A program made the translations under genes and the position numbers. Below the pieces are notes generated by a model. It searched no databases, was not told where the DNA came from, and was given only the letters and a program-made list of their open reading frames with translations. A stretch of 64,000 nt of DNA from Streptococcus ovis DSM 16829 (GTDB lineage Bacteria; Bacillota; Bacilli; Lactobacillales; Streptococcaceae). The stretch spans positions 34,301 to 98,300 of the forward strand of contig NZ_KB904580.1 of NCBI RefSeq assembly GCF_000380125.1, read 5' to 3'. Of this stretch, positions 1 to 64,000 are shown piece by piece (the first letter of the stretch is position 1; every line of letters begins with the position of its first letter).

Positions 1-932
1 CCCTTATCAAATTGAGCTTTTTTGCTTGTATATTCTGCTAAACTGGCATCAAAAATTGATTTATCTTTTTGATACTGTACAAATAACTGTTGGTACTCTG
101 CAAACAGTTTCTTATATTCCTCAGAATCCTTGTTAAACTTCGACAACTGCTCTTCATAAACTTTCATTTTTTGAGCATAATCATTTAAAACAATTTTCTT
201 GTTAGCAAGGTATGTATCTACTTCAGTTAAAGATTTAACATTTCCAGATGTATCTACTTCAGATGACTTCGTCACAGTTTGTGTAGTTACTTTTACGTCA
301 ATCCCACCATTAGTTGCTTTTGTGGCAATATCATCTACTTGTTTATTCGCATCAGATACTGCTTTTGTAGCATTGTCATAAGTTTTTGTCACATCATCAA
401 TCACAGCTTGTTGGATATCATAACTTTTTTGAGCAGATGCATAGTTATCCGCAGGTTTAGTATCTCCAACAACTACATCAATTCCAGCTGCTTTTGCTTG
501 TTGTACAGAAGCATCAAGATTCGGACTTGGTACAACTGTTGTAATATCCCCTTCAGAGGTCCCAGCTCTTTTCTGACTATCAATAGCTTGATCTGATGAT
601 TCGGCTGGTTGATCAGCTAAATTGGTTGCGGAACTAATTACATCAGATGGTTCCTCCAACTTAACTGGTCCATCATTTATTGAACTTGAGACTTTAAACG
701 GGCCTTCATCGGATTGGTTATGATCAATTGTTTCAGGTAGTTTACTTTCAACAATAGCTGGAATTGATTCACTTTCTTCAGCACTTGCTGTATATCCCAC
801 AAAAGTCAAACCGACTGCGCTAACAGCTGTTGCCAATACTATGGCTTTTTTCATTGTACCTAACGGCACTCCAACAAGGGTGGTAACATTTTTTGCTTTA
901 CGCAAACCAAAAACTACTTTATTTTCTAACAT
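1..932 (-). CDS. Antigen I/II-family surface adhesin, N-terminal part (cut by window edge)
   Basis: The minus-strand frame is open from an ATG at 932 through the left edge, so only about 310 N-terminal residues are visible. The start has a good ribosome site (GGAG, 5 nt away). The N-terminus is a long signal peptide: a basic stretch (FGLRKAK), a second basic pair before a hydrophobic run, then a TASAEE cleavage region. Next comes an acidic Ser/Pro/Thr-rich stretch, followed by Ala/Lys/Tyr-rich helical sequence (QQAKAAGIDVVVGD, NYASAQKSYD, long Lys/Gln/Tyr coiled coil). This resembles the alanine-rich repeat region of antigen I/II proteins (SspB, AspA, BspA), which are wall-anchored adhesins. 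The C-terminal domains and sorting signal lie outside. It begins 19 nt after the LPXTG gene's stop, so the two are probably co-transcribed. Confidence 0.72.
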   Translation of the reverse strand, partial: MLENKVVFGLRKAKNVTTLVGVPLGTMKKAIVLATAVSAVGLTFVGYTASAEESESIPAIVESKLPETIDHNQSDEGPFKVSSSINDGPVKLEEPSDVISSATNLADQPAESSDQAIDSQKRAGTSEGDITTVVPSPNLDASVQQAKAAGIDVVVGDTKPADNYASAQKSYDIQQAVIDDVTKTYDNATKAVSDANKQVDDIATKATNGGIDVKVTTQTVTKSSEVDTSGNVKSLTEVDTYLANKKIVLNDYAQKMKVYEEQLSKFNKDSEEYKKLFAEYQQLFVQYQKDKSIFDASLAEYTSKKAQFDK

Positions 933-951
933 AATATTCTCCTTTACTTTT

Positions 952-1803
952 TTAAATCCAACGTTTTTTAATAAAACCAGTAATTCCTAATAAAAATATA
1001 CCAGCGAAACTTAATAATCCTGTTGCACTATCTCCAGTATGCGGTAGGGTAGCTTTGGTACCATCTGCCTTCGTGATAGTGATTGTATTGTCTGTATTTG
1101 TTACACCTCCAATAACTTCAGGAGCAACAGCGCTACCATCATTCAAGATAATTTGTCCATTTTGTGTACTCGCAATCACTGATCCAGTATTTGTCAGTAT
1201 TGGTTCGTTAATTGGTTGAACAGTTTGTCCTGTAATTGTTGAAAGAGTACCAACTTGAGATTTACCTTGTCGTTGTGCCTGATCCGCTGTTTTTGGTTCA
1301 GACGGCACTGGTTCTGGTGGATTAGTATTTGGATCAGGTTCTGAGTTTGGTTCTGATTGTCCACTAGGAGTTGGAGTTGGTTGTACTGACGGTTCTGATG
1401 GACTCGGAATAGGGGTAGGGTCTGGTATCGGTGTTGGCAGTACCTTTCCATCTGTTCCTTCTCCAGGAGCTGGAAGTGTAGGTTCAGTAGGAATTGTTGG
1501 ATTGGATGGATTTGGAATAGGAACAGGAGTTACCTGTTCTCCATTACCATCAGTGCTAGGACTTATAACTGATGGATTAGTTGGATCTGGTGGTACAATA
1601 GTTGTATTGTTTTCTGGAGACTTTTGAGAATCACCATTTAACAAAGTTAGGTCAGTATTAATAGACTTATACGGTTCTGTAACAATAATGACATCATCTT
1701 TTGGTGCAAGACTTTGAGTTTCATCTGCCCCTACACCTGTACCAGCTAGTACTACCCCAATAGTCATACCTGTAATACTTGCTTTTAACAACACTCTAGA
1801 CAT
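952..1803 (-). CDS. Small proline-rich LPXTG cell-wall-anchored protein
   Basis: The product has 283 residues. It starts with a short signal peptide (about residues 1-26, ending GTGVGADE). Residues about 60-170 are a low-complexity spacer very rich in Pro, Thr, Ser, Asn and Glu, with loosely repeated PNPSNPT and PTPIPDP units. The C-terminus is a classic sortase A signal: LPHTGD, a hydrophobic segment and a final KKRW. Such proteins are linked to peptidoglycan; the Pro-rich stalk probably spans the wall. No enzymatic domain is visible. The leader before its ATG (TTTTACTTTTTAG-like spacer plus AGGAGAAT on the coding strand) is almost repeated before the adhesin gene that follows, suggesting coordinated expression. 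Specific function unknown. Confidence 0.8.
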   Translation of the reverse strand: MSRVLLKASITGMTIGVVLAGTGVGADETQSLAPKDDVIIVTEPYKSINTDLTLLNGDSQKSPENNTTIVPPDPTNPSVISPSTDGNGEQVTPVPIPNPSNPTIPTEPTLPAPGEGTDGKVLPTPIPDPTPIPSPSEPSVQPTPTPSGQSEPNSEPDPNTNPPEPVPSEPKTADQAQRQGKSQVGTLSTITGQTVQPINEPILTNTGSVIASTQNGQIILNDGSAVAPEVIGGVTNTDNTITITKADGTKATLPHTGDSATGLLSFAGIFLLGITGFIKKRWI

Positions 1804-1815
1804 ATTATTCTCCTT

Positions 1816-2127
1816 TTACTTTTTAGGGCTATAACCTTTTCCTGTTAATAATAATTTTGATTGTTTTTTTTCTCCTTTATTTCTTCTCGCCACAAGAATA
1901 CCATTCCGTTGAATGGTTCTAATTCTTGAATATAGTTTAGGATAGTCAATAATCACTTCAACATCTTGTAGACGACCACTAACAAATCCACGTTCACGTA
2001 CAGTCGCGAATTTACTGTGAAGTTTTGCCTCTTTACCATCAAGTAAATACGCTGTTGCACCACCTTCGCGACCTAATTTTCTCAAGTCTGATAATGAGAC
2101 CTGATTGGATATTTTAATTTCATCCAT
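1816..2127 (-). CDS. Conserved small protein of the mobile element, function unknown
   Basis: This 103-residue basic protein starts at the ATG at 2127, preceded by AAGGAGAAG at proper spacing. An upstream in-frame ATG at 2193 would add 22 residues but has no ribosome site. The sequence (MDEIKISNQVSLSDLRKLGREGG, later an RGFVSGRLQDVEVIIDYP stretch and a Lys/Arg-rich tail) has no catalytic motif that I recognise. The basic C-terminus would suit a nucleic-acid-binding role, but that is a guess. It stands 12 nt before the LPXTG gene and reads in the same direction, so it probably heads the three-gene unit ending in the adhesin. Similar small proteins accompany surface-protein cargo in streptococcal integrative elements, as far as I recall. 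Confidence 0.6.
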   Translation of the reverse strand: MDEIKISNQVSLSDLRKLGREGGATAYLLDGKEAKLHSKFATVRERGFVSGRLQDVEVIIDYPKLYSRIRTIQRNGILVARRNKGEKKQSKLLLTGKGYSPKK

Positions 2128-2526
2128 TTGACTTCTCCTTTTCATAGATGAAAGGCGATCTACGCCGTGCTGTAAGCTGTCATAGCAGCTCATCTGTATT
2201 TCTTCAGCAAGAGTTATAGTCTAGTTCCTCTCAACTCCTTTAGGTTATGGATTAACCATCCTTTTTCGTTGTATGACTGCGACTAGATATGTATTTCTAG
2301 TTGTTCCAGCACATCAGTTTACCTGTGTCTGGTTCACTCCGCCCCCGTTTCTTTTTTATCGCATAGTCATGCCGCTAAGTATTTCACTACCTAATCGTTT
2401 CGGGACAGAGGGGGTATTCAGTTGTCAAAGGACAAGCAGTTTAATGACATACTGAGGTCAAGTTTCAGATTTAATCCTTGATTAACCTATCAACTTCTTG
2501 CATAGTTTCTTCACCATAAACGAACC
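2128..2526. other. 400-nt noncoding stretch between repA and the surface-protein unit
   Basis: No convincing gene is present. On the minus strand it holds a TTGTC-CTTT-GACAA inverted repeat near 2430, a G-rich patch near 2340 and a CTAGA...TCTAG hairpin near 2281-2300, then the leader of the 2127 gene. Base composition is more GC-rich than neighbouring accessory DNA. It could be a long 5' leader, a replication control region, or carry a small RNA; none can be decided by eye. Confidence 0.4.
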
Positions 2527-3507
2527 TCATCTGCCTCCTATATTCCCATAAAATACTTCAGCATTACGATGCGCAACCATCTTTTCTTCTATCCTTCGCT
2601 CTTCTCTGAGATTATCAAGCATTTTCAAGAGATAAGAGAGTGGACTCTCACAAGCAGGCGGGATACGTTCAATCATATCTAGCACTTCATTGCTGGTTGC
2701 ATAACCACCAGATAGATATTGACCAATTTGCATTTTCTGATGATGTGTCAATGTATATCCTTCTGGATACATGTAACGGTCATTGTATTTATCTGCAATA
2801 ACTTGTAAAAGAGAATAGTACTGTGGAGAGATATATTTTTGAGATTTATTTTGTGTATTTGAATCAGTTCTAGCTTTTCTAGAACTTATATTCATATTAG
2901 TATCACTTATATTAGTATTACTAGGGTCTAAATTTTGAACCTCCGGAAGTTCAATTTTTGGAAGTCCAAATTTTGAACTTCCGCTACTATCAACGATTTT
3001 AGCTTCTTTTTTATTTTCTTTTAAAACATTTCCACTAGCATCTAATTTCTTAATAAAATTGTCACTTTCATCATAAAAAATCATTTCTTGACAACTTGCA
3101 TCAACTAACTGAAGGTAGAGGCGATTTGCTTTATTTCTACCAAGGCGCTCTTCCCGAAGCAACCCCATATCAGTCAATTCCTTTTTTATTTTAATGACAG
3201 TGCCCTTCGCCTTATCTAACAACTCCATCAAATCTTGGATTGTGTAAATCAAAAAGACAGAACCATTTTCATCAACATAATCACGTTTGCCATTTTGATA
3301 AGAATAAATACTTGCTTGACAGCGATCGTACAAAGCACCATAAGCGAGTTTTGCATCTGAAGACAAGACTACATACTTACTTGTATATTTTATCTTTACT
3401 CTTTGCTTCAAATCTTCGTTCCATTTTCTTTCAATCCGTGTTGAGAAAATTTTAGGGACTTGATAAAAAGTTTGTGTGGTCAATAAATCAATAGTTATAT
3501 CTGCCAT
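2527..3507 (-). CDS. repA: RepA_N-family replication initiator protein
   Basis: The protein has 326 residues and fits the RepA_N family of plasmid and conjugative-element initiators. The conserved N-terminal winged-helix domain (about residues 1-125) includes FYQVPKIFS near residue 14, a K.T.KYVVLSSDAKLAYGAL segment, and a YTIQDLMELL...GTVIKIKKELTDMGLL helix-turn-helix. A low-complexity linker follows at about 170-220, then a C-terminal domain (about 225-326) of the kind that binds host factors. RepA_N initiators usually carry their origin inside the gene, and the linker DNA here contains repeats (2930-2983). The gene lies 9 nt after a small winged-helix-like gene. Its presence indicates an element able to replicate, such as a theta plasmid or an integrative conjugative element. 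No relaxase or integrase lies in the window. Confidence 0.85.
   Translation of the reverse strand: MADITIDLLTTQTFYQVPKIFSTRIERKWNEDLKQRVKIKYTSKYVVLSSDAKLAYGALYDRCQASIYSYQNGKRDYVDENGSVFLIYTIQDLMELLDKAKGTVIKIKKELTDMGLLREERLGRNKANRLYLQLVDASCQEMIFYDESDNFIKKLDASGNVLKENKKEAKIVDSSGSSKFGLPKIELPEVQNLDPSNTNISDTNMNISSRKARTDSNTQNKSQKYISPQYYSLLQVIADKYNDRYMYPEGYTLTHHQKMQIGQYLSGGYATSNEVLDMIERIPPACESPLSYLLKMLDNLREERRIEEKMVAHRNAEVFYGNIGGR
2930..2983. repeat. Iteron-like repeats inside repA, candidate origin
   Basis: AAATTTTGAACCTCCG at 2930-2945 recurs as AAATTTTGAACTTCCG at 2968-2983 (one mismatch, 38 bp apart). An inverted related copy (CGGAAGTTCAATTTTTGG, 2944-2961) lies between them. Just outside, ATTAGTAT occurs twice near 2896-2920. 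They fall in the part encoding the variable linker, where RepA_N origins usually lie. Confidence 0.55.
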
Positions 3508-3516
3508 CTCTTAATC

Positions 3517-3681
3517 CTACCCTGCTACTTTAATACCAAATTCGCCAGATCTGGAAAATTTAATCAATCCAAATTGCTCTAGTTCTTGTAAAATCAACTT
3601 TGCTTTGTATGGCGTCACATTCTGTGATTGCATAATTTCTTTCAAAATTAACTTACGTGCTTTTCTCTCTAATCTAGTCAT
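3517..3681 (-). CDS. Small winged-helix-like protein upstream of repA
   Basis: This 54-residue ORF starts at the ATG at 3681 with a GGAG site 8 nt upstream and ends 9 nt before the repA start. The product begins MTRLERKARKLILKEIM, continues with QSQNVTPYKAKLILQELEQ and ends KFSRSGEFGIKVAG. The pattern helix, helix with a conserved TP.KAK, then a short beta wing (GLIKFSRSGEFGIK) resembles a minimal winged helix-turn-helix. Position and size suggest a co-transcribed accessory or copy-control protein for RepA, which is inference only. Confidence 0.6.
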   Translation of the reverse strand: MTRLERKARKLILKEIMQSQNVTPYKAKLILQELEQFGLIKFSRSGEFGIKVAG

Positions 3682-3709
3682 AATTTTCTCCATATTGTAG
3701 ATTCAATTT

Positions 3710-4390
3710 TTATAATTGATCTCCATTCAACAATTCCTCTGATAGTAACTTAGTTTCCTTTGACTGTTCAATACCAGAAATATACGCCTCATAATCAACG
3801 TCAAATGCCATTTTAAGGCTTCTACTTTTTAGGTCTCCCATACGCTGTCGCTGTTCTTCTAGAACCTCTTCAGGAACCTGTACCATAAGAGCATACTCTT
3901 CTGACGACTGAACCTGGTTTCTGAAGCGATGATCAAGACCTTCTAAGAAACCTAATAGATAAGATTTCTTATAGTCTTTCCACCTTGACTTTGTAACAGT
4001 AGGCAAGAGCCGTTTTAATCGATATTTAAGATATAAAATCGCTCCTTCATATACTCTAGTGCAAAGTTCAGTATCAGACCGATAGCCAAAGAAAATCACC
4101 TGAGTAATGCCTTCATCCATCTTCCGTCTTCTAATTGTTTGGCATCGGAAATTTTTTCCTAGAATTGCAGCTAATTCCTCCTGCCACCAGGGCAATCTAT
4201 ATTCCCATGTCCCTACTGCCTCACCTATATTATTTTTGGTTTTAGTAGCCGTTACATCACTCATCGACAACTTATGTTTAAACATGAGTTTCTGAGCCAT
4301 TAGAAGGGCTGTCTGTCCTTCTTCATCATTAGGTGCATCGTAGGCCAATTCCAAAAGATTTTGGATCTTTTGAACAATTTTATTTTCCAT
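3710..4390 (-). CDS. DUF2786-family protein of the mobile element
   Basis: From the ATG at 4390, 2 nt after the previous gene's TGA, the product has about 226 residues. An upstream ATG at 4447 would overlap the preceding gene and lacks a ribosome site. The N-terminal part (ENKIVQKIQNLLELA, then NDEEGQTALLMAQKLMFKHKL) has the pattern of DUF2786, a short domain common in phage and conjugative-element proteins. The rest (YRLPWWQEELAAILGKNF..., FFGYRSDTELC, YKKSYLLGFLEGL) matches the domain usually found after DUF2786. Biochemical role unknown. It is translationally coupled to the Cys-rich protein upstream. Confidence 0.65.
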   Translation of the reverse strand: MENKIVQKIQNLLELAYDAPNDEEGQTALLMAQKLMFKHKLSMSDVTATKTKNNIGEAVGTWEYRLPWWQEELAAILGKNFRCQTIRRRKMDEGITQVIFFGYRSDTELCTRVYEGAILYLKYRLKRLLPTVTKSRWKDYKKSYLLGFLEGLDHRFRNQVQSSEEYALMVQVPEEVLEEQRQRMGDLKSRSLKMAFDVDYEAYISGIEQSKETKLLSEELLNGDQL

Positions 4391-4391
4391 A

Positions 4392-4865
4392 TCAATTCTC
4401 TTCACGATATTTTCGTGGCAAATGTCTAGCATAGTGATCAGAATCATTCACCGCTGCATTATGAAAAATCATATTATTGGCAATGATTTCTTGCCATTTT
4501 GGAATCTCTTCACGGTAGATACGATCTAGACCGTAAAATTTTTTTGCAATAAAACGAACAGCTCCGATATGATCTCCTAAACCAACTACACATAGCACAT
4601 CGTGTTCCATATCATAAACCCAGTGATGCTTCGGACTTCTCAATATTTCCTCAGCAAATTCTCTATCTCTTTCTAACCAGTCATGCCCTGGTCGATAGTA
4701 AACTTTCATCTGATAAGGTTCATCGTTCCATCCATGGAAACAGTGGCTACATAGTGTTCTATTCTTATCAATCCACCAACAAGTACCGTGTTCTTCATCA
4801 ATACAAGGCGTAACCCAATTACAAGCACAACGTCTGCAAATCCCTGTTTCTATTTCTAAACTCAT
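4392..4865 (-). CDS. Cys/Trp-rich putative zinc-binding protein, function unknown
   Basis: The start at 4865 is chosen because AAGGAG lies 10 nt upstream; an ATG at 4919 sits inside the terminator hairpin. The 157-residue product has a cysteine cluster in residues 10-45 (CRRCAC, a later single Cys, CWW, then CSHC), which looks like a zinc-binding knuckle. A Trp/His-rich middle and an acidic-basic tail follow. It is not a family I can name. It is the first gene of the element, just after the core ypmS transcript's terminator. Confidence 0.55.
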   Translation of the reverse strand: MSLEIETGICRRCACNWVTPCIDEEHGTCWWIDKNRTLCSHCFHGWNDEPYQMKVYYRPGHDWLERDREFAEEILRSPKHHWVYDMEHDVLCVVGLGDHIGAVRFIAKKFYGLDRIYREEIPKWQEIIANNMIFHNAAVNDSDHYARHLPRKYREEN

Positions 4866-4890
4866 GTTCTTTAGATACTCCTTAAAATAC

Positions 4891-4920
4891 AAAAAAAGTA
4901 GGTAGCTACTGCTACCCACT
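4891..4920 (-). terminator. Intrinsic terminator after ypmS
   Basis: On the minus strand GTGGGTAGC-AGTA-GCTACCTAC forms a 9-bp stem (one G-T pair) followed by seven T. It ends the transcript coming from ypmS and marks the junction between core and element genes. Confidence 0.85.
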
Positions 4921-4972
4921 GGGTTGTATTTATGATATTCTCAAAACTCTAGACACTTACCCCTCTTAACCC

Positions 4973-5566
4973 TTATTTTTTTCTGTATATGTCAAAGATA
5001 ATCTGGTCATTATATAAATCAACTGTATTTGCCTTTATAGAAATCTTCAAATCATTTTTTATCGCAGATAATTGAATCAAAATCGTAGCATCTTTGGCAT
5101 TAATACTGATAAATTCAGGCAATTTATAATTTTTCTTCAGATAGGTCAAAATTTCTGCCTTTGGAAGATAGAGTGTCCCTGCTGAAATTTCAGAAACAGT
5201 CAATAACACACTTCCATCTTCTAATTTACTGGGTTGAAAATAAATATAAAGCGGAATTTTTTGGCCTAGAATAGCATACTCCCCTTCAAACAGGACCTGC
5301 TGATTACTTGCATACAATTTGTAAGAGAAATCCTTTGTTTGATAATCTTCCAAATAAGTCGCAACCGTATCATTTAACTGATCACGAGTGGTTGTAAAGG
5401 TCCCAATTTTCGTTTCTTCCCCCTTTTCAACCTGAATCAAGCTGGTATCCTCACGATAGGTCACCATTCGACTCATCACCACGATGCCTAATCCTAAAAT
5501 GGCAGCGACTAATAGTAAAAAAAGCCACTTCCATACATTAATTTTTCCATTGGTCTTTTGTTTCAC
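4973..5566 (-). CDS. ypmS: YpmS-family (DUF2140) membrane-anchored protein
   Basis: The product has 197 residues: a basic N-terminus, one transmembrane helix (WKWLFLLLVAAILGLGIVVM, about residues 12-32) and an extracellular part of mixed beta/alpha composition. The pattern and context match Bacillus YpmS, DUF2140, a protein of unknown function always paired with the lipase-like YpmR. The start is a GTG at 5566 supported by TTGGAG 8 nt upstream; it overlaps the end of ypmR by 29 nt, so translation is probably coupled. The next gene in related streptococci is, as I recall, the HU gene hlpA, but here accessory DNA follows. Confidence 0.82.
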   Translation of the reverse strand: MKQKTNGKINVWKWLFLLLVAAILGLGIVVMSRMVTYREDTSLIQVEKGEETKIGTFTTTRDQLNDTVATYLEDYQTKDFSYKLYASNQQVLFEGEYAILGQKIPLYIYFQPSKLEDGSVLLTVSEISAGTLYLPKAEILTYLKKNYKLPEFISINAKDATILIQLSAIKNDLKISIKANTVDLYNDQIIFDIYRKK

Positions 5567-6380
5567 TAATTTTCTCCAATACTGCTCGTTTCATGATTTC
5601 ATACCCTGTATTATTGGGGTGAAAATTATCCTCTTCATACAGTGCGTCGTTCACCACTTTGCTTTCTTCTCCTGACATCTGGGGCACTCCCTCTTGTCCA
5701 TCAATCCCTTGGTATAGAAGATCGTTGATAGGCACAAAGTAAACGTAATCCAAATGCGAAACTGCTTCCTCTGTTATCTGATTCCAATTATCTACAATGG
5801 TCTGCATCTCAGTCAATTCAGGAAAATTCAGATAAAAGGGATTGTAGATTCCTAACACATAAATGGGGAGGTTTGGATTATCCTTTCGTGCCAAATCAAT
5901 AATTTCTAACAATCGCTTGCGGTACACTTTGGACGGCTTTTTAAACGTCGAAACTTTCAGTTTGGTAATATTTTCCAAAATCACCTTACGTAAATCATTA
6001 CCCCCGACCGTCAGTGTCATCATATCCGCACTTGCTAATGCTTCTGAGATTTCAGTTTGCTCCTCCATGCGCGTCAAAATTTGCTGACTTGTGTTACCAG
6101 AGACACCATAGTTTTTAACCTCCATCTGGTAACCATAGTCATTCATTAAATTTTGAGCAACTAAAGGAACAAATCCACCTTGGTTGGTCGTATCCCCTAC
6201 ACCCTTCGTCAAAGAATCCCCGAGGGCTACATAGGAAAAGGTCTCAACTTTTTCCTTTTTGTAATCGGCCTTGGTTAAAACAGGTTGTGCGGCAGGTACA
6301 ATGAAATGAAAAAGAAAGATAGACCCCAATAAACTGATGAAAAAGAAAACTAGACCTTGTAATAACTTCCGACTATTCAT
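5538..6380 (-). CDS. ypmR: SGNH-hydrolase YpmR-like lipase/esterase
   Basis: From the ATG at 6380 the product has 280 residues. An N-terminal membrane anchor or signal ([19 protein letters not shown]) is followed by the SGNH blocks: GDSLTKGVG (block I, nucleophile Ser), a Gly in NYGVSGNTS (block II), TVGGNDL (block III, Asn) and [12 protein letters not shown] (block V, Asp/His). It is thus a GDSL-type esterase or lipase acting outside the membrane; the substrate is unknown. The start overlaps the degV stop (ATGAATAG), and an ATG at 6410 would overlap more. It lies in the degV-ypmR-ypmS operon. Confidence 0.85.
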
Positions 6381-7203
6381 AGCGCACCAAGATGGCCCAA
6401 GCATCTTCACCTGTATGGGTTTGGATAATCGAGCTTGTTTCTAATACGGAAATTGGTGTAGGAACGAAAGCCTGCAACTTTTCCTTCATCTCATTGGCAA
6501 AATCTGGCTCACCCGCATAAGAAATGCCTAGTTCGACAACTTTTTTATTCTCTAAACTTGTCACAAAGCTATCCAGCCATTTCTTAAAGGTTTTACTACC
6601 TCGTCCCTTTACAATTGGTTCTAATTGATGGTCTTTCATTTGCATAATCACACGAATATTCAACAACGAACTCAACAAGCCTGTCACACGGCCAATACGG
6701 CCACCTTTTACAAGATTTTCCAGTGTAGACACTCCGATATAGAGTTCTGTCTTTTCTTTCACCTCTTCAATTGCAGTTAAAATCGCTTCCTTACTTGCTC
6801 CAGCTTTCGCCATACGCGCTGCTTCTACAACTTGGAATTTTGTTGCCTGGTCAGTGAAACTAGAATCAATGACTGTCACATCTGCACCTGACAAGGCTGC
6901 TCCTTGCCTTGCAGCTTCTACTGTCCCAGATAAGGCATGTGAAAGCATAATCGCAATGACCTGACTCCCGTTACTCGCTAAATTAGAAAAAACTTCGGCA
7001 AATACTCCAACTGGTGGCTGACTTGTTTTTGGCAATGCCTTGCTATGACGCATTAATTCAAGAAATTGACCCTGCTTCAAGTCATTGTCTGAATAGACCA
7101 CGCCGTCTACCATATTGGACAAAGGAACAATCGTAATTCCTAGTTCATTTGCCAAATCACGCTCCATTGTGTTACTGGAATCTGTTACAATTTTTACTGT
7201 CAT
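6373..7203 (-). CDS. DegV-family fatty-acid-binding protein
   Basis: This 276-residue protein has the DegV fold signature: [11 protein letters not shown] at the start, [12 protein letters not shown], then [14 protein letters not shown] (the T.P.S/T-Q-P lipid head-group binding motif) and a C-terminal [21 protein letters not shown] motif. DegV (FakB-like) proteins bind fatty acids and can present them to the kinase FakA for acyl-phosphate formation. Whether this paralogue works with FakA cannot be read here; fakA is not nearby. The gene is first in degV-ypmR-ypmS, with ATTTTCTCTTCC giving a GGAAGAG ribosome site on the coding strand. Confidence 0.88.
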
Positions 7204-7291
7204 TTTCTCTTCCTACTTTTCATTTCAATGCTTTCATTATACCAAAAATTGAACAATTCAGCAGATTTTTCCACTTACACCTTCATCAAAC

Positions 7292-7942
7292 TTACCGCCT
7301 TGCTTCCCATTCGGCGTAAAATTGTTCCAGATAAGATTCGAGAAATTCATGTCGGCCTTGTGCCAATCGTTTTGCTGTCTCTGTGTTCATCAAATCTTTT
7401 AATTTTAACAACTTCTCATAAAAATGACTGATGGCGGTGCCTTGATTGGAACGATATTCTTCTAGTGTCATCTGCTCGCGAACGGCTACTTGTGGGTCAT
7501 GAATCGGTCGCTGTTTGTGACCAGAAAAGACCATGGTTCGAGCAATTCCAATTGCCCCAATAGCATCCAAACGGTCAGCATCCTGCACTATTTTGCCTTC
7601 CAAGGTCAAGGGAACATCACGCAGTGTCCCTCCCTTGTAAGAAATTCCTTGGATAATCATTAAAATTTCTTGTGTCTGATGGTCAGACAAGCCAAGGCTA
7701 TCCAATAATCGATGAACTTCTGCCAAGCCTGCTTCCTCACTGCCTGCGACCTTCTCATCTGCTAAGTCATGCACTAGCGCAGCCATTTCACAGATAAAGG
7801 AATTCGCCCCTTCTTCGACTGCAAGCCTTTCAGCCATTTGGCGGACACGCACAATATGCCACCAGTCGTGACCACTTCCTTCACCCGTCAATTTTTCTTC
7901 TACATAGTGAGCTGTTTTCTGCAAGATTTCTGATTCTGTCAT
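7292..7942 (-). CDS. HD-domain metal-dependent phosphohydrolase
   Basis: The product has 216 residues of the HD superfamily. Metal ligands are visible: an early His (GSGHDWWHIVRV, about residue 24-35), the central HD pair (AALVHDLADEK, about residues 56-66) and a later Asp (VQDADRLDAIGAIGIART). The layout matches the YedJ/YpgQ-type group that hydrolyses nucleotides or related phosphate esters; the true substrate is unknown. It lies between recN and degV on the same strand, separated from recN by a terminator, so it is probably its own unit or read with degV. Confidence 0.85.
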   Translation of the reverse strand: MTESEILQKTAHYVEEKLTGEGSGHDWWHIVRVRQMAERLAVEEGANSFICEMAALVHDLADEKVAGSEEAGLAEVHRLLDSLGLSDHQTQEILMIIQGISYKGGTLRDVPLTLEGKIVQDADRLDAIGAIGIARTMVFSGHKQRPIHDPQVAVREQMTLEEYRSNQGTAISHFYEKLLKLKDLMNTETAKRLAQGRHEFLESYLEQFYAEWEARR

Positions 7943-7956
7943 ATTTTCCTCTTTTC

Positions 7957-7984
7957 AAAAAAAGTAAGCAGATAGCTTACTTTT
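7957..7984 (-). terminator. Intrinsic terminator overlapping the recN stop codon
   Basis: On the minus strand AAAGTAAGC-TATCT-GCTTACTTT forms a 9-bp stem followed by further T. The stem begins inside the last recN codons, so the stop TAA is part of the hairpin. Confidence 0.85.
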
Positions 7985-9635
7985 GTAGTAGTTCTCTAGC
8001 TTGTGTACGGGCTGCTTCTGTCACATGGTCGCCAGCTAGCATCTTGGCAATTTCCTCCACACGCTCTTCCATCTCTAGAAGACGAACCTGTGAAACAGTA
8101 GTGGATTCATCGGATATTTTCTCAATAAAGAACTGGTTATCCGCAATCGCAATCACCTGTGGAAGATGTGAGATAGCGAGTACCTGACCAAATTGCCCAA
8201 TTTTATAAATTTTCTGAGCAATAGCTTGAGCCACTCGACCAGACACTCCTGTGTCTACCTCGTCAAAGACAATGCTGGTCTTGCCCTCCTTACGGGCAAA
8301 GGCTGATTTAATCGCTAGCATGAGACGGGATAATTCCCCTCCAGAAGCAACTTTCACTAAGGGTTTAAAATCCTCTCCCGGATTAGTAGAAATATAAAAT
8401 TCAATATTCTCATTCCCTTGACGGTTGAATTTCCCCTTGGTAAACTGCACTTGAAAACGAGCTTTTTCCATATACAGGTCCTGAAGTTCCTGTTGGATGT
8501 CGGCTTCTAATGCACTCGCAAGCTCGTGCCGAGCCTGGCTCAGTTGTTGCGCATTGTGAACCAATTCTCGTTCCAATTGTTTCAGTTGGCCTTCTAAATC
8601 CTGACTCGAACCAGAATTCCCTGTCAACAACTGGTATTCTTCCGTTATTTTTGATAGATACTCTAGCACATCATCAACTGTGCCCCCATATTTTCGAGTG
8701 ATGGTATGCAACAAATCCAATCGCTGCTCCACCTGCATCAGACGATTGCCATCGAAGTCTAAGTTATCCAAGATATCCTCTAAGCGCTTGCTGACATCTT
8801 CTACTATATAGTAGGTTTCTGTCAATTGCTGAGATAATTCTTTATATTCTGGGTCGTATTCTTCCAGAGTCTGCAAATCATTCATGGCAGAACGTAGATT
8901 TCCCAAGCTTGAAAAATCTTCATTGTCTAGCATGGTATAAGCATTGGTCAGAGTATCGGCAATCTGTTTATGATTCATGAGACGATCCCGCTCTTGGTTA
9001 AGTGCTACATCCTCTCCCATCTTCAATTCTGATGCTTCAATTTCAGCGATTTGGTATTCTAGCATCTCAATTCGCGCCTTGTGCTCAGATTCATTTTTTT
9101 GTTTTTCAATAACTTGCTTACGCAAGTTACGATAGGCGTCAAAGGTTGTCTGATAATGCCATTTTAGGCTCTGAAAATCATTCTCCCCAAAACTATCCAA
9201 AAGCGAAATATGGTGTGTTGCCTTCATCAATTCTTCCTGATCATGTTGCCCATGAATATCAACCAAGTATTGACCTACTTGTTTGAGTACAGAAAGATTA
9301 ACCAGCTGCCCATTGATTCGACTGACCGAGCGTCCGTTTGCTAAAATCTCTCTTCGAATAATCAGCTCTTCTGAAAATTCAATCCCCTGCTCTGCCAGTA
9401 CTTCCTGTAAACCACTAGTCACATCAAGCGAAAAGAGCCCCTCAATTTCTGCCTTGGGGCTTCCATGACGAATGACATCTGTCGTCGCACGTGCTCCCAA
9501 CATCAAATTCATAGCATCAATGATAATGGACTTCCCAGCCCCTGTTTCCCCTGTCAACACAGTCATTCCTGTATCAAAAGTGAGGGAAACTTCCTCAATA
9601 ATGGCGAAATTTTTAATTGAAATTTCTAATAGCAT
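7977..9635 (-). CDS. recN: DNA repair protein RecN
   Basis: The 552-residue SMC-like ATPase is full length. The N-terminus has the Walker A motif GETGAGKS at about residue 29-36. A long coiled-coil middle (about 150-370, rich in Gln, Glu and Lys) follows. The C-terminal ATPase lobe has the ABC-type signature VASGGELSRLMLA, the Walker B region TSIVFDEVDTGVSG and the H-loop LAISHLPQVIA. RecN acts early in double-strand break repair and in natural transformation. It follows argR by only 3 nt, so it is co-transcribed with the tlyA-argR block. The stop codon sits in its own terminator. Confidence 0.97.
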   Translation of the reverse strand: MLLEISIKNFAIIEEVSLTFDTGMTVLTGETGAGKSIIIDAMNLMLGARATTDVIRHGSPKAEIEGLFSLDVTSGLQEVLAEQGIEFSEELIIRREILANGRSVSRINGQLVNLSVLKQVGQYLVDIHGQHDQEELMKATHHISLLDSFGENDFQSLKWHYQTTFDAYRNLRKQVIEKQKNESEHKARIEMLEYQIAEIEASELKMGEDVALNQERDRLMNHKQIADTLTNAYTMLDNEDFSSLGNLRSAMNDLQTLEEYDPEYKELSQQLTETYYIVEDVSKRLEDILDNLDFDGNRLMQVEQRLDLLHTITRKYGGTVDDVLEYLSKITEEYQLLTGNSGSSQDLEGQLKQLERELVHNAQQLSQARHELASALEADIQQELQDLYMEKARFQVQFTKGKFNRQGNENIEFYISTNPGEDFKPLVKVASGGELSRLMLAIKSAFARKEGKTSIVFDEVDTGVSGRVAQAIAQKIYKIGQFGQVLAISHLPQVIAIADNQFFIEKISDESTTVSQVRLLEMEERVEEIAKMLAGDHVTEAARTQARELLQK

Positions 9636-9638
9636 TGC

Positions 9639-10064
9639 TTACCAAACCTTTATTGTCTGTTCCAATTGTGGAAGATAGTCTTCTTCATTCACAATAATTA
9701 AAATACTGTCATCGTCTGCTGTAATGCTGAAAATTTGTGCATCAAACCGTTCCAAAATTTGTCGTTTGACAACAGCAGTGCTTCCAGGAACCAACTTCAA
9801 ATAGAGCATTTTGTCCATCGTCGCTGTCGAAAGGACATTATTACTCTGGAATCTAGAAGTTGCTGTCTTTGGAAGACCATAAATATAGCCTTTTCCACCA
9901 GTCGGAACTTTGATAATCCCCAACTCTTTAATATCACGTGAAACCGTTGCCTGTGTTGCAATAACATCCATTTCACGTAGTCGCTCAACGATTTCTTCCT
10001 GAGTATCAATCGGATAGCGAACCACCAGATCCTTAATTAAATTCAATCGTTCTTTTTTATTCAT
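9639..10064 (-). CDS. argR: ArgR/AhrC-family arginine repressor
   Basis: This 141-residue protein has the ArgR layout: an N-terminal winged HTH (RLNLIKDLVVRYPIDTQEEIVERL, then ATQATVSRDIKELGIIKV) and a C-terminal oligomerisation and arginine-binding domain containing AVVKRQILERFDAQIFSITADDDSILII. The acidic DDD near the arginine site is present. Streptococci carry several paralogues (ArgR, AhrC); this copy in the tlyA-argR-recN context is the one often called ahrC, and I cannot assign which regulon it controls. It starts 8 nt inside the end of tlyA. Confidence 0.93.
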   Translation of the reverse strand: MNKKERLNLIKDLVVRYPIDTQEEIVERLREMDVIATQATVSRDIKELGIIKVPTGGKGYIYGLPKTATSRFQSNNVLSTATMDKMLYLKLVPGSTAVVKRQILERFDAQIFSITADDDSILIIVNEEDYLPQLEQTIKVW

Positions 10065-10878
10065 CTTTTATAAATTCTCCATGTGCTCGTGCCACGACAT
10101 CGGCAAAAGAATCCTTCAACTGATTCGTTGGAACAGCTGACTTCTCCAAATGAGCTAAAAATTCGATATTTCCATGTCCACCTTGAATTGGTGAAAAATC
10201 CAGTCCTCTTATAGTAAATCCGCAATCCAAGGCAAAATCTGTCACCGTTTCTAGTACTTTTTGGTGGACAGCTTTGTCCTTGACAATCCCGTTCTTACCA
10301 ATTTGTTCCCGTCCTGCTTCAAACTGTGGCTTAATCAAAGCCACCACTTGTCCACCATCAGCCAAGATCTGTTGAAGTGCAGGTAAAATCAAACTAAGAG
10401 AGATAAAACTCACGTCAATGGAAGCAAATTGCGGTTGCCCCTCTGTAAAATCTACAGGTTCTGCATAGCGGAAATTATACTGCTCCATACTACGAACCCG
10501 CTCATCTTGACGCAATTTCCAGACTAATTGATTGGTGCCGACATCAACAGCGTAGACTAATTTAGCACCACTTTGAAGCATCACATCCGTAAATCCACCT
10601 GTCGAAGCCCCGATATCAATTGTAGTCAGCCCATCCACCGAAATTCCAAAGACCTTGAGAGCTTTTTCTAACTTGAGTCCCCCACGACTGACATACTTTA
10701 GTTTTTCTCCCTTAAGTTTAAGCTCAGTGGACTCATCAATCTTCTCGCCTGGCTTATCATAGCGCTCACCATTGAGAACAGATACCACCAATCCTGCCAT
10801 AACACCACGCTTGGCTTGTTCTCGTGTATCAAATAAGCCCTGCTTGTAGGCTAGTACATCAACTCTTTCCTTGGCCAT
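10057..10878 (-). CDS. tlyA: TlyA-family S4/FtsJ-like rRNA 2'-O-methyltransferase
   Basis: The 273-residue product combines an N-terminal S4 RNA-binding domain ([25 protein letters not shown], about residues 4-60) with an FtsJ/RrmJ-like methyltransferase whose SAM motif reads TIDIGASTGGFTDVML (about 86-101). A downstream VSFISLSLILPAL segment and a KPQFEAG motif are typical. TlyA proteins are often mislabelled hemolysin A. The mycobacterial enzyme methylates 16S and 23S rRNA; activity in streptococci is not established. The gene overlaps ispA by 20 nt and argR by 8 nt, which indicates tight coupling. Confidence 0.93.
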   Translation of the reverse strand: MAKERVDVLAYKQGLFDTREQAKRGVMAGLVVSVLNGERYDKPGEKIDESTELKLKGEKLKYVSRGGLKLEKALKVFGISVDGLTTIDIGASTGGFTDVMLQSGAKLVYAVDVGTNQLVWKLRQDERVRSMEQYNFRYAEPVDFTEGQPQFASIDVSFISLSLILPALQQILADGGQVVALIKPQFEAGREQIGKNGIVKDKAVHQKVLETVTDFALDCGFTIRGLDFSPIQGGHGNIEFLAHLEKSAVPTNQLKDSFADVVARAHGEFIKDE

Positions 10879-11752
10879 CTAATCGCAACCTTTCTATCAT
10901 ATCTAAGATTTTTCCTGGCTGAAAATCGATTTCTTGTCCTAATTCTTGTAAAATAGCTTGCGCCCTATCTAGTGCATCGTGCAACACCACATAGGACTGT
11001 TCGAGGCCAAGTAGACTTGGATAGGTGGATTTTTCTGAATGAATATCCTTATTCGGTGTCTTCCCTAACTCTTCAAAGTTAGCAGTCACATCTAAAATAT
11101 CATCTCTCACTTGAAAGGCATGTCCCACGAGAGAGCCAACCTGCCAAAGACGACCAAGCACACTAGCAGATTGCTCTGCTATTACTCCAGCAGCCCAAAA
11201 TGGGAATGTCAATAACTTCCCTGTCTTATTGACATGAATATTTTGTAATTCCGTTAGGGATAGGGATTTGCCTTCACTGGTCATGTCTAACATCTGCCCC
11301 CCTACCATACCAAAGGTTCCAGATGATACAGACAAAAACTGAATGAGCTGCACAGTGATAATTGGCTTCAAATCTGCCTCTGCGATAAGCCCAAACGGGT
11401 CTAAAAACAAGCTATCCCCTGCTAAAATAGCTGTCGCTTCACCAAATTTTTTATGGCTGGTTAACCGACCACGACGGTAATCATCATCATCCATAGCTGG
11501 TAAATCATCATGAATGAGAGATCCTGTGTGAATCATTTCTACTGCTGCCGCCACATCATAATGAGCGTCTAATAATTCTATTCCAAAGGCTTCCAGTACC
11601 TCTAATAAGAACAAGGGACGAATCCGCTTGCCCCCGCTGTCAACCGAGTAGAGAATCGCATCCATTAATTCTGATGAAATATCATCACGGCTTTGTGAAT
11701 GACTCTCATAATAGCGACGAATGGCCGCATCAATCTGTTTCAACTTATTCAT
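10859..11752 (-). CDS. ispA: Farnesyl/geranyl diphosphate synthase
   Basis: This 297-residue short-chain polyprenyl synthase has the first aspartate-rich motif in [15 protein letters not shown] (about residues 82-96) and the second in [10 protein letters not shown] (about 219-228), with the GSLIHDD and GGKRIRPLF segments before them. It condenses DMAPP with IPP to make farnesyl diphosphate, precursor of the undecaprenyl lipid carrier. It overlaps xseB by 4 nt (ATGA type) and tlyA by 20 nt; xseA-xseB-ispA-tlyA is a standard streptococcal operon. Confidence 0.95.
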
Positions 11753-11970
11753 TCGGCATCCAATTCTTTCTCTGTCCCATCCGCCTGCATCACCTTGACT
11801 AGTGTTTTTTCTGCATCGTTGAGTGTCTTTTGCAAAGTCTTTGATAATTTCATTCCCTTTTGGAATTCCGATAAGGCCTCTTCTAGCGCAACATCTCCCT
11901 GTTCCAATTTCCCTACAATTGTTTCTAGCTCTGCTAAATTTTCTTCAAATGTTTTTGTTTTACTTGGCAT
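11749..11970 (-). CDS. xseB: Exodeoxyribonuclease VII small subunit
   Basis: The 73-residue protein is the right size for XseB and has its conserved core [33 protein letters not shown] (here quoted in parts: [21 protein letters not shown]). It forms the long helical hairpin that packs several copies on XseA in the nuclease that degrades single-stranded DNA. It follows xseA by about 36 nt and overlaps ispA by 4 nt. Confidence 0.96.
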
Positions 11971-12006
11971 GATGTCTTCCTTTCATTTTTAGGCAATCCA
12001 CATTTC

Positions 12007-13347
12007 CTATCCATTAACCTTTTTCACTTCTTTTACTTCCGCAATCAATTGGCCATCCCTCATTTGAATTGCCACTTCTTCTGTCACATCTACTTTTTCT
12101 ACACTATCTACTAGATGATTCTTTTGTGATACCATAGCATATCCACGAGCTAATATTCGGCTAGTATCTAGTGTTGCCAATGTCTCTATCAGTTTATCTG
12201 CCTTGGCAACTTTCTGATCATAAACATTGACCATATGGCTCTTGAGTAAACGTTCTTGTTGAGCAATTTTTTCAGATAAGTAACGCAAACGTCCTGCCAT
12301 ATCCAGCGAGTAGAGACGCTGGCTCAACAACCGTTCTTCTCGTAAATGTTCTGCATAAATCTGACGCATCTGCGCTGTCATATTGCTGGTCAGGGTATCT
12401 AACTTTTGCAAATAGCCATCGTACAGGCGTTCTGGCTGGCGAAAGATGACAGAGCTCTGTAAGGCCTTTAACCGTTCTTCACGTTGGCGTAAGAGACGCA
12501 AACTAGCCTGATAAGCCCGATTTTCCCGCTCCATCACCCAAGCCAAAATATCTGATTTGGTGACGGGTGTCGCCAACTCTGCGGCTGCCGTCGGCGTCGC
12601 TGCCCGCCGATCAGCTACAAAATCTGCCAACGTCGTGTCTGTCTCATGACCGACACTTGAAATGACTGGAATCTGTGATTCAAAAATAGCTCGAACCACA
12701 ATTTCTTCATTGAAGGCCCAGAGGTCCTCCATCGAACCTCCGCCTCGTCCTACAATGAGAACATCTAAGTCCTCACGCAGGTTCGCTGTTGCGATATTTG
12801 CTGCAATTTCTTGGGCAGCCCCATCACCTTGCACCTTGGTTGGAAAAAGGAGGATTTCAACCCCCGGAAAACGCCGGCTAACCGTTGTAATAATATCTCG
12901 AATGACAGCTCCACTAGGACTCGTCACTACACCAATTTTTTTTACAAACTGAGGTAAGGGGTGTTTCCACTCAGGATTAAACAGCCCTTCCTTGGTCAAC
13001 GCTTTCTTCAGTTGCTCAAATTGCAGAGCCAAGGCACCAATCCCATCAGGCTCCATTTTTTCAATGACTATCGAATAAGAACCACTTGGTTCGTAAAGTT
13101 GGATGCGACCAATCACATTGACCTTCATGCCTTCTTCAATTTGAAATCCAAGTTGGCGAAAAACACCCGCCCACATCGTCGCCTGAATGACTGCCTTGTC
13201 ATCCTTTAGAGAAAAATATTGATGATTGGGCCTAGGACGAAAATTCGACACCTGACCAGTCAGATAGACTCTCTCCAAATAAGGGTCACGGTCAAATTTT
13301 AATTTTAAATACTTGGTCAATGATGACACGGACAAATAATCTGGCAC
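12007..13347 (-). CDS. xseA: Exodeoxyribonuclease VII large subunit
   Basis: At 446 residues it is full length. The N-terminal OB-fold ([22 protein letters not shown], about residues 26-47) is followed by the catalytic domain with [31 protein letters not shown] and [27 protein letters not shown] blocks (cited in part). A long coiled coil at about 280-400 binds XseB. With XseB it processively degrades single-stranded DNA in repair. It is the first gene of the xseA-xseB-ispA-tlyA-argR-recN run. Confidence 0.97.
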
Positions 13348-13449
13348 AGCCCACTCCCTCTGTTTCTATTTTTATACAATTATACCATTTATTGCATAAA
13401 AGGGCTATTTCGCACCGAGCCTATTTCCCACTTTTCTGATTGGAACACA

Positions 13450-13480
13450 CAAAAACACCAACTTCACAGCTGGTGTTTTC
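13450..13480. terminator. Bidirectional hairpin between the HAD gene and xseA
   Basis: AAAACACCA (13452-13460) pairs with TGGTGTTTT (13471-13479), giving A/T tracts on both sides. On the minus strand it would end transcripts arriving from xseA's upstream side or insulate the HAD gene from the xse operon. Confidence 0.75.
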
Positions 13481-13566
13481 AGGAGATTATGAAAAATATT
13501 TAGGATTGACTATAGTATACTCTTTCCTCATCAATCTTTCGTCGGTCTTGGGACCGATTTTAGGAA

Positions 13567-14340
13567 TTATTTTCCTCGAAAATCAGCAAAAACTTGTGTG
13601 ATTTTAGCAGCCAAGGCAGCTTCATAGTCACCAATCAGCAATACTTGATCATCTGCATATTCTCTAAGTCCTACAAAGTCACCGACTTGAATGGCATAGA
13701 TTGACTCTTTAAACAAGTCAATATCATTCTGGTCGTTGCCAAAGGCGATAAATTCTTCGTTACAATAATGGGCAACGCTGGTCGCCTTGTTAATGTTAAG
13801 CGGATTGATATAGAGACATTTTTCATTATCATCATAGGTCAAATCCAACACCTCTGAGTTAGCGAATTGCGCCAGTGTGTCCTCTACCAAATCCTCGTGA
13901 TCTCCCATATAGACTACGATTTTCACAGGATGGTGCAAATCAGATAGTGGTAATTGCTGAGCTTGCTTTAAAGGATCGACACTCGAATAGAAAGGCATTT
14001 TATGAATCATCTGTCCACTGTAATTGAAGGAATCATCCACGAAAAAGGGAAGGTTATAGGTATCAAACCAATCTAACATCGTCTGAACGGCATTAGCTTC
14101 GATTGTCTGTTCAAAGACTAGCTGTCCCTGATCATAAATGATACCTCCGTTTAACCCGATAACTGGATACTGGTTTAATAGAGGACCCAACACCTCTAAA
14201 CAGTCGCGGTAAGAACGGGCAGAGGCAAATAGCACTTGGTGTCCGTAAGTTTCTGCATTTATCAGAACTTGCTTGATTTCATCTGAGATAGTCATTCGGT
14301 CAAAACAAAGCGTTCCATCAATATCAAAAACAAATTTCAT
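13567..14340 (-). CDS. Cof-type HAD-IIB sugar-phosphatase
   Basis: The 257-residue product has HAD motifs: FVFDIDGTLCF (motif I, catalytic Asp pair), a Ser in VLFASARSYRD (motif II), a Lys (HPVKIVVYMG) and the GNDQNDIDLF acidic motif IV. The cap lies between motifs II and III, as in the Cof/YidA type IIB group. These enzymes dephosphorylate sugar phosphates or flavin precursors; specificity cannot be inferred. It starts 16 nt after folD, in the same direction, so the pair is probably co-transcribed. Confidence 0.85.
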   Translation of the reverse strand: MKFVFDIDGTLCFDRMTISDEIKQVLINAETYGHQVLFASARSYRDCLEVLGPLLNQYPVIGLNGGIIYDQGQLVFEQTIEANAVQTMLDWFDTYNLPFFVDDSFNYSGQMIHKMPFYSSVDPLKQAQQLPLSDLHHPVKIVVYMGDHEDLVEDTLAQFANSEVLDLTYDDNEKCLYINPLNINKATSVAHYCNEEFIAFGNDQNDIDLFKESIYAIQVGDFVGLREYADDQVLLIGDYEAALAAKITQVFADFRGK

Positions 14341-14356
14341 GGATTTTCTCCCTTAT

Positions 14357-15208
14357 TTACAAACTGACTTTAGCTGCTTCAAACGTTTGCTCTAACAACA
14401 TGGTAATCGTCATCGGACCAACGCCCCCTGGCACTGGAGTAAGGTAGCTTGCTACTGCTGCCACACTATCAAAATCTACATCACCACATAATTTTCCATT
14501 TTCATCACGGTTCATACCAACGTCAATCACGACGGCGCCTTCCTTGACAAATTCCTTGGTTATAAACTTGGCCCGACCAATAGCGACAACTAAAATATCT
14601 GCTTGACGAGCCACAGACGCCAAGTCCTTTGTTCGTGAATGTGCAATCGTGACAGTCGCATTGGCATCCATGAGGAGTTGTGCCATCGGTTTGCCAACAA
14701 TATTGGACCGCCCAATCACTACAGCATGTTTGCCTTCCAACTCAATGCCATATTCTTTGAACATCTCCATGATACCAGCGGGAGTGGAGGGGATCATAAC
14801 AGGATGGCCTGACCAAAATTTCCCCATGTTGGTCGGATGAAAACCATCCACATCCTTGTCTGGCGAAATCGCAAATAGGACCTTTTCCTCATCAATGTGC
14901 TTCGGCAATGGCAACTGCACCAATATACCATGCCAGCTACTATCCCGATTGTAGCGCTCAATCAATGCGAGTAATTCTTCTTGTGTCGTACTTTCTGGTA
15001 GACGAACCACCTGACTGCGAAAACCTGCCGCCAAGGCTGACCGTTCTTTATTTCGGACATAAACTTGACTGGCCGAATCGTCTCCGACTAATATGACCAC
15101 CAAACCTGGCACCAAACCAGTTTTTTCCTTTAATTGTGTCGTTTTGTCAGCTAATTCAGCTTGCTTCTTGGCGGCTAAGTTCTTTCCATCGATTCGTTGC
15201 ATTGTCAT
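14357..15208 (-). CDS. folD: Bifunctional methylenetetrahydrofolate dehydrogenase/cyclohydrolase
   Basis: This 283-residue FolD contains the signatures [14 protein letters not shown] (catalytic Tyr and Lys), [26 protein letters not shown] and the NADP-binding [16 protein letters not shown] motif, plus the terminal [16 protein letters not shown]. It interconverts 5,10-methylene- and 10-formyl-tetrahydrofolate for purine and formyl-methionine synthesis. A second in-frame ATG two codons later lies at a better distance from the GGGAG ribosome site, so the true protein may be 281 residues. Confidence 0.96.
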
Positions 15209-15380
15209 CTCCCATCTATTTTTTTTCCATTATACTATATTATTTCAGATTTTTCTCCTAAATATTGTGAAGATTCCACTCCCCATACCATGAAACATAA
15301 TTGGAATACCCTATTTCAAGCCCTCTTTGACAGCAAATTTTGTAAAAAACGAACAAATACTTTCTTCTTAAAAAAATTTT

Positions 15381-15389
15381 TGGTATGAT
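15381..15389 (+). promoter_or_regulatory. Extended -10 promoter of the nitroreductase gene
   Basis: TGGTATGAT is an extended -10 box 28 nt before the ATG. The -35 region (TTTCTT) is poor, as is usual with extended -10 promoters. GGGAGG follows as ribosome site. Confidence 0.6.
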
Positions 15390-15417
15390 GAAAACGAAAT
15401 AAAAGGGAGGTTTTTTC

Positions 15418-16095
15418 ATGTCCAAAGAAGAAATCAAACAACAAGTTCGCGCTACCTTTGATCGTCGTGTAGCCGTTCGAATATACAACGAAGAGTCCAT
15501 TCCACATGAAGATATGGAATATATCTTAGATACTGCTTGGCTCAGTCCATCTTCTGTTGGTCTAGAAGGTTGGCGTTTTGTCGTACTAGACCGTGAGCAA
15601 ATTGCTAACGTCCGAGATGAATTAAAAGCAGTTGCCTGGGGAGCACAGCCACAGCTTGATACTGCTAGCCATTTTGTGCTACTCCTTGCAGAAAAGAATG
15701 CTCGCTACGATTCTGAAAGTATGAAAAATAGCTTAATTCGACGCGGAGTTGGAACAGGGGACGACCTAGCAAGCCGACTAAAACTCTACCAGGAGTTTCA
15801 AACACGTGACATGAAAACTGCTGATGATCCACGCGCCCTCTGGGACTGGACGGCCAAACAAACCTACATTGCTTTGGGTAATATGATGACGGCTGCTGCC
15901 ATGATTGGTATCGATTCCTGCCCGATTGAAGGTTTTGAATACGAAAAAGTCAATGCGATATTAGCAGAACATGGTCTCCTCGATCTAGAAAAAGAAGGCA
16001 TAGCCAGCATGGCTTCCTTTGGTTACCGTCGTAAAGATCCAAAACACCCACGTACACGTAAACCACGCGAAGAAGTCATTACTTGGGCTAACTAA
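15418..16095 (+). CDS. Nitroreductase-family NAD(P)H-dependent oxidoreductase
   Basis: The product has 225 residues and fits the FMN-dependent nitroreductase fold. It has an N-terminal FDRRVAVRIYNEESIP segment with the phosphate-binding Arg pair, a LSPSSVGLEGWRFVVL motif that lines the FMN site, an IALGNMMTAAAMIGIDSCPIEGF segment, and a C-terminal SFGYRRKDPKHPRTRKP motif with the last FMN contact Arg. Such enzymes reduce quinones or nitro compounds. It is a single-gene transcript with its own extended -10 promoter and a strong terminator. Confidence 0.9.
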   Translation: MSKEEIKQQVRATFDRRVAVRIYNEESIPHEDMEYILDTAWLSPSSVGLEGWRFVVLDREQIANVRDELKAVAWGAQPQLDTASHFVLLLAEKNARYDSESMKNSLIRRGVGTGDDLASRLKLYQEFQTRDMKTADDPRALWDWTAKQTYIALGNMMTAAAMIGIDSCPIEGFEYEKVNAILAEHGLLDLEKEGIASMASFGYRRKDPKHPRTRKPREEVITWAN

Positions 16096-16140
16096 AAGAA
16101 ATCCCCTGTTTTCACTACTAGGCAAACAGGGGATTTCTTT
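16095..16140. terminator. Strong bidirectional terminator
   Basis: AAAGAAATCCCCTGTTT pairs with AAACAGGGGATTTCTTT across a short loop: a 17-bp stem with A and T tracts on both sides. It serves the converging nitroreductase and LanG genes. Confidence 0.93.
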
Positions 16141-16876
16141 ATGTTAGCAACTGCTTCAAATAACGTTTTTGCAAATGCGTAAAAAGTATTATTAAAATGA
16201 TTGAATAGCCAATCAATCGAAGCCAAACTGGTGCAGAAAGCGACAAATGCACTGACGTTGCCTGATTGATATAACTAGCCATTTTTGCACTGGCAAAAAG
16301 ATAGTTTAACTCTGGAATGATATTTTGTACGCCCATCAAAAAGGCGACAACTCCTAATAACATGGATAAGGCGACCGGAGGAGCAAAACTTTTTATCCTC
16401 AAAGAAAGATAGTTTTGGATGAGAACAAGTGGTAAGGCAAATAAACTCGTTACAAAAGCCCAAAATAATAATTCTAACGGAAAAGCGGATTGAAAATGAA
16501 ATAATAGACCACTTACCCCATACAAAACCAAAAAATAAACTTGAGATAGCAATACCAATCCAAATGCGACAGCCACTTTTGCCCAAATCATCTGGCTAAA
16601 GGTATAGGCCGATGTCAATAATAAACGCAAGCTATTATGCTTATGCTCACTATGCCAGATAAAGGCACATACAACCCCAATCAAACTTGGGAAAAAGAAC
16701 ATCCCATAAAAGAGATAGACTTGCGTCCAGAGACTCAGCCACTCCCTCTGCAAAACAGACTGATTCCCCGCAAAATTTACACTGCCATAGATGACAGAAA
16801 TCAAGGGCAATACCAAGAGTGGTAACCAAATCCAAGAACCTTTTAATTTCATGAGTTCAATTTTGATCAATGTCAT
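16139..16876 (-). CDS. ABC transporter permease, LanG-type
   Basis: The hydrophobic product has about 245 residues with six predicted membrane helices. It matches ABC-2 permeases of the lantibiotic-protection kind (short MTLIKIELMKLKGSWIW opening, then WLPLLVLPLISVIYG and LFYGMFFFPSLIGVV helices). The ATG at 16876 is preferred: AGGTG lies 8 nt upstream and it starts 1 nt after the previous stop. A GTG at 16885 is possible. Together with the adjacent permease and ATPase it makes a LanFEG-like exporter that would remove lantibiotics or similar peptides from the membrane. No bacteriocin gene is nearby. Confidence 0.72.
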   Translation of the reverse strand: MTLIKIELMKLKGSWIWLPLLVLPLISVIYGSVNFAGNQSVLQREWLSLWTQVYLFYGMFFFPSLIGVVCAFIWHSEHKHNSLRLLLTSAYTFSQMIWAKVAVAFGLVLLSQVYFLVLYGVSGLLFHFQSAFPLELLFWAFVTSLFALPLVLIQNYLSLRIKSFAPPVALSMLLGVVAFLMGVQNIIPELNYLFASAKMASYINQATSVHLSLSAPVWLRLIGYSIILIILFTHLQKRYLKQLLT

Positions 16877-16877
16877 C

Positions 16878-17630
16878 TTAGTCACCTACTTTCATACGTT
16901 TTCCGACAGAATACAGAAGTATCCCAAAAAGGACAGAGGCGAGAAGCGGATACAGTTCTACTGGACGGAGAGTCTTTACAAATGTATCTCCCACCTTTAC
17001 ATAATCCACTGTCATTAAAAATCCATACCAACTATACGGTATCAATTTCATGAGTTCTTTTGAAATCAACAGGATAATAATCCCCATCAGAGAGCCGACC
17101 ATTGCTACAGACAAGCTAATCAATTGGTTGCTCCATCTGAGAGACAAAAGATAATGCCCTAGTAAAATAAAACCGGATATTCCTAGCATCGACACCCCAT
17201 ATAGGGCTACGTCCCCAAAGGAAACAATTCCATTAAATCCTCTTTGCTTGAGAATGACCGCAATGATCCCCCATTCTAGTAGTTGAGAGAGAAGATAACA
17301 ACTATAAATATAGATGAATTTTACGCGATAAATATGTGCATAGCTCACCCCACTACTCTTTAGCACATTCCACATCTTGTGCCGATTTTCCAATTGAACC
17401 GCCATACTAGCTAGACTGGCTAAAATAATAGGCAAGAGAATCACCTTTATAAAAGCCGCACTGCTCATCACTAGATGAATACTCATTAGATCCGCTAGCT
17501 CTTTACTACCTTTAATATCAAAGATACTCATCAACGTAACCAAAATCGTTACGACCACGGACAGTCCCAGTAGACGGAAAACGGGCAAGCCACGGTATTT
17601 TTTAGTCTCAATTTGTAATGCTTTCCACAT
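16878..17630 (-). CDS. ABC transporter permease, LanE-type
   Basis: The start at 17630 is set by a perfect AGGAGGTGG ribosome site 4 nt upstream, giving 250 residues (MWKALQIETKKYRGLP). Six membrane helices are predicted: LLGLSVVVTILVTLMSIF, FIKVILLPIILASLASMAV and others. The sequence ends GKRMKVGD, close to the start of the next permease. Size and order after the ATPase match LanE subunits of bacteriocin self-immunity or resistance transporters. Confidence 0.75.
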   Translation of the reverse strand: MWKALQIETKKYRGLPVFRLLGLSVVVTILVTLMSIFDIKGSKELADLMSIHLVMSSAAFIKVILLPIILASLASMAVQLENRHKMWNVLKSSGVSYAHIYRVKFIYIYSCYLLSQLLEWGIIAVILKQRGFNGIVSFGDVALYGVSMLGISGFILLGHYLLSLRWSNQLISLSVAMVGSLMGIIILLISKELMKLIPYSWYGFLMTVDYVKVGDTFVKTLRPVELYPLLASVLFGILLYSVGKRMKVGD

Positions 17631-17640
17631 ACGCCACCTC

Positions 17641-18534
17641 CTACAACTGATCACTGGCTGTAAACTCGATAAAGAGTTCTTCCAAGGACTTGGTCACTTC
17701 ATAAATGCGATAAATACAGACATCAGCAACTACCAAACGATGGACCACTTGACCCACTTCCTCGTCCGACATAATCGGCAACAGCAAACTTTCGTCTACC
17801 AAGGCTACACCTAACAGTGAAGCTGCCAGTGCATCATCTGATGTCCGCAAGCACAATTTCCCACTGTGTTGACTCTTGAAATGCTCGATGGTTCCCTGAT
17901 ACAAGAGCTTTCCGCTCCCGATAATCCCAATCTGTGTCACCATTTTTTCAATCTCATCCAAAGCATGAGACGAAATCATGACAGTCGTTTGAAATTTCTC
18001 AGGCAAACTCCGAATCAGACGACGGATTTCCTCACGTGCCTGCGGGTCCAAACCATTTGTTGGCTCATCTAGGACAATCAATTGGGGACGTCCCATGATC
18101 GCCATTGCAATTCCAAGACGTTGCTTCATCCCGAGTGAGTAATGCTTGACGCGCTTATCCTTATGGTCTGTCAAACGGACAATAGACAAGGCCTCAGCTA
18201 CATCCTGTTCTGTCAACCCTTTTAATTCTTTTAAAATTTGCAGATTTTCATAACCTGACAAATTATCATAATACGATGGTTCTTCAATCAAGGAACCAAT
18301 CTGTTTTAAAATTCCAATTCGATTGTTTTCATTCATTGCTACACCTGCTACAAACAGTTGTCCAGCATTTGGTTCTAACAACCCACAAATCATCTTCATA
18401 ATGGTCGACTTGCCTGCCCCATTTGGACCAATCAAACCATAAATTTCCCCTTGTTCAATGCTTAGATGGTGAATATCGACTGCCGTCTGCTTCCCAAAAA
18501 CTTTTTTCACCTTTTGTAATTCAATCATGTTCAT
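17641..18534 (-). CDS. ABC transporter ATPase, LanF-type
   Basis: The 297-residue ATPase has Walker A GPNGAGKST (about residues 36-44), the signature SLGMKQRLGIAMA, Walker B LIVLDEPTNGLDP and H-loop ISSHALDEIE. The Q-loop position reads IGSLIEEPSYY, a Glu in place of the usual Gln; that E-loop is a known mark of lantibiotic-immunity ATPases (LanF). The C-terminal extension of about 80 residues ends SLEELFIEFTASDQL. It is the first gene of the three-gene operon and divergent from the two-component system, which probably controls it. Confidence 0.82.
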   Translation of the reverse strand: MNMIELQKVKKVFGKQTAVDIHHLSIEQGEIYGLIGPNGAGKSTIMKMICGLLEPNAGQLFVAGVAMNENNRIGILKQIGSLIEEPSYYDNLSGYENLQILKELKGLTEQDVAEALSIVRLTDHKDKRVKHYSLGMKQRLGIAMAIMGRPQLIVLDEPTNGLDPQAREEIRRLIRSLPEKFQTTVMISSHALDEIEKMVTQIGIIGSGKLLYQGTIEHFKSQHSGKLCLRTSDDALAASLLGVALVDESLLLPIMSDEEVGQVVHRLVVADVCIYRIYEVTKSLEELFIEFTASDQL

Positions 18535-18563
18535 GTCTCTGTCCTCCTTTTTCTGACACTCTT

Positions 18564-18661
18564 AGTGTACACCCTTCACCTTACCTCTCCTTGGCGCCTA
18601 CCTTAATTCTTCCTTAATTTTTGGAAAATAGCAGAGCTGTTTTACTAGAGTATGTTATACT
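18564..18661. promoter_or_regulatory. Divergent promoter region with candidate response-regulator repeats
   Basis: For the response regulator the extended -10 TGTTATACT ends at 18661. For the ABC operon on the minus strand a TG-preceded TACACT -10 lies at 18569-18564. Between them CCTTAATT at 18601-18608 repeats exactly at 18612-18619, an 11-bp step typical of OmpR/PhoB-type sites and about 31 bp from the ABC -10. Confidence 0.5.
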
Positions 18662-18679
18662 ATTTTTTGAGGTAAGAAT

Positions 18680-19369
18680 ATGAAATTAACAGATCGAAAA
18701 TTACTGATTTTAGATGACAATCCTGATATTTTACAATTGGTGAAAGAAAGCCTTGCAATTGCTGGTTTCACACAGCTCATAACAGCAAGCAGTAAAAAAG
18801 AGGCCTTAGACCTCTTACAGACGCAAGCATTTGACATGGCGATTTTGGACATTATGCTACCAGATGGATCTGGATTTGATGTTCTCCGCCACATTCGCCA
18901 GGTCTCTATGATGCCAGCCCTCTTTTTATCAGCGGTATCTGATATTGAGAAACAATACCAAGGTTTTGAGTTGGGAGCAGATGATTACATTGTCAAACCT
19001 TTTCGCCCCAAGGAATTAGAGTTGCGCATCTTATCCATTTTAAAGCGCAGCTATCCTCAGCAAGCTGACATCGTACAGCTCGAATCCTGTCAAATCGATT
19101 TTGAGCGCGCAGCTATTGTCAAGGCGGGAGAGGAAATCCTACTCACTGCCAAAGAATTTAGCCTTTTGCGCGTGCTCTATGACCATAAAAATAAAATTGT
19201 CACCTTTGATAACCTCTTGAGTAAGGTATGGGGAGAACAGTATGAAGGCTATGAAAATACATTGATGGCTCATATCCGAAAAGTGCGCCAAAAGATAGAA
19301 ACCAATCCTTCTAAACCCACGCATTTACTCACCGTCAAAGGACTGGGTTACCAGTTACGGGTGGACTAG
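18680..19369 (+). CDS. OmpR-family response regulator of the LanFEG-like system
   Basis: The 229-residue protein starts MKLTDRKLLILDDNPD, with the acidic pair at 12-13, phospho-acceptor D57 (MAILDIMLPDGSG) and the receiver Lys in DDYIVKPFRPKEL. The winged-helix domain (about 130-229) has EILLTAKEFSLLRVLYDHKNKIV and MAHIRKVRQKIE, typical of OmpR/PhoB regulators. It is directly joined to the histidine kinase gene (1 nt apart) and divergent from the lantibiotic-protection-type ABC operon, so it probably senses and responds to a peptide antibiotic. The direct repeats between the two units are the likely target. Confidence 0.88.
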   Translation: MKLTDRKLLILDDNPDILQLVKESLAIAGFTQLITASSKKEALDLLQTQAFDMAILDIMLPDGSGFDVLRHIRQVSMMPALFLSAVSDIEKQYQGFELGADDYIVKPFRPKELELRILSILKRSYPQQADIVQLESCQIDFERAAIVKAGEEILLTAKEFSLLRVLYDHKNKIVTFDNLLSKVWGEQYEGYENTLMAHIRKVRQKIETNPSKPTHLLTVKGLGYQLRVD

Positions 19370-20671
19370 ATGAGCACACTAAAATACTTTTCTAAAACCT
19401 TATTTGCTTATTTTACAACAGTACTGCTCTTGGGAATCTTTAGCCTCCTAATCTTTTTATTAGGAACCTTTCATATCGTTGCCAAAGAACGCCATCAGCA
19501 AGAGCCGACCGCTTTCGCTCAACAGTTGATAAAAGACAACCAACTGAACCTTTCTCCGCAAAATAAAGAACAACTGGATAAAAAGGATATTTGGTTGATG
19601 GTTTTAACAGAGGAAGGACAGATTGAGGAGTCCTATCAATTACCGCAAGCATTAGACCACCCCTACAAATTGAAGGATATTGTCCGATTCAGCCGCTGGT
19701 ATTTAGACGACTATCCTGTTTTCACCTTTGTCATGGGAGATAAAGTACTGGTCCTTGGCTATCCCAAAGGGAGTTATGATAAATTTCCAGCTAATTACTA
19801 CAACGCCAATTCCTTCTTTCAGATTTTCAAATGGAGTCTGACCATCTTTATTGGTCTTATCATTGCCTTCTTTCTCATCTACTTCCGAACACAAATGAAA
19901 CTGCGACAAGAATTCAAACCCATCACGCAAGCATTGTCCGATTTATCGGAAAACAAGCCTGTCTTACTAGATGAAAAAGGAAATCTCACAGAGATAAAAT
20001 CCGCTCTCAACCAGACTTCTCAGCTTCTGCTTGAAACCAAGGAAATGCGCAACCACTGGATTCGTGGCATCAGTCATGATCTGCGAAATCCATTGACTCT
20101 CATTTTGGGACATACTAGCCAACTTGAAGCGATACATGGGAAGTCCAAACAACTCCAACAAATTCAAGCCAATGTGCATCAGATGGAGCACATTATTTCC
20201 AATCTTAATATGAGTTACCTTCTAGACAACCCAGCTCTTCAGCAAGAAATGGAACGTCTTGACCTCAACAAGCTCCTCCGACAAATCATTGCGGATTTTT
20301 ATAATAATTACGAACACCTTGATTTAGACTTTCAACTACCAGAGCACCCAAGCTTCATTTTAGGAAATGGAAGTTTATTGTCACGCGCGATTACCAATCT
20401 CCTTCTCAACAGCCTCACGCATAACAAAGCACCTCACCAATCTCTCGTTCTCGTACACCAAGAAAACAATGTCTTGCTCACTATCTCCGATAACGGGAAC
20501 ATTAGCCCTGAAAAAGTCCTTGAATTAAATCAAAAAACTCGACACTATGATACACATGGCATGGGGACCATTATCACCAAACAAATTATTGCCTTGCATC
20601 AAGGAAAGATTCACTTTGAAAATTTGAATCCTGGTTTGCAGGCCACCATTATTTTACCAATAGTCCCCTAA
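19370..20671 (+). CDS. Membrane sensor histidine kinase of the LanFEG-like system
   Basis: The 433-residue kinase has two membrane helices (about 12-34 and 152-172) flanking a 115-residue extracellular sensor domain. The phospho-acceptor is H236 in GISHDLRNPLTLILGH, and the N box (ITNLLLNSLTHN), the DNGNIS G1 region and the GMGTIITKQIIALHQG G2 region follow. That topology resembles the NisK/SpaK group, which detects lantibiotics with a sizeable extracellular loop. The start codon follows the regulator stop directly. With the divergent LanFEG operon it forms a likely peptide-resistance module without an associated bacteriocin. Confidence 0.87.
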   Translation: MSTLKYFSKTLFAYFTTVLLLGIFSLLIFLLGTFHIVAKERHQQEPTAFAQQLIKDNQLNLSPQNKEQLDKKDIWLMVLTEEGQIEESYQLPQALDHPYKLKDIVRFSRWYLDDYPVFTFVMGDKVLVLGYPKGSYDKFPANYYNANSFFQIFKWSLTIFIGLIIAFFLIYFRTQMKLRQEFKPITQALSDLSENKPVLLDEKGNLTEIKSALNQTSQLLLETKEMRNHWIRGISHDLRNPLTLILGHTSQLEAIHGKSKQLQQIQANVHQMEHIISNLNMSYLLDNPALQQEMERLDLNKLLRQIIADFYNNYEHLDLDFQLPEHPSFILGNGSLLSRAITNLLLNSLTHNKAPHQSLVLVHQENNVLLTISDNGNISPEKVLELNQKTRHYDTHGMGTIITKQIIALHQGKIHFENLNPGLQATIILPIVP

Positions 20672-20676
20672 ACATT

Positions 20677-20717
20677 AAAAATCGCCCCTTCAATTGGATA
20701 GAGGAGGCGATTTTTTT
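20677..20717. terminator. Bidirectional terminator between kinase gene and feo operon
   Basis: AAAAATCGCC pairs with GGCGATTTTTTT around an internal loop. It ends the kinase transcript; on the minus strand it overlaps the stop codon of the FeoB-associated gene. Confidence 0.8.
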
Positions 20718-20865
20718 AATCTACTTTACTGACCTTGTGCATCTCTTCTTTGATAGGACAGCTACAATTACAGTCCCCACAAGAGCCTTTCCCTTTGATA
20801 AAATTTCTCAAGCCAAATAACACACCCGTAGCAATAAGAACAGTTAGTACAATTGTTGCAATCAT
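20716..20865 (-). CDS. FeoB-associated Cys-rich membrane protein
   Basis: This 49-residue ORF starts at the ATG at 20865 with a strong AGGAGG site 5-6 nt upstream and begins 9 nt after the feoB stop. The product has one membrane helix (MIATIVLTVLIATGVLFGL) then a Cys cluster (GSCGDCNCSCP) and a charged tail. This is the small FeoB-associated family (called FeoB_associated), found after feoB in many Firmicutes; a role in the Fe(II) transport complex is presumed. Confidence 0.88.
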   Translation of the reverse strand: MIATIVLTVLIATGVLFGLRNFIKGKGSCGDCNCSCPIKEEMHKVSKVD

Positions 20866-20874
20866 TTTCTCCTC

Positions 20875-23013
20875 CTATTTTCCAACAACAGCTAGACGAT
20901 CCAGATGAATCACCTCTTCGTTCACCTGACGCGGTTTTCTTAAGATGAGACAAAGCATCAACAAAAGCAAACCAACAGCTACTCCCGTCCAAACCGTTAG
21001 CGATTCTCCATATAGAATGACCATTCCTAGCTGATAGAGCACCAAACTAACGACATAAGCTAGGCCTGTCTGAAAACCAATCGCTCCAAGGGTCCACTTA
21101 GCATCTCCCATTTCTCGCTTCATTGCCCCCATAGCTGCAAAACATGGCGCACAGAGCAAATTAAATATCAAGAATGAATAGGCTGCTAGCGCTGAATAAT
21201 CAGCCTGTAAACTTGCTGTTAGCCCCGTATTCCCTGTACTTTGATAGAGAATGCCAAAAGTTGCTACTACTGTTTCCTTTGCTGCTAAGCCCGTCATCGC
21301 AGCAACGGTAGCCCGCCAGTTACCAAACCCAAGGGGTTCAAACAACCAAGCAAAGGCGCGCCCAAGACTCGCCAACATACTCTGATTCGTATCCACAGCC
21401 TGGAAAGCAAAATTATAGGAAGACAAGACCCAAATCAAAACTGTCAAGCTAAAAATAACAGTTCCCGCACGTTTGACAAAGCTCATGGCCTTCCCAAATG
21501 CATAACGAAAGACGGAAAAAATCTTAGGCAGATGATAAGCAGGAAGTTCCATGATAAAGGGACTCGTATAACCTCCAAGAAAAGCTGTCTTTTTCAGAGC
21601 AATTCCCGACAGAACAATGGTCGCAATCCCCACAAAATAGGTAGATGGTGCCATAAAAGGATTGTCTGGAAAAAAGGCCCCAGCAATCAAGGCAATAATT
21701 TCCAACTTGGCAGAGCAGGGCATAAAGGTCGCTGTCATAATCGTGATTTTCCGATCACGCTCATTTTCAATCGTGCGACTCGCCATAATAGCTGGAACCC
21801 CACAACCTGTCGCAATCAGCATTGGAATAAAGGATTTCCCTGACAGGCCAAACCGTCTAAAAATACGGTCCATGACAAAAGCGATCCGACTCATGTAACC
21901 AATATCTTCTAGGATTCCCAAGCAAACAAAGAGAACAAAAATTTGCGGTAAAAAGCCTAAAACAGTCCCTACACCTGCTACAATTCCATCTAAAATCAAA
22001 GACTGCATCCAATCTGCCACCTGCAAATAGGTCAAACTACGCTGCACCCAATTTGGCACAATTTCTCCAAAAAGAACATCATTGACCCAGTCTGTCCACA
22101 TGGTGCCGACCGTTTGGATGGATAAATAATACACCAAAAACATCACAAGGGCAAAAATAGGCAGAGCTAACAGCCGATTGGTGACAATTTTATCGATTTT
22201 ATCTGATAGATTTAGTTTAAAATCACTTTCTTGACTCTGTGCCATCTTGGCAACTTTTTCGATAAAAGCATACCGCTGGTTGATGACAATCGATTCGGAA
22301 TCCTCTGTGAAAATTTCTTCTGTGACATGAAGAATATCCTCAATTTCAGATTTTTGAAAGGCAGAAAGGTTTAGGTCTGCCTCCACTAGCTCATCTCGTT
22401 CAAATAGTTTCATTGCATAAAATCGAGCAGATGAAGTAGGGACGGTCGAACCCAAAACCTCTATCACCTGTGAAATGGCAGCCTCAAATCGGTCCTCATA
22501 AACGGGAAATTGGATAGTATCCACGGTGTCTCTTCTTGTTTGAGCTGCCTTCTTGATAGCCTGACGGATTCCTTGAGATTTTACAGCACTCGTCGCTACT
22601 ACTGGAATCCCCAACTGGTAGGATAATTTGTCCACATTAATAGATTTCCCTTGACTGTCTAGCACATCACTCATATTTAATGCCATGGTCACAGGAATCC
22701 CTGTCTCAATTAACTGTGTTGTGAGATAAAGATTGCGTTCTAGGTTGGTGGCATCGACAACATTAAGAATACTATCAGCCTCATCGCTCAGCAAGTAATC
22801 ACGCGCCACCTTTTCCTCAGGACTATAAGGGGACATCGAATAAATCCCTGGCAAATCCTGCACTTCTAGCTCTGGATGTTTTTTCACAAAGCCACTTTTA
22901 CGCTCTACCGTTACACCCGGCCAGTTTCCTACGCGCTGATTGGTCCCCGTCGCAGCATTAAACAAACTAGTTTTTCCGCTATTTGGATTCCCAATTAAAG
23001 CAATTTTTGTCAT
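20875..23013 (-). CDS. feoB: Ferrous iron transporter FeoB
   Basis: The 712-residue protein has an N-terminal GTPase domain: G1 GNPNSGKTSLFN (about 8-19), G2 WPGVTVERK, G3 DLPGIYSMSPYSPEE, G4 NMSD. A helical linker follows (about 165-270) and a polytopic membrane domain with two Gate-type repeats (about 280-700), containing the conserved GCGVPAIMASRT and Cys-rich NLLCAPCFAAMGAMKRE segments. It imports Fe2+. It lies between feoA and the small Cys-rich gene in an operon on the minus strand. Length is normal. Confidence 0.97.
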   Translation of the reverse strand: MTKIALIGNPNSGKTSLFNAATGTNQRVGNWPGVTVERKSGFVKKHPELEVQDLPGIYSMSPYSPEEKVARDYLLSDEADSILNVVDATNLERNLYLTTQLIETGIPVTMALNMSDVLDSQGKSINVDKLSYQLGIPVVATSAVKSQGIRQAIKKAAQTRRDTVDTIQFPVYEDRFEAAISQVIEVLGSTVPTSSARFYAMKLFERDELVEADLNLSAFQKSEIEDILHVTEEIFTEDSESIVINQRYAFIEKVAKMAQSQESDFKLNLSDKIDKIVTNRLLALPIFALVMFLVYYLSIQTVGTMWTDWVNDVLFGEIVPNWVQRSLTYLQVADWMQSLILDGIVAGVGTVLGFLPQIFVLFVCLGILEDIGYMSRIAFVMDRIFRRFGLSGKSFIPMLIATGCGVPAIMASRTIENERDRKITIMTATFMPCSAKLEIIALIAGAFFPDNPFMAPSTYFVGIATIVLSGIALKKTAFLGGYTSPFIMELPAYHLPKIFSVFRYAFGKAMSFVKRAGTVIFSLTVLIWVLSSYNFAFQAVDTNQSMLASLGRAFAWLFEPLGFGNWRATVAAMTGLAAKETVVATFGILYQSTGNTGLTASLQADYSALAAYSFLIFNLLCAPCFAAMGAMKREMGDAKWTLGAIGFQTGLAYVVSLVLYQLGMVILYGESLTVWTGVAVGLLLLMLCLILRKPRQVNEEVIHLDRLAVVGK

Positions 23014-23086
23014 TTTCTTTACACCTCTTCATTACTAGATGGCTTGTTTTTCGTCACAATCCACTCTTGAAACGGTAGTGAATTTT

Positions 23087-23563
23087 TTACTCTCTTTCTT
23101 CACCTGTCGCCCGAATTACACTAATCAATTGCGCTTCTGACTTTCGCAAGGTCAATTCATATCCTCTTAGACTGATTTCGATTGGATCCCCCAATGGCGC
23201 CACCTTTCGTAAATAAACCTTTGTATGACGCGTCAAGCCCATATCCATCAAGCGTCTCTTAGCTTCCTTTACAGCAAAAATCCCATCTATGTAAGCAAAT
23301 TCACCAACTCTTAATGATGAAAGTGGAAGTGTTTCGACCACCTCTTCTAATTTCTCCACATCTATCTGGCGTAAAATCGATTGATCAAAGGCCAAACGAC
23401 TAGATGAAAGCATCAAAATAGCACTTGTTGCTGTCTTTGAAATCAACCGAACAGGGGTCCCAACTTTTAAACCAAGGTTTGCCAAATGACGCTGACTGTC
23501 TTCTGGCAAATCAATACTTCGAATCTGATAGGTCACATTGACCTCTCCATCTAGTAAAAGCAA
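23087..23563 (-). CDS. feoA: FeoA protein with two fused FeoA domains
   Basis: The product has up to 158 residues and contains two SH3-like FeoA modules in tandem, roughly residues 10-75 (SIDLPEDSQRHLANLGLKVGTPV) and 85-155 (VGEFAYIDGIF...RRLMDMGLTRHTKVYLRKVAPLGDP...). A single FeoA is about 75-80 residues, so this is the fused form seen in streptococci. FeoA assists FeoB. Two starts are possible: TTG at 23563 with GAGGTCAA upstream, or GTG at 23536 with GGAGAGGTCAAT; the pair is hard to separate by eye. Confidence 0.9.
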   Translation of the reverse strand: MLLLDGEVNVTYQIRSIDLPEDSQRHLANLGLKVGTPVRLISKTATSAILMLSSSRLAFDQSILRQIDVEKLEEVVETLPLSSLRVGEFAYIDGIFAVKEAKRRLMDMGLTRHTKVYLRKVAPLGDPIEISLRGYELTLRKSEAQLISVIRATGEERE

Positions 23564-23617
23564 ATTTCTTGACCTCTTTCATTCTTTTTAGTAAAATTAA
23601 AGTTTTTTAACAATTTT

Positions 23618-23623
23618 AGTATA
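23618..23623 (-). promoter_or_regulatory. -10 box of the feo operon
   Basis: On the minus strand TGATATACT forms an extended -10 (TATACT at 23623-23618) about 55 nt before feoA. The flanking A/T-rich sequence gives no clear Fur or MntR box by eye. Confidence 0.55.
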
Positions 23624-23795
23624 TCATAAAAAGCTGATCTGAAAAAAAGAAAATTAAAATTTTCTAACTTTTTCTCAATACTAAGAAAACCTTCTCTATA
23701 AAAAATGGTTTCTATCCATAAAAATACCTATTCTCGCTTTTTCAGTCAAGAGTTGTGATGTTTTTTCTATACTAGTCGGGAGATTTTTAGAAAAA

Positions 23796-23824
23796 TAAAA
23801 AAACCTAGAGCTGTGCTCTAGATC
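23796..23824 (-). terminator. Terminator after the DUF1797 gene
   Basis: On the minus strand CTAGAGC-ACA-GCTCTAG is followed by seven T, just after the stop codon at 23828. Confidence 0.88.
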
Positions 23825-23827
23825 TTC

Positions 23828-24058
23828 TTAATATAACAATTCATAAATTTCCATCGCGATTAAATCGATGCTATCAAACGTGTAGGTTTCACGAGCTGCG
23901 ACATCGCGCAATGTAAATACAGAACCATTTTCTTCATCATAGCTGTAGGCAACCTCTGCTACAACTACACCTTCACGCTCAAAATTACGTTTCAAGGTGC
24001 CACCATCGGTCGCCATTGCTTCCAAACGGCTGATAATTCTCACTAAATGTGATTCCAT
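23828..24058 (-). CDS. YkuJ-family (DUF1797) protein
   Basis: The 76-residue product starts at the second of two nearby ATGs, because GAGGAG lies 8 nt from it and only 2 nt from the first (24064). The sequence ends with FDSIDLIAMEIYELLY, matching the conserved YkuJ tail in Bacillus, and has the early HLVRIISRLEAM helix. Members are small soluble proteins of unknown function conserved in Bacilli. It is a single-gene transcript with its own terminator. Confidence 0.85.
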   Translation of the reverse strand: MESHLVRIISRLEAMATDGGTLKRNFEREGVVVAEVAYSYDEENGSVFTLRDVAARETYTFDSIDLIAMEIYELLY

Positions 24059-24189
24059 GTCCATTTCTCCTCATTCTTTTATAAGTGTATTCTATCATAT
24101 TTTTTCTGAAAAGTCTTCCTAAATATCCAATATTCGGACGGATTCCACCATTTCATCATCAAAAAATAAGCACAAAGCGATTCAGATTC

Positions 24190-24243
24190 TTGCATTTTTG
24201 ATAAATATTGTTATAATGAAACTATATTTGACCTTTATTGACC
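24190..24243 (+). promoter_or_regulatory. clpE promoter with CtsR operator
   Basis: A -35 TTGCAT (24190) and -10 TATAAT (24212-24217) 16 bp apart are followed by TTTGACC-TTT-ATTGACC at 24227-24243. That is the CtsR heptad repeat with 3-bp spacer (one mismatch in the second heptad). CtsR is the class III heat-shock repressor; the operator overlaps the transcription start. Confidence 0.9.
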
Positions 24244-24279
24244 ATTCAATAAGGAATTTAACAGAAGAGAGGAATGACC

Positions 24280-26526
24280 ATGCTCTGTCAAAATTGCAAT
24301 ATCAACGATGCGACCATTCATCTGTATACCAATCTTAATGGAAAACAAAAACAGGTAGACCTCTGTCATAATTGCTATCAAATTATGAAAACAGACCCTA
24401 ATAATGCGATTTTAAAGGGACTTGCTGATATTGGAAATCCAAATGATATGGATCCCTTCAGCGAATTTTTCAATAATATCGGAGGTTTCACTGGCAATAC
24501 TCCTGCCGGACGCCGTCCAGGACAGACACCGCCTACACAGGCAGGAGGAAATGGAGGCGGCAATCAGAACGGTGGACGTGGTCCGCAACAACCTTCTCAA
24601 CAACCAAATGGCCTCCTAGAAGAATTTGGTATCAACATCACCGAAATTGCACGCCGTGGTGACATTGACCCAGTTATCGGTCGTGATGAGGAAATTGTCC
24701 GTGTGATTGAAATTCTTAATCGTCGCACGAAAAACAATCCAGTCCTTATTGGAGAACCGGGTGTAGGGAAAACAGCCGTTGTTGAAGGATTGGCCCAAAA
24801 AATTGTAGACGGAGATGTTCCACATAAACTCCAAGGAAAAGAAGTGATTCGCTTAGATGTTGTCAGCCTTGTGCAAGGAACAGGTATCCGTGGTCAATTT
24901 GAAGAACGGATGCAAAAACTCATGGAAGAAATCCGCAATCGAAAGGAAATCATTCTCTTTATTGATGAAATTCATGAAATTGTGGGTGCTGGTTCTGCTG
25001 GTGATGGTAATATGGATGCCGGAAATATCTTAAAACCAGCCCTTGCGCGTGGTGAACTCCAGCTAGTTGGTGCGACAACCCTGAATGAATACCGCATTAT
25101 CGAAAAAGATGCTGCATTGGAACGCCGGATGCAACCTGTCAAGGTTGACGAGCCAAGCGTTGAAGAAACCATTACCATCTTAAAAGGTATCCAAAGCAAA
25201 TACCAAGATTACCACCACGTTCGCTATACAGATGCAGCCATTGAAGCAGCTGCTATCTTGTCAAACCGCTATATTCAAGACCGCTTCTTGCCAGATAAAG
25301 CTATTGACCTGTTGGATGAATCAGGTTCGAAAATGAACTTAACCCTCAATTTTGTTGATCCAAAAGAAATCGACCAACGTTTGGTGGATGCTGAAAATCG
25401 CAAAGCGCAAGCAACCCGCGATGAAGACTATGAAAAAGCTGCCTACTACCGTGACCAGATTGCTAAATATAAGGAAATGCAAAAAACCAGCCTCAACGAA
25501 GATGATATTCCGCTTATTACCGAGAAGGAAATTGAAGCTATCGTTGAGCAAAAAACCAATATTCCAGTTGGCGATTTGAAAGAAAAAGAACAATCTCAAC
25601 TGATCCATCTTGCAGATGATTTGAAATCTCATGTCATCGGTCAAGATGAAGCCGTTGATAAAATCGCTAAAGCAATTCGTCGAAATCGTGTGGGGCTCGG
25701 AACACCAAATCGCCCAATTGGTAGCTTCCTCTTTGTTGGACCGACCGGTGTTGGTAAAACTGAACTATCCAAGCAATTAGCCATTGAACTCTTTGGCTCT
25801 GCCGACAGTATGATTCGCTTCGATATGTCTGAGTACATGGAAAAACACAGTGTAGCAAAACTAGTTGGTGCACCTCCAGGATATGTTGGCTACGAAGAAG
25901 CAGGCCAATTAACAGAAAAAGTCCGCCGCAATCCATATTCACTGATTCTTCTTGATGAAGTGGAAAAAGCGCATCCAGATGTGATGCACATGTTCCTCCA
26001 AGTCTTAGACGATGGTCGTTTGACAGATGGACAAGGACGGACTGTTAGCTTTAAGGATGCTATTATCATCATGACTTCCAATGCCGGAACTGGCAAAATA
26101 GAAGCTTCTGTCGGTTTTGGAGCAGCACTCGAAGGACGGACCAATTCTGTCCTTGGACAACTTGGAGATTTCTTTAGCCCAGAGTTCATGAACCGCTTTG
26201 ACGGTATCATCGAATTCAAGGCTCTTGAGAAACCTCATCTCCTCAAAATTGTGGACTTGATGCTAGAAGATGTGAATACCCGATTGGCAACCAACGGCAT
26301 TCACCTCCATGTCACTGACAAGGTTAAAGAAAAACTCGTTGACCTCGGTTACGATCCGAAAATGGGAGCTCGTCCATTACGCAGAACCATTCAAGACCAA
26401 ATCGAAGATGCGATTACAGATTACTATCTGGAGCATCCTACAGATAAAGAACTCCGTGCGGTTATGACTTCTAACGGAAAAATCGTCGTAAAAGCAGCAC
26501 AAAAAACAGAAGTGCCAGCTTCATAA
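24280..26526 (+). CDS. clpE: ATP-dependent Clp protease ATP-binding subunit ClpE
   Basis: From the ATG at 24280 (GAGAGG 7 nt upstream) the product has 748 residues. A zinc finger at the N-terminus (CQNC at about residue 3-6 and CHNC at about 30-33) is the hallmark of ClpE and separates it from ClpC. A Gly/Gln-rich linker follows, then AAA1 with GEPGVGKT, a UVR-like coiled coil ([18 protein letters not shown], about 390-410), and AAA2 with [12 protein letters not shown] and the Walker [14 protein letters not shown]. ClpE unfolds substrates for ClpP. A CtsR site controls it, and heat or misfolding stress should induce it. Confidence 0.97.
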
Positions 26527-26594
26527 CTTTGTATATGAAACTAAGACAACATTTTCCACCTTCTTTCACTAAATTAGAGAGTAATTTGACGCAG

Positions 26595-26703
26595 TGATCA
26601 ATTAGTAGTTCTCCTCCCTTGCGTTGCGATGCCCGATCAACTGTGCGGGGAGAGGGGCTAAAAAAACGGTAGATCGTGATTTTCTGATGATGTACCGTTT
26701 TTT
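26595..26703 (+). ncRNA. Candidate small RNA after clpE, ending in a terminator
   Basis: The 288-nt gap after clpE contains an unstructured C-rich anti-Shine-Dalgarno-like segment (TTCTCCTCCCTTGC at about 26613-26626), a partly complementary GGGGAGAGG near 26647, and a terminator in which AAAAAACGGTA pairs with TACCGTTTTTT (26660-26702). I see no good promoter in front, so it could also be just the 3' UTR and terminator of clpE. Confidence 0.35.
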
Positions 26704-26814
26704 AGTTTCATTCTCTATATCAAACAAAAATTACCTGAATTTTCTAACGATTTTGATAGAATTTTTCCATCATTTTTAGTATAATGAGAACAAGAATATC
26801 AGAGGGGAATCCAC

Positions 26815-27273
26815 ATGACAAATCCAATTTTCGGTACAAAAGAGGACGGCATTCAATATCAGTCCCGCTACGGGGTCTACGCTGTTATCCCAAATCATGA
26901 CCACACACACATCATCCTTGTTCAAGCACCAAATGGAGCCTGGTTTTTGCCCGGCGGGGAAATCGAAGCTGGTGAAAATCACTTATCTGCTTTAGAACGA
27001 GAATTGATTGAAGAATTAGGATTTACTGCTACTATCGGACAATATTACGGACAAGCCGATGAATATTTCTATTCTCGCCATAGAGATACCTATTACTATA
27101 ATCCTGCCTACCTCTACGAAGTAACAAGCTATACAGAAATTGGAAAACCACTTGAAGACTTTAATCATTTGGCTTGGTTCCCAATTGACGAAGCCATCGC
27201 CAATTTAAAACGTGGTAGTCACAAGTGGGGAATTGAACAGTGGAAAAATCAAGAAAATCTCTCCAAAAACTAG
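26815..27273 (+). CDS. Nudix hydrolase
   Basis: The 152-residue protein has a complete Nudix box at about residues 46-69: it opens PGGEIEAGENH and continues ALERELIEELGF, matching Gx5Ex7REUxEExGU with catalytic Glu residues in REL.EE. Preceding strands GVYAVIPNHDHTHIILVQAPNGAWFLP are typical. Members cleave nucleoside diphosphates linked to another moiety; the substrate here is not evident. A TATAAT -10 lies at 26780 and GAGGGG serves as ribosome site. The following DUF1827 gene has its own promoter. Confidence 0.92.
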   Translation: MTNPIFGTKEDGIQYQSRYGVYAVIPNHDHTHIILVQAPNGAWFLPGGEIEAGENHLSALERELIEELGFTATIGQYYGQADEYFYSRHRDTYYYNPAYLYEVTSYTEIGKPLEDFNHLAWFPIDEAIANLKRGSHKWGIEQWKNQENLSKN

Positions 27274-27293
27274 GAATTTTCAGATAATAGTGC

Positions 27294-27299
27294 TATAAT
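27294..27299 (+). promoter_or_regulatory. Extended -10 promoter of the DUF1827 gene
   Basis: TGCTATAAT (TG at 27291-27292) precedes the ATG by 25 nt; GAGGAGG is the ribosome site. Confidence 0.65.
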
Positions 27300-27324
27300 A
27301 AAGCGAAAGAGGAGGAGGTCAAGC

Positions 27325-27627
27325 ATGAAACTGATCAACACGACCAACAGCCACACACGACTCGTACAAAGCCAATTGGAAAATACGGATGCATTTCTAG
27401 TGGAAACCTATTCAGCTGGAAATACCGATGTGATTTTTACACAGGCACCACTACACTATGAATTGCTCATTTCCAACAAATACCGTGCTATTCTTCCAAC
27501 TGAAATTGATGGAATTCGTGAGTTTTTCTTGAGACGTAAAATCGATAAAAATACCATCAATCCTGCTGGGATTCGAACAATCCATACCGATCGCTTGATT
27601 GAAATGTCTATCCCAATTATCAAATAA
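27325..27627 (+). CDS. DUF1827-family streptococcal protein
   Basis: The 100-residue protein matches the DUF1827 family as I recall it: MKLINTTNSHTRLV at the start, VETYSAGNTDVIFTQAP and HYELLISNKYRAI in the middle, and REFFLRRKIDKN near the end. The family is limited to streptococci and near relatives, often next to Nudix or clpE genes. Function unknown. No membrane or signal segment is present. Confidence 0.88.
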   Translation: MKLINTTNSHTRLVQSQLENTDAFLVETYSAGNTDVIFTQAPLHYELLISNKYRAILPTEIDGIREFFLRRKIDKNTINPAGIRTIHTDRLIEMSIPIIK

Positions 27628-27636
27628 AACATGATT

Positions 27637-27667
27637 GCTACACAATGAGACTTTGTGTAGCTTTTTT
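27637..27667 (+). terminator. Terminator after DUF1827 gene
   Basis: GCTACACAA-TGAGAC-TTGTGTAGC is followed by TTTTTT. Confidence 0.92.
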
Positions 27668-27680
27668 CTTACTTACAGTC

Positions 27681-27712
27681 AAAAAAATTCCCAACAACTG
27701 TTAGGAATTTTT
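27681..27712 (-). terminator. Terminator after ileS
   Basis: On the minus strand AAATTCCTAACA-G-TTGTTGGGAATTT forms an A/T-rich stem followed by T-tract, 10-40 nt after the ileS stop. Confidence 0.8.
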
Positions 27713-27721
27713 GCATATATA

Positions 27722-30514
27722 CTATTTTTCTTCGAAACCTTCTGCTACTGCTTCAACAAATCTTGTTTCTACAATTCCAGCACAATGATTACAGATATGA
27801 GCATGATAACTGCGCTCTTTAACAGTTTCATCAATTCGACGGCAACGATCACAGACTTCACCATGAGCATGCTCCACTGTAAAGGCAACGTTCTCAAACT
27901 GCAGAGCATTTTCAGGCGCCGGTTCTTCCGTCACTGTCAATTGCGAAACAATGAGGAGTTGGGCTACATCACTATCCAATGCTGCCAATAACGTACGAAC
28001 TGTTTCACCCGCATAGACTGTCAAATGAGCTTCTAGTGACTTACCGATCACTTTGGCATTACGCGCTTCTTCCAAGGCCTTTTGAGCCTGTGTACGGAAG
28101 TTCATGAAAGCTTCCCACTCTTCAAGAATAACTTCTTGACCAGCAAAGATTTCTGCTTCTGGCAATTCAGTCAATTGAACAAATTCTTCTGCTTCATGTT
28201 CTAAGTATGACCAGATTTCTTCCGCTGTATGTGGCAAGATTGGCGTTAGTAGTTTGGTAATTTTCACCAAGATATCATAGAAGACTGTCTGCATTTGACG
28301 GCGAGCCATACTATCTGCTGCTTCAATATAGACTACATCTTTCGCAAAATCAAGGTAGAAGGCAGACAAGTCAACCGTCACAAAGTTCACAACCGCCTTA
28401 TAGATGTTCAAGAAATCATAGTTTTCATAAGCATCACGAATTGTTTGAACAAGTCCGTTAAACTTGATGGTCATGTATTTATCAACGGGACGGAGATTTT
28501 CATAAGAAACAACATCCGTATGTGGATTGAAATCAGATGTATTGGCAATCAAGAAACGAAGGGTATTCCGAATCTTACGGTAGGTCTCAGAAACTTGACC
28601 GAGAATTTCCATTGATACACGAACGTCATTATCTGTATCAACAGAAGCGACCCAAAGACGGAGAATTTCAGCTCCGTATTGCTTGGCTACATCGTTTGGC
28701 GAGATGATATTGCCCTTTGATTTGGACATCTTCTCACCCTTGCCATCCAAAACGAACCCTTGAGAGAGGACAGATTTGTACGGTGCATGACCATTAACCG
28801 CTACTGAAGTAATCAAAGAAGAGTTAAACCAACCACGGTACTGGTCAGAACCTTCCAAATACAAGTCAGCTGGGTATTCTAAGTCTTCACGAGAATTCAT
28901 CACACCGTTCCATGAAGAACCTGAGTCAAACCAAACGTCCATGATATCTGTTTCTTTGGTAAATTCACCATTTGGTGAACCTGGATGAGTGAAGCCTTCA
29001 GGTAAAAGGTCCTTGGCATCTCGTTCCCACCAGATGATAGAGCCTTCTTTTTCAAAGAGATCAGCTACATGGTCCGTTACTTCTTTTGTCATGATAGCTG
29101 TTCCATCTTCTGCATAAAAGATTGGAAGAGGCACACCCCAAGCACGTTGACGAGAAATCACCCAGTCACCACGATCACGAATCATGTTGAACAAACGGGT
29201 ATGCCCCCAAGCTGGATAGAAAGTCGTATTGTCAATTTCATCCAAAATCTCTTGACGGAATTTAGACACAGAAGCAAACCATTGAGGGACTGCACGCCAG
29301 ATGATTGGTTTCTTCGTCCGCCAGTCAAATGGGTAAGAGTGGTTAATAACTTCTTTAGCAAGAAGCAAATCGCCTAATTTTTCAGTAACAGTTGGGACAA
29401 CCTTATCATAGAATTGTCCTTCAAAGTCAGGACCAGCCAATTCATTCATCAAACCACGCTCATCAACTGTTACATAGACTTCCAAATCATACTTCATACC
29501 GACATTATAGTCATCCTCACCAAATGAAGGTGCGGTATGGACAACCCCAGTACCAGAGTCAGTCGTAACGTGATCCCCGAGAATTACCAATTCATCGACC
29601 GCTTCATCCCATGGGTGCTCGGTCACGATGTATTCAAGTTCTACCCCTTTGTGTTTTGATACAAGCTCAAAGGATTCCCAACCAAATTTCGCCGCTAAGC
29701 TATCTACAAGTGCTTCAGCCATCAAGTACTTACGATCAGAACCCGCTGGTTTAACAAGGACATAGTCCATATCTGGACCTACTGTCAAACCACGAGAAGC
29801 TGTGATGGTAAATGGTGTGGTAGTCCAAACAACGATGTAACTATCTGTGTCCAACACTCCCTTGCCATCTTTGACTTTATTGGCATAGTAGAGTGAGGTT
29901 GAGTCAATATCATGGTACTCAATTTCTGCTTCCGCAAGAGCTGATTCAGACGACCATGACCAATAAACCGGCTTCGCTCCACGATAGATATAGCCCTTAT
30001 CAGCCATCGCCCCAAAGACACGGATTTGAGCTGCTTCATAGGCAGGAAAGAGCGTCACATAAGGATTTTCCCAGTCTGCTGATACACCCAAACGTTTGAA
30101 ATCATCGCGTTGTTTGTCTACTTGAGAAAGGGCATAATCACGACACATTTTTAAATAAGTTGCACGGTCCAATTCTTTGCGCTTGACACCTTGTTTTGAT
30201 AAAACTTGCTCAATTGGAAGACCGTGGGTATCCCATCCAGGAACATACGGTGCACGAAAACCAGACATTGATTTGCTCCGTACGATGATGTCTTTGGAAA
30301 TTTTATTCAAGGCATGACCTACATGGATATTCCCATTAGCATAGGGAGGACCATCATGCAAATGGAAAGAAGGTTTCCCTTCATTCAATTGCTGACGTTT
30401 CGCATACAAGTCTGCTTCTTCCCAAGCTTTTTGCCATTCGGGTTCTTTATTTGGAAGACCTGCACGCATTGGAAAGGCTGTTTTACCTAAGTTTAATGTT
30501 TCTTTTAATTTCAT
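27722..30514 (-). CDS. ileS: Isoleucyl-tRNA synthetase
   Basis: The 930-residue class I synthetase has the HIGH motif as HVGH ([11 protein letters not shown], about residue 64-67) and KMSKS ([10 protein letters not shown], about 590-600). It has a CP1 editing domain in between, and the C-terminal zinc-finger with four Cys (CDRCRR...CNHC). It charges tRNA-Ile and edits Val. A GNAT gene stands between it and its T-box leader, so both genes should be controlled by uncharged tRNA-Ile. A strong AAGGAG ribosome site precedes the ATG. Confidence 0.98.
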
Positions 30515-30523
30515 GTGTTCTCC

Positions 30524-30970
30524 TTATTTTATAACATTTAATGTCATTACAACTTCATTGCCCGAAATACCATCTGTCTCAAAACCAAGACTTTCTAATA
30601 TTCCACGCATTCGATGGTTCCCCATCACATAATCAACCACTACAGTCTCACACTTTTCATCTGCTTGAGCCATTCGAATAACAAGACGAATCGCTTCCTT
30701 CCCATAACCTCTGTCTTGATGGGATTGATCAATCATCAAGCGCCAAATCAAATATTCTTTTTTCTTAGGATCTTTATTCAAAAGAAGAAATCCAACAACC
30801 TTTCCCGAACTCAATATCGCATACGGAAACACCTGACGGGTATCTCTAAGCAACCAAGCTTGAGCCAAAGAATAGACATTAGGAGCCAAACGACGTTCAT
30901 CTTGGCTAGCTACCGAAAGGTCAATGACAGCATCAAACGTTGTTTCATCTACAAGTTTTAATCGTAACAT
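30524..30970 (-). CDS. GNAT-family acetyltransferase between T-box and ileS
   Basis: From the ATG at 30970 the product has 148 residues. The acetyl-CoA binding motif is QDRGYGKEAIRLVI (Q/RxxGxG/A type), preceded by the KKEYLIWRLMIDQSHQ strand and followed by VVDYVMGNHRMRGILESLGF. The substrate is not evident. The ATG lies just after the T-run of the T-box terminator with no good ribosome site, so translation may be weak. It ends 9 nt before ileS. Confidence 0.8.
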   Translation of the reverse strand: MLRLKLVDETTFDAVIDLSVASQDERRLAPNVYSLAQAWLLRDTRQVFPYAILSSGKVVGFLLLNKDPKKKEYLIWRLMIDQSHQDRGYGKEAIRLVIRMAQADEKCETVVVDYVMGNHRMRGILESLGFETDGISGNEVVMTLNVIK

Positions 30971-30975
30971 AATCA

Positions 30976-31190
30976 ATAAAAAAACTCTCGCCAAAAAGGA
31001 CGAAAGTTCGTGGTACCACCTTAGTTTAGACAGAGTTCCCCCTGTCCCTCAGTTGATTCGTAACGAGAATCATTCGTCTTTCCTTACTACAATTTTCAGG
31101 AAAAATTGAACAAAATGATGATGTCTTACTGAGTGATTACAGGTCTCCCACCATCACCTGCTCGCTAAAAATATCATGTAAGAATCGTAT
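30976..31190 (-). ncRNA. T-box riboswitch (isoleucine)
   Basis: The minus strand carries a T-box leader: a Stem I region around 31185-31120 with an AGGTGATGG...GGAGACCT element, an ATC triplet in GTAATCACTC that fits an Ile specifier, the T-box sequence GGTGGTACCACG (31021-31010) that pairs with the tRNA acceptor end, and a terminator (AACTTTCGTCC with GGCGAGAGTT, T-run at 30984-30978). Uncharged tRNA-Ile would favour read-through into the GNAT gene and ileS. A TTGATA/CATGAT-like promoter lies near 31200-31175. Confidence 0.9.
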
Positions 31191-31210
31191 TTTTGTTATC
31201 AATCTTATCT

Positions 31211-31939
31211 TTATTCTTCAGAGAATGGTAAATCTTCTTCTGAAATCTCACTTGTTTCTGCCTCAGTAGCATTGTCTAGTGCTTCTGCTTGACGCTTTAG
31301 CTCTTCTAACTCTTCTACTGACAATTGGCGTGTCATTTCCAAATCATCCTCATTTGGTAGACTAGCTACTTCTGTACCACCATCCAAGGCTTTTTCAAGC
31401 ACTTCACGGAAGGCTTCATCAGAGGTCTGTAAATAAGTTGCCGTCGGACGAAGAATATCTTCCCACTCATTTGAATTAACGAGTGATAGTTGACTTTCAA
31501 CCGATGACTTCAAGCGTTGATGGAAAATCCGCGTTTTATTCTTTAACTCTTCTGTTTCTACAACCAATCGTTTCGCATTATCAGTTGCAGAACGTAGAAT
31601 CGCATTAGCTTTCTCTTTCGCTTCATTCAAAAGAGTTTGTGCATCATAATCTGCCTGTTTTACAATGTTGGTTGCTTGATCTTCAGCAGCATGTTTCACC
31701 TTATCTGCTGTATCCTGCGCTAAGATAACAGATTGGCTTAGGGATTCCTTCATTTCATCAAAATAGGCCAAACGGTCTTTTAATGACTTGATTTCAGATT
31801 CCAAAGCGTGATTTTTCCGAACTAAATCCTCGTAATCACGGGTTACAATATCTAGAAAATCATCGACTTCCTCTACATCGTACCCTCTAAATTTTGTACC
31901 AAATGTCTTATCTTTTAATTCTAATGATGTAAGTGCCAT
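31211..31939 (-). CDS. divIVA: Cell division protein DivIVA
   Basis: The 242-residue protein has the N-terminal membrane-binding motif (MALTSLELKDKTFGTKFRGY, with FGTKFRGYDVEEVDDFLD) and long coiled coils at about 30-65 and 75-160. An acidic C-terminal tail is rich in Glu. DivIVA binds negatively curved membrane and organises septal and polar growth in streptococci. It closes the ftsA-ftsZ-yggS-sepF-yggT-ylmH-divIVA cluster. No terminator is visible between it and the ileS leader promoter. Confidence 0.95.
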   Translation of the reverse strand: MALTSLELKDKTFGTKFRGYDVEEVDDFLDIVTRDYEDLVRKNHALESEIKSLKDRLAYFDEMKESLSQSVILAQDTADKVKHAAEDQATNIVKQADYDAQTLLNEAKEKANAILRSATDNAKRLVVETEELKNKTRIFHQRLKSSVESQLSLVNSNEWEDILRPTATYLQTSDEAFREVLEKALDGGTEVASLPNEDDLEMTRQLSVEELEELKRQAEALDNATEAETSEISEEDLPFSEE

Positions 31940-31947
31940 AGTTTCTC

Positions 31948-32739
31948 CTATTTCTTTATAATGTCCAATTCTACCTTGAACTTTCCTTGTTTAGAAATTC
32001 CTAAAAGCTCTTTCAAACGAACCCTTCCAAAACCTCTAACGCTTACCAATTGACCCATCTCAACTGTTTTTCCAGTCTGCGTTACTTCTCTGTAATCCAA
32101 TTTTACGTGACCAGATTCAACTAGCCTTCCAGCATTTGCTCGAGACAACTTAAAAGCAACTGCTACAATCTTGTCTAACCGTAAGCTAGACAACAATACT
32201 TGTATTGTTTTGCCTTCTGCCTCTTCTACAAGCGGAACAGCAGCCAATGGACATTCCTTCCACTGAACTGGTACACGCGAAATTTTTGTAATGGTTCCCT
32301 GAGACAAGTCCGCAAATTTTTGATCTAAGATCACAAACCAACGTGTATCTACAAGAAAGATGTCACCTATCCACTCCCTCTTAATTCCCAATTGATGAAT
32401 CAAAGTCCCCAAAATTTGTGAATGGGAGAGCGTATGAAATTTTACTGGATAGGAAATCTCAAGTACCACTATTTCAAAATCTGCTTGTTGTAAAATGTAG
32501 TAGTCAGGAGCAATAATCATACGAACAAATTCACTTGCGAAAACTGTTCGGCTGGAAAATGCATTTAGCTGGTAAAAAGAGGCAATAGAGTGTAGAATTT
32601 CCTCTTCACGCGGATTCAAAAAAGCTGTTAAATGGTAAGAATAGCTTTCTTCAACCCGCTGACAAAGGTCAACCATTTTTTCAACAAACGCTCTCTCTTC
32701 TGGAGCAAAGTGTTGATATATTCCTGCTTCTTTTCTCAT
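31948..32739 (-). CDS. ylmH: YlmH-like S4-domain RNA-binding protein
   Basis: The 263-residue product has an N-terminal part of the YlmH type (YQHFAPEERAFVEKMVDL, then TAFLNPREEEIL) and a C-terminal S4 domain (SSLRLDKIVAVAFKLSRANAGRLVESGHVKLDY, here cited in part). S4 domains bind structured RNA. YlmH is conserved between yggT and divIVA in Gram-positive division clusters; recent work links it to rescue of stalled 50S ribosomes, as I recall. It begins 3 nt after yggT. Confidence 0.9.
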   Translation of the reverse strand: MRKEAGIYQHFAPEERAFVEKMVDLCQRVEESYSYHLTAFLNPREEEILHSIASFYQLNAFSSRTVFASEFVRMIIAPDYYILQQADFEIVVLEISYPVKFHTLSHSQILGTLIHQLGIKREWIGDIFLVDTRWFVILDQKFADLSQGTITKISRVPVQWKECPLAAVPLVEEAEGKTIQVLLSSLRLDKIVAVAFKLSRANAGRLVESGHVKLDYREVTQTGKTVEMGQLVSVRGFGRVRLKELLGISKQGKFKVELDIIKK

Positions 32740-32742
32740 TTT

Positions 32743-33003
32743 TTACAAAATAGCCAACAATTGCCATAAGAATTGACTCAGAATATTAAGGATAAACCAA
32801 ATGAGGACGATTGTCCAGTCCAAGCCAAAGAATTGCAAGTTCAACTTCCTAAATGGAGTTAACACCGGACGAACTAATTTAATAATCAATTTACCAAGAA
32901 ACGTATCGTATAGGCTAGGAATCCATGATAAAAGGACATAGGCTAATAGAACATAAGAATAAATCTCAATAGCTTGTAACAAAGTTAAAATAATAAACTT
33001 CAT
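32743..33003 (-). CDS. yggT: YggT-family membrane protein
   Basis: The 86-residue protein has two hydrophobic segments: FIILTLLQAIEIYSYVLLAYVLLSW (about 3-27) and WTIVLIWFILNILSQFLWQLLAIL (about 63-86), with the conserved ...LVRPVLTPFRK linker. This is the YggT/YlmG family, found next to sepF in Gram-positives; a role in division or envelope biology is suggested. Spacing to neighbours is 3-6 nt. Confidence 0.92.
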   Translation of the reverse strand: MKFIILTLLQAIEIYSYVLLAYVLLSWIPSLYDTFLGKLIIKLVRPVLTPFRKLNLQFFGLDWTIVLIWFILNILSQFLWQLLAIL

Positions 33004-33008
33004 ACGAT

Positions 33009-33560
33009 CTACCGTTTCATGTCAAAATCAAATTGAGTCTCTGAACTTGAAGCAGATGAACGCAATTCTTCAATATTCACTGTCACATTCACTGGTGTGA
33101 GCAACCACATGGTGCTTGAAATCTTTTTCAGATTACCTGAAAGAACGGAACGCGCTCCATCTAGATAGTCTAAACAGCGACGTGCCTGTGTTTCAGACAT
33201 AAATTGAAAATCGATCAAGACACTTGCATTCTCCAACAACAAATTAACAATTTCCGGAGCCTCTTCGTATTTCTTCGGAAATTTAATATCAATCGTTGTT
33301 TTGATGGTTTCTGATGCCTCTAACAACTCTTGTTGTTTGTCATGTAAACGTTGAAGATTCGTCGTTTTATGTGAGTGACTTGTACTACGACGCAATTCCT
33401 TAGTCGCATGATTATCTGGTAAGATAGGAGCAGGCGCCACTTTCATTTTTGGTGTATCATTCGCCATCTGATATGACTCCTCCTCCTGGTCCTCATAGTC
33501 CGTTGAGCCATCTATTTCAAAATAATTGAATAGGCCCCGAAATGTATCTTTAAATGCCAC
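33009..33560 (-). CDS. sepF: Cell division protein SepF
   Basis: The 183-residue protein has an N-terminal amphipathic membrane helix (MAFKDTFRGLFNYF), an acidic and Ser/Thr-rich linker, and the C-terminal SepF domain (LLENASVLIDFQFMSETQARRCLDYLDGARSVLSGNLKKIS, cited in part: VLIDFQFMSETQARRCLDYL). SepF polymerises and ties FtsZ filaments to the membrane. It lies 9 nt after yggS. Confidence 0.95.
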   Translation of the reverse strand: MAFKDTFRGLFNYFEIDGSTDYEDQEEESYQMANDTPKMKVAPAPILPDNHATKELRRSTSHSHKTTNLQRLHDKQQELLEASETIKTTIDIKFPKKYEEAPEIVNLLLENASVLIDFQFMSETQARRCLDYLDGARSVLSGNLKKISSTMWLLTPVNVTVNIEELRSSASSSETQFDFDMKR

Positions 33561-33569
33561 TTATTTCCC

Positions 33570-34243
33570 TCACTTAAAAAATGCTGTTCCGATTCGGACA
33601 AATGTCGAACCATGTGCAATAGCTTCCTTAAAATCTCCACTCATCCCCATACTCAACTCAGTAAAAGGCATTCTTGGTAATTGTAAGGCGGCTAACCTTT
33701 GTCGTAACTGTTCTGTCTTTGAAAAAATATCTTGCAGCTCTGATTCACTGGCTCCTAAAGGTGCCATCGTCATTAAACCAACCAACTCGATACTTTCATA
33801 TGCTTTCATCGCATCAATAGCCTCATCAATCTCTTCGATGCTAAAACCATGTTTGCTTTCTTCTTTAGAAATATTCACTTGCAGAAAACACTTGATGGGA
33901 TGCTCCGCTCGTTTCTGAATTTCAGCAGCTAACTTGACAGAATCCAAAGCATGAAAATAATCCACAAGGTTAATCACGTCCTTTACCTTTCGTCTCTGGA
34001 GACTACCAATTAGATGCCAAACAAGTGATTGACCTTCAAATGCATGGTATTTTTCTAAAAACTGGTCTACCCTATTTTCACCAATATGAGTCACACCGGT
34101 TTTTATCAGGTCTTTAGCAATAGAGCTGTCAACATATTTGGTGACAGCTATAACAGTTACTGAATCTGATGGACGATGTGCATCTGTCGCTGCTTTTGCA
34201 ACAGCTTCAAAAACCTCATCCTTATTTTTTTGAAAATGAATCA

Positions 34244-34244
<1 letters not shown>
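33570..34244 (-). CDS. yggS: YggS/YlmE-family PLP homeostasis protein
   Basis: The 224-residue protein has the PLP-binding Lys in VTVIAVTKYVD (about residue 36), the ENRVDQFLEKYH and WHLIGSLQRRKVKDV motifs, QVNISKEESKHGF, and LSMGMSGDFKEAI...RIGTAFF at the end. Members bind PLP without catalysing a known reaction and keep PLP and amino-acid levels in balance. Its ATG overlaps the ftsZ stop (TAATG). Confidence 0.95.
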
Positions 34245-36867
<2,623 letters not shown>

Positions 36868-36941
36868 TCTATCAGTCCTCTCTTACTTCCGACTTAAACA
36901 TTTTTCCTCATTCTAGAAGAAAATAGAATTATTCATCGTTC

Positions 36942-36950
36942 ATTATACCA
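36942..36950 (-). promoter_or_regulatory. Extended -10 promoter of ftsA
   Basis: On the minus strand TGGTATAAT (TATAAT at 36947-36942) stands about 75 nt before the ftsA ATG, in the 148-nt gap after divIB. This gap shows no terminator for divIB, whose transcript may read into ftsA. Confidence 0.6.
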
Positions 36951-37015
36951 TATAATCTTTTAAAATGGGGGGAAAATAAGTCATTTTCTATAAATATTTA
37001 GCCCAATTGTGCGTT

Positions 37016-38083
37016 TTATTGTTTTGCGTAGCTAAAAATTCCCACTTCCATATCAATAATACTGGCTACTTGCAACTGTTGAGCTATTTTTGTATAGTAT
37101 GGCAGTTTTATATCAATTTCTGATAGGGGGACTAAAATGATATTGCCTCCCCTCATGGTCAAGGTCAGCAAATCGTTTGTCACCTTATTAGGAGTCAAAC
37201 GAATTTCTTCTATCACTTCTAAAATACCAGTATCAATGGTATTCAATTGGTGTACCAACTGTTTGATTAACGTTTCATCTGACAAATAGATAGTGGTATA
37301 GGTGGCTGGCAGCTTCTCAGCTGACGTAGCAGTTTCCGCCACCTTTCCACTAGACAAGACAGAGTAGTACTCCTCTCCTTGTTTTATAAATCCAATTTGA
37401 CTGAATTCTTCTACCACAATGGCAAAACGATTTGGAAATTGAAAATCAATCTTTGCATTTTTAATCCAGGCACTACTGTGTTCAATGTTTTGGGCGTGCC
37501 CAGACCGATTCAAATAGGTCGTAAGAACGTAATCCTCATCAGAAATCAAACTATTTTTTATGATTGTTTTTCCATCTATGTTTTGATTTCCTTTCACTTG
37601 AATCATTTTTTCTTTTCCTAAGGGACTAATAAAATAAATCGAAAGGAGAACAAGAAGCATTGCAATGAGAAAGACTGGGACTGTTTTCCAAATGGCTTTA
37701 GTTGGAATAGCTTTCGTACGATTTATTTTTTCAATAGTCGCTATATCTTCAGTTGGATTGACAAGTGTTTTGTCAATCTCAGGCTGCTTTTTGGACTTCT
37801 GAGGTTTTGAAGTGGTTTTTGAAGCAACTGGTTTTTCAGAGACTGTGTCTGTTTTAGATTGAGTTGCAGCAAGATAAGCTTGATGCCGTTCTTCCCAATG
37901 CTTTAAAAAATCACTTTTCTCTTCCTCAGCAGGTGACGCATTTCCCTCAGTTTCATCTGCCAAATCTACTGTCTCATCCGCTTCAATATCCGTTACTTGT
38001 TCCACCTTTTCTGACTGTTCCAATTGTTCTAGATGTTCAGCTGCCTCCTCAACGGTTTCCTTCTGCATATCTTTGTCAGTCAT
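37016..38083 (-). CDS. divIB: Cell division protein DivIB/FtsQ
   Basis: The 355-residue bitopic protein has an acidic cytoplasmic part with Glu-rich stretches (about 1-130) and one membrane helix ([19 protein letters not shown], about 139-157). The extracellular POTRA domain begins [15 protein letters not shown], followed by the beta domain with [15 protein letters not shown]. It works with DivIC and FtsL in the divisome. It overlaps murG by 8 nt in the murD-murG-divIB operon. Confidence 0.95.
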
Positions 38084-39152
38084 GGCGCCCCTTTCTGTCC
38101 ATATCTGATTTCAGAATTTCATAGAAACTGTCAACAGACTGGATTTCATTGGAGTGAGCCATAGCAGTTTGATAGATTTCTTCCTGTGCAAACAGATCTT
38201 GGCTGGCCTTAAGTAAATTGTCAAAAGTCAATGCTTCTTCATCTAGTTTTAGAGCATAGCCTTTTTCTTCAAAATAACGCGCATTTTCTAACTGATCCCC
38301 CCGACTGGCTTGTTTCCCCAAAGGTACAATCAAATGTAATTTTTGCATAGCAACCAATTCAAAGATTGTGTTGGAGCCACCACGGGTGATAACTAAATCG
38401 GCTAAATCCATCAAAGGTTGATAAAGGTCTGTTACATACTCTACACGGTAGAGATTTTTAGATAGCTCTTGAAGTGATGCATCCCCTGTCAAATTGATAA
38501 TATTGAAACGTTTCGTTAATTCATCTCGATGTTGTGTGATAAATTCATTAAAAACTTTGGCCCCACCTGAGCCACCGACAAAGAGCAATGTTTTGAGTTT
38601 CTCATCAAAATGCGATACAATTTCTGGCAACTGAATTGGAATGACTTTACTAGATTGTCCCACCTTGGTCACTGCTCCAACATGCTTTACCTTATCCAGG
38701 CCTTTGGCTTGTTCAAATGTAGAATACATGGTGGTGGCAAATTTGTAAGCAATCTTATTGGCTAAGCCCATCGATAAATCTGATTCGTGAACGAAAACAG
38801 GGACTCCCAATACTTTTGCAGCAATAACAGGCGGTACAGAAACAAAGCCCCCTTTTGAAAAAAGCGCCTGTGGACGAATTTTGGCTACAATAACCAGTGA
38901 CTGCAAAATTCCAAAACCAACCTTAAAAACATCTAGCATATTCTGCCAGGAGAAATACCGACGCAACTTCCCAGTAGCAATCGAGTGAAAGGTCACATCC
39001 AAACCCGACTTAATGATTTGCTCGTGCTCAATTCCATGTGCATCTCCAATATAATGGACTTCCCAGCCATCCTTGATGAAACGAGGAATGAGGAGGAGGT
39101 TGAGTGTCACATGCCCGACTGTTCCACCACCTGTAAAGACTATTTTTTTCAT
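38076..39152 (-). CDS. murG: UDP-GlcNAc--lipid I transferase MurG
   Basis: The 358-residue GT28 enzyme starts [20 protein letters not shown]. The usual Gly-rich GGTxGH nucleotide loop is near residue 8. [27 protein letters not shown] and a C-terminal UDP-GlcNAc site ([30 protein letters not shown]) follow. It makes lipid II. It overlaps murD by 4 nt and divIB by 8 nt. Confidence 0.97.
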
Positions 39153-40507
39153 ATTGATTCCTTTAATGTCGCTACTGTTGAAAGGAAGAGATCCCCACGT
39201 ACTTCAAAGTTTGGATACATATCCCAACTAGCATTGGCTGGACTAAGTAAGACGATATCCCCTTCTGATGCTAACGCAAACGCCTTGTAAGTTGCATCTG
39301 CAATATCTGTTGCATCGACAAAATCCACTCCTGCTTTTTCGGCTGCTCGTTTCACACGAGGTGCTGATTGCCCCAAAATTACCATTGCTTTCAAGCCAAT
39401 TATATCTGGTACCAATTCATCAAACTCATTGCCACGATCTAGACCACCTGCAATTAAGATGACCTTGCTATTGTCAAATCCTGATAGTGCTTTTTGTGTT
39501 GCTAATATGTTAGTAGATTTACTGTCATTGTAGAAGCGAACTTTACGGATTTCAGTAACGTATTGCAAGCGATGCTTGACGCCACCAAAATGAGAAAGTG
39601 TTTCCTTAATCACTTTGTTATCTATGCCTGATAGTTTTGCCACTGCAATGGTCGCAAGAGCATTTTCAATATTGTGACTTCCTGGCACTCCAATCTCGTC
39701 AGCTGACATGATGAGTTCTCCCTTAAAGTAAAGCTGACCATCTTCCAAATAGGCACCATCTACTTTTTCAGTTGTCGAAAAAGGCAGCACCGTTGCCTGC
39801 GTCTTTGCCGCTAGGTCTTTTGCCAGTTCTTGATTCATATTTAAAACAAGGTAATCCTGGTCTGTCATCTGGTCTTGAATATGCCATTTGGCTGCCACAT
39901 ATTCCTCAAAGGAACCATGGTAGTCAATGTGGGTCGGCATCACATTCGTCATTACTGCAATATGTGGTCTAAAAGTCTCTACTCCCATTAATTGGAAGGA
40001 GGAAAGTTCCATTACCAAGGTATCTTTGTCTGTTGCCCCTTGTACCACATCGGAGGCAGGAAAGCCAATATTTCCACATAATTTAGCAGACTGTCCGCCA
40101 GCATTGAGAACTTCTGCAATCATGGTTGTTGTGGTGGTCTTGCCATTTGAACCTGTAATTCCAATAATCGGTGCTTCCGAAACAAGATAAGCCAATTCAA
40201 CCTCTGTCCAAACTGGAATCCCTTTTGCTAAAGCTTTTTCGACCATAGGATTGTCATAGCGGATTCCAGGATTTTTGACGAGAAGTTCGAACTCTTCGTC
40301 CAATAACTCTAAAGGATGGCTTCCACAAATGACGCGAATGCCGTCCTCTAGTAAACTCTGAGCGGTCGGATTTTCATCAAAGGGTTTTCCATCATTGACT
40401 GTCACCAAAGCTCCCAGCTGATCCAATAGTCGTGCAGCAGACTCTCCTGACTTGGCAAGCCCTAGCACCAATACTTTTTTATTTTTAAAATCTTCAATCT
40501 GTTTCAT
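39149..40507 (-). CDS. murD: UDP-N-acetylmuramoylalanine--D-glutamate ligase
   Basis: Start at 40507 ([21 protein letters not shown]) matches other streptococcal MurD proteins, which open [16 protein letters not shown]; the upstream ATG at 40519 would add four residues. The 452-residue ligase has the P-loop [40 protein letters not shown] and [16 protein letters not shown] motifs. It adds D-Glu to UDP-MurNAc-L-Ala and heads murD-murG-divIB. Confidence 0.97.
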
Positions 40508-40567
40508 CATTTCTACCATTCTTTCTAATCACTCTATTTTACCTTGATTCAGCTCCTTTTTCAAGGA

Positions 40568-40592
40568 AAAAAGAAGCCACTAGGACTTCTTC
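40568..40592 (-). terminator. Terminator between DUF3165 gene and murD
   Basis: On the minus strand AGAAGTCC-TAGT-GGCTTCT with T-run ends transcripts from typA and the DUF3165 gene. Confidence 0.8.
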
Positions 40593-40600
40593 TGGTTTTC

Positions 40601-40858
40601 TTATTTTTTTTTAGAGCGCGAAGATCGCGGCATCAAGTATAAGTCTCTTAACGCCCATAACCCAAGTAAAATCATCGTTAGGCAAAGCCAAATTTCTGGT
40701 GGAGACTTGAGAATACGCAAAAAACCTAAGAGGAGCGCAATGACGAGTGCCACCAAGAGAAAGACAGAGGCCACTAAGTTCATCGTTCCCTTAATATTTT
40801 GCGGAGCCGCAAAGATGTAAAATAGGACAAGCATAATCCCAAGGATTAAATAAAACAT
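40601..40858 (-). CDS. DUF3165-family small membrane protein
   Basis: The 85-residue product has three hydrophobic segments (FYLILGIMLVLFYIFAAP, LVASVFLLVALVIALLLGFL, IWLCLTMILLGLWALRDL) and ends RSSRSKKK. It matches the DUF3165 family, which stands after typA in streptococci. Function unknown. It starts 22 nt after typA and is followed by a terminator. Confidence 0.82.
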   Translation of the reverse strand: MFYLILGIMLVLFYIFAAPQNIKGTMNLVASVFLLVALVIALLLGFLRILKSPPEIWLCLTMILLGLWALRDLYLMPRSSRSKKK

Positions 40859-40879
40859 AGGGCCTCCTTTCTCAATAGC

Positions 40880-42724
40880 TTATTCTGCTGCTAATTTTTT
40901 CTTTTTGTTTGCTTTATCACGTTCTGCCTTGTTGAGGATTTGTTTACGAAGACGAATAGATTCTGGTGTTACTTCCATATATTCATCGTAATCCAAGAAC
41001 TCGATAGATTCTTCCAAGGTCAAGATACGTGGTGTCTTGATAACCGCTGTCTGGTCTTTAGTCGCTGAACGGACGTTGGTCATTTGTTTTGCAGTCGTGA
41101 TGTTGACACCAAGGTCATTTTCACGCGCATTCTCACCGATAATCATACCTTCATACACTTCTGTACCAGGATTCACAAAGATGGTACCACGTTCTTCAAT
41201 ACGCATGATGGAGTAAGTAGTTGCCTTACCATTGTCAATAGAAACTAGGGCACCACGGTGACGGCCACCGATTTCTGCCTGAATCATTGGCATGTATTGG
41301 TCAAAGGTATGGTTCATGATACCGTAACCGCGTGTCATTGAAAGGAATTCGGTTGAGAATCCAATCAAACCACGAGCTGGTACAAGGAAAATCAAACGAG
41401 TTTGACCGTTCCCAACCATTTGCATATCCAGCATATCCCCCTTACGTTCTGAAAGGGCTTGGATAATCGCACCTTGGTACTCTTCAGGGGTGTCAATTTG
41501 AACGCGTTCAAACGGCTCGCATTTCACACCATCAATTTCTTTAATGATGACTTCTGGACGAGATACCTGAAGCTCATAGCCTTCACGACGCATGGTTTCA
41601 ATCAAAATTGACAAGTGCAATTCGCCACGGCCTGAAACCGTCCATTTGTCTGGTGAATCTGTTGCTTCAACACGGAGTGAGACGTCTGTTTGAAGTTCTG
41701 CCAAGAGACGTTCTTCCACTTTACGCGACGTTACATGCTTTCCTTCACGACCCGCAAATGGCGAGTTATTTGCCAAGAAGGTCATTTGAAGGGTTGGTTC
41801 GTCAATACGAAGGATTGGCAATGGTTCTACCGCATCTGTCGGTGTTACCGTTTCACCAACGAAGATGTCTTCCATACCAGAAACCGCAATCAAGTCACCA
41901 GCTTTTGCTTCTTGAATTTCTTTACGCTCAAGACCAAAGAAACCAAAGAGTTTAGTGACACGGAAGTTTTTGGTTGTACCATCTAGTTTTGAAAGGGTTA
42001 CTTGGTCCCCAACTTTAACAGTACCACGGAAGACACGACCGATACCAATACGACCAACGAAATCATTGTAATCGAGCAATGAAACTTGGAATTGCAAAGG
42101 CTCGTCTGAATTGTCAACTGGCGCTGGAATATGATCAATAATGGTATCAAAGATTGGTGCCATCGTTTGCTCTTGATCCGCTGGATCATCAGAAAGTGAT
42201 GATGTTCCATTAATCGCTGATGCATAGACAACTGGGAAATCCAATTGGTCATCATCGGCACCAAGTTCGATAAAGAGTTCCAATACTTCGTCTACAACTT
42301 CTGCTGGACGAGCAGATGGCTTGTCAATTTTGTTGACAACAACAATTGGAATCAAGTCTTGCTCTAGAGCTTTTTTCAATACGAAACGAGTCTGTGGCAT
42401 CGTTCCTTCGTAGGCATCTACGACAAGGACAACACCGTCTACCATTTTCATGATACGCTCCACTTCTCCACCGAAGTCCGCGTGTCCTGGTGTATCCATG
42501 ATGTTGATGCGGGTGCCATTATAGTCAACGGCTGTGTTCTTCGCCAAGATGGTGATACCACGCTCTTTTTCAATATCATTTGAGTCCATGGCACGTTCAG
42601 ACAATTCTGTCCGTTCGTCAAGAGTTTGAGATTGCTTCAAGAGTTCATCCACAAGGGTTGTTTTTCCGTGGTCAACGTGGGCAATAATTGCGACGTTACG
42701 GATATCATTTCTATAATTTGTCAT
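40880..42724 (-). CDS. typA: Ribosome-associated GTPase TypA/BipA
   Basis: The 614-residue translational GTPase has G1 [15 protein letters not shown] (about residues 15-29), G2 [13 protein letters not shown]3 [14 protein letters not shown] and G4 [12 protein letters not shown]. Domain II, the EF-G-like domains III and V and the family-specific C-terminal domain follow, ending NKKKKLAAE. It helps 50S assembly and stress responses, especially cold. An extended -10 promoter lies about 50 nt upstream. Confidence 0.97.
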
Positions 42725-42773
42725 TTGTTCCTCTTACTTATAGCCTTTTGGCTAATTTATTTTTAACTAAAAA

Positions 42774-42782
42774 ATTATAACA
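42774..42782 (-). promoter_or_regulatory. Extended -10 promoter of typA
   Basis: On the minus strand TGTTATAAT (TATAAT at 42779-42774), followed by a leader with a TTAGCC-AAAA-GGCTA hairpin. Confidence 0.6.
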
Positions 42783-42939
42783 CAGTTTGGTTCAAAAATC
42801 ACAGATAAGTCAATTGTAAATGTTTTCTTTTTGCTTTCTGAAATCTAACAGAGGGTGACCTCCATATTTTTCACTAGAAATCCTATTTCTATTTGCATCA
42901 AATCATGCTATACTTAAGTCAAACTAGAGGAGTATGAAT

Positions 42940-43362
42940 ATGAAAAAGATCATGACAAGTTTACTCGTTTTGCTGATGGGAGTTTGCTTAGTTGCCTGTC
43001 ATACACAGCAGAAAACAGAAAAAAAGCTTGAAACCTACCAAGCCATCACACTTGCCAAGGTGGAGAAAAAAATTCAACAAGAAGACTCCTTCTTCCTTTA
43101 TGTCGGCAGACCAACCTGTCCACACTGTCGTGCTTTTGCACCACAGTTAGAAAAAGCTATTCAACATACACAAGTCACGGTTTATTATCTGGACACAGAT
43201 GAAGAAGAGCCTGAACGTATCCAGACTTTTGCTCAAGATGCTGCCATCCAAACCGTTCCTCATTTGACATACTACGAGAACGGCGAGAAAATGCGTTACC
43301 TAGAAAAGGGGAGCGAATCTAGCCTTGCTGAAATTGAAGATTTTTTAAAACATACAAACTGA
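42940..43362 (+). CDS. Thioredoxin-fold lipoprotein (CPHC motif)
   Basis: Start at the second ATG (42940) because GAGGAG is 7 nt away; the first (42934) is only 1 nt from it. The 140-residue product has a lipoprotein signal with lipobox LVAC (about residues 18-21). A thioredoxin fold follows with the active site RPTCPHCRAF (CPHC) and the cis-Pro segment IQTVPHLTYYENG. It resembles the bacteriocin-associated PedC/BrcD group of thiol oxidoreductases. It is a single-gene transcript with extended -10 TGCTATACT at 42907-42915. No bacteriocin is adjacent. Confidence 0.85.
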   Translation: MKKIMTSLLVLLMGVCLVACHTQQKTEKKLETYQAITLAKVEKKIQQEDSFFLYVGRPTCPHCRAFAPQLEKAIQHTQVTVYYLDTDEEEPERIQTFAQDAAIQTVPHLTYYENGEKMRYLEKGSESSLAEIEDFLKHTN

Positions 43363-43399
43363 AAAAAGCCCTACTTAGACACCACTAAGCAGGGCTTTT
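43363..43399. terminator. Bidirectional terminator between thioredoxin and bus genes
   Basis: AAAAGCCCTACTTAG pairs with CTAAGCAGGGCTTTT (one bulge), with A and T tracts on both sides. Confidence 0.93.
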
Positions 43400-43458
43400 G
43401 TATAAACACTTCAACCATTGATTCTATTTCGAATGCCATCCATAGATTCAACCAACTA

Positions 43459-45174
43459 TTATTGCAACCACTTGTCCACCTTATTGGGATGTAATGCAAT
43501 CCATTCTTTGGCAGCTTGACTAGGACTTTGTCCTTCTGCAATGGCTAACATGACCGATTGCATATCTTCTGATTCCCAGTGGAACTGATCAATAATGCGA
43601 TAGGCTTTTGCCTGTTCTTCTTTTAAGCCCCGACGAGCAATCGTATGGATAGATTCCTCTTCACCAAAACTTCCTTTCGGATCTTCCAACATGACCAAAT
43701 CATATTTGGCAAACATCCAGTGAGGGCTCCAGGCAGTAATGACGATGTCTTCTCTATTTTTTAAAGCTTGTTCTAGCGAAGTCACCATGGCACCTGTTGA
43801 AGAGGAGGTCAATTCCCAAGAACTGAGATTTGCATACTCTTCCAAGGCAGTTTCTGCGCTGGACATTATTCCTGCCCCAGGCTCAATTCCGATAATCTTT
43901 TGGCCTGCTTGCGTTCTCAATTCCTCTATGCTCGAAATTCCCATGTAACTCGGTACTGCAAATCCAAGGTTTGTCCCACTTAAATTCACACCTAAGTCAA
44001 TCAATTTATCCTGATATTTTCCGTATTGTGCCTGATGGGTTGTAGGAAGCCATGCCGACACAGAAGCGTCCACATTTCCTTCTGCGACAGATTTCCAAGT
44101 GATTGCATTGTCTAAAGGAACTAGTTGGACGTCGTAGCCCTGCGATTTCAAGACTTCTGCCAGAACATTGGTCGAAGCTACTTCAGAATCCCATTCTACA
44201 TAGGCCAAGGTAATGGTATCTTTCTTCGTCCCCTGCCCTTGTAAAAAGGCTTGAGTGATGCCTGTTACCAGAAAAGAAAGAATCAGAACAGGAGTTAGAA
44301 ACTTAGCAAATTTGGACTGAACCGTATTTTTTTTCTTTGGCTGGTTCATAAATTGGGTGAATCGGTCGAGAATAATAGCCAATATTACCAAGGCCAGACC
44401 CGAAACAAACCCAGCACCAATTTCTGCATGTTGTAGGGCGGACAAGACACCATTCCCCAAACCTGGAGCACCAATCATTGAAGCCGTAACCACCATGGAC
44501 AAGGCTAACATAATCGTTTGATTGACACCAGCTAAAATCGTATTTTTGGCCAACGGTAGTTCCACCTTGAATAACCGTTGTTTATCTGTCGAACCAAATG
44601 ATTCTGCTGCCTCAATTAATTCTTCTGGAATTTCCCGAATTCCCAAGTTTGTAAAACGGACTGTCGGTGGCAAGGCAAAAATGATAGAGGCAAACACACC
44701 TGGTACCATCCCAATACCAAAGAATGCGACCGCTGGAATCAGGTACACAAAGGCTGGCATAGTCTGCATAAAGTCCAAAATCGGATTGATAATTGATTTG
44801 GCACGATTGCTTTTAGCCATCCAAATCCCTAAAGGAATCCCAATCACAATGGACATCAGACTGGCTACCAATACCAAAGTAAAGGTGTTGACCATCTCGT
44901 CCCACAGATTTTGGTTATAAATGAACAACAACCCTAGGGCAGTTAAAAACGTAAAATTCTTTTTCCTATTAGAAATATAATAAGCTAAACCTGAAACAAT
45001 CACTAACAGGATCAGCGGGTGGATAAAGGTCAAGGTATCAGAAATAAAGTCCATCACTGTATCGCCTGTCACTTGAACAACTGTAAATAATCCTGACAGT
45101 TTCTCTGTAATCCAGTTTATACTATTATCTACTAGTTCTTTTATCGGTAAACTCTGTTGCAATAAATTTTCCAC
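43459..45174 (-). CDS. busB: Glycine betaine ABC importer, fused permease and substrate-binding protein
   Basis: The 571-residue protein joins a permease (about 1-290, six or so helices; EAA loop near EESFGSTDKQRLFKVELPLAKNTILAG, cited in part) to a C-terminal OpuAC-type binding domain (about 305-571; TLAYVEWDSEVASTNVLAEVL, ITAWSPHWMFAKYDL). Aromatic residues near WLPTT and WSPHW fit the betaine cage. This is the BusAB/OpuA arrangement, with the binding domain tethered outside. It is downstream of the busA ATPase by 9 nt. The substrate is a compatible solute such as glycine betaine. Confidence 0.93.
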   Translation of the reverse strand: MENLLQQSLPIKELVDNSINWITEKLSGLFTVVQVTGDTVMDFISDTLTFIHPLILLVIVSGLAYYISNRKKNFTFLTALGLLFIYNQNLWDEMVNTFTLVLVASLMSIVIGIPLGIWMAKSNRAKSIINPILDFMQTMPAFVYLIPAVAFFGIGMVPGVFASIIFALPPTVRFTNLGIREIPEELIEAAESFGSTDKQRLFKVELPLAKNTILAGVNQTIMLALSMVVTASMIGAPGLGNGVLSALQHAEIGAGFVSGLALVILAIILDRFTQFMNQPKKKNTVQSKFAKFLTPVLILSFLVTGITQAFLQGQGTKKDTITLAYVEWDSEVASTNVLAEVLKSQGYDVQLVPLDNAITWKSVAEGNVDASVSAWLPTTHQAQYGKYQDKLIDLGVNLSGTNLGFAVPSYMGISSIEELRTQAGQKIIGIEPGAGIMSSAETALEEYANLSSWELTSSSTGAMVTSLEQALKNREDIVITAWSPHWMFAKYDLVMLEDPKGSFGEEESIHTIARRGLKEEQAKAYRIIDQFHWESEDMQSVMLAIAEGQSPSQAAKEWIALHPNKVDKWLQ

Positions 45175-45183
45175 ATTCTCCCC

Positions 45184-46377
45184 CTATTCTTGTAATTCAA
45201 TTCCTTGTTTTGTCAATGCTTCAATCACACGCCCCTTGATTAAAACACCCAGCAATCGCTCATTTTCAACCACTGCAATCGGAGCGGCTGAATCATAGAT
45301 AAGCGGTAAGATGTCTTCTAGCAAAGTATCCTTAGAGACCGTCCGAATATCTGTGTCGATGTAGTCCACCAAGCTATGTTGTCTGGCATTGGCCTTAAAG
45401 GCATCATCAGCTGAAATAACCCCCAATAATTTCCTTTGTCGATTAACTGCTAATAACATACTGACTTCCTCAGTGTCCATCCGTCTCAGAGCCACCTTAG
45501 GACCATCTATGTCAATATTAGTCGTAATAGGCTTAATCATGATATTTTGGGCAGTCAAAACTTTTGAACGATCGACATCTTCCACAAATTCACTCACAAA
45601 ATCATTCGCTGGGTTCGTCAAAATCTCCTCACCTGTCCCAATCTGCATGATTTTCCCGTCCTTCATCAGCGCAATTCGATCGCCGATGCGGAGGGCTTCA
45701 TTCAAATCATGGGTAATAAAAATAATCGTTTTTTGAACCTTTTCCTGCAAATCTAGCAACTCATCCTGCATCTCTTTTCGAATCAATGGATCTAAGGCAG
45801 AAAAGGCCTCATCCATCAACAAAATATCTGGATTATTTGCCAAAGCTCGGGCCAAACCAACCCGCTGTTGCATCCCACCTGATAACTGATCTGGATATTG
45901 ATCCTTGAAAGATAATAGGGAAGAATTTTCCAGGGCTTGCTCTGCCAATCGCTGACGGTTTGCCTTATCCACTCCCCTAACTTCTAACCCATACTCTGTG
46001 TTTTCAAGAATTGTTTTATGGGGAAAGAGTCCAAATTTTTGAAAGACCATGTTAACAGAATGACGACGAACCTGTCTTAACTCTTCTTTGTTCATCTTGG
46101 CAATATCATGCCCTTCAATATAAATACTGCCTGAACTCGGTTCAATCAAACGATTAATCAACCGAATAAGAGTTGATTTGCCACTTCCTGACAATCCCAT
46201 AATCACAAAGATTTCTCCCTGCTTTACTTCAAAACTTGCATCATAGACACCTACTGTACAGGCCGTTTTTTCTAGAATCTCCGTTTTTGATTTTCCATGT
46301 TGAATCATTTCCAATGCTTGTTTCTGCTTTTTTCCAAAAATTTTCGTCACGTTTTTAACTTCAAGTGCTGTTTTCAT
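45184..46377 (-). CDS. busA: Glycine betaine ABC importer ATPase
   Basis: Start at 46377 is set by GAGGAGG; ATG at 46401 lacks one. The 397-residue ATPase has Walker [10 protein letters not shown], signature [16 protein letters not shown], Walker [14 protein letters not shown] and H-loop [12 protein letters not shown]. Tandem CBS domains follow at about 275-397; in OpuA they sense ionic strength or c-di-AMP. The gene heads busA-busB. A putative BusR operator and promoter lie directly upstream. Confidence 0.94.
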
Positions 46378-46390
46378 ATTTCCTCCTCGT

Positions 46391-46429
46391 AAAGTGAACA
46401 TATCTTATTATAACGCGTATGGTCACTTT
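46391..46429 (-). promoter_or_regulatory. busA promoter with putative BusR operator
   Basis: The inverted repeat AAAGTGA (46391-46397)/TCACTTT (46423-46429) is separated by 25 bp. On the minus strand -35 TTTACA and -10 TATAAT (46413-46408) are 16 bp apart; one half-site overlaps the -35/spacer, the other lies at the start of transcription. The sequence resembles the BusR site AGTGAC-N-GTCACT, which I recall with a spacing near 21-22 bp, so spacing here is slightly larger. Confidence 0.65.
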
Positions 46430-46433
46430 GTAA

Positions 46434-46464
46434 AATTAAAAACCCGTAACAATGTTACAGGTTT
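46434..46464 (-). terminator. Terminator after busR
   Basis: On the minus strand AACCTGTAAC-ATT-GTTACGGGTT then TTTAATTTT, located between the busR stop and the busA promoter. Confidence 0.85.
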
Positions 46465-46476
46465 ATCACACAAGCA

Positions 46477-47112
46477 TTACAAGAAAAGATTTTTTACTCT
46501 CGAATAAGTCTGCTCATTGCCCACAAAATAAATCTTATCGCCTCTTTCCAGCAATGCGTAGGGCCCCGGAGACAGCATAATTTCCCCTTTGCGCTCAATG
46601 GCAATCAAGGTAGCTCCCGTTGTTTGCCACAGGTTGAGTTCCTTGAGTTGTTGCCCAAAAAGTGGACTGTCATTCTCTAATAACAGCTGAAAAGGTTCAA
46701 ACGGGTAGGTATTATTAATATCTCTGGTATGAGCCACTATATTTTCAACTAATTGTTCCATTTTATCCAACTCTTCTTTTTGCTTAAGTATTTGCTCTTT
46801 AAGCCCATTTTTCAGCTCTTGCAATGAGTTAGTGGATTCAAATTTATTGAGAAAGGTCTGTGCATTCTCTCTTGAGAGGACTGTCACACCACTCCCATGT
46901 TTCACTTCTACAATTTCTAAGTCTACCAGTAAGTTAATGGCTTTTCGAGCTGTTTCTGGCGAAACATTGAAGTTACTTGCCACCGTCGAACGTGCCTTTA
47001 TCTTTTCCCCTATACTGTACTTCCCGTCTACGATTTGTTTGGCCAAAGCTACCGCAACTTGCTGGTAGCGAGAACTCTTGTATTTCATCTTGTCCATTTC
47101 CTGATTTACCAT
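46477..47112 (-). CDS. busR: c-di-AMP-responsive repressor BusR
   Basis: The 211-residue protein has a GntR-type winged HTH (KYKSSRYQQVAVALAKQIVDG, then STVASNFNVSPETARKAINLL; about 10-80), a coiled linker with Glu/Lys-rich LKEQILKQKEELDKMEQL, and a C-terminal RCK_C domain (about 140-211; PLFGQQLKELNLW, RKGEIMLSPGP, LERGDKIYFVGNE). In Streptococcus agalactiae and Lactococcus, BusR binds c-di-AMP through RCK_C and represses busAB. It lies upstream of busA on the same strand but its own terminator follows. A TATAAT -10 lies at 47192-47187. Confidence 0.93.
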   Translation of the reverse strand: MVNQEMDKMKYKSSRYQQVAVALAKQIVDGKYSIGEKIKARSTVASNFNVSPETARKAINLLVDLEIVEVKHGSGVTVLSRENAQTFLNKFESTNSLQELKNGLKEQILKQKEELDKMEQLVENIVAHTRDINNTYPFEPFQLLLENDSPLFGQQLKELNLWQTTGATLIAIERKGEIMLSPGPYALLERGDKIYFVGNEQTYSRVKNLFL

Positions 47113-47256
47113 TTCTACTTACACATTTTCTAAGTCAACTGATGGTTGGAGCCTAAGCTTTTCGTTGACATTCATTCCTTACTTTTATTATAGCATAGGA
47201 CATAGGAAGTTTTCATGTTTGAAAGAGCTATTCAGAAATAAGCAGCTTACTATCAT

Positions 47257-47601
47257 TTAGTAAAATTCATCCAGATAGTCTTGAATTTCTTTTTGGGCTT
47301 GATCAAAGGGAATGGCAGCAAGGAAGGACAGATGACTTCTAAAAAAGGCAGTATAGTCAATCTGGTCCGCCAGTAAGATTAGATGCCCAGTCTTGTCCTG
47401 CTGACGAATGGCGCGTGCGTAATCTAAAGCCGGCCAAATTGTGTTTTGGCTGTCATTTATGATAAAATAGGTGTTAAATACTTGGCTGGGTCTGGGGACA
47501 GTGGATAAACTATTAAGGGTCAAGTGTTTTTGAGCAAGCAGGTTTTCGAGCAATTCTTGCATCGATTGACGATAATCTGCTGGTTGAATCAGGTAAATCA
47601 T
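47257..47601 (-). CDS. Stand-alone degenerate receiver domain, probable paralogue of the adjacent LytTR regulator
   Basis: The 114-residue product aligns along its length with the receiver half of the neighbouring regulator (47719-48453): MIYLIQPAD against IYILEDD, ARAIRQQDKTGHLILLADQIDY against AKEIRQRDAHAVIVFVTTHSEF, FRSHLSFLAAIPFDQAQKEIQDYL against YKYRVSALDFIDKGLSDADFQEAV. The acidic pocket EDD has become QPAD, no Asp matches the phospho-acceptor D60, and the conserved Lys is lost. It has no DNA-binding domain. A promoter with two 21-bp-spaced repeats drives it, so it belongs to the regulon of the adjacent system. Ribosome site GAAGGAG is good. It might bind the regulator or kinase and modulate it. 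Confidence 0.65.
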   Translation of the reverse strand: MIYLIQPADYRQSMQELLENLLAQKHLTLNSLSTVPRPSQVFNTYFIINDSQNTIWPALDYARAIRQQDKTGHLILLADQIDYTAFFRSHLSFLAAIPFDQAQKEIQDYLDEFY

Positions 47602-47631
47602 GCAAACTTCTCCTTCCTATTTTTTAACAAT

Positions 47632-47698
47632 AGTATAACAAGGAAAGGCTATTAGAGTTGGTTTTGTCATGAACGGTTGATTTGAACTCATGAATGGT
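47632..47698 (-). promoter_or_regulatory. LytTR-type promoter module A (drives the pseudo-receiver gene)
   Basis: On the minus strand ACCATTCATGA (47698-47688) and ACCGTTCATGA (47677-47667) start exactly 21 bp apart. A TATACT -10 (47637-47632) lies 29 bp further. The layout is the same as modules B and C. Confidence 0.82.
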
Positions 47699-47718
47699 AA
47701 GGAATGTGAAAAAGAGAC

Positions 47719-48453
47719 ATGTTAACAATTTATATTTTAGAAGATGATTTTCTGCAACAGAGCCGTCTGGAACAAGCCATTGCACAAACGATAGCAACGG
47801 GTCCTGTTCGCTACAAATCATTAGAGGTATTTGGAAAACCGCAACAACTCTTAGATGCCATCAAAGAGAAAGGTGACCATAATCTCTTCTTTTTAGATAT
47901 TGAGATTAAGGGTGAAGAGAAAAAAGGGATGGAAATTGCGAAGGAAATCCGTCAACGGGATGCCCATGCTGTGATTGTCTTTGTTACGACCCATTCTGAA
48001 TTTATGCCCCTAACTTATAAATACCGTGTATCAGCCTTAGACTTTATTGACAAGGGCCTATCGGATGCAGATTTCCAAGAGGCGGTGGCTTCTGTCCTTG
48101 ACCATGCTTATCGCAATATCAGCACGACAGTCAGTGAGGATGCCTTTGTTTACAAGACAGAGCATTCACATATCCAAGTGCCCTTCTCGGACATTCTTTA
48201 CTTTGAGACGGCTCCGACCGTCCACAAGGTGCTGTTGACGACGAAAAACGGGACTATGGAATTTTACGGTAAGGTGTCTGAAATTGCCAAAAGTGATGAC
48301 CGCCTTTATCAGAGCCACCGTGCTTATGTGGTCAATCCAGCTAATATTATCGAGCTAGACCGCAAGGCGAATATGGTCTTTTTTGAAAATGATGAGTCAT
48401 GCTTTGTTTCTCGTATGAAATTAAAGGGATTGATTGAGAGGATGGAAAAATGA
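47719..48453 (+). CDS. LytTR-family response regulator (AgrA/BlpR/ComE-like)
   Basis: The 244-residue protein has an N-terminal receiver (IYILEDDFLQQ with acidic pocket at 8-10; phospho-acceptor D60 in LFFLDIEIKG; Lys in ALDFIDKG) and a C-terminal LytTR domain (about 140-244; VPFSDILYFETAPTVHKVLL, RLYQSHRAYVVNPANIIELDR). Such regulators bind two direct repeats about 21-22 bp apart; such pairs occur at three promoters in this stretch. It overlaps the kinase gene by 4 nt. I see no pheromone precursor nearby. Confidence 0.92.
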   Translation: MLTIYILEDDFLQQSRLEQAIAQTIATGPVRYKSLEVFGKPQQLLDAIKEKGDHNLFFLDIEIKGEEKKGMEIAKEIRQRDAHAVIVFVTTHSEFMPLTYKYRVSALDFIDKGLSDADFQEAVASVLDHAYRNISTTVSEDAFVYKTEHSHIQVPFSDILYFETAPTVHKVLLTTKNGTMEFYGKVSEIAKSDDRLYQSHRAYVVNPANIIELDRKANMVFFENDESCFVSRMKLKGLIERMEK

Positions 48454-49784
48454 GTATGATTTATCCTTTTCTCATTTTGTTTGTGGATTTGTTGGTCAAG
48501 TGGATCATCTTTCTCACCATCAGCAATCAAACATTACCTCGCTATCAGTCTTTTCTTATCGTTCTAGGACTGTCTTTGGTGACACTAATCAATCCACCTA
48601 CCATGCTCTTTCTAGAACCCTTTTACTTCCTCATACTCATCTTATTATTCCTCAAACCTCGTTGGACCAAGGCACAGGTCATCTTTTATAGCTTCTTGCC
48701 CTTTGTAACGGTTGATTTGTACGAGCGTTTATCCAATGTTTATGAGGGAATGCGACTTGTTCTGTTTGATGGAGAGAGAGCTTGGTTGCTGACTAGCGCT
48801 ATGGTCATTTTTCAATTGGGAGGCTTATTATTTGGATTTCTTCTTATCAAGATTTTGCGTCTTAATTTTACAACGCTGACTGGTATTTTTCATTATGGGA
48901 TTGGAAAACGGGCTGCGCTGATTTTAAATGGAAGTATGCTATTCTATGTCCTTCTTCTCCATCCTTTGCTTCTAGCAAGTGGGAAGGAACAGGAATTTGA
49001 GCTTATCTTTGGGGCAGAAAATGCTCAAAGTACGCTCGACTTATTTGTCCTCTACGTCTATGTCTTTATTGCTCTGCTTATTTACCTCAATTATAAGGCA
49101 AAGGAATATCTGGACAATGAATTGCAACGGAGCAAGGACCAGCAACTGTCTGCCTTGTCTTCCTATTCCGCCCACGTGGAGAGCCTCTATAAAGAACTCC
49201 GTTCTTTCCGCCACGACTATACCAATGTCCTGACCAGCCTCAATGAAGCTTTTAAGCAAGATGATTTGGCGACGGCTAAGGATATCTATCAAGCTGTCAT
49301 TGCTCAATCCGACAAAAAGTTTTACCACAGCAAGTATGATATTGCCAACCTTGCCAACTTGACCAACCCTGCCATGAAGAGCCTGATTTCTGCCAAGCTG
49401 ATGGAGGCTCAGGCTAAGGGGATTCACCTAACGGTGGAAATAGCAGAGCAGATTAGTGAGCCAAATATGGAACTCCTAGATGTGGTGGCTATCTTATCCA
49501 TCTTCCTTGACAATGCCATCGAAGCCAGTCAGGAAACTGAGGATAAACTCTTAAATTTCGCCTACTTTGCTGAGGGAGACCAGAAGATTCTCCTCATTGA
49601 AAATAGCACACTTAAAGAACGAGTGAACACGAAAACTATCTACCAGTACGGTAGGTCTAGCAAGGGAGATAATCGAGGCATCGGCCTTGCCAATATCAAA
49701 GACATTCTCGCCAAATACCCAGGTGTCAGCCTCAATACCAGTAGCGGTAATCATCGCTTTAGGCAGGAGTTGATTTTCAGATAA
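48450..49784 (+). CDS. AgrC/ComD/BlpH-like histidine kinase
   Basis: The 444-residue kinase has six or seven membrane helices in the first 215 residues and a cytoplasmic part with H255 in SFRHDYTNVL, the HPK10 type. The ATPase domain shows VVAILSIFLDNAIEASQE (N box) and GRSSKGDNRGIGLANIKDIL (G box). This class typically senses peptide pheromones. The overlap with the regulator gene implies coupled translation. The signal is unknown. Confidence 0.92.
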   Translation: MSMIYPFLILFVDLLVKWIIFLTISNQTLPRYQSFLIVLGLSLVTLINPPTMLFLEPFYFLILILLFLKPRWTKAQVIFYSFLPFVTVDLYERLSNVYEGMRLVLFDGERAWLLTSAMVIFQLGGLLFGFLLIKILRLNFTTLTGIFHYGIGKRAALILNGSMLFYVLLLHPLLLASGKEQEFELIFGAENAQSTLDLFVLYVYVFIALLIYLNYKAKEYLDNELQRSKDQQLSALSSYSAHVESLYKELRSFRHDYTNVLTSLNEAFKQDDLATAKDIYQAVIAQSDKKFYHSKYDIANLANLTNPAMKSLISAKLMEAQAKGIHLTVEIAEQISEPNMELLDVVAILSIFLDNAIEASQETEDKLLNFAYFAEGDQKILLIENSTLKERVNTKTIYQYGRSSKGDNRGIGLANIKDILAKYPGVSLNTSSGNHRFRQELIFR

Positions 49785-49795
49785 ACTGCTAGCCG

Positions 49796-49824
49796 TTGAT
49801 TTTAGATGAAAAATGAGCTATAAT
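49796..49824 (+). promoter_or_regulatory. Promoter of the antisense RNA
   Basis: -35 TTGATT (49796-49801) and -10 TATAAT (49819-49824) are spaced 17 bp. The -35 box begins 11 nt after the kinase stop codon. Confidence 0.85.
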
Positions 49825-49830
49825 AAAGAA

Positions 49831-49948
49831 AAGGAGTTGGCTTCCGACCAACTCCCTTGAGACCGTTTTAAAGACGGGACAGATGAAATTACAGTAAAAC
49901 CGCAATTCCAGACCTGTCAAAGTTAGAAGTGCGGTTTTACTGTTTTTT
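49831..49948 (+). ncRNA. Antisense RNA, probable type I antitoxin
   Basis: The predicted transcript of about 118 nt starts just after the TATAAT. It begins with a hairpin GGAGTTGG-CTTCCGA-CCAACTCC (49833-49855) and ends with a 14-bp perfect stem ACAGTAAAACCGCA (49891-49904)/TGCGGTTTTACTGT (49930-49943) plus T6. No ORF with a ribosome site lies in it. It runs opposite to the small toxin-like gene, whose stop codon lies in the T-run. On the minus strand the first hairpin followed by TTTTCTTT would end the toxin mRNA, so the two RNAs would overlap over the full length of this one. The pattern matches RatA/TxpA and SR4/BsrG systems. Confidence 0.72.
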
Positions 49949-50036
49949 ACTTATCTTTTTTATCTAGATAGGTCAACAATGCCAGTAAAAAGATGCCAGA
50001 GTTTACGATAAGCTCAAGAGCTTGATAAACTGACAT
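49947..50036 (-). CDS. Holin-like small hydrophobic peptide, putative type I toxin
   Basis: The 29-residue peptide (MSVYQALELIVNSG, then IFLLALLTYLDKKDK) looks like the putative holin-like toxins of Firmicutes: the MSVY.AL start, one membrane helix and a charged tail. AAAGGA lies 8 nt before this ATG. An in-frame ATG at 50066, ten codons upstream, has a near-perfect ribosome site (AAGGAGGTGAT, 5 nt away), so a 39-residue product is possible. The gene is opposed by the antisense RNA above. A weak TATAGT -10 lies about 50 nt before the longer start. Confidence 0.68.
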   Translation of the reverse strand: MSVYQALELIVNSGIFLLALLTYLDKKDK

Positions 50037-50156
50037 GACGGAATCCTTTCTAAGAGACAATGTCATAGGCATCACCTCCTTGTTTAGATTTCCGTCCCGC
50101 CTTCGGAACTTCCTCAACTATATTATTCGATTTTTGATAGAGAAATTGAGATATTT

Positions 50157-50224
50157 ACCATTCATTATCCCAAAACAACCGTTCATGACATCATGGACGG
50201 TTTTTACTTGTTTTTAGCTATACT
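50157..50224 (+). promoter_or_regulatory. LytTR-type promoter module B (first ABC operon)
   Basis: ACCATTCATTA (50157-50167) and ACCGTTCATGA (50178-50188) start 21 bp apart; TATACT (50219-50224) lies 30 bp beyond. AAGGAG and the permease ATG follow at 50286. Confidence 0.85.
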
Positions 50225-50285
50225 AATGCTTGTAAGAAATGAAACGAATCAAACAAGCGACTCGTCAAAAGAAAAGGAGATTACA

Positions 50286-51029
50286 ATGAACCTATTTACC
50301 TCTATTTTTAAATCTGTCTTTAAAAGACGGGATGTGATGATTTTAATGGCTTTCGCCTTGCTTCCCTTATTAGTCGCCCCTTTGGCAGATGTGCAAGATA
50401 GAAAACAGGCTGTTGATTTTACATCCAGTGCCATTGCTTATTTCAACTCAGGTATTGAGACGCAATTTCAATTATTATTACCAAGTTTGATGTTTGGATT
50501 GATTGTCTCATCTGTCTTTCATGATGAAATTACCTCAGGTATCCTATTTCTTTACAAGGACTTGAAACGCTCAGCGATTTTTAATGCGAAGTTGCTTAGC
50601 CTAGTGGCAGTTTACGGGATTTACCTCTTCTTGACCTTTGTCGTAAGTGTTTTGGCCTACTATGTCTATCTAGCGCCGACCTTTCACTTTGAACCTAAGT
50701 TTTGGATAGCCCAAGGAACTGGTCAAGTCATTTTCATGCAAATCGTGACAACCATTGCTTTTCATCTTATTTCAATGGCAATTGTCGCAGCAGTTTCTAT
50801 CAAGAAGACAACCATTCAAGCAGTCTTAGCAGGTATTCTTTTTACTCTCATATCCATGACTGCGCCTCTGTGGAATGGCTTCCGCTATATTGCTCCAAAT
50901 ACCTATCCTAAGTTGATTGATACATTATCATTTGGTTCAGCTCTGCTTATTAGCCTTAGCCTAACCCTACTATACTTTGGCCTTGCCTACTGGACTGCGA
51001 AACGCCGTTTTGACACTATTGAATACTAA
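50286..51029 (+). CDS. ABC-2 type permease, first operon
   Basis: Start at 50286 (AAGGAG 6-7 nt upstream) gives 247 residues. Six membrane helices are predicted (MILMAFALLPLLVAPL, LLPSLMFGLIVSSVF, and so on). It has the charged HDEITSGILFLYKDLKRSAIFNAKL loop (cited in part: GILFLYKDLKRS) seen also in the other permease of this operon (MFLYKDLPRKDIFRAK). That shared element marks the two as paralogues. Export substrate unknown; a peptide is plausible given the adjacent pheromone-type system. Confidence 0.78.
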   Translation: MNLFTSIFKSVFKRRDVMILMAFALLPLLVAPLADVQDRKQAVDFTSSAIAYFNSGIETQFQLLLPSLMFGLIVSSVFHDEITSGILFLYKDLKRSAIFNAKLLSLVAVYGIYLFLTFVVSVLAYYVYLAPTFHFEPKFWIAQGTGQVIFMQIVTTIAFHLISMAIVAAVSIKKTTIQAVLAGILFTLISMTAPLWNGFRYIAPNTYPKLIDTLSFGSALLISLSLTLLYFGLAYWTAKRRFDTIEY

Positions 51030-51056
51030 GATGACAGAATTTACAGGAGAAAACAC

Positions 51057-51923
51057 ATGCTTAAAATCGAAAACCTTTCAAAACAATTTGCTGGAAATGA
51101 CTTTTACTCACTTAAAGACGTAACCATGGAAATCCAAAAGGGAGAGATTGTTGGTCTTATCGGAAAAAATGGCGCTGGAAAATCGACCCTCATGAAACTG
51201 ATGGCAAAATCCCTCAAACCAACTAGCGGAACTATTACTTATAACGGGGTGGATATTCACACGACAGACAATATGCTCAAAGATTTTGGAATTATGATTG
51301 ACCCTGTCTTCTATCCAGAAATGTCTGTGATGGATAACTTGAAATTTTACTTAAAACTGCATGGAAAAACAGAATTCTACAGCAATATCGAGCCAACCTT
51401 GAAACTCTTGGAACTTTGGAATGCTCGTAACCGTAAGCCAAAAGGATTTTCTTTCGGAATGAAGCAACGGACTGCTCTTGCCATTGCCATGGTAGCCGAG
51501 CCAGACTTCCTCATCTTGGATGAGCCCTTTGTAGGATTGGACCCAATTGGGGTACAAAAACTCATTGATATTTTGAAACAATGGTCAAGCGAACGTCAGA
51601 TTTCTATGCTGATTTCTAGTCATCAGTTGGCAGAATTAGAAGCCCTTTGCCAACGCTATGTCTATATTGAGGCTGGTGAGTTAGCAGATGCCTTTGAAGG
51701 TCAAGGTGCGCCAAGTGTCTTGGTTGAACTGAAAGAAACAGCACCGCTTGCTGCCTTGCAACCATTTATGAGCGAAACGATTCGTCTTGACGGTCATACA
51801 CTTGAAATTGCAACCAACCACACCGAAGATATCAATGCCCTCTTTGCCCTACTTGGTCAAGAAGGCATGATTGAAATGATTACCATTAAAGAAAACCATC
51901 TGAAAGATATTTTCTCAGCTTAA
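51057..51923 (+). CDS. ABC transporter ATPase, first operon
   Basis: The 288-residue ATPase has Walker A GKNGAGKST, signature SFGMKQRTALAIAM, Walker B FLILDEPFVGLDP and H-loop LISSHQLAELE. The Q-loop position is IMIDPVFYPEMS, with Asp where the usual Gln would stand, again like bacteriocin-protection ATPases. A 75-residue C-terminal extension follows. It sits 27 nt after the permease with its own AGGAG. Confidence 0.88.
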   Translation: MLKIENLSKQFAGNDFYSLKDVTMEIQKGEIVGLIGKNGAGKSTLMKLMAKSLKPTSGTITYNGVDIHTTDNMLKDFGIMIDPVFYPEMSVMDNLKFYLKLHGKTEFYSNIEPTLKLLELWNARNRKPKGFSFGMKQRTALAIAMVAEPDFLILDEPFVGLDPIGVQKLIDILKQWSSERQISMLISSHQLAELEALCQRYVYIEAGELADAFEGQGAPSVLVELKETAPLAALQPFMSETIRLDGHTLEIATNHTEDINALFALLGQEGMIEMITIKENHLKDIFSA

Positions 51924-51941
51924 AATTGAAAGGAGACACCT

Positions 51942-52715
51942 ATGTCACTTATCAGACCTGTATTTGAAACCGTCTGGAAACGGAAAGAAACTAAGATTTA
52001 TCTAGCTATTGCCATTATTTTCCCCCTTGTCTTTTTAGCCTCTACCTTTTTGCCAAAGGGAAGTAACTTCATGGTACCCACCCCAGCAACTGGGGAGTTC
52101 TTCTCATACCTTGATTTACTGACTGGAATTTTAGGAGCTGCTAGTTCTTTAACGCTCCCTACTTTAGCACTTTTTCTTTTAACCTTTAGTGTTTTTCGTA
52201 GTGAAGCAGATACCCATCTGATGTTCCTCTACAAAGACCTACCTCGGAAAGATATTTTTCGTGCGAAGATTATTAGCCTCATCTTGATTGTATTGATTTT
52301 TCTAACAATTTTTGGTGTAATAATGGGAGTTATTTTCTACAGCCGAGTTGCCTATATGCCTTATGCAAAACCACAATTTTTCCCTACTAATATGGAGATA
52401 TTTGTTAGTGATCTTTCTGGTATTTGGGCATTCTTCCTAGAAAATTGTATCGGTCTTTTCTTGGCAACATTCCTCTCTCTTCGCATAGGAAAAGCAGTGA
52501 CCCTTGCGACAGCCTTCGGATATAGCATTGGAGGTATGATTTTAGTCAGCCTTGGGGGTCCTATTGCTAAATTTTTCCCAAGTGGCTACCTCAACTGGGA
52601 AAACTTTGATAGTTCTTTGTGGATAGATTTTGGAAAAGCTGGCTTGCTTTCACTCTTCTACTGCGCTATCCTAAGTTATCTCACCTACAAGCACTTTAAA
52701 ACAATGGAGTATTAA
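51942..52715 (+). CDS. ABC-2 type permease, first operon, second subunit
   Basis: The 257-residue hydrophobic protein has six predicted helices (IYLAIAIIFPLVFLASTFL, LILIVLIFLTIFGVIMGVIFY) and a HLMFLYKDLPRKDIFRAKI loop homologous to the first permease. It ends YKHFKTMEY. AAGGAG is 8 nt upstream. The stop codon overlaps the first repeat of module C, so this operon ends directly at the promoter of the next. Confidence 0.8.
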   Translation: MSLIRPVFETVWKRKETKIYLAIAIIFPLVFLASTFLPKGSNFMVPTPATGEFFSYLDLLTGILGAASSLTLPTLALFLLTFSVFRSEADTHLMFLYKDLPRKDIFRAKIISLILIVLIFLTIFGVIMGVIFYSRVAYMPYAKPQFFPTNMEIFVSDLSGIWAFFLENCIGLFLATFLSLRIGKAVTLATAFGYSIGGMILVSLGGPIAKFFPSGYLNWENFDSSLWIDFGKAGLLSLFYCAILSYLTYKHFKTMEY

Positions 52716-52782
52716 CCATTCATTACTTCAAAGCAACCGTTCATGACATCGTGGACGGTTTTGGCATGTTTTGCGCTATACT
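52715..52782 (+). promoter_or_regulatory. LytTR-type promoter module C (second ABC operon)
   Basis: ACCATTCATTA (52715-52725) and ACCGTTCATGA (52736-52746) start 21 bp apart; TATACT (52777-52782) lies 30 bp beyond. It is highly similar to module B through the whole stretch, including the GACATC.TGGACGGTTTT continuation. Confidence 0.86.
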
Positions 52783-52812
52783 ACTGTCATCAGAAAGATG
52801 AAGGAGAACACA

Positions 52813-53694
52813 ATGACACAGGAAACCTTGATTCGCATAGAAAATATCAGCAAACATTATGGAAAACAGGCTGCCCTTGACCAAGTATCTTTTAACATTC
52901 ACAGAGGCGAAATCTGTGGCCTTGTCGGTCAAAATGGTGCTGGTAAAACGACCTTAATTCGGATTATCTCTGGTCTCATTCAAGCTAGTGAGGGACAGAT
53001 TGACAAGTCTGCAGCCTTGCGTATCGGGGCCATCATCGAATCTCCAACCCTCTATCCCAATATGACAGCTTATGACAACCTCATGTATGCAGCGCCGCAA
53101 TGTCACATCGAAAATCCCAAAGAGCGTGTCACAGAAGTTTTAAGCCTAGTCGGTCTTGCTCAAGTTGATAAAAAGAAGAAGGTCAAAGACTTCTCACTCG
53201 GGATGCGTCAGCGGGTGGCCATTGCATTGTCCTTGATTGACTTCCCAGAGTTTCTGATTTTAGACGAACCCATCAACGGTCTTGATCCATCTGGTATCAA
53301 GGAAATGCGTGAAATCATTCTTAATCTCCGTGACACCTACAGTATTACCGTCTTGATTTCCAGTCATATCTTGACAGAATTGGAATTATTGGCAGACCGT
53401 TTCGTTATCGTCCATAAGGGGCAAGTTATTCGTGACATTTCCAAAGAAGCCTTATAAAATGAAGTTAGTGATAAGATTTTGCTAGAAGTGGACCAACCGC
53501 AATTCGTGGCAGATACCTTGAAGGCAAATGGCTTGACTTATACGATTAATGAACACTCTCAACGCCTAGAGATTGAGCCAACCATCACCGTTCACGATTT
53601 ACTAACCATTATCATGGCAACAGACGCTACTGTCCAAGCCATCTACCGTCGCAATGTGTCACTCGAAGATTATTATTTGAATTTATTAGATTAG
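52813..53694 (+). pseudogene. ABC transporter ATPase with an in-frame stop codon
   Basis: From the ATG at 52813 (AAGGAG upstream) the reading frame encodes Walker A GQNGAGKTT, Q-loop area IIESPTLYPNM, signature SLGMRQRVAIALS, Walker B FLILDEPINGLDP and H-loop ISSHILTELE. At 53455-53457 a TAA interrupts it after KEAL; the same frame continues NEVSDKILLEVDQPQF to a stop at 53694, encoding the usual C-terminal extension. So a single substitution makes a 214-residue protein with a complete nucleotide-binding core lacking about 79 C-terminal residues. It could be inactive, or a shortened but working ATPase. A sequencing error cannot be excluded. Confidence 0.8.
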
Positions 53695-53703
53695 GAGAAC
53701 GTT

Positions 53704-54411
53704 ATGTTTGCATCCCTTAAAGCGGATTTATACCGCATGAGAAAAGAAAGATTGTCCCTTGTAGCAACGATTTTTCTAGGTTTATTTACCCTAGCTATGA
53801 CCCTTGGAGAAATGGGAGATAAAACGGTAGCAGGAGCAGAGTCTTCCATGGCTACCATGACCCTATTTTTGGTCATGTTCTTCCTCACCCCAGCTAAAAT
53901 CTTCTTTGGTGAAGAGTACGCTAACCGCACCATCAATAACTTCTTGATCAAACACCCCAACCGCTTCTTCGTTTTCACTTATAAATGGTTGGCCATGATG
54001 AGTCTGTCCCTAGCCTATGTTTTGGGAGTGATTGCCCTTATTACGGCCCTCCGTCTCGTGACAGTTGGCCAATTCCAACTTCTGCCTTTACTAGCTGCCT
54101 TTGTCAGACAATTACCATTTTACCTTGTCGCCATTAGCATCTGCGGAACCTTGATGACGATTTTACCAAAACTTTACCAAACCTATGTCACTTACATTTT
54201 ACTCGCTCTGCTCTTTGACCAAATCTTCTTGCAACTTAGCGTCTTTGTCTTGAAAACACCAATTTTTGCACCATTCTTGATGTTCAATCAATTGCATGCC
54301 AGCATTGCCCCAAATCAAGTAGCCCCCCTATCTATTGGAGTAGCCCTTGTCAGCAGCCTTGCTTACTACGGCGTGACTTACTACCTTTTTAGTAAACGAG
54401 AGTTTAAGTAA
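53704..54411 (+). CDS. ABC-2 type permease, second operon
   Basis: The 235-residue protein has six predicted helices (LVATIFLGLFTLAMTLG, MTLFLVMFFLTPAKIFFGEEYANRT in part, LSLAYVLGVIALITAL). The FFGEEYANRTINNFLIKHPNR loop fits the cytoplasmic coupling region. It lies 9 nt after the interrupted ATPase with AGGAG, and a terminator follows. It looks like the single permease of a two-gene exporter under module C. Confidence 0.8.
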   Translation: MFASLKADLYRMRKERLSLVATIFLGLFTLAMTLGEMGDKTVAGAESSMATMTLFLVMFFLTPAKIFFGEEYANRTINNFLIKHPNRFFVFTYKWLAMMSLSLAYVLGVIALITALRLVTVGQFQLLPLLAAFVRQLPFYLVAISICGTLMTILPKLYQTYVTYILLALLFDQIFLQLSVFVLKTPIFAPFLMFNQLHASIAPNQVAPLSIGVALVSSLAYYGVTYYLFSKREFK

Positions 54412-54421
54412 AAAATACACG

Positions 54422-54455
54422 AAAAAATCGCTCATGAATTCATGAACGATTTTTC
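54422..54455. terminator. Bidirectional terminator, palindromic core
   Basis: AAAAAATCG...CGATTTTT encloses the perfect palindrome TTCATGAATTCATGAA (one mismatch in context). It lies between converging genes. Confidence 0.85.
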
Positions 54456-54472
54456 TTTGATGGCATGTAGTC

Positions 54473-56296
54473 TTATAAACTAGTGAGGTGTTTTCCTGCC
54501 TTACGTCCTTGGTGCACAATACCAGATACAGCTGTTCCAGAACCAGGGTAGTAACCACCTATCCAGCCACCAGCATTGAGACCCGCCGCATATAAGCCCG
54601 GAATCACCTTGTCAAACGGAGTTACGACTTGACAATCAGTATTAATCTTCAAGCCACCAATCGAACCCAGATTTGATGCAACATTTTTATAAGCGTAGAA
54701 TGGCGCGTGAAGAGCTTTGAGGCCTGTTCTACGGCCAAAATCTCTATCCACTCCCGTTTCACAAACTTGGTTCCATTCCGCCAATGTCTTTTCTAGGTTG
54801 GCTTTTGGAACTCGTATTTTTTCCGCCAGTTCTTCCAGACTATCTGCCTTGAGAACCAACCCAGCTTCCACATCTGTTGCTAGACTTTCAGGTGTCCAAG
54901 CACTGCCTGGTTCTAAAATAGACTGGTCATCAAAAATCATATAGGTAGATGCCATGAGTTGTTTTTCCTGTTGGAAAATCGCTCTGTACTGGTAAGCATA
55001 AGTCGCATCTTCGCAGACGAAACGTTGGCCAGCTCCATTGACAATCACCATTGGAATCGTCGGTATTTTGTTATTGGTGGCATTGCCTGTCTTACCACAG
55101 AAGTCAATACAACCACCCATACCTGCCAGAGCGGCTCCTGCTGACAAGCCCATGAGGATACCATCGCCTGTATCAGTCTTAGCAGTCAGAATATTGCTAA
55201 AGGATAAGTCATTGAATTGTTGCGGATGGAGAGTTTTGGCTAATGCTGGGTTATTATCCACACTGGCTGTCGCTAGCACAACGCCTTTCTTCGCTTCAAT
55301 GGTCTGAGTTTGGCCATCAACCGTGGCAACTACTCCGACCACAGCCTTACTGTCCAACTCTTGCACGAGTGAAACAACGCTTGTATTGTACTGGATGGAA
55401 GCACCTGCTGCTTCAGCTGCTTCCCATAGGGCAGTTGTCAGAACAACACCATCGCCACCATTACCACCATTTTCATAGACGTGAATCCGATCTGCAAAGA
55501 TTTCATCCTTCACATATGGAATATGATTGTGTCCATAGACATCAACCCATTTAATCCCCAGCTCTGTCAACCATTCTAGGTTTTTAGGAGCTCCATAGGC
55601 CAAATCGCGGACCAACTCTTCGTCCATGGTATTTTCACCTGTTTTGATCCAAAGTGCAGCGTGCTTCTCTGGTGTATCATCTTGGTACTTGGTCAAGGCC
55701 TTTTGGTAAGATGTTCCTGCAGCTTGGAAGACACCACCTGAATAATTAGTCGTTCCACCATAGATACCTGCCTTTTCACAAATAAGAACAGACAAACCGC
55801 CACGCGCAGCTTCAACTGCTGCTGATAGGCCTGCACCACCAGCCCCCACTACCACAACATCATAACTGACATCATAATGCGTGACAGTATCTGCTGGGAC
55901 AACATCTCTTGCAGGAGAAGTATTTTGCACTTCTTTTAATACTGCCATGGAAGCACCTGAAACCGCGTCTGTTTCAACAACTGGTGCATAAGGATTGGCT
56001 GAAGCTGGGTCAAGTGCTACTTCTGCTGTAAGTTTCCCTTCTTTGACTGCTAAGGCCTTCTGAACAGCATGTTTAAAAGCTATACTTGAGAAAGTCGCGC
56101 CTGACACGGCGTCCACATCAGCAGACTGACTATTCAACATCCGCTCCTTAATGGTTTCAAGCCCCAAAGCTCCAACCTTTGCGGATTTAGTAAAATCGGC
56201 ATCCAAAGATTGGATTTTCCCATCTTCAAGACCAACAGTTACTGTTACTGGACCATGAAAACCAAGTGCAGAACCTTTTACAATTGTTTCAACCAT
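54473..56296 (-). CDS. Flavocytochrome c-type FAD/FMN reductase (fumarate/urocanate reductase family)
   Basis: Start at 56296 (GGAGG 7 nt upstream) gives 607 residues. Residues 1-90 form an FMN_bind domain with the flavinylation motif DAVSGAT (62-68), where ApbE attaches FMN to Thr. A second DAVSGAS occurs at 110-116. From residue 145 comes the FAD-binding fumarate reductase fold (VVVGAGGAGLSAAVEAARGG, GGTTNYSGG, C-terminal GGYYPGSGTAVSG). Soluble members reduce fumarate, urocanate or related enoates as electron sinks. No signal peptide. A cre site lies upstream. The substrate is not defined. Confidence 0.88.
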   Translation of the reverse strand: MVETIVKGSALGFHGPVTVTVGLEDGKIQSLDADFTKSAKVGALGLETIKERMLNSQSADVDAVSGATFSSIAFKHAVQKALAVKEGKLTAEVALDPASANPYAPVVETDAVSGASMAVLKEVQNTSPARDVVPADTVTHYDVSYDVVVVGAGGAGLSAAVEAARGGLSVLICEKAGIYGGTTNYSGGVFQAAGTSYQKALTKYQDDTPEKHAALWIKTGENTMDEELVRDLAYGAPKNLEWLTELGIKWVDVYGHNHIPYVKDEIFADRIHVYENGGNGGDGVVLTTALWEAAEAAGASIQYNTSVVSLVQELDSKAVVGVVATVDGQTQTIEAKKGVVLATASVDNNPALAKTLHPQQFNDLSFSNILTAKTDTGDGILMGLSAGAALAGMGGCIDFCGKTGNATNNKIPTIPMVIVNGAGQRFVCEDATYAYQYRAIFQQEKQLMASTYMIFDDQSILEPGSAWTPESLATDVEAGLVLKADSLEELAEKIRVPKANLEKTLAEWNQVCETGVDRDFGRRTGLKALHAPFYAYKNVASNLGSIGGLKINTDCQVVTPFDKVIPGLYAAGLNAGGWIGGYYPGSGTAVSGIVHQGRKAGKHLTSL

Positions 56297-56337
56297 TTGA
56301 ATTCCTCCTTTTTGATTCAAGACTGAAACGTTTTGAA

Positions 56338-56351
56338 GTAAAGCGTTTACA
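56338..56351 (-). promoter_or_regulatory. Putative CcpA site (cre) upstream of the flavoprotein gene
   Basis: On the minus strand TGTAAACGCTTTAC matches the cre consensus WGWAARCGYTWWMA except for the last base. A weaker second copy (TCAAAACGTTTCAG) lies 7-20 bp closer to the gene. Confidence 0.65.
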
Positions 56352-56436
56352 ACACCATTGTACTCCTTTCATAAAAATTATGCTTGATTTTTTGTGAAAA
56401 ATTGAACAATTTAATTAAAAATCTAATCCCAGACAT

Positions 56437-56459
56437 AAAAAACAGCCGAAGCTGTTTTC
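56437..56459 (-). terminator. Terminator after the kinase gene and asnA remnant
   Basis: On the minus strand AAAACAGC-TTCG-GCTGTTTT then T. Confidence 0.85.
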
Positions 56460-56490
56460 TATAAAATATTCTCAAATTCGTCGCGAACCT
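56454..56490 (-). repeat. Remnant copy of the asnA 3' end
   Basis: This 37-bp stretch matches 62244-62280 (the asnA 3' end) at 34 positions. On the minus strand it still encodes VR-D-EFENIL followed by a stop, as the real AsnA C-terminus VRNEFENIL. It stands 16 nt after the kinase stop codon, directly before a terminator, and is not part of any gene. Confidence 0.85.
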
Positions 56491-56506
56491 TGCAGAAGAA
56501 CATCAA

Positions 56507-57127
56507 CTAGTTGACTTCCCGACTCAAAGCAAGCAAGTCGCTGATTATCGGCGAATAATCTACCTGTTGATAATCCGTAACATCAACTTCGTATAATTTT
56601 CCCAGCTGGAAATAATTATATTGACGTTTCTCAATAATGTCCCAAAATCCTTCCTTGGTAATCAACTCATCTGCCTGATGCCGATCCAATAGTTGATCTC
56701 CATAATGGTAATGACTCATAATAAAGCTCAGATGTCGCTCAGGAGCTAAGTCTCGTTTAATGCGGCGTTCCCAAAGGATTTCAAAATCAGCTACTAAGCG
56801 AATTGTAATGATGCGATAGCCATGCACCTCTGCCAAGTCCTTTAGACGACTTTTTTGCTTATCCGAAAAAGGATATTCAGTAAGAACGAACTGCTTCCCA
56901 ATCGTCATATACAAATCCAAAGCTTGATAATATAGTTTCCATGCCTTCAATTCCAAGGTTTGCTTAGCTTCAGCATTATCAAAACCAATACTCTCTGCTA
57001 AATCTTGCTTAATTTCATCTGGTGAAACCGTATAGGTTTGCGGAAGAGCTTGACAAATCAATTTAGTCAGATAACTTTTCCCAGTCGCAGGGGGCCCAGC
57101 TAGAAGAATCAAATATTTTTTCATCAT
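56507..57127 (-). CDS. P-loop kinase-like protein in the PTS operon
   Basis: The 206-residue protein has Walker A AGPPATGKSYLTK (about residues 10-22), a VSPDEIKQDL segment like those of small-molecule kinases, and a lid region WERRIKRDLAPERH. It may phosphorylate a sugar phosphate, so that the adjacent aldolase can cleave the product. That is inference from context; zeta-toxin-like or other kinases share the fold. It starts 6 nt after the aldolase gene. Confidence 0.6.
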   Translation of the reverse strand: MMKKYLILLAGPPATGKSYLTKLICQALPQTYTVSPDEIKQDLAESIGFDNAEAKQTLELKAWKLYYQALDLYMTIGKQFVLTEYPFSDKQKSRLKDLAEVHGYRIITIRLVADFEILWERRIKRDLAPERHLSFIMSHYHYGDQLLDRHQADELITKEGFWDIIEKRQYNYFQLGKLYEVDVTDYQQVDYSPIISDLLALSREVN

Positions 57128-57133
57128 AGGTCG

Positions 57134-57997
57134 CTACTCCACATTAATGGGCTGACCTGTATTCATAAAGAGACCAATTTTATGTTTAACAATTTCTTTC
57201 ACCTTTTGGTTAGCGGGGATAACATTATGACGAAGTGACTTGTTCACTTCTGTTTTCCCAAATGTACGTTTAGCCTCTTGCGTCCAATTTACCAAAAGTT
57301 CTGTCCCGACATTGAACTTACGGATACCATTGTTAATCAATTCTGGATAATCTTCTTCCTTCACACCAGTCCCACCATGAATAACCAGAGGTACATCTAC
57401 TGCTCCATGAATTTCCTTCAACAATGGAATTTTCACATTTGTTTTGGATTTGAATTGGCCATGGTTGGTTCCAATCCCTACTGCAAGAGCATCTACTCCT
57501 GTTTCACGAACAAAAGTAATAGCATCTGCTGGACGAGTATATTCTTTATCTTCTTCTGAAACTGAAATTCCTTCTTCTGTTCCGCCGATTGTTCCCAACT
57601 CACCCTCGACAGATACTCCACGAGCATGAGCATATTCTACAACTAAGCGTGTTTTCTCAATATTTTCCTTAAATGGGAGATTCGAACCATCAAACATGAT
57701 ACTAGAATAACCAGCCTCAATTGCGTCTTTAATAGCATCAAAATCACGCGCATGGTCCAAATGCAAAGCAACATCCACCATCATGCTATTTGCCATTTGC
57801 TTCACTACTGCAACCACTACATCGTAACCAATGTATTTAGCTGTGTCAATACTTGTTTGAATAATAATTGGACTTCCCATTTCTTTAGCTGCCCGAATCA
57901 TATCTGGCAACATTTCCAAATTATGCATATTAAATGCACCAATTGTCATGTTTAACTTTTCAGCAGTTTCTGTTAATTCTCGAAGTGTTTTATACAT
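57134..57997 (-). CDS. Class II ketose-bisphosphate aldolase
   Basis: The 287-residue enzyme has the class II features: GAFNMHNLEMLPDMIRAAKE, HLDHARDFDAIKDAIEAGYSSIMFDGS (catalytic Asp and Zn His, cited in part: HLDHARDFDAI), VEGELGTIGG, GTNHGQFK and PLVIHGGTGVKEED. It is close to the FbaA/GatY/KbaY group and would cleave a ketose 1,6-bisphosphate or tagatose bisphosphate into triose phosphates. Position in a PTS operon supports a catabolic role. Confidence 0.9.
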   Translation of the reverse strand: MYKTLRELTETAEKLNMTIGAFNMHNLEMLPDMIRAAKEMGSPIIIQTSIDTAKYIGYDVVVAVVKQMANSMMVDVALHLDHARDFDAIKDAIEAGYSSIMFDGSNLPFKENIEKTRLVVEYAHARGVSVEGELGTIGGTEEGISVSEEDKEYTRPADAITFVRETGVDALAVGIGTNHGQFKSKTNVKIPLLKEIHGAVDVPLVIHGGTGVKEEDYPELINNGIRKFNVGTELLVNWTQEAKRTFGKTEVNKSLRHNVIPANQKVKEIVKHKIGLFMNTGQPINVE

Positions 57998-58009
57998 TTT
58001 TCTTCCTTC

Positions 58010-58414
58010 CTAGCGAGATAAAGTTACTTTTTTAGCAATATTTCGCATTTCATCCATTTTAGACATATAGTAATCAATGCCGTCATTATCACGATTTTTA
58101 GCAGCATCCGCTCGCTTCGCGTTATAAAGGCTCATCAATTTTTTATAGCCCTCACCCATAGATAATTTCTTCTCTAGACTTTTTTCCAAAGCACTAATCG
58201 CCTTATCTACCTCTGTCAACTCAGCATAGAGCAGACCGAGGCGTTCATATGCCTCGGCAACTGCATCTACATCTGTATCTGGAGTATTGGCTAACAACTG
58301 TTGTTCAACTTCTACCTTTTGAAGCAACTCGACTTTCTTTTCTTCAGTCAATGAAGGAATATCTTCTGTTTTGGGTGTTTGTTTTGGTTCTTTCTTCTTT
58401 AAAAATCCAAACAT
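58010..58414 (-). CDS. Small TPR-like protein between aldolase and PTS IIC
   Basis: The 134-residue protein opens MFGFLKKKEPKQTPK, then has helical repeats resembling a TPR (AVAEAYERLGLLYAELTEVDKAISALEKSLEKKL, cited in part: AEAYERLGLLYAEL, DKAISALEKSL). No catalytic motif. It may help assemble or regulate the pathway. Its position is inside the operon, 10 nt after the IIC gene. Confidence 0.55.
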   Translation of the reverse strand: MFGFLKKKEPKQTPKTEDIPSLTEEKKVELLQKVEVEQQLLANTPDTDVDAVAEAYERLGLLYAELTEVDKAISALEKSLEKKLSMGEGYKKLMSLYNAKRADAAKNRDNDGIDYYMSKMDEMRNIAKKVTLSR

Positions 58415-58424
58415 AGCTTACCCC

Positions 58425-59708
58425 TTAGAACATTTTAAAGATTGGATTCAAAATCCATGCGTAAAGAAGAGCTGCTGCAACTGTATCTACGTCTGTTGCT
58501 GTTGCATTTACAAAACCTAATGAATTAAAGGCTGTTACCAACAATGCTGGTAGGAGAGTGATAAAGAATCCATGAGCAATACCACCGATAATTGCACCAC
58601 GACGTCCGCCTGTCGCGTTACCAAAGATACCTGCTGTACCACCTGCGAAGAAGTTAGTTAGCATACCTGGTAAAATCATTGCGAGACCAAACATTGGCAA
58701 AGTGAACATTGCAATCAACGTCCCAATTGTAGTTGTGATGAAACCAAGGATCACCGCATTTGGTGAGTATGGGAAGAAAACTGGACAGTCAAGTGCTGGA
58801 ATAGCATCTGGTACTAATTTCATTGCAATACCACGGAAGGCTGGAACGATTTCACCAAGGAGTAGACGAACCCCTGCAAGCAAGATGTAGACACCAACAA
58901 CAAACTGAATTGCTTGCATAAAGGCAAACATTACATAGTGTTGACTACCAGTATCCACTGCTGAAGGACCAGCAAAGAGGGCTGTAATGATGAACATTGG
59001 CACCATCACGACCATTACTGATAGATAAGTGTCTTGTAAAAATTCAAATGCTGCAGGCAACTCAATCTCTTCAATAGATTTTTTGTTTTCTCCACGTTCA
59101 CCAAATAGTTTTGCGACACCTGCTTCAAACAGATAACCAATTGTACAGAAATGACCAAGAGCAATATCGTTTGAACCTGTGACTTTACGAATAATTGGTT
59201 GCGCAATGGCTGGCATTGCAACTGTGAAGAATCCACCGACGATACCACCAACAAGAATCAAGACTGGACCACGAAGACCACCTGCATAACCGAAGACAGT
59301 TGTCATCGTTGACATCCAAAGAAGAGCTTGCCCTGTCAAGAAGATATATTTCCATTTTGTAAAACGAGCAAAAATGATGTTAAAGATAAAAATCGCTAAG
59401 AATGTCAAGGCAATTGAGCTACCTAACCCCAAGTCGTTCATCGCTTGACCATTGATAGCTTCAATCGATGGCACAATCCCTTGTGTGTGGAAACCTTTCT
59501 GGAAAATTTCACCAAAATATGTCAAACTACCAACAATCACGCTTGACCCAGCGCTCAATACTTGAAAACCTAATAATGTTTTTAAGGTCCCAGAAATCAC
59601 TTGACCAACTGATTTTTTCTGTAAAACAAGTCCAAGCATCGCAATTAATGCAATTGTAATTGCAGCTTGCGTCAATACATTATTAATAATGAAATTAACA
59701 ATTCCCAT
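58425..59708 (-). CDS. PTS IIC, ascorbate (SgaT/UlaA)-type
   Basis: The 427-residue membrane protein has about ten helices and the UlaA/SgaT pattern: VGQVISGTLKTLLGFQVLSAGS, GHFCTIGYLFEAGVAKLFGE, RGIAMKLVPDAIPALDCPVFFPYSPNAVILGF (cited in part) and GIAHGFFITLLPALL. Members transport L-ascorbate or other sugars, coupled with a IIB and IIA. The real sugar is unknown; the aldolase hints at a hexose-like product. Confidence 0.9.
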   Translation of the reverse strand: MGIVNFIINNVLTQAAITIALIAMLGLVLQKKSVGQVISGTLKTLLGFQVLSAGSSVIVGSLTYFGEIFQKGFHTQGIVPSIEAINGQAMNDLGLGSSIALTFLAIFIFNIIFARFTKWKYIFLTGQALLWMSTMTTVFGYAGGLRGPVLILVGGIVGGFFTVAMPAIAQPIIRKVTGSNDIALGHFCTIGYLFEAGVAKLFGERGENKKSIEEIELPAAFEFLQDTYLSVMVVMVPMFIITALFAGPSAVDTGSQHYVMFAFMQAIQFVVGVYILLAGVRLLLGEIVPAFRGIAMKLVPDAIPALDCPVFFPYSPNAVILGFITTTIGTLIAMFTLPMFGLAMILPGMLTNFFAGGTAGIFGNATGGRRGAIIGGIAHGFFITLLPALLVTAFNSLGFVNATATDVDTVAAALLYAWILNPIFKMF

Positions 59709-59722
59709 TCTGTTTTCCTCCT

Positions 59723-60034
59723 TTATTCAACAAAACCTTTTTCCTGTAAAACAGGGATTAATTTTTCTTCAATTTCTTTTGAAGAGACAATATTTTTAAG
59801 ATATACAATAGCTGTTTTTTCACTATCAATGTCAAACTTTTCAAATTGTTTTTGGAAATTTTGCGCTGTAATGATCACATCAGACGAAACTGAAGCAGCT
59901 GTTGAAATATCTACATGGTCCAATTTAGCAGAGACCTTGTATTTGTTCAGTACATCTTCGGCAGCCATTTGTGCCGCAAAACTACTTCCCAAGCCTGCTC
60001 CACAAACGAATAAAATTGTTGCTGATTTTCCCAT
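59723..60034 (-). CDS. PTS IIB, SgaB/UlaB-type
   Basis: The 103-residue protein has the P-loop VCGAGLGSSFA with phospho-Cys C11, typical of lactose/ascorbate-type IIB. It follows the regulator gene by 13 nt and precedes IIC by 14 nt. No separate IIA is encoded; the IIA domain is fused to the regulator. Confidence 0.9.
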   Translation of the reverse strand: MGKSATILFVCGAGLGSSFAAQMAAEDVLNKYKVSAKLDHVDISTAASVSSDVIITAQNFQKQFEKFDIDSEKTAIVYLKNIVSSKEIEEKLIPVLQEKGFVE

Positions 60035-60047
60035 CTATTTTTCCTCC

Positions 60048-62108
60048 TTAAGATTGGAATAAAATTTGTTTAACGACTTCAATATCTCGTGCTTGAGATA
60101 ATTGTTCAATCTTATCGGTATTACGAATAAGATTGACTAAACTCTTCATGACATTCAAATGTGAAAATGAATCAACTGCAGATAGACAGAAGACAACGGA
60201 TACCTGTTGTTCTTCATCTGGTCCAAATGTTACCGGATGTTCAAAAATGGAAAGACTCAGTCCTAATTTTTGAGCCCCATCCTGTGGACGTGCATGTGCT
60301 AAAGCCATATGAGGTGCAAGAACAATATATGGTCCATATTCTTCTACGCTTTTAATCATGGCAGAAATATAATCATCCGTGATGACGCCACCTTCTTTGA
60401 GAGGTTGAGCTACATAGGCAATCGCTTCTTTCCAATCAAAATGTTTATCTGTAATTCGGATATAATGATCATCTAAAATATCTTGTATCATCGGTTGTAC
60501 CTCTCTTTTATTAATTTTTAAATGGTATTTTTCAAATATCGATTCTAAATTTCTGTATAATTGTTCATTAATCTCGGTATCTTTTTCTACTGTTGAAAGG
60601 ATTTCTCGTAGCATAAGGGTATAGTCTGTACTGTGATGAACTGTCCGTCTTACTGCTTGATGCTTGTCCAAAAAAGTTTGAATTTGGAAGCGAGTTTCTT
60701 CTTGAATGATCGAATCGACCACCATAACTGGTTTATTCTGATAAGGTATTTCAACAGTAGAGAAAACTAAATCCACATCCAATTTGTCAATAATATCAAT
60801 ATCTCTCGACCTTAAAATTGCAATGATTTCAACATTAAAATACTCTTTCAAGTTCTCAGCTAGTAGCTTACTTGTGGCCACACCGTGATTACATACAACT
60901 ACTGCACGATACCAAAAAGACCGTTCTTGATTCATCTCACTTAAAATACTAGAGAAATGAATGGTTAAGAAAGCCAGTTCATCGTCTAATATAGCTTCAC
61001 CTAAAAGTTCTTCTAAAACAGTTGAGAAAGATAAAACCGCCTGATAGATAGTGCTGTAGCTTTGCTGAATTTTTTCCTTCAACGGATTTGATAATTGAAC
61101 ATGATGTGTAACCCTTGTCGCCATGCTAATCATATGATTATAGAGGGTCTGTTGAAGACTGGATTCCTTTTTAGAAAAAGGAAGACCCGTCTTTTGCTCA
61201 ACATATCCAATTAGCTGTAATGTAACAATCTGCAATTGTAACCAGTTCGCTGGATTTGTCTCTTTATTTAAGTTAAAGGATTGAAGGATACGATATACAT
61301 AATCAAATTCATGTATCGTAGGAACGAAAGAAAACTGTTGACAAAGCTTCTCTATATATCGCTTTATGACCTCTACTTCATAAACTTCTCCGATAGGAAT
61401 CTCTTTTCGATGGATTAAAAATCCTTTTTTTATTCGGAACATCCAAATAGAAGCAAATAGATTAAAATGTAATTGATGAAGTTTATCACCTTTTCGAGAT
61501 ATGGTTTGCTCAAATAGTATATCCATTTCCTCTAGAAAAGCTTTGGAGAAATACTTTTCTAGCACCTTGTGTTGATGAAGTTTCCCTTCTGATTTGACCA
61601 TTTCAGGACTTAAAACAGCATACAACATACTTCGGATTGATAATTCGGAGCCATCTAGTATCAAACCAACCTTAGGATAACTAACCATTTCAATACGGTA
61701 ATCTTGTAATCGGTGACGTAGCTGTCTCATATCCTCATCCAAAGTGGATTTTGAGACTCTATATTCTTCTTCTTTTCGATTTAAGAAAACTGCATCATCA
61801 CCCAGAGCAACACTCAACAGTAAATCTAGTAAACGCTCTTCACGAGTAAGGTATTCTTCACGTACTTCAGATTGTAGTTTTATCCGTAGTTCTTTCTCTT
61901 GATGAGGAGATAAAGAGAGCAAAAACCCCTTTCCCCGAATCATTTGAATCAAAGGAAAATGATGATCTCTCAAAAATTCATTGATTGAAGCAACATCATT
62001 TCGAATCGTCCTGGCGCTCACGTCAAATTCCTGCTGCAAATATTGCAATTGGACGGGATAATTTGAAATCAACAACTGGTTTAAAATACTGATATCTCTG
62101 TCTTTCAT
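60048..62108 (-). CDS. PRD-type transcriptional regulator with fused EIIB and EIIA domains
   Basis: Start at 62108 (AAAGGAAG upstream) gives 686 residues; longer starts lack a site. Order: N-terminal HTH (ILNQLLISNYPVQLQYLQQEF, ARTIRNDVASINEFL), a second Mga-like HTH region, two PRD domains (about 185-400; conserved His in FNLFASIWMFR and TIHFSSIL areas), a GatB-like EIIB (YRAVVVCNHGVATSKLLAENL, Cys) and a C-terminal EIIA (about 540-686; active His in LAPHMALAHARPQDG). It probably activates this operon and its EIIA may also serve transport. It is the first gene. Confidence 0.9.
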   Translation of the reverse strand: MKDRDISILNQLLISNYPVQLQYLQQEFDVSARTIRNDVASINEFLRDHHFPLIQMIRGKGFLLSLSPHQEKELRIKLQSEVREEYLTREERLLDLLLSVALGDDAVFLNRKEEEYRVSKSTLDEDMRQLRHRLQDYRIEMVSYPKVGLILDGSELSIRSMLYAVLSPEMVKSEGKLHQHKVLEKYFSKAFLEEMDILFEQTISRKGDKLHQLHFNLFASIWMFRIKKGFLIHRKEIPIGEVYEVEVIKRYIEKLCQQFSFVPTIHEFDYVYRILQSFNLNKETNPANWLQLQIVTLQLIGYVEQKTGLPFSKKESSLQQTLYNHMISMATRVTHHVQLSNPLKEKIQQSYSTIYQAVLSFSTVLEELLGEAILDDELAFLTIHFSSILSEMNQERSFWYRAVVVCNHGVATSKLLAENLKEYFNVEIIAILRSRDIDIIDKLDVDLVFSTVEIPYQNKPVMVVDSIIQEETRFQIQTFLDKHQAVRRTVHHSTDYTLMLREILSTVEKDTEINEQLYRNLESIFEKYHLKINKREVQPMIQDILDDHYIRITDKHFDWKEAIAYVAQPLKEGGVITDDYISAMIKSVEEYGPYIVLAPHMALAHARPQDGAQKLGLSLSIFEHPVTFGPDEEQQVSVVFCLSAVDSFSHLNVMKSLVNLIRNTDKIEQLSQARDIEVVKQILFQS

Positions 62109-62221
62109 CTTCCTTTCCCTCTTTCTATTTTTATTATACTTTCTTCTCATAGGCATTGGTAGTAGAGATTGTTTCCATCTATTATGGCAAAAAAGCAAGC
62201 GCTTCCTTTTGGGATAAAAAT

Positions 62222-62249
62222 AAAAAAAGTTGATAATTTCAACTTTTTC
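62222..62249 (-). terminator. Terminator after asnA
   Basis: On the minus strand AAAAAGTTGA-AATTA-TCAACTTTTTTT. Confidence 0.88.
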
Positions 62250-62280
62250 TACAAAATATTCTCAAATTCGTTGCGGACCT
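62244..62280 (-). repeat. asnA 3' end, intact copy of the flanking repeat
   Basis: This is the authentic asnA 3' end whose degenerate copy is at 56454-56490. Both copies lie in the same orientation and each is followed by a terminator with a different stem. Confidence 0.85.
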
Positions 62281-63241
62281 CTTTTGGCCAGACGGAGGTC
62301 TGAACTTCTCCGATATGGCGTTTACGTAAAAGGAACATAGCCATCCGTGATTGACCAATCCCACCACCGATAGAGAGTGGAAATTCTCCTTTGAGAAGAG
62401 CTTGGTGCCAATCGTATGCCAAACGTGACTCGTCACCGGTCAGTGCAACTTGGCGAAGAAGGGCTTCTTCATCTACACGGATCCCCATTGAAGACAATTC
62501 AAAGGCGGTGCCTAGTTGCTCATTCCACACTAAGATATCTCCGTTTAGGCCTTTATAGTCTCCTTCAGATGGTGTTGTCCAGTCATCATAGTCTGGTGCA
62601 CGGCCATCATGCGGTTTGCCATCAGACAATTCTCCACCAATTCCAATCAGAAAGACTGCACCATATTCCTTAGCAACTGCATTTTCCCGTTCTTTTGGTG
62701 TCAAATCAGGATACTGTGTGACCAAATCCTCTGTATGGATAAAGGTAATTTTTTTAGGTAGGATAGCTTCTATATCATAGCGCGCTTCAACCGCTAATTC
62801 TGTCAAGCGAATGACTTTGTAGATAGTTTCCACGATTTCTTTGAGATAGTCTAGATTACGACGACCTTCTGGAATGACTTTTTCCCAGTCCCACTGGTCG
62901 ACATACACTGAGTGTGTCGCATCCAAGCTATCTTCATCGGGACGGAGAGCCTTCATATTGACCACTAGCCCTTCTCCCTCATTGAAACCAAAGCGTGCAA
63001 GGGTTTGGCGTTTCCATTTGGCAAGGGAATGCACCACCTCAAAGGTCGCTTCAGGTATTTTTAGCACATTGACTTGTACCGCATTTTCAACACCAGAGAG
63101 GTTATCTTGTGTACCATCTCCCACTCGGCTCAAAATCGGTCCTTGTACCTCTACAATATCCAATTTATCAATTAGATAACGGGTAAAGGTATTTTTTACA
63201 AACGATATTTCTTCTTGTTGGTGAATAAAACTTTTTTTCAT
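62249..63241 (-). CDS. asnA: Aspartate--ammonia ligase (asparagine synthetase A)
   Basis: The 330-residue AsnA matches the family over its length: [76 protein letters not shown] (cited in part), [29 protein letters not shown] and EFENIL. It makes Asn from Asp, ATP and ammonia. The ATG has no obvious ribosome site. A TATAAT -10 at 63324-63319 gives a leader of about 70 nt with AGTACCC...GAGTACT pairing. Its 3' end is repeated at 56454-56490, about 5.8 kb away. Confidence 0.97.
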
Positions 63242-63390
63242 ACGATTCTACTGACTCATCCAGTACTCTAACTAGCACTAGGGTACTCTTTATCCTTTCA
63301 CAATGCATTCTATTTTCCATTATACCCTTTTTTTCTTATAAGTAAAGAAGAGATGAAATGTTCTGACAACGAAAGCCCTCCCCTTTCAAT

Positions 63391-63413
63391 GAAAAAAGGA
63401 GGTTCTCCTCCTT
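63391..63413 (-). terminator. Terminator after the DUF4353-like gene
   Basis: On the minus strand AAGGAGG-AGAA-CCTCCTTTTTTC, a few nt after the stop codon. Confidence 0.85.
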
Positions 63414-63418
63414 CTTCC

Positions 63419-64000
63419 TCATTCTTCTACTTCGGTTGTAGCAATTCCTTGTCCATAGGAACCACTAGTGGTAGATATAAAATAATTTTCGCCATCCGTT
63501 AATTTTCCTGATGAATACGTTATATTGATAAAAGCAACAGGTGCTGGTATAGCTTCAATTTCATTCCCAGCTGCTTCTACAATTGTGACAGTATCACCTG
63601 CATTTCCAGTTAGAGCTACTTCTACAACAGGCTGTTCTACTTTAGAGAAAGTACCGGTTCCAAAAGTCAATACTGTCCCTCCTGTCAGCTTGGCTTCTCC
63701 TGTATAATTGAGGGCAGAACCATACGCACCAACCGTTGCAAAGCTATGATTCCCTCCTGAAATGTCCAGGTCCCCATTTACCAATACCGCATTAATTCCT
63801 GCAGAAACTGTTGTTGTACCATCACTAATAGTCAACATAGCATCGCCAGATTTATCGACTCCTTCTGCCTCTTTCCGCGCTGCAATCCCTGCAGATAGGG
63901 CAGTGAGATTCGCCGTTCCACCATTGATAGCTATCTTTTGAGCGACGTAAGCTTCATAGGCCTGCTCAACTGTAATAGTCCCATTGTTAATGGTCAGCTG
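63419..64000 (-). CDS. Carbohydrate-binding-like (DUF4353) secreted protein, C-terminal part (cut by window edge)
   Basis: The minus-strand frame is open to the right edge, so only about 193 C-terminal residues are visible. It contains beta-helix-like units: LTINNGTITVEQAYEAYVAQKIAINGGTANLTA (cited in part: LTINNGTITVEQAYEAY, AINGGTANLTA), MLTISDGTTTVSAGINAV, DLDISGGNHSF. A Gly-rich C-terminal sheet ends with FISTTSGSYG. This is the pattern of the DUF4353 carbohydrate-binding-domain family, usually secreted lipoproteins. N-terminal signal not visible. Confidence 0.75.
   Translation of the reverse strand, partial: QLTINNGTITVEQAYEAYVAQKIAINGGTANLTALSAGIAARKEAEGVDKSGDAMLTISDGTTTVSAGINAVLVNGDLDISGGNHSFATVGAYGSALNYTGEAKLTGGTVLTFGTGTFSKVEQPVVEVALTGNAGDTVTIVEAAGNEIEAIPAPVAFINITYSSGKLTDGENYFISTTSGSYGQGIATTEVEE

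What the first reader, a model, noticed from the sequence alone, without database searches (positions are those of the whole stretch)
47257..54411. A pheromone-type two-component regulon with three cloned promoter modules and no visible pheromone gene
Seen: three promoters share a precise design: two direct repeats (ACC[AG]TTCAT-type) starting exactly 21 bp apart, then 29-30 bp to TATACT. They drive the pseudo-receiver gene (module A), the permease-ATPase-permease operon (B) and the ATPase-permease operon (C). Established: LytTR regulators of the AgrA/BlpR/ComE type bind such paired repeats, and HPK10 kinases sense peptides. Inference: the 47.7-kb regulator controls these transporters. The pair has no AgrD/ComC-like gene, so the signal could come from elsewhere or be a foreign peptide. 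Modules B and C are nearly identical over 50 bp, which implies recent duplication.
Basis: partly seen in the sequence, partly recalled or inferred. Interest (0 to 1): 0.75.

Follow-up and report, generated by a model that had tools for sequence, protein, structure and literature searches.

The report
Pheromone-less Blp-type regulon driving ABC transporters
A streptococcus carries a two-component switch closely related to the one other streptococci use to time their bacteriocin production, but here no signal-peptide gene is visible and the switch's promoters stand in front of membrane transporters and a small companion protein that looks like a dead copy of the switch's own signal-receiving part.

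Summary
Three promoters (A 47698-, B 50157+, C 52715+) carry ACCATTCAT-N12-ACCGTTCAT, repeats 21 bp apart, 31-32 bp before TATACT; no other close match exists in the 2.36-Mb draft genome. In related Streptococcus loci the module recurs before the same transporter operon in 20 of 21 testable loci, 32 bp from the -10 hexamer in all 20. Regulator R falls in a clade near, not inside, the Blp bacteriocin regulators. The pseudo-receiver belongs to one family with the gene at the blpT position of blp loci, published as of unknown function. Its closest solved relatives are ComE receivers; the phospho-acceptor Asp is Ile, Val or Thr in 29 of 29 aligned members. A double-glycine peptide is near R in 16 of 18 Blp-type loci but 1 of 22 of this kind; the genome has no C39 exporter match. 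Best reading: a BlpRH-like system kept as a sense-and-defend module, switching on lantibiotic-immunity-like ABC-2 transporters plus a pseudo-receiver that probably feeds back on R. Signal, feedback and DNA binding are inferred. New variant of a known kind.

The parts
47257..47601 (-). Gene A: 114-aa stand-alone pseudo-receiver, same family as the gene at the blpT position of blp loci
   Evidence: No Pfam or NCBIfam family; A2 profile finds the ComE receiver first in PDB, E 1.7e-5; hhalign to R 92%, E 5.5e-7; phospho-Asp position I/V/T in 17 of 17
47669..47698 (-). Module A operator ACCATTCATGAGTTCAAATCAACCGTTCAT, in front of gene A; TATACT 31 bp downstream
47719..48453 (+). R: response regulator, receiver plus LytTR domain, ComE/BlpR/AgrA type
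   Evidence: LytTR 8.6e-17, Response_reg 6e-10; ComE 4cbv 2.6e-43; tree
48450..49784 (+). K: HPK10-like histidine kinase with H, N and G boxes
   Evidence: HATPase_c_5 2.2e-18; FRHDYTN at 253, DNAIEA at 354, RGIGL at 409; 5 hydrophobic segments by a simple hydropathy scan
50157..50186 (+). Module B operator ACCATTCATTATCCCAAAACAACCGTTCAT; TATACT 32 bp downstream
   Evidence: conserved before P1 in 20 of 21 testable loci
50177..50202 (+). Terminator-like hairpin whose 5' arm is the proximal repeat of module B
   Evidence: -14.6 kcal/mol for the 36-nt fold
50286..51029 (+). P1: ABC-2-type permease, 247 aa
   Evidence: ABC2_membrane_4 20.1 bits, below the 27 cut-off; 6 hydrophobic segments
51057..51923 (+). 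N1: ABC ATPase, 288 aa
   Evidence: ABC_tran 5.4e-31; TIGR03740 lantibiotic protection 169.9 bits, cut-off 309.75; Walker A, signature and Walker B present
51942..52715 (+). P2: membrane permease, 257 aa
   Evidence: No Pfam match; 5 hydrophobic segments; relatives at 36-49% in the other 21 P1N1P2 loci
52715..52744 (+). Module C operator ACCATTCATTACTTCAAAGCAACCGTTCAT, starting on the last base of the P2 stop codon; TATACT 32 bp downstream
52813..53457 (+). N2: ABC ATPase ending at an in-frame TAA after 214 aa; catalytic motifs are upstream of the stop
   Evidence: ABC_tran 3.7e-30; TIGR03740 212.3 bits, cut-off 309.75; motifs
53479..53694 (+). Continuation of the N2 frame after the stop (71-aa ORF)
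   Evidence: no Pfam match
53704..54411 (+). P3: membrane permease, 235 aa, probable partner of N2
   Evidence: No Pfam match; relatives at up to 45% identity, 44 of 284 genus genomes counting this one; no module in the short stretches around the 19 fetched from other genomes

Best explanation
This is a pheromone-less Blp-type regulon. K, an HPK10-like kinase, senses a peptide not encoded in the locus (most likely a foreign or host-associated antimicrobial or bacteriocin-like peptide, possibly one the lineage once made) and phosphorylates R. R binds as a dimer to the 30-bp operator (two 9-bp repeats, same helix face, 21 bp apart) and recruits polymerase to the TATACT promoter 31-32 bp downstream. 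Three operons come on: the P1-N1-P2 ABC-2 transporter (the target shared with other species), a second ABC-2 unit N2-P3 that acquired the same operator here, and gene A. A is a degenerate, non-phosphorylatable receiver of the BlpT family; being under the same operator as R's targets and related to R's own receiver, it most likely limits R by making non-productive heterodimers or occupying K. Shown by sequence: gene identities, operator geometry, conservation, the lost phospho-acceptor, no GG peptide near the locus and no C39 exporter match in the genome. Inferred: R binding, signal, transporter substrate, negative feedback.
For: Operator only at these three operons. In 22 P1N1P2 loci (405 kb) 36 modules at spacing 21, one at 16, none at the other spacings tested from 15 to 27, none in reversed sequence; 32 bp to the -10 in 20 of 20 P1 promoters with a module. 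Modules also precede A in 12 of 15 loci that have A, and the stand-alone LytTR gene in 3 of 3 (my tally). R lies in a supported 36-row clade (99/88) near the Blp regulators. Kinase boxes intact. A. GG peptide 1 of 22 here against 16 of 18 in Blp-type loci; no C39 match. N1 and N2 score best against TIGR03740, under cut-off. Published: BlpR promoters have 9-bp tandem repeats and an extended -10 (PMC4739728, passages); the BlpR/BlpS operator is 30 bp (PMC8545106, passages); blpT is in the BlpR regulon (PMC6560143, passages); inactive ComE homologues lower ComE output, read by the authors as heterodimers (PMC12323615, passages).
Against: No binding, expression or transport data. A is not found in 7 of 22 P1N1P2 loci, so feedback by A is not essential. 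The S. mitis-type A subfamily alone does not find receivers; the link runs through the window-type subfamily, and no structure could be predicted. Both ATPases fail the lantibiotic-protection cut-off. S. thoraltensis has P1N1P2 but no module at my threshold (L129). One relative, S. cuniculipharyngis, has a GG peptide by the kinase, so a signal gene can belong to this clade. P1N1P2 needs 3 changes on the R tree, at least 2 forced by starred branches, so the pairing is not one clean clade. The truncated N2 may mean that the C unit is decaying.
Confidence: 0.6

Rival explanations
1. A working quorum-sensing system whose pheromone is encoded elsewhere in the genome or is not a GG peptide, with the transporters exporting or tolerating it.
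For: GG peptides BlpC and ComC activate HPK10 kinases (PMC9638458, passages). Two GG bacteriocin-type ORFs lie at C18:198-199 kb, each behind a Blp-like 21-bp module exactly 31 bp from TATACT. R is the only ComE/BlpR-clade regulator found: of the six other LytTR hits three are 23-28% identical and three give no blastp hit. Half-sites ending ATGA also occur in some Blp-type loci, so the half-site difference is not absolute. Some relatives encode tiny peptides at the head of the P1 operon.
Against: No Peptidase_C39 match at E<=0.001 to process a GG peptide (24-contig draft). The C18 half-sites end in AGGA/AGGC and the modules do not appear in the 3-mismatch search with R's pattern. The two C18 peptides look like bacteriocin precursors, not short pheromones (my reading).
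Confidence: 0.22
2. A decaying remnant of an ancestral bacteriocin locus: regulators and operators persist but the system no longer responds to anything.
For: No stand-alone LytTR gene in the locus, no GG peptide, no C39 match; N2 carries an in-frame stop; A is not found in 7 of 22 relatives.
Against: R and the operator-to-promoter geometry are strongly conserved across species (R 66-77% identity; 20 of 20 promoters at exactly 32 bp) and N1 is 71.9-83.3% identical; the R, K, P1, N1 and P2 frames are uninterrupted here.
Confidence: 0.1
3. The regulon is as in the best explanation, but A is not a feedback inhibitor: it is a positive or specificity partner of R or K, or acts outside the pathway.
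For: Pseudo-receivers can act by heterodimers that change which genes are read, or might affect kinase reactions (PMC12632262, passages).
Against: No direct evidence either way; A shows no DNA-binding domain, so an activator role would have to go through R or K.
Confidence: 0.25

Closest known systems
BlpT-BlpS-BlpR-BlpH(-BlpC-BlpAB) bacteriocin regulon of Streptococcus pneumoniae; S. mitis SK642 locus L177 as the named sequence compared here
   Same: ComE-type LytTR regulator, HPK10 kinase, divergent small gene of the same family as A; tandem 9-bp repeats before a -10 element on the targets, blpT a unit of its own (PMC4739728, passages).
   Different: No GG peptide in the locus, no C39 exporter match; half-sites ...CATKA here, mostly ...AGGA or ...AAGA (some ...ATGA) in the Blp-type loci; targets are ABC-2 transporters; no stand-alone LytTR gene (blpS) here.
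GSP-BlpRH-BlpS gallocin system of S. gallolyticus (PMC8545106, abstract and passages)
   Same: 30-bp operator confined to the regulon; a LytTR-only protein next to R in 3 of 22 P1N1P2 loci as in that system.
   Different: That system has a pheromone (GSP) and bacteriocins; the LytTR-only repressor is absent in the window.
BlpRH systems without detectable BlpC (PMC9638458, passages)
   Same: That survey reports BlpC-less BlpRH in isolates of several species, S. suis among them, and speculates on other peptides.
   Different: The passages seen do not tie BlpC loss to an ABC-2 transporter regulon or operator geometry, and do not mention BlpT.
BfrAB of S. gordonii/S. sanguinis (recalled; only papers naming it were listed; original not read)
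   Same: Two-component system reported to control several ABC transporter operons (recalled).
   Different: Recalled binding motif differs; relationship to R was not tested here.
ComE receiver structures 4ml3, 4mld, 4cbv
   Same: First, second and fifth best solved relatives of gene A.
   Different: ComE has a phospho-acceptor Asp (replaced on purpose in some of these entries, recalled) and a LytTR domain; A has neither.
Lantibiotic immunity (TIGR03740) and PSM exporter Pmt ABC systems
   Same: ATPase plus small multi-pass permeases; N1 and N2 score best against TIGR03740.
   Different: All scores are well below the curated cut-offs.

Membership tests
BlpRH quorum-sensing bacteriocin system | ComE/BlpR-type receiver-LytTR regulator next to an HPK10 kinase | tested here: met
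BlpRH quorum-sensing bacteriocin system | Operator of two 9-bp direct repeats 21 bp apart before a -10 element at target operons | tested here: met
BlpRH quorum-sensing bacteriocin system | Double-glycine pheromone gene (BlpC) in the locus | tested here: not met
   window none; 1 of 22 P1N1P2 loci; positive control 16 of 18 (any GG peptide, some of them bacteriocin-like); reversed control 0 of 22
BlpRH quorum-sensing bacteriocin system | C39-peptidase ABC exporter (BlpA) | tested here: not met
   PF03412: 0 matches at E<=0.001 in the own genome (24-contig draft)
BlpRH quorum-sensing bacteriocin system | Bacteriocin genes among the targets | tested here: inconclusive
   No GG peptide near the locus; two GG ORFs behind Blp-like modules of a different half-site at C18
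BlpRH quorum-sensing bacteriocin system | R binds the operators and responds to a peptide through K | not testable with these tools
   needs EMSA and reporters
BlpT family | Small gene divergent from blpSRH, same profile family | tested here: met
   hhalign A3 vs A2 98.6%, E 1.1e-15; the A profile finds the gene, 37.6-54.8 bits, in 18 of 18 loci that had been fetched with an S. mitis member. Named anchor is S. mitis SK642 (L177); no pneumococcal BlpT sequence was available, so the name rests on position
Pseudo-receiver | Receiver homology with phosphotransfer residues missing | tested here: met
   Homology; phospho-Asp position I/V/T in 17 of 17 and I/V in 12 of 12. Acid-pair positions (aligned by eye) Q in 11 and P in 13 of 17. 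Fold itself untested (prediction switched off)
Staphylococcal AgrA/AgrC | NCBIfam equivalog cut-off | tested here: not met
   140.3 of 400 and 138.3 of 500 bits
Lantibiotic protection ABC ATPase TIGR03740 | Curated cut-off 309.75 bits | tested here: not met
   N1 169.9, N2 212.3 (the part before the stop only)
Pmt phenol-soluble modulin exporter | PmtA/PmtC cut-offs 350/375 bits | tested here: not met
   N1 102.7/128.9; N2 107.9/172.1

The most novel reading that the evidence does not exclude
The BlpT family, published as of unknown function, is a family of stand-alone pseudo-receivers that the Blp/ComE-type regulator induces through its own operator and that titrates that regulator (or its kinase) by receiver-receiver pairing: a dedicated, self-induced decoy built from a regulator's own signal-receiving half, used both in bacteriocin quorum sensing and in this pheromone-less transporter branch.
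Probability: 0.33. Interest if true: 0.68.

Novelty: new variant of a known kind. Interest (0 to 1): 0.5.

Why it matters
The blp system is a textbook streptococcal quorum-sensing switch, yet blpT has no function in the papers seen here. Reading it as a pseudo-receiver gives a concrete, testable role. The locus also shows how such a switch can lack a pheromone gene and keep a precisely conserved promoter set on transporters that may protect against peptides made by competitors, i.e. eavesdropping or defence instead of signalling.

Tried and rejected
Rejected: (1) modules are chance or genome-wide repeats (three close hits, all here). (2) R is AgrA (140.3 bits against a cut-off of 400). (3) The transporters are bona fide lantibiotic-protection or Pmt members (cut-offs not met). 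(4) The Hol_Tox ORF is a conserved part of the system: no relative of it appeared among ORFs of 35 aa or more in the 28 loci annotated. (5) N2-P3 is an ancestral target: P3 relatives reach only 45% and the 19 fetched from other genomes have no module in their short flanks. (6) BfrAB as the direct counterpart: only papers naming it were listed; left open.

Led nowhere: Msa-family literature; S. suis VirR/LytTR literature; PDB search with the S. mitis-type A family; direct comparison of that subfamily with R; a paper opened in outline only and not used (PMC8895600).

Rows dropped or untestable: 23 loci (window included) have N1 at 65% or more; L156 (S. hyovaginalis) has no intact R ORF in my ORF list and was left out, giving 22. 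L105 could not be tested for module B because the contig ends there. GG spans were shortened by contig ends in L104, L105, L106, L109, L135 and, by the stretch fetched, in three of the 18 control loci. Eight of the 22 rows are near-identical S. suis-type loci, so counts overstate independent evidence. The 18 control loci were chosen by me among 30 offered from 46 matching genomes.
Full report
What was checked. The window lies at C19:34301-98300 of a 2.36-Mb, 24-contig draft genome. The genus is Streptococcus: a same-genus contig, G021:C4 of 80310 bp, matches a named record in length and content (S. merionis NZ_KB904541.1). The species was not identified.

The observation. ACCRTTCAT-N12-ACCRTTCAT occurs three times in the window, never in 100 shuffles, and a looser half-site pattern gives only those three in the whole genome. 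With three mismatches allowed, four more hits appear against four in the reversed control, so they are background. The repeats start 21 bp apart; TATACT lies 31 bp (A) or 32 bp (B, C) after the second 9-mer; B and C agree at 43 of 50 positions, but only 15 of 40 just upstream. A plain sigma-70 scan lists none of the three promoters, which fits activator-dependent promoters without a -35 box but is no support in itself.

The genes. R has a receiver (6e-10) and a LytTR domain (8.6e-17); K has a GHKL ATPase domain with H, N and G boxes like those given for HPK10 kinases in PMC12323615 (passages). The best solved relative of R is ComE (2.6e-43). P1, P2 and P3 have 5-6 hydrophobic segments; N1 and N2 are ABC ATPases whose best NCBIfam score is lantibiotic protection TIGR03740, below cut-off. 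N2 ends at an in-frame TAA at 53455-53457, after its catalytic motifs, and the frame continues to 53694; I report it as it stands.

Conservation. Searching 197 genus genomes with gene A gave 29 with a match, this one included. A profile of 14 R proteins brought in 80 loci with record titles, the best of 186. Twenty-three loci, counting the window, have N1 at 65% or more; one without an intact R ORF (L156) was left out. The 22 include S. merionis, S. saliviloxodontae, S. loxodontisalivarius, S. suis (seven records plus a near-identical MAG), S. pacificus, S. ovuberis, S. entericus, S. australis, S. rubneri, S. cuniculipharyngis and S. thoraltensis. In their 405 kb (for the window, 20 kb of it), my scoring matrix finds 36 modules at spacing 21, one at 16, none at the other spacings from 15 to 27, and none in reversed sequence; a module precedes P1 in 20 of 21 testable loci and the -10 hexamer is exactly 32 bp from the second repeat in all 20. 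I wrote the matrix and threshold after seeing the motif, so the spacing contrast and the reversed control are the fair tests. Modules also precede A in 12 of the 15 loci where A is found, and the stand-alone LytTR (blpS-like) gene in 3 of 3 (my tally). This is strong comparative evidence that one regulator serves these promoters.

The tree (101 rows of R, IQ-TREE, midpoint root). The window's R sits in a supported set of 36 rows (99/88) that holds all 22 P1N1P2 rows. The regulators of the 18 Blp-type control loci and of S. mitis SK642 fall in another supported set of 30 (100/95). Between the two lies a set of 19 rows (S. parasanguinis, S. gordonii, Oribacterium and others), joined to the window's side with weaker support (95/76). 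So R is a near relative of Blp regulators, not one of them. P1N1P2 needs three changes on the tree, at least two forced. Three other response regulators of the same genome are 23-28% identical to R and fall far outside. Within the 36, a group of 12 rows lacks P1N1P2; its eight S. suis loci have two to five modules each, several of them before small ORFs or a 216-aa protein that in the one case tested is of the CPBP/Rce1 family.

Gene A. Pfam and NCBIfam have no family for it; of eight A-family relatives scanned, two give Response_reg below cut-off (17.2 and 21.5 of 30.2 bits). The profile of 17 A sequences finds S. pneumoniae ComE receiver chains first in the PDB (E 1.7e-5); of 62 matches the 60 shown are, by their names, receiver or two-component proteins apart from one uncharacterised chain, most with weak E-values. 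hhalign aligns A with R's receiver (92%, E 5.5e-7). In the own genome the A profile also picks up R (1.4e-11) and three other response regulators (tiny databases, so lenient E-values). At the phospho-Asp position the 17 A proteins have I (15), V (1) or T (1); the acid-pair positions, aligned by eye, are mostly Q (11) and P (13), with one E. A second subfamily, found with the S. mitis SK642 gene in 46 of 284 genus genomes, sits beside blpS-like and blpR-like genes; it matches the first subfamily at 98.6%, E 1.1e-15, and has I or V at that position in 12 of 12, though alone it does not reach receivers. Published descriptions have blpT at the edge of the blp locus next to blpSRH, with its own BlpR-type promoter and unknown function (PMC4739728, PMC4860687, PMC4517551: passages). 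So A is most likely BlpT, and BlpT most likely a pseudo-receiver. No pneumococcal BlpT sequence was available to close the loop. On whether this is in print: of 13 papers holding BlpT and S. pneumoniae I saw passages of six, none making the claim; a BlpT plus receiver search listed 5 of 6 papers, by title unrelated except one on S. thermophilus that I did not open; two searches listed none. Most subscription journals are not held.

The missing signal. A GG-leader scan within about 5 kb of R finds a peptide in 16 of 18 Blp-type loci and in 1 of 22 P1N1P2 loci (reversed control 0 of 22). Some of the 16 are bacteriocin-like rather than pheromone-like. The exception among the 22, S. cuniculipharyngis, encodes MTSSIKDFGKNFQTLNVTQLKSVIGG... 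beside an ABC-ATPase-like ORF (29.8% to N1 as L056), which suggests the branch once had, or can take up, a pheromone. The own genome has no Peptidase_C39 match (draft assembly). It does hold two GG bacteriocin-type ORFs at C18:198-199 kb, each behind a Blp-like module 31 bp from TATACT (the second is weaker and was not found by the 3-mismatch pattern), with no LytTR gene on that contig. Since R is the only ComE/BlpR-clade regulator found, and half-sites ending ATGA also occur in some Blp-type loci, these could be weak or former targets of R; untested. BlpC-less BlpRH systems were already reported (PMC9638458, passages).

Mechanism. I favour: foreign or host-associated peptide to K, R phosphorylation, dimer on the 30-bp operator, transporter induction for peptide tolerance, and A as self-induced brake. 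Support for the brake is by analogy: inactive ComE homologues lower ComE activity in S. mutans, interpreted as heterodimers (PMC12323615, passages), BlpS represses apparently by competing at the operator (PMC8545106, passages), and pseudo-receivers are known or proposed to act through heterodimers or on kinases (PMC12632262, passages). The direction of A's effect is not shown.

Side observation. In B and C the proximal repeat is also the 5' arm of a terminator-like hairpin (the scan lists B's, folds both). Of ten other loci folded, a hairpin stands at the same place in six (S. merionis, S. loxodontisalivarius, S. suis, S. ovuberis, S. entericus, S. cuniculipharyngis), often with changed sequence, and not in four (L104, S. 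pacificus, S. australis, S. azizii); a strict test for the exact inverted five letters is met by only 5 of 89 modules. It probably ends the upstream transcript just before the next promoter.

Noticed in passing
49947-50066 (-): Hol_Tox-family ORF (PF16935, 1.9e-8; NCBIfam ComI 20 bits, below cut-off) beside a hairpin-rich stretch at about 49816-49940; looks like a type I toxin unit between K and module B, not seen in 28 annotated relatives.
   Followed up: partly
50177-50202, 52735-52760 and L103, L106, L108, L115, L127, L133: The promoter-proximal repeat doubles as one arm of a terminator-like hairpin; kept in six of ten other loci folded.
   Followed up: partly
54422-54455: Terminator-like palindrome after P3 whose arms contain CGTTCATGA, resembling R half-sites.
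   Followed up: no
53455-53457: In-frame stop in the second ATPase gene, downstream of its catalytic motifs.
   Followed up: partly
L254:9432-12110 (own genome C18, about 197.4-200.1 kb): Two double-glycine bacteriocin-type ORFs with Blp-like modules 31 bp from TATACT and proteins resembling CPBP proteases by eye; no LytTR gene on the contig.
   Followed up: partly
L122-L125, L128, L130, L131, L139 (S. suis, second system): Two to five modules per locus, several nearly identical, before small ORFs and, in some, a 216-aa protein (CPBP/Rce1 family where tested, L139); looks like a modular immunity or bacteriocin island.
   Followed up: partly
L142 and L146 (Oribacterium), L154 (Lactobacillales MAG): The same kind of module outside Streptococcus, about 1.4 kb after R and just before an ABC ATPase gene in Oribacterium, suggesting transfer of the switch; my kinase regex found no kinase ORF there.
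   Followed up: partly
L127:13840-14116; L060:1242-1541: Tiny, often basic peptide ORFs with ribosome sites ahead of P1, in operons that also hold CPBP-family (L054, L056) or Msa-family (L054, L060) membrane proteins; possible leaderless bacteriocins or signals.
   Followed up: partly
43459-47112: Betaine-type ABC transporter with a GntR-type regulator that looks like BusR-BusAB (names recalled from the ORF translations, not tested).
   Followed up: no
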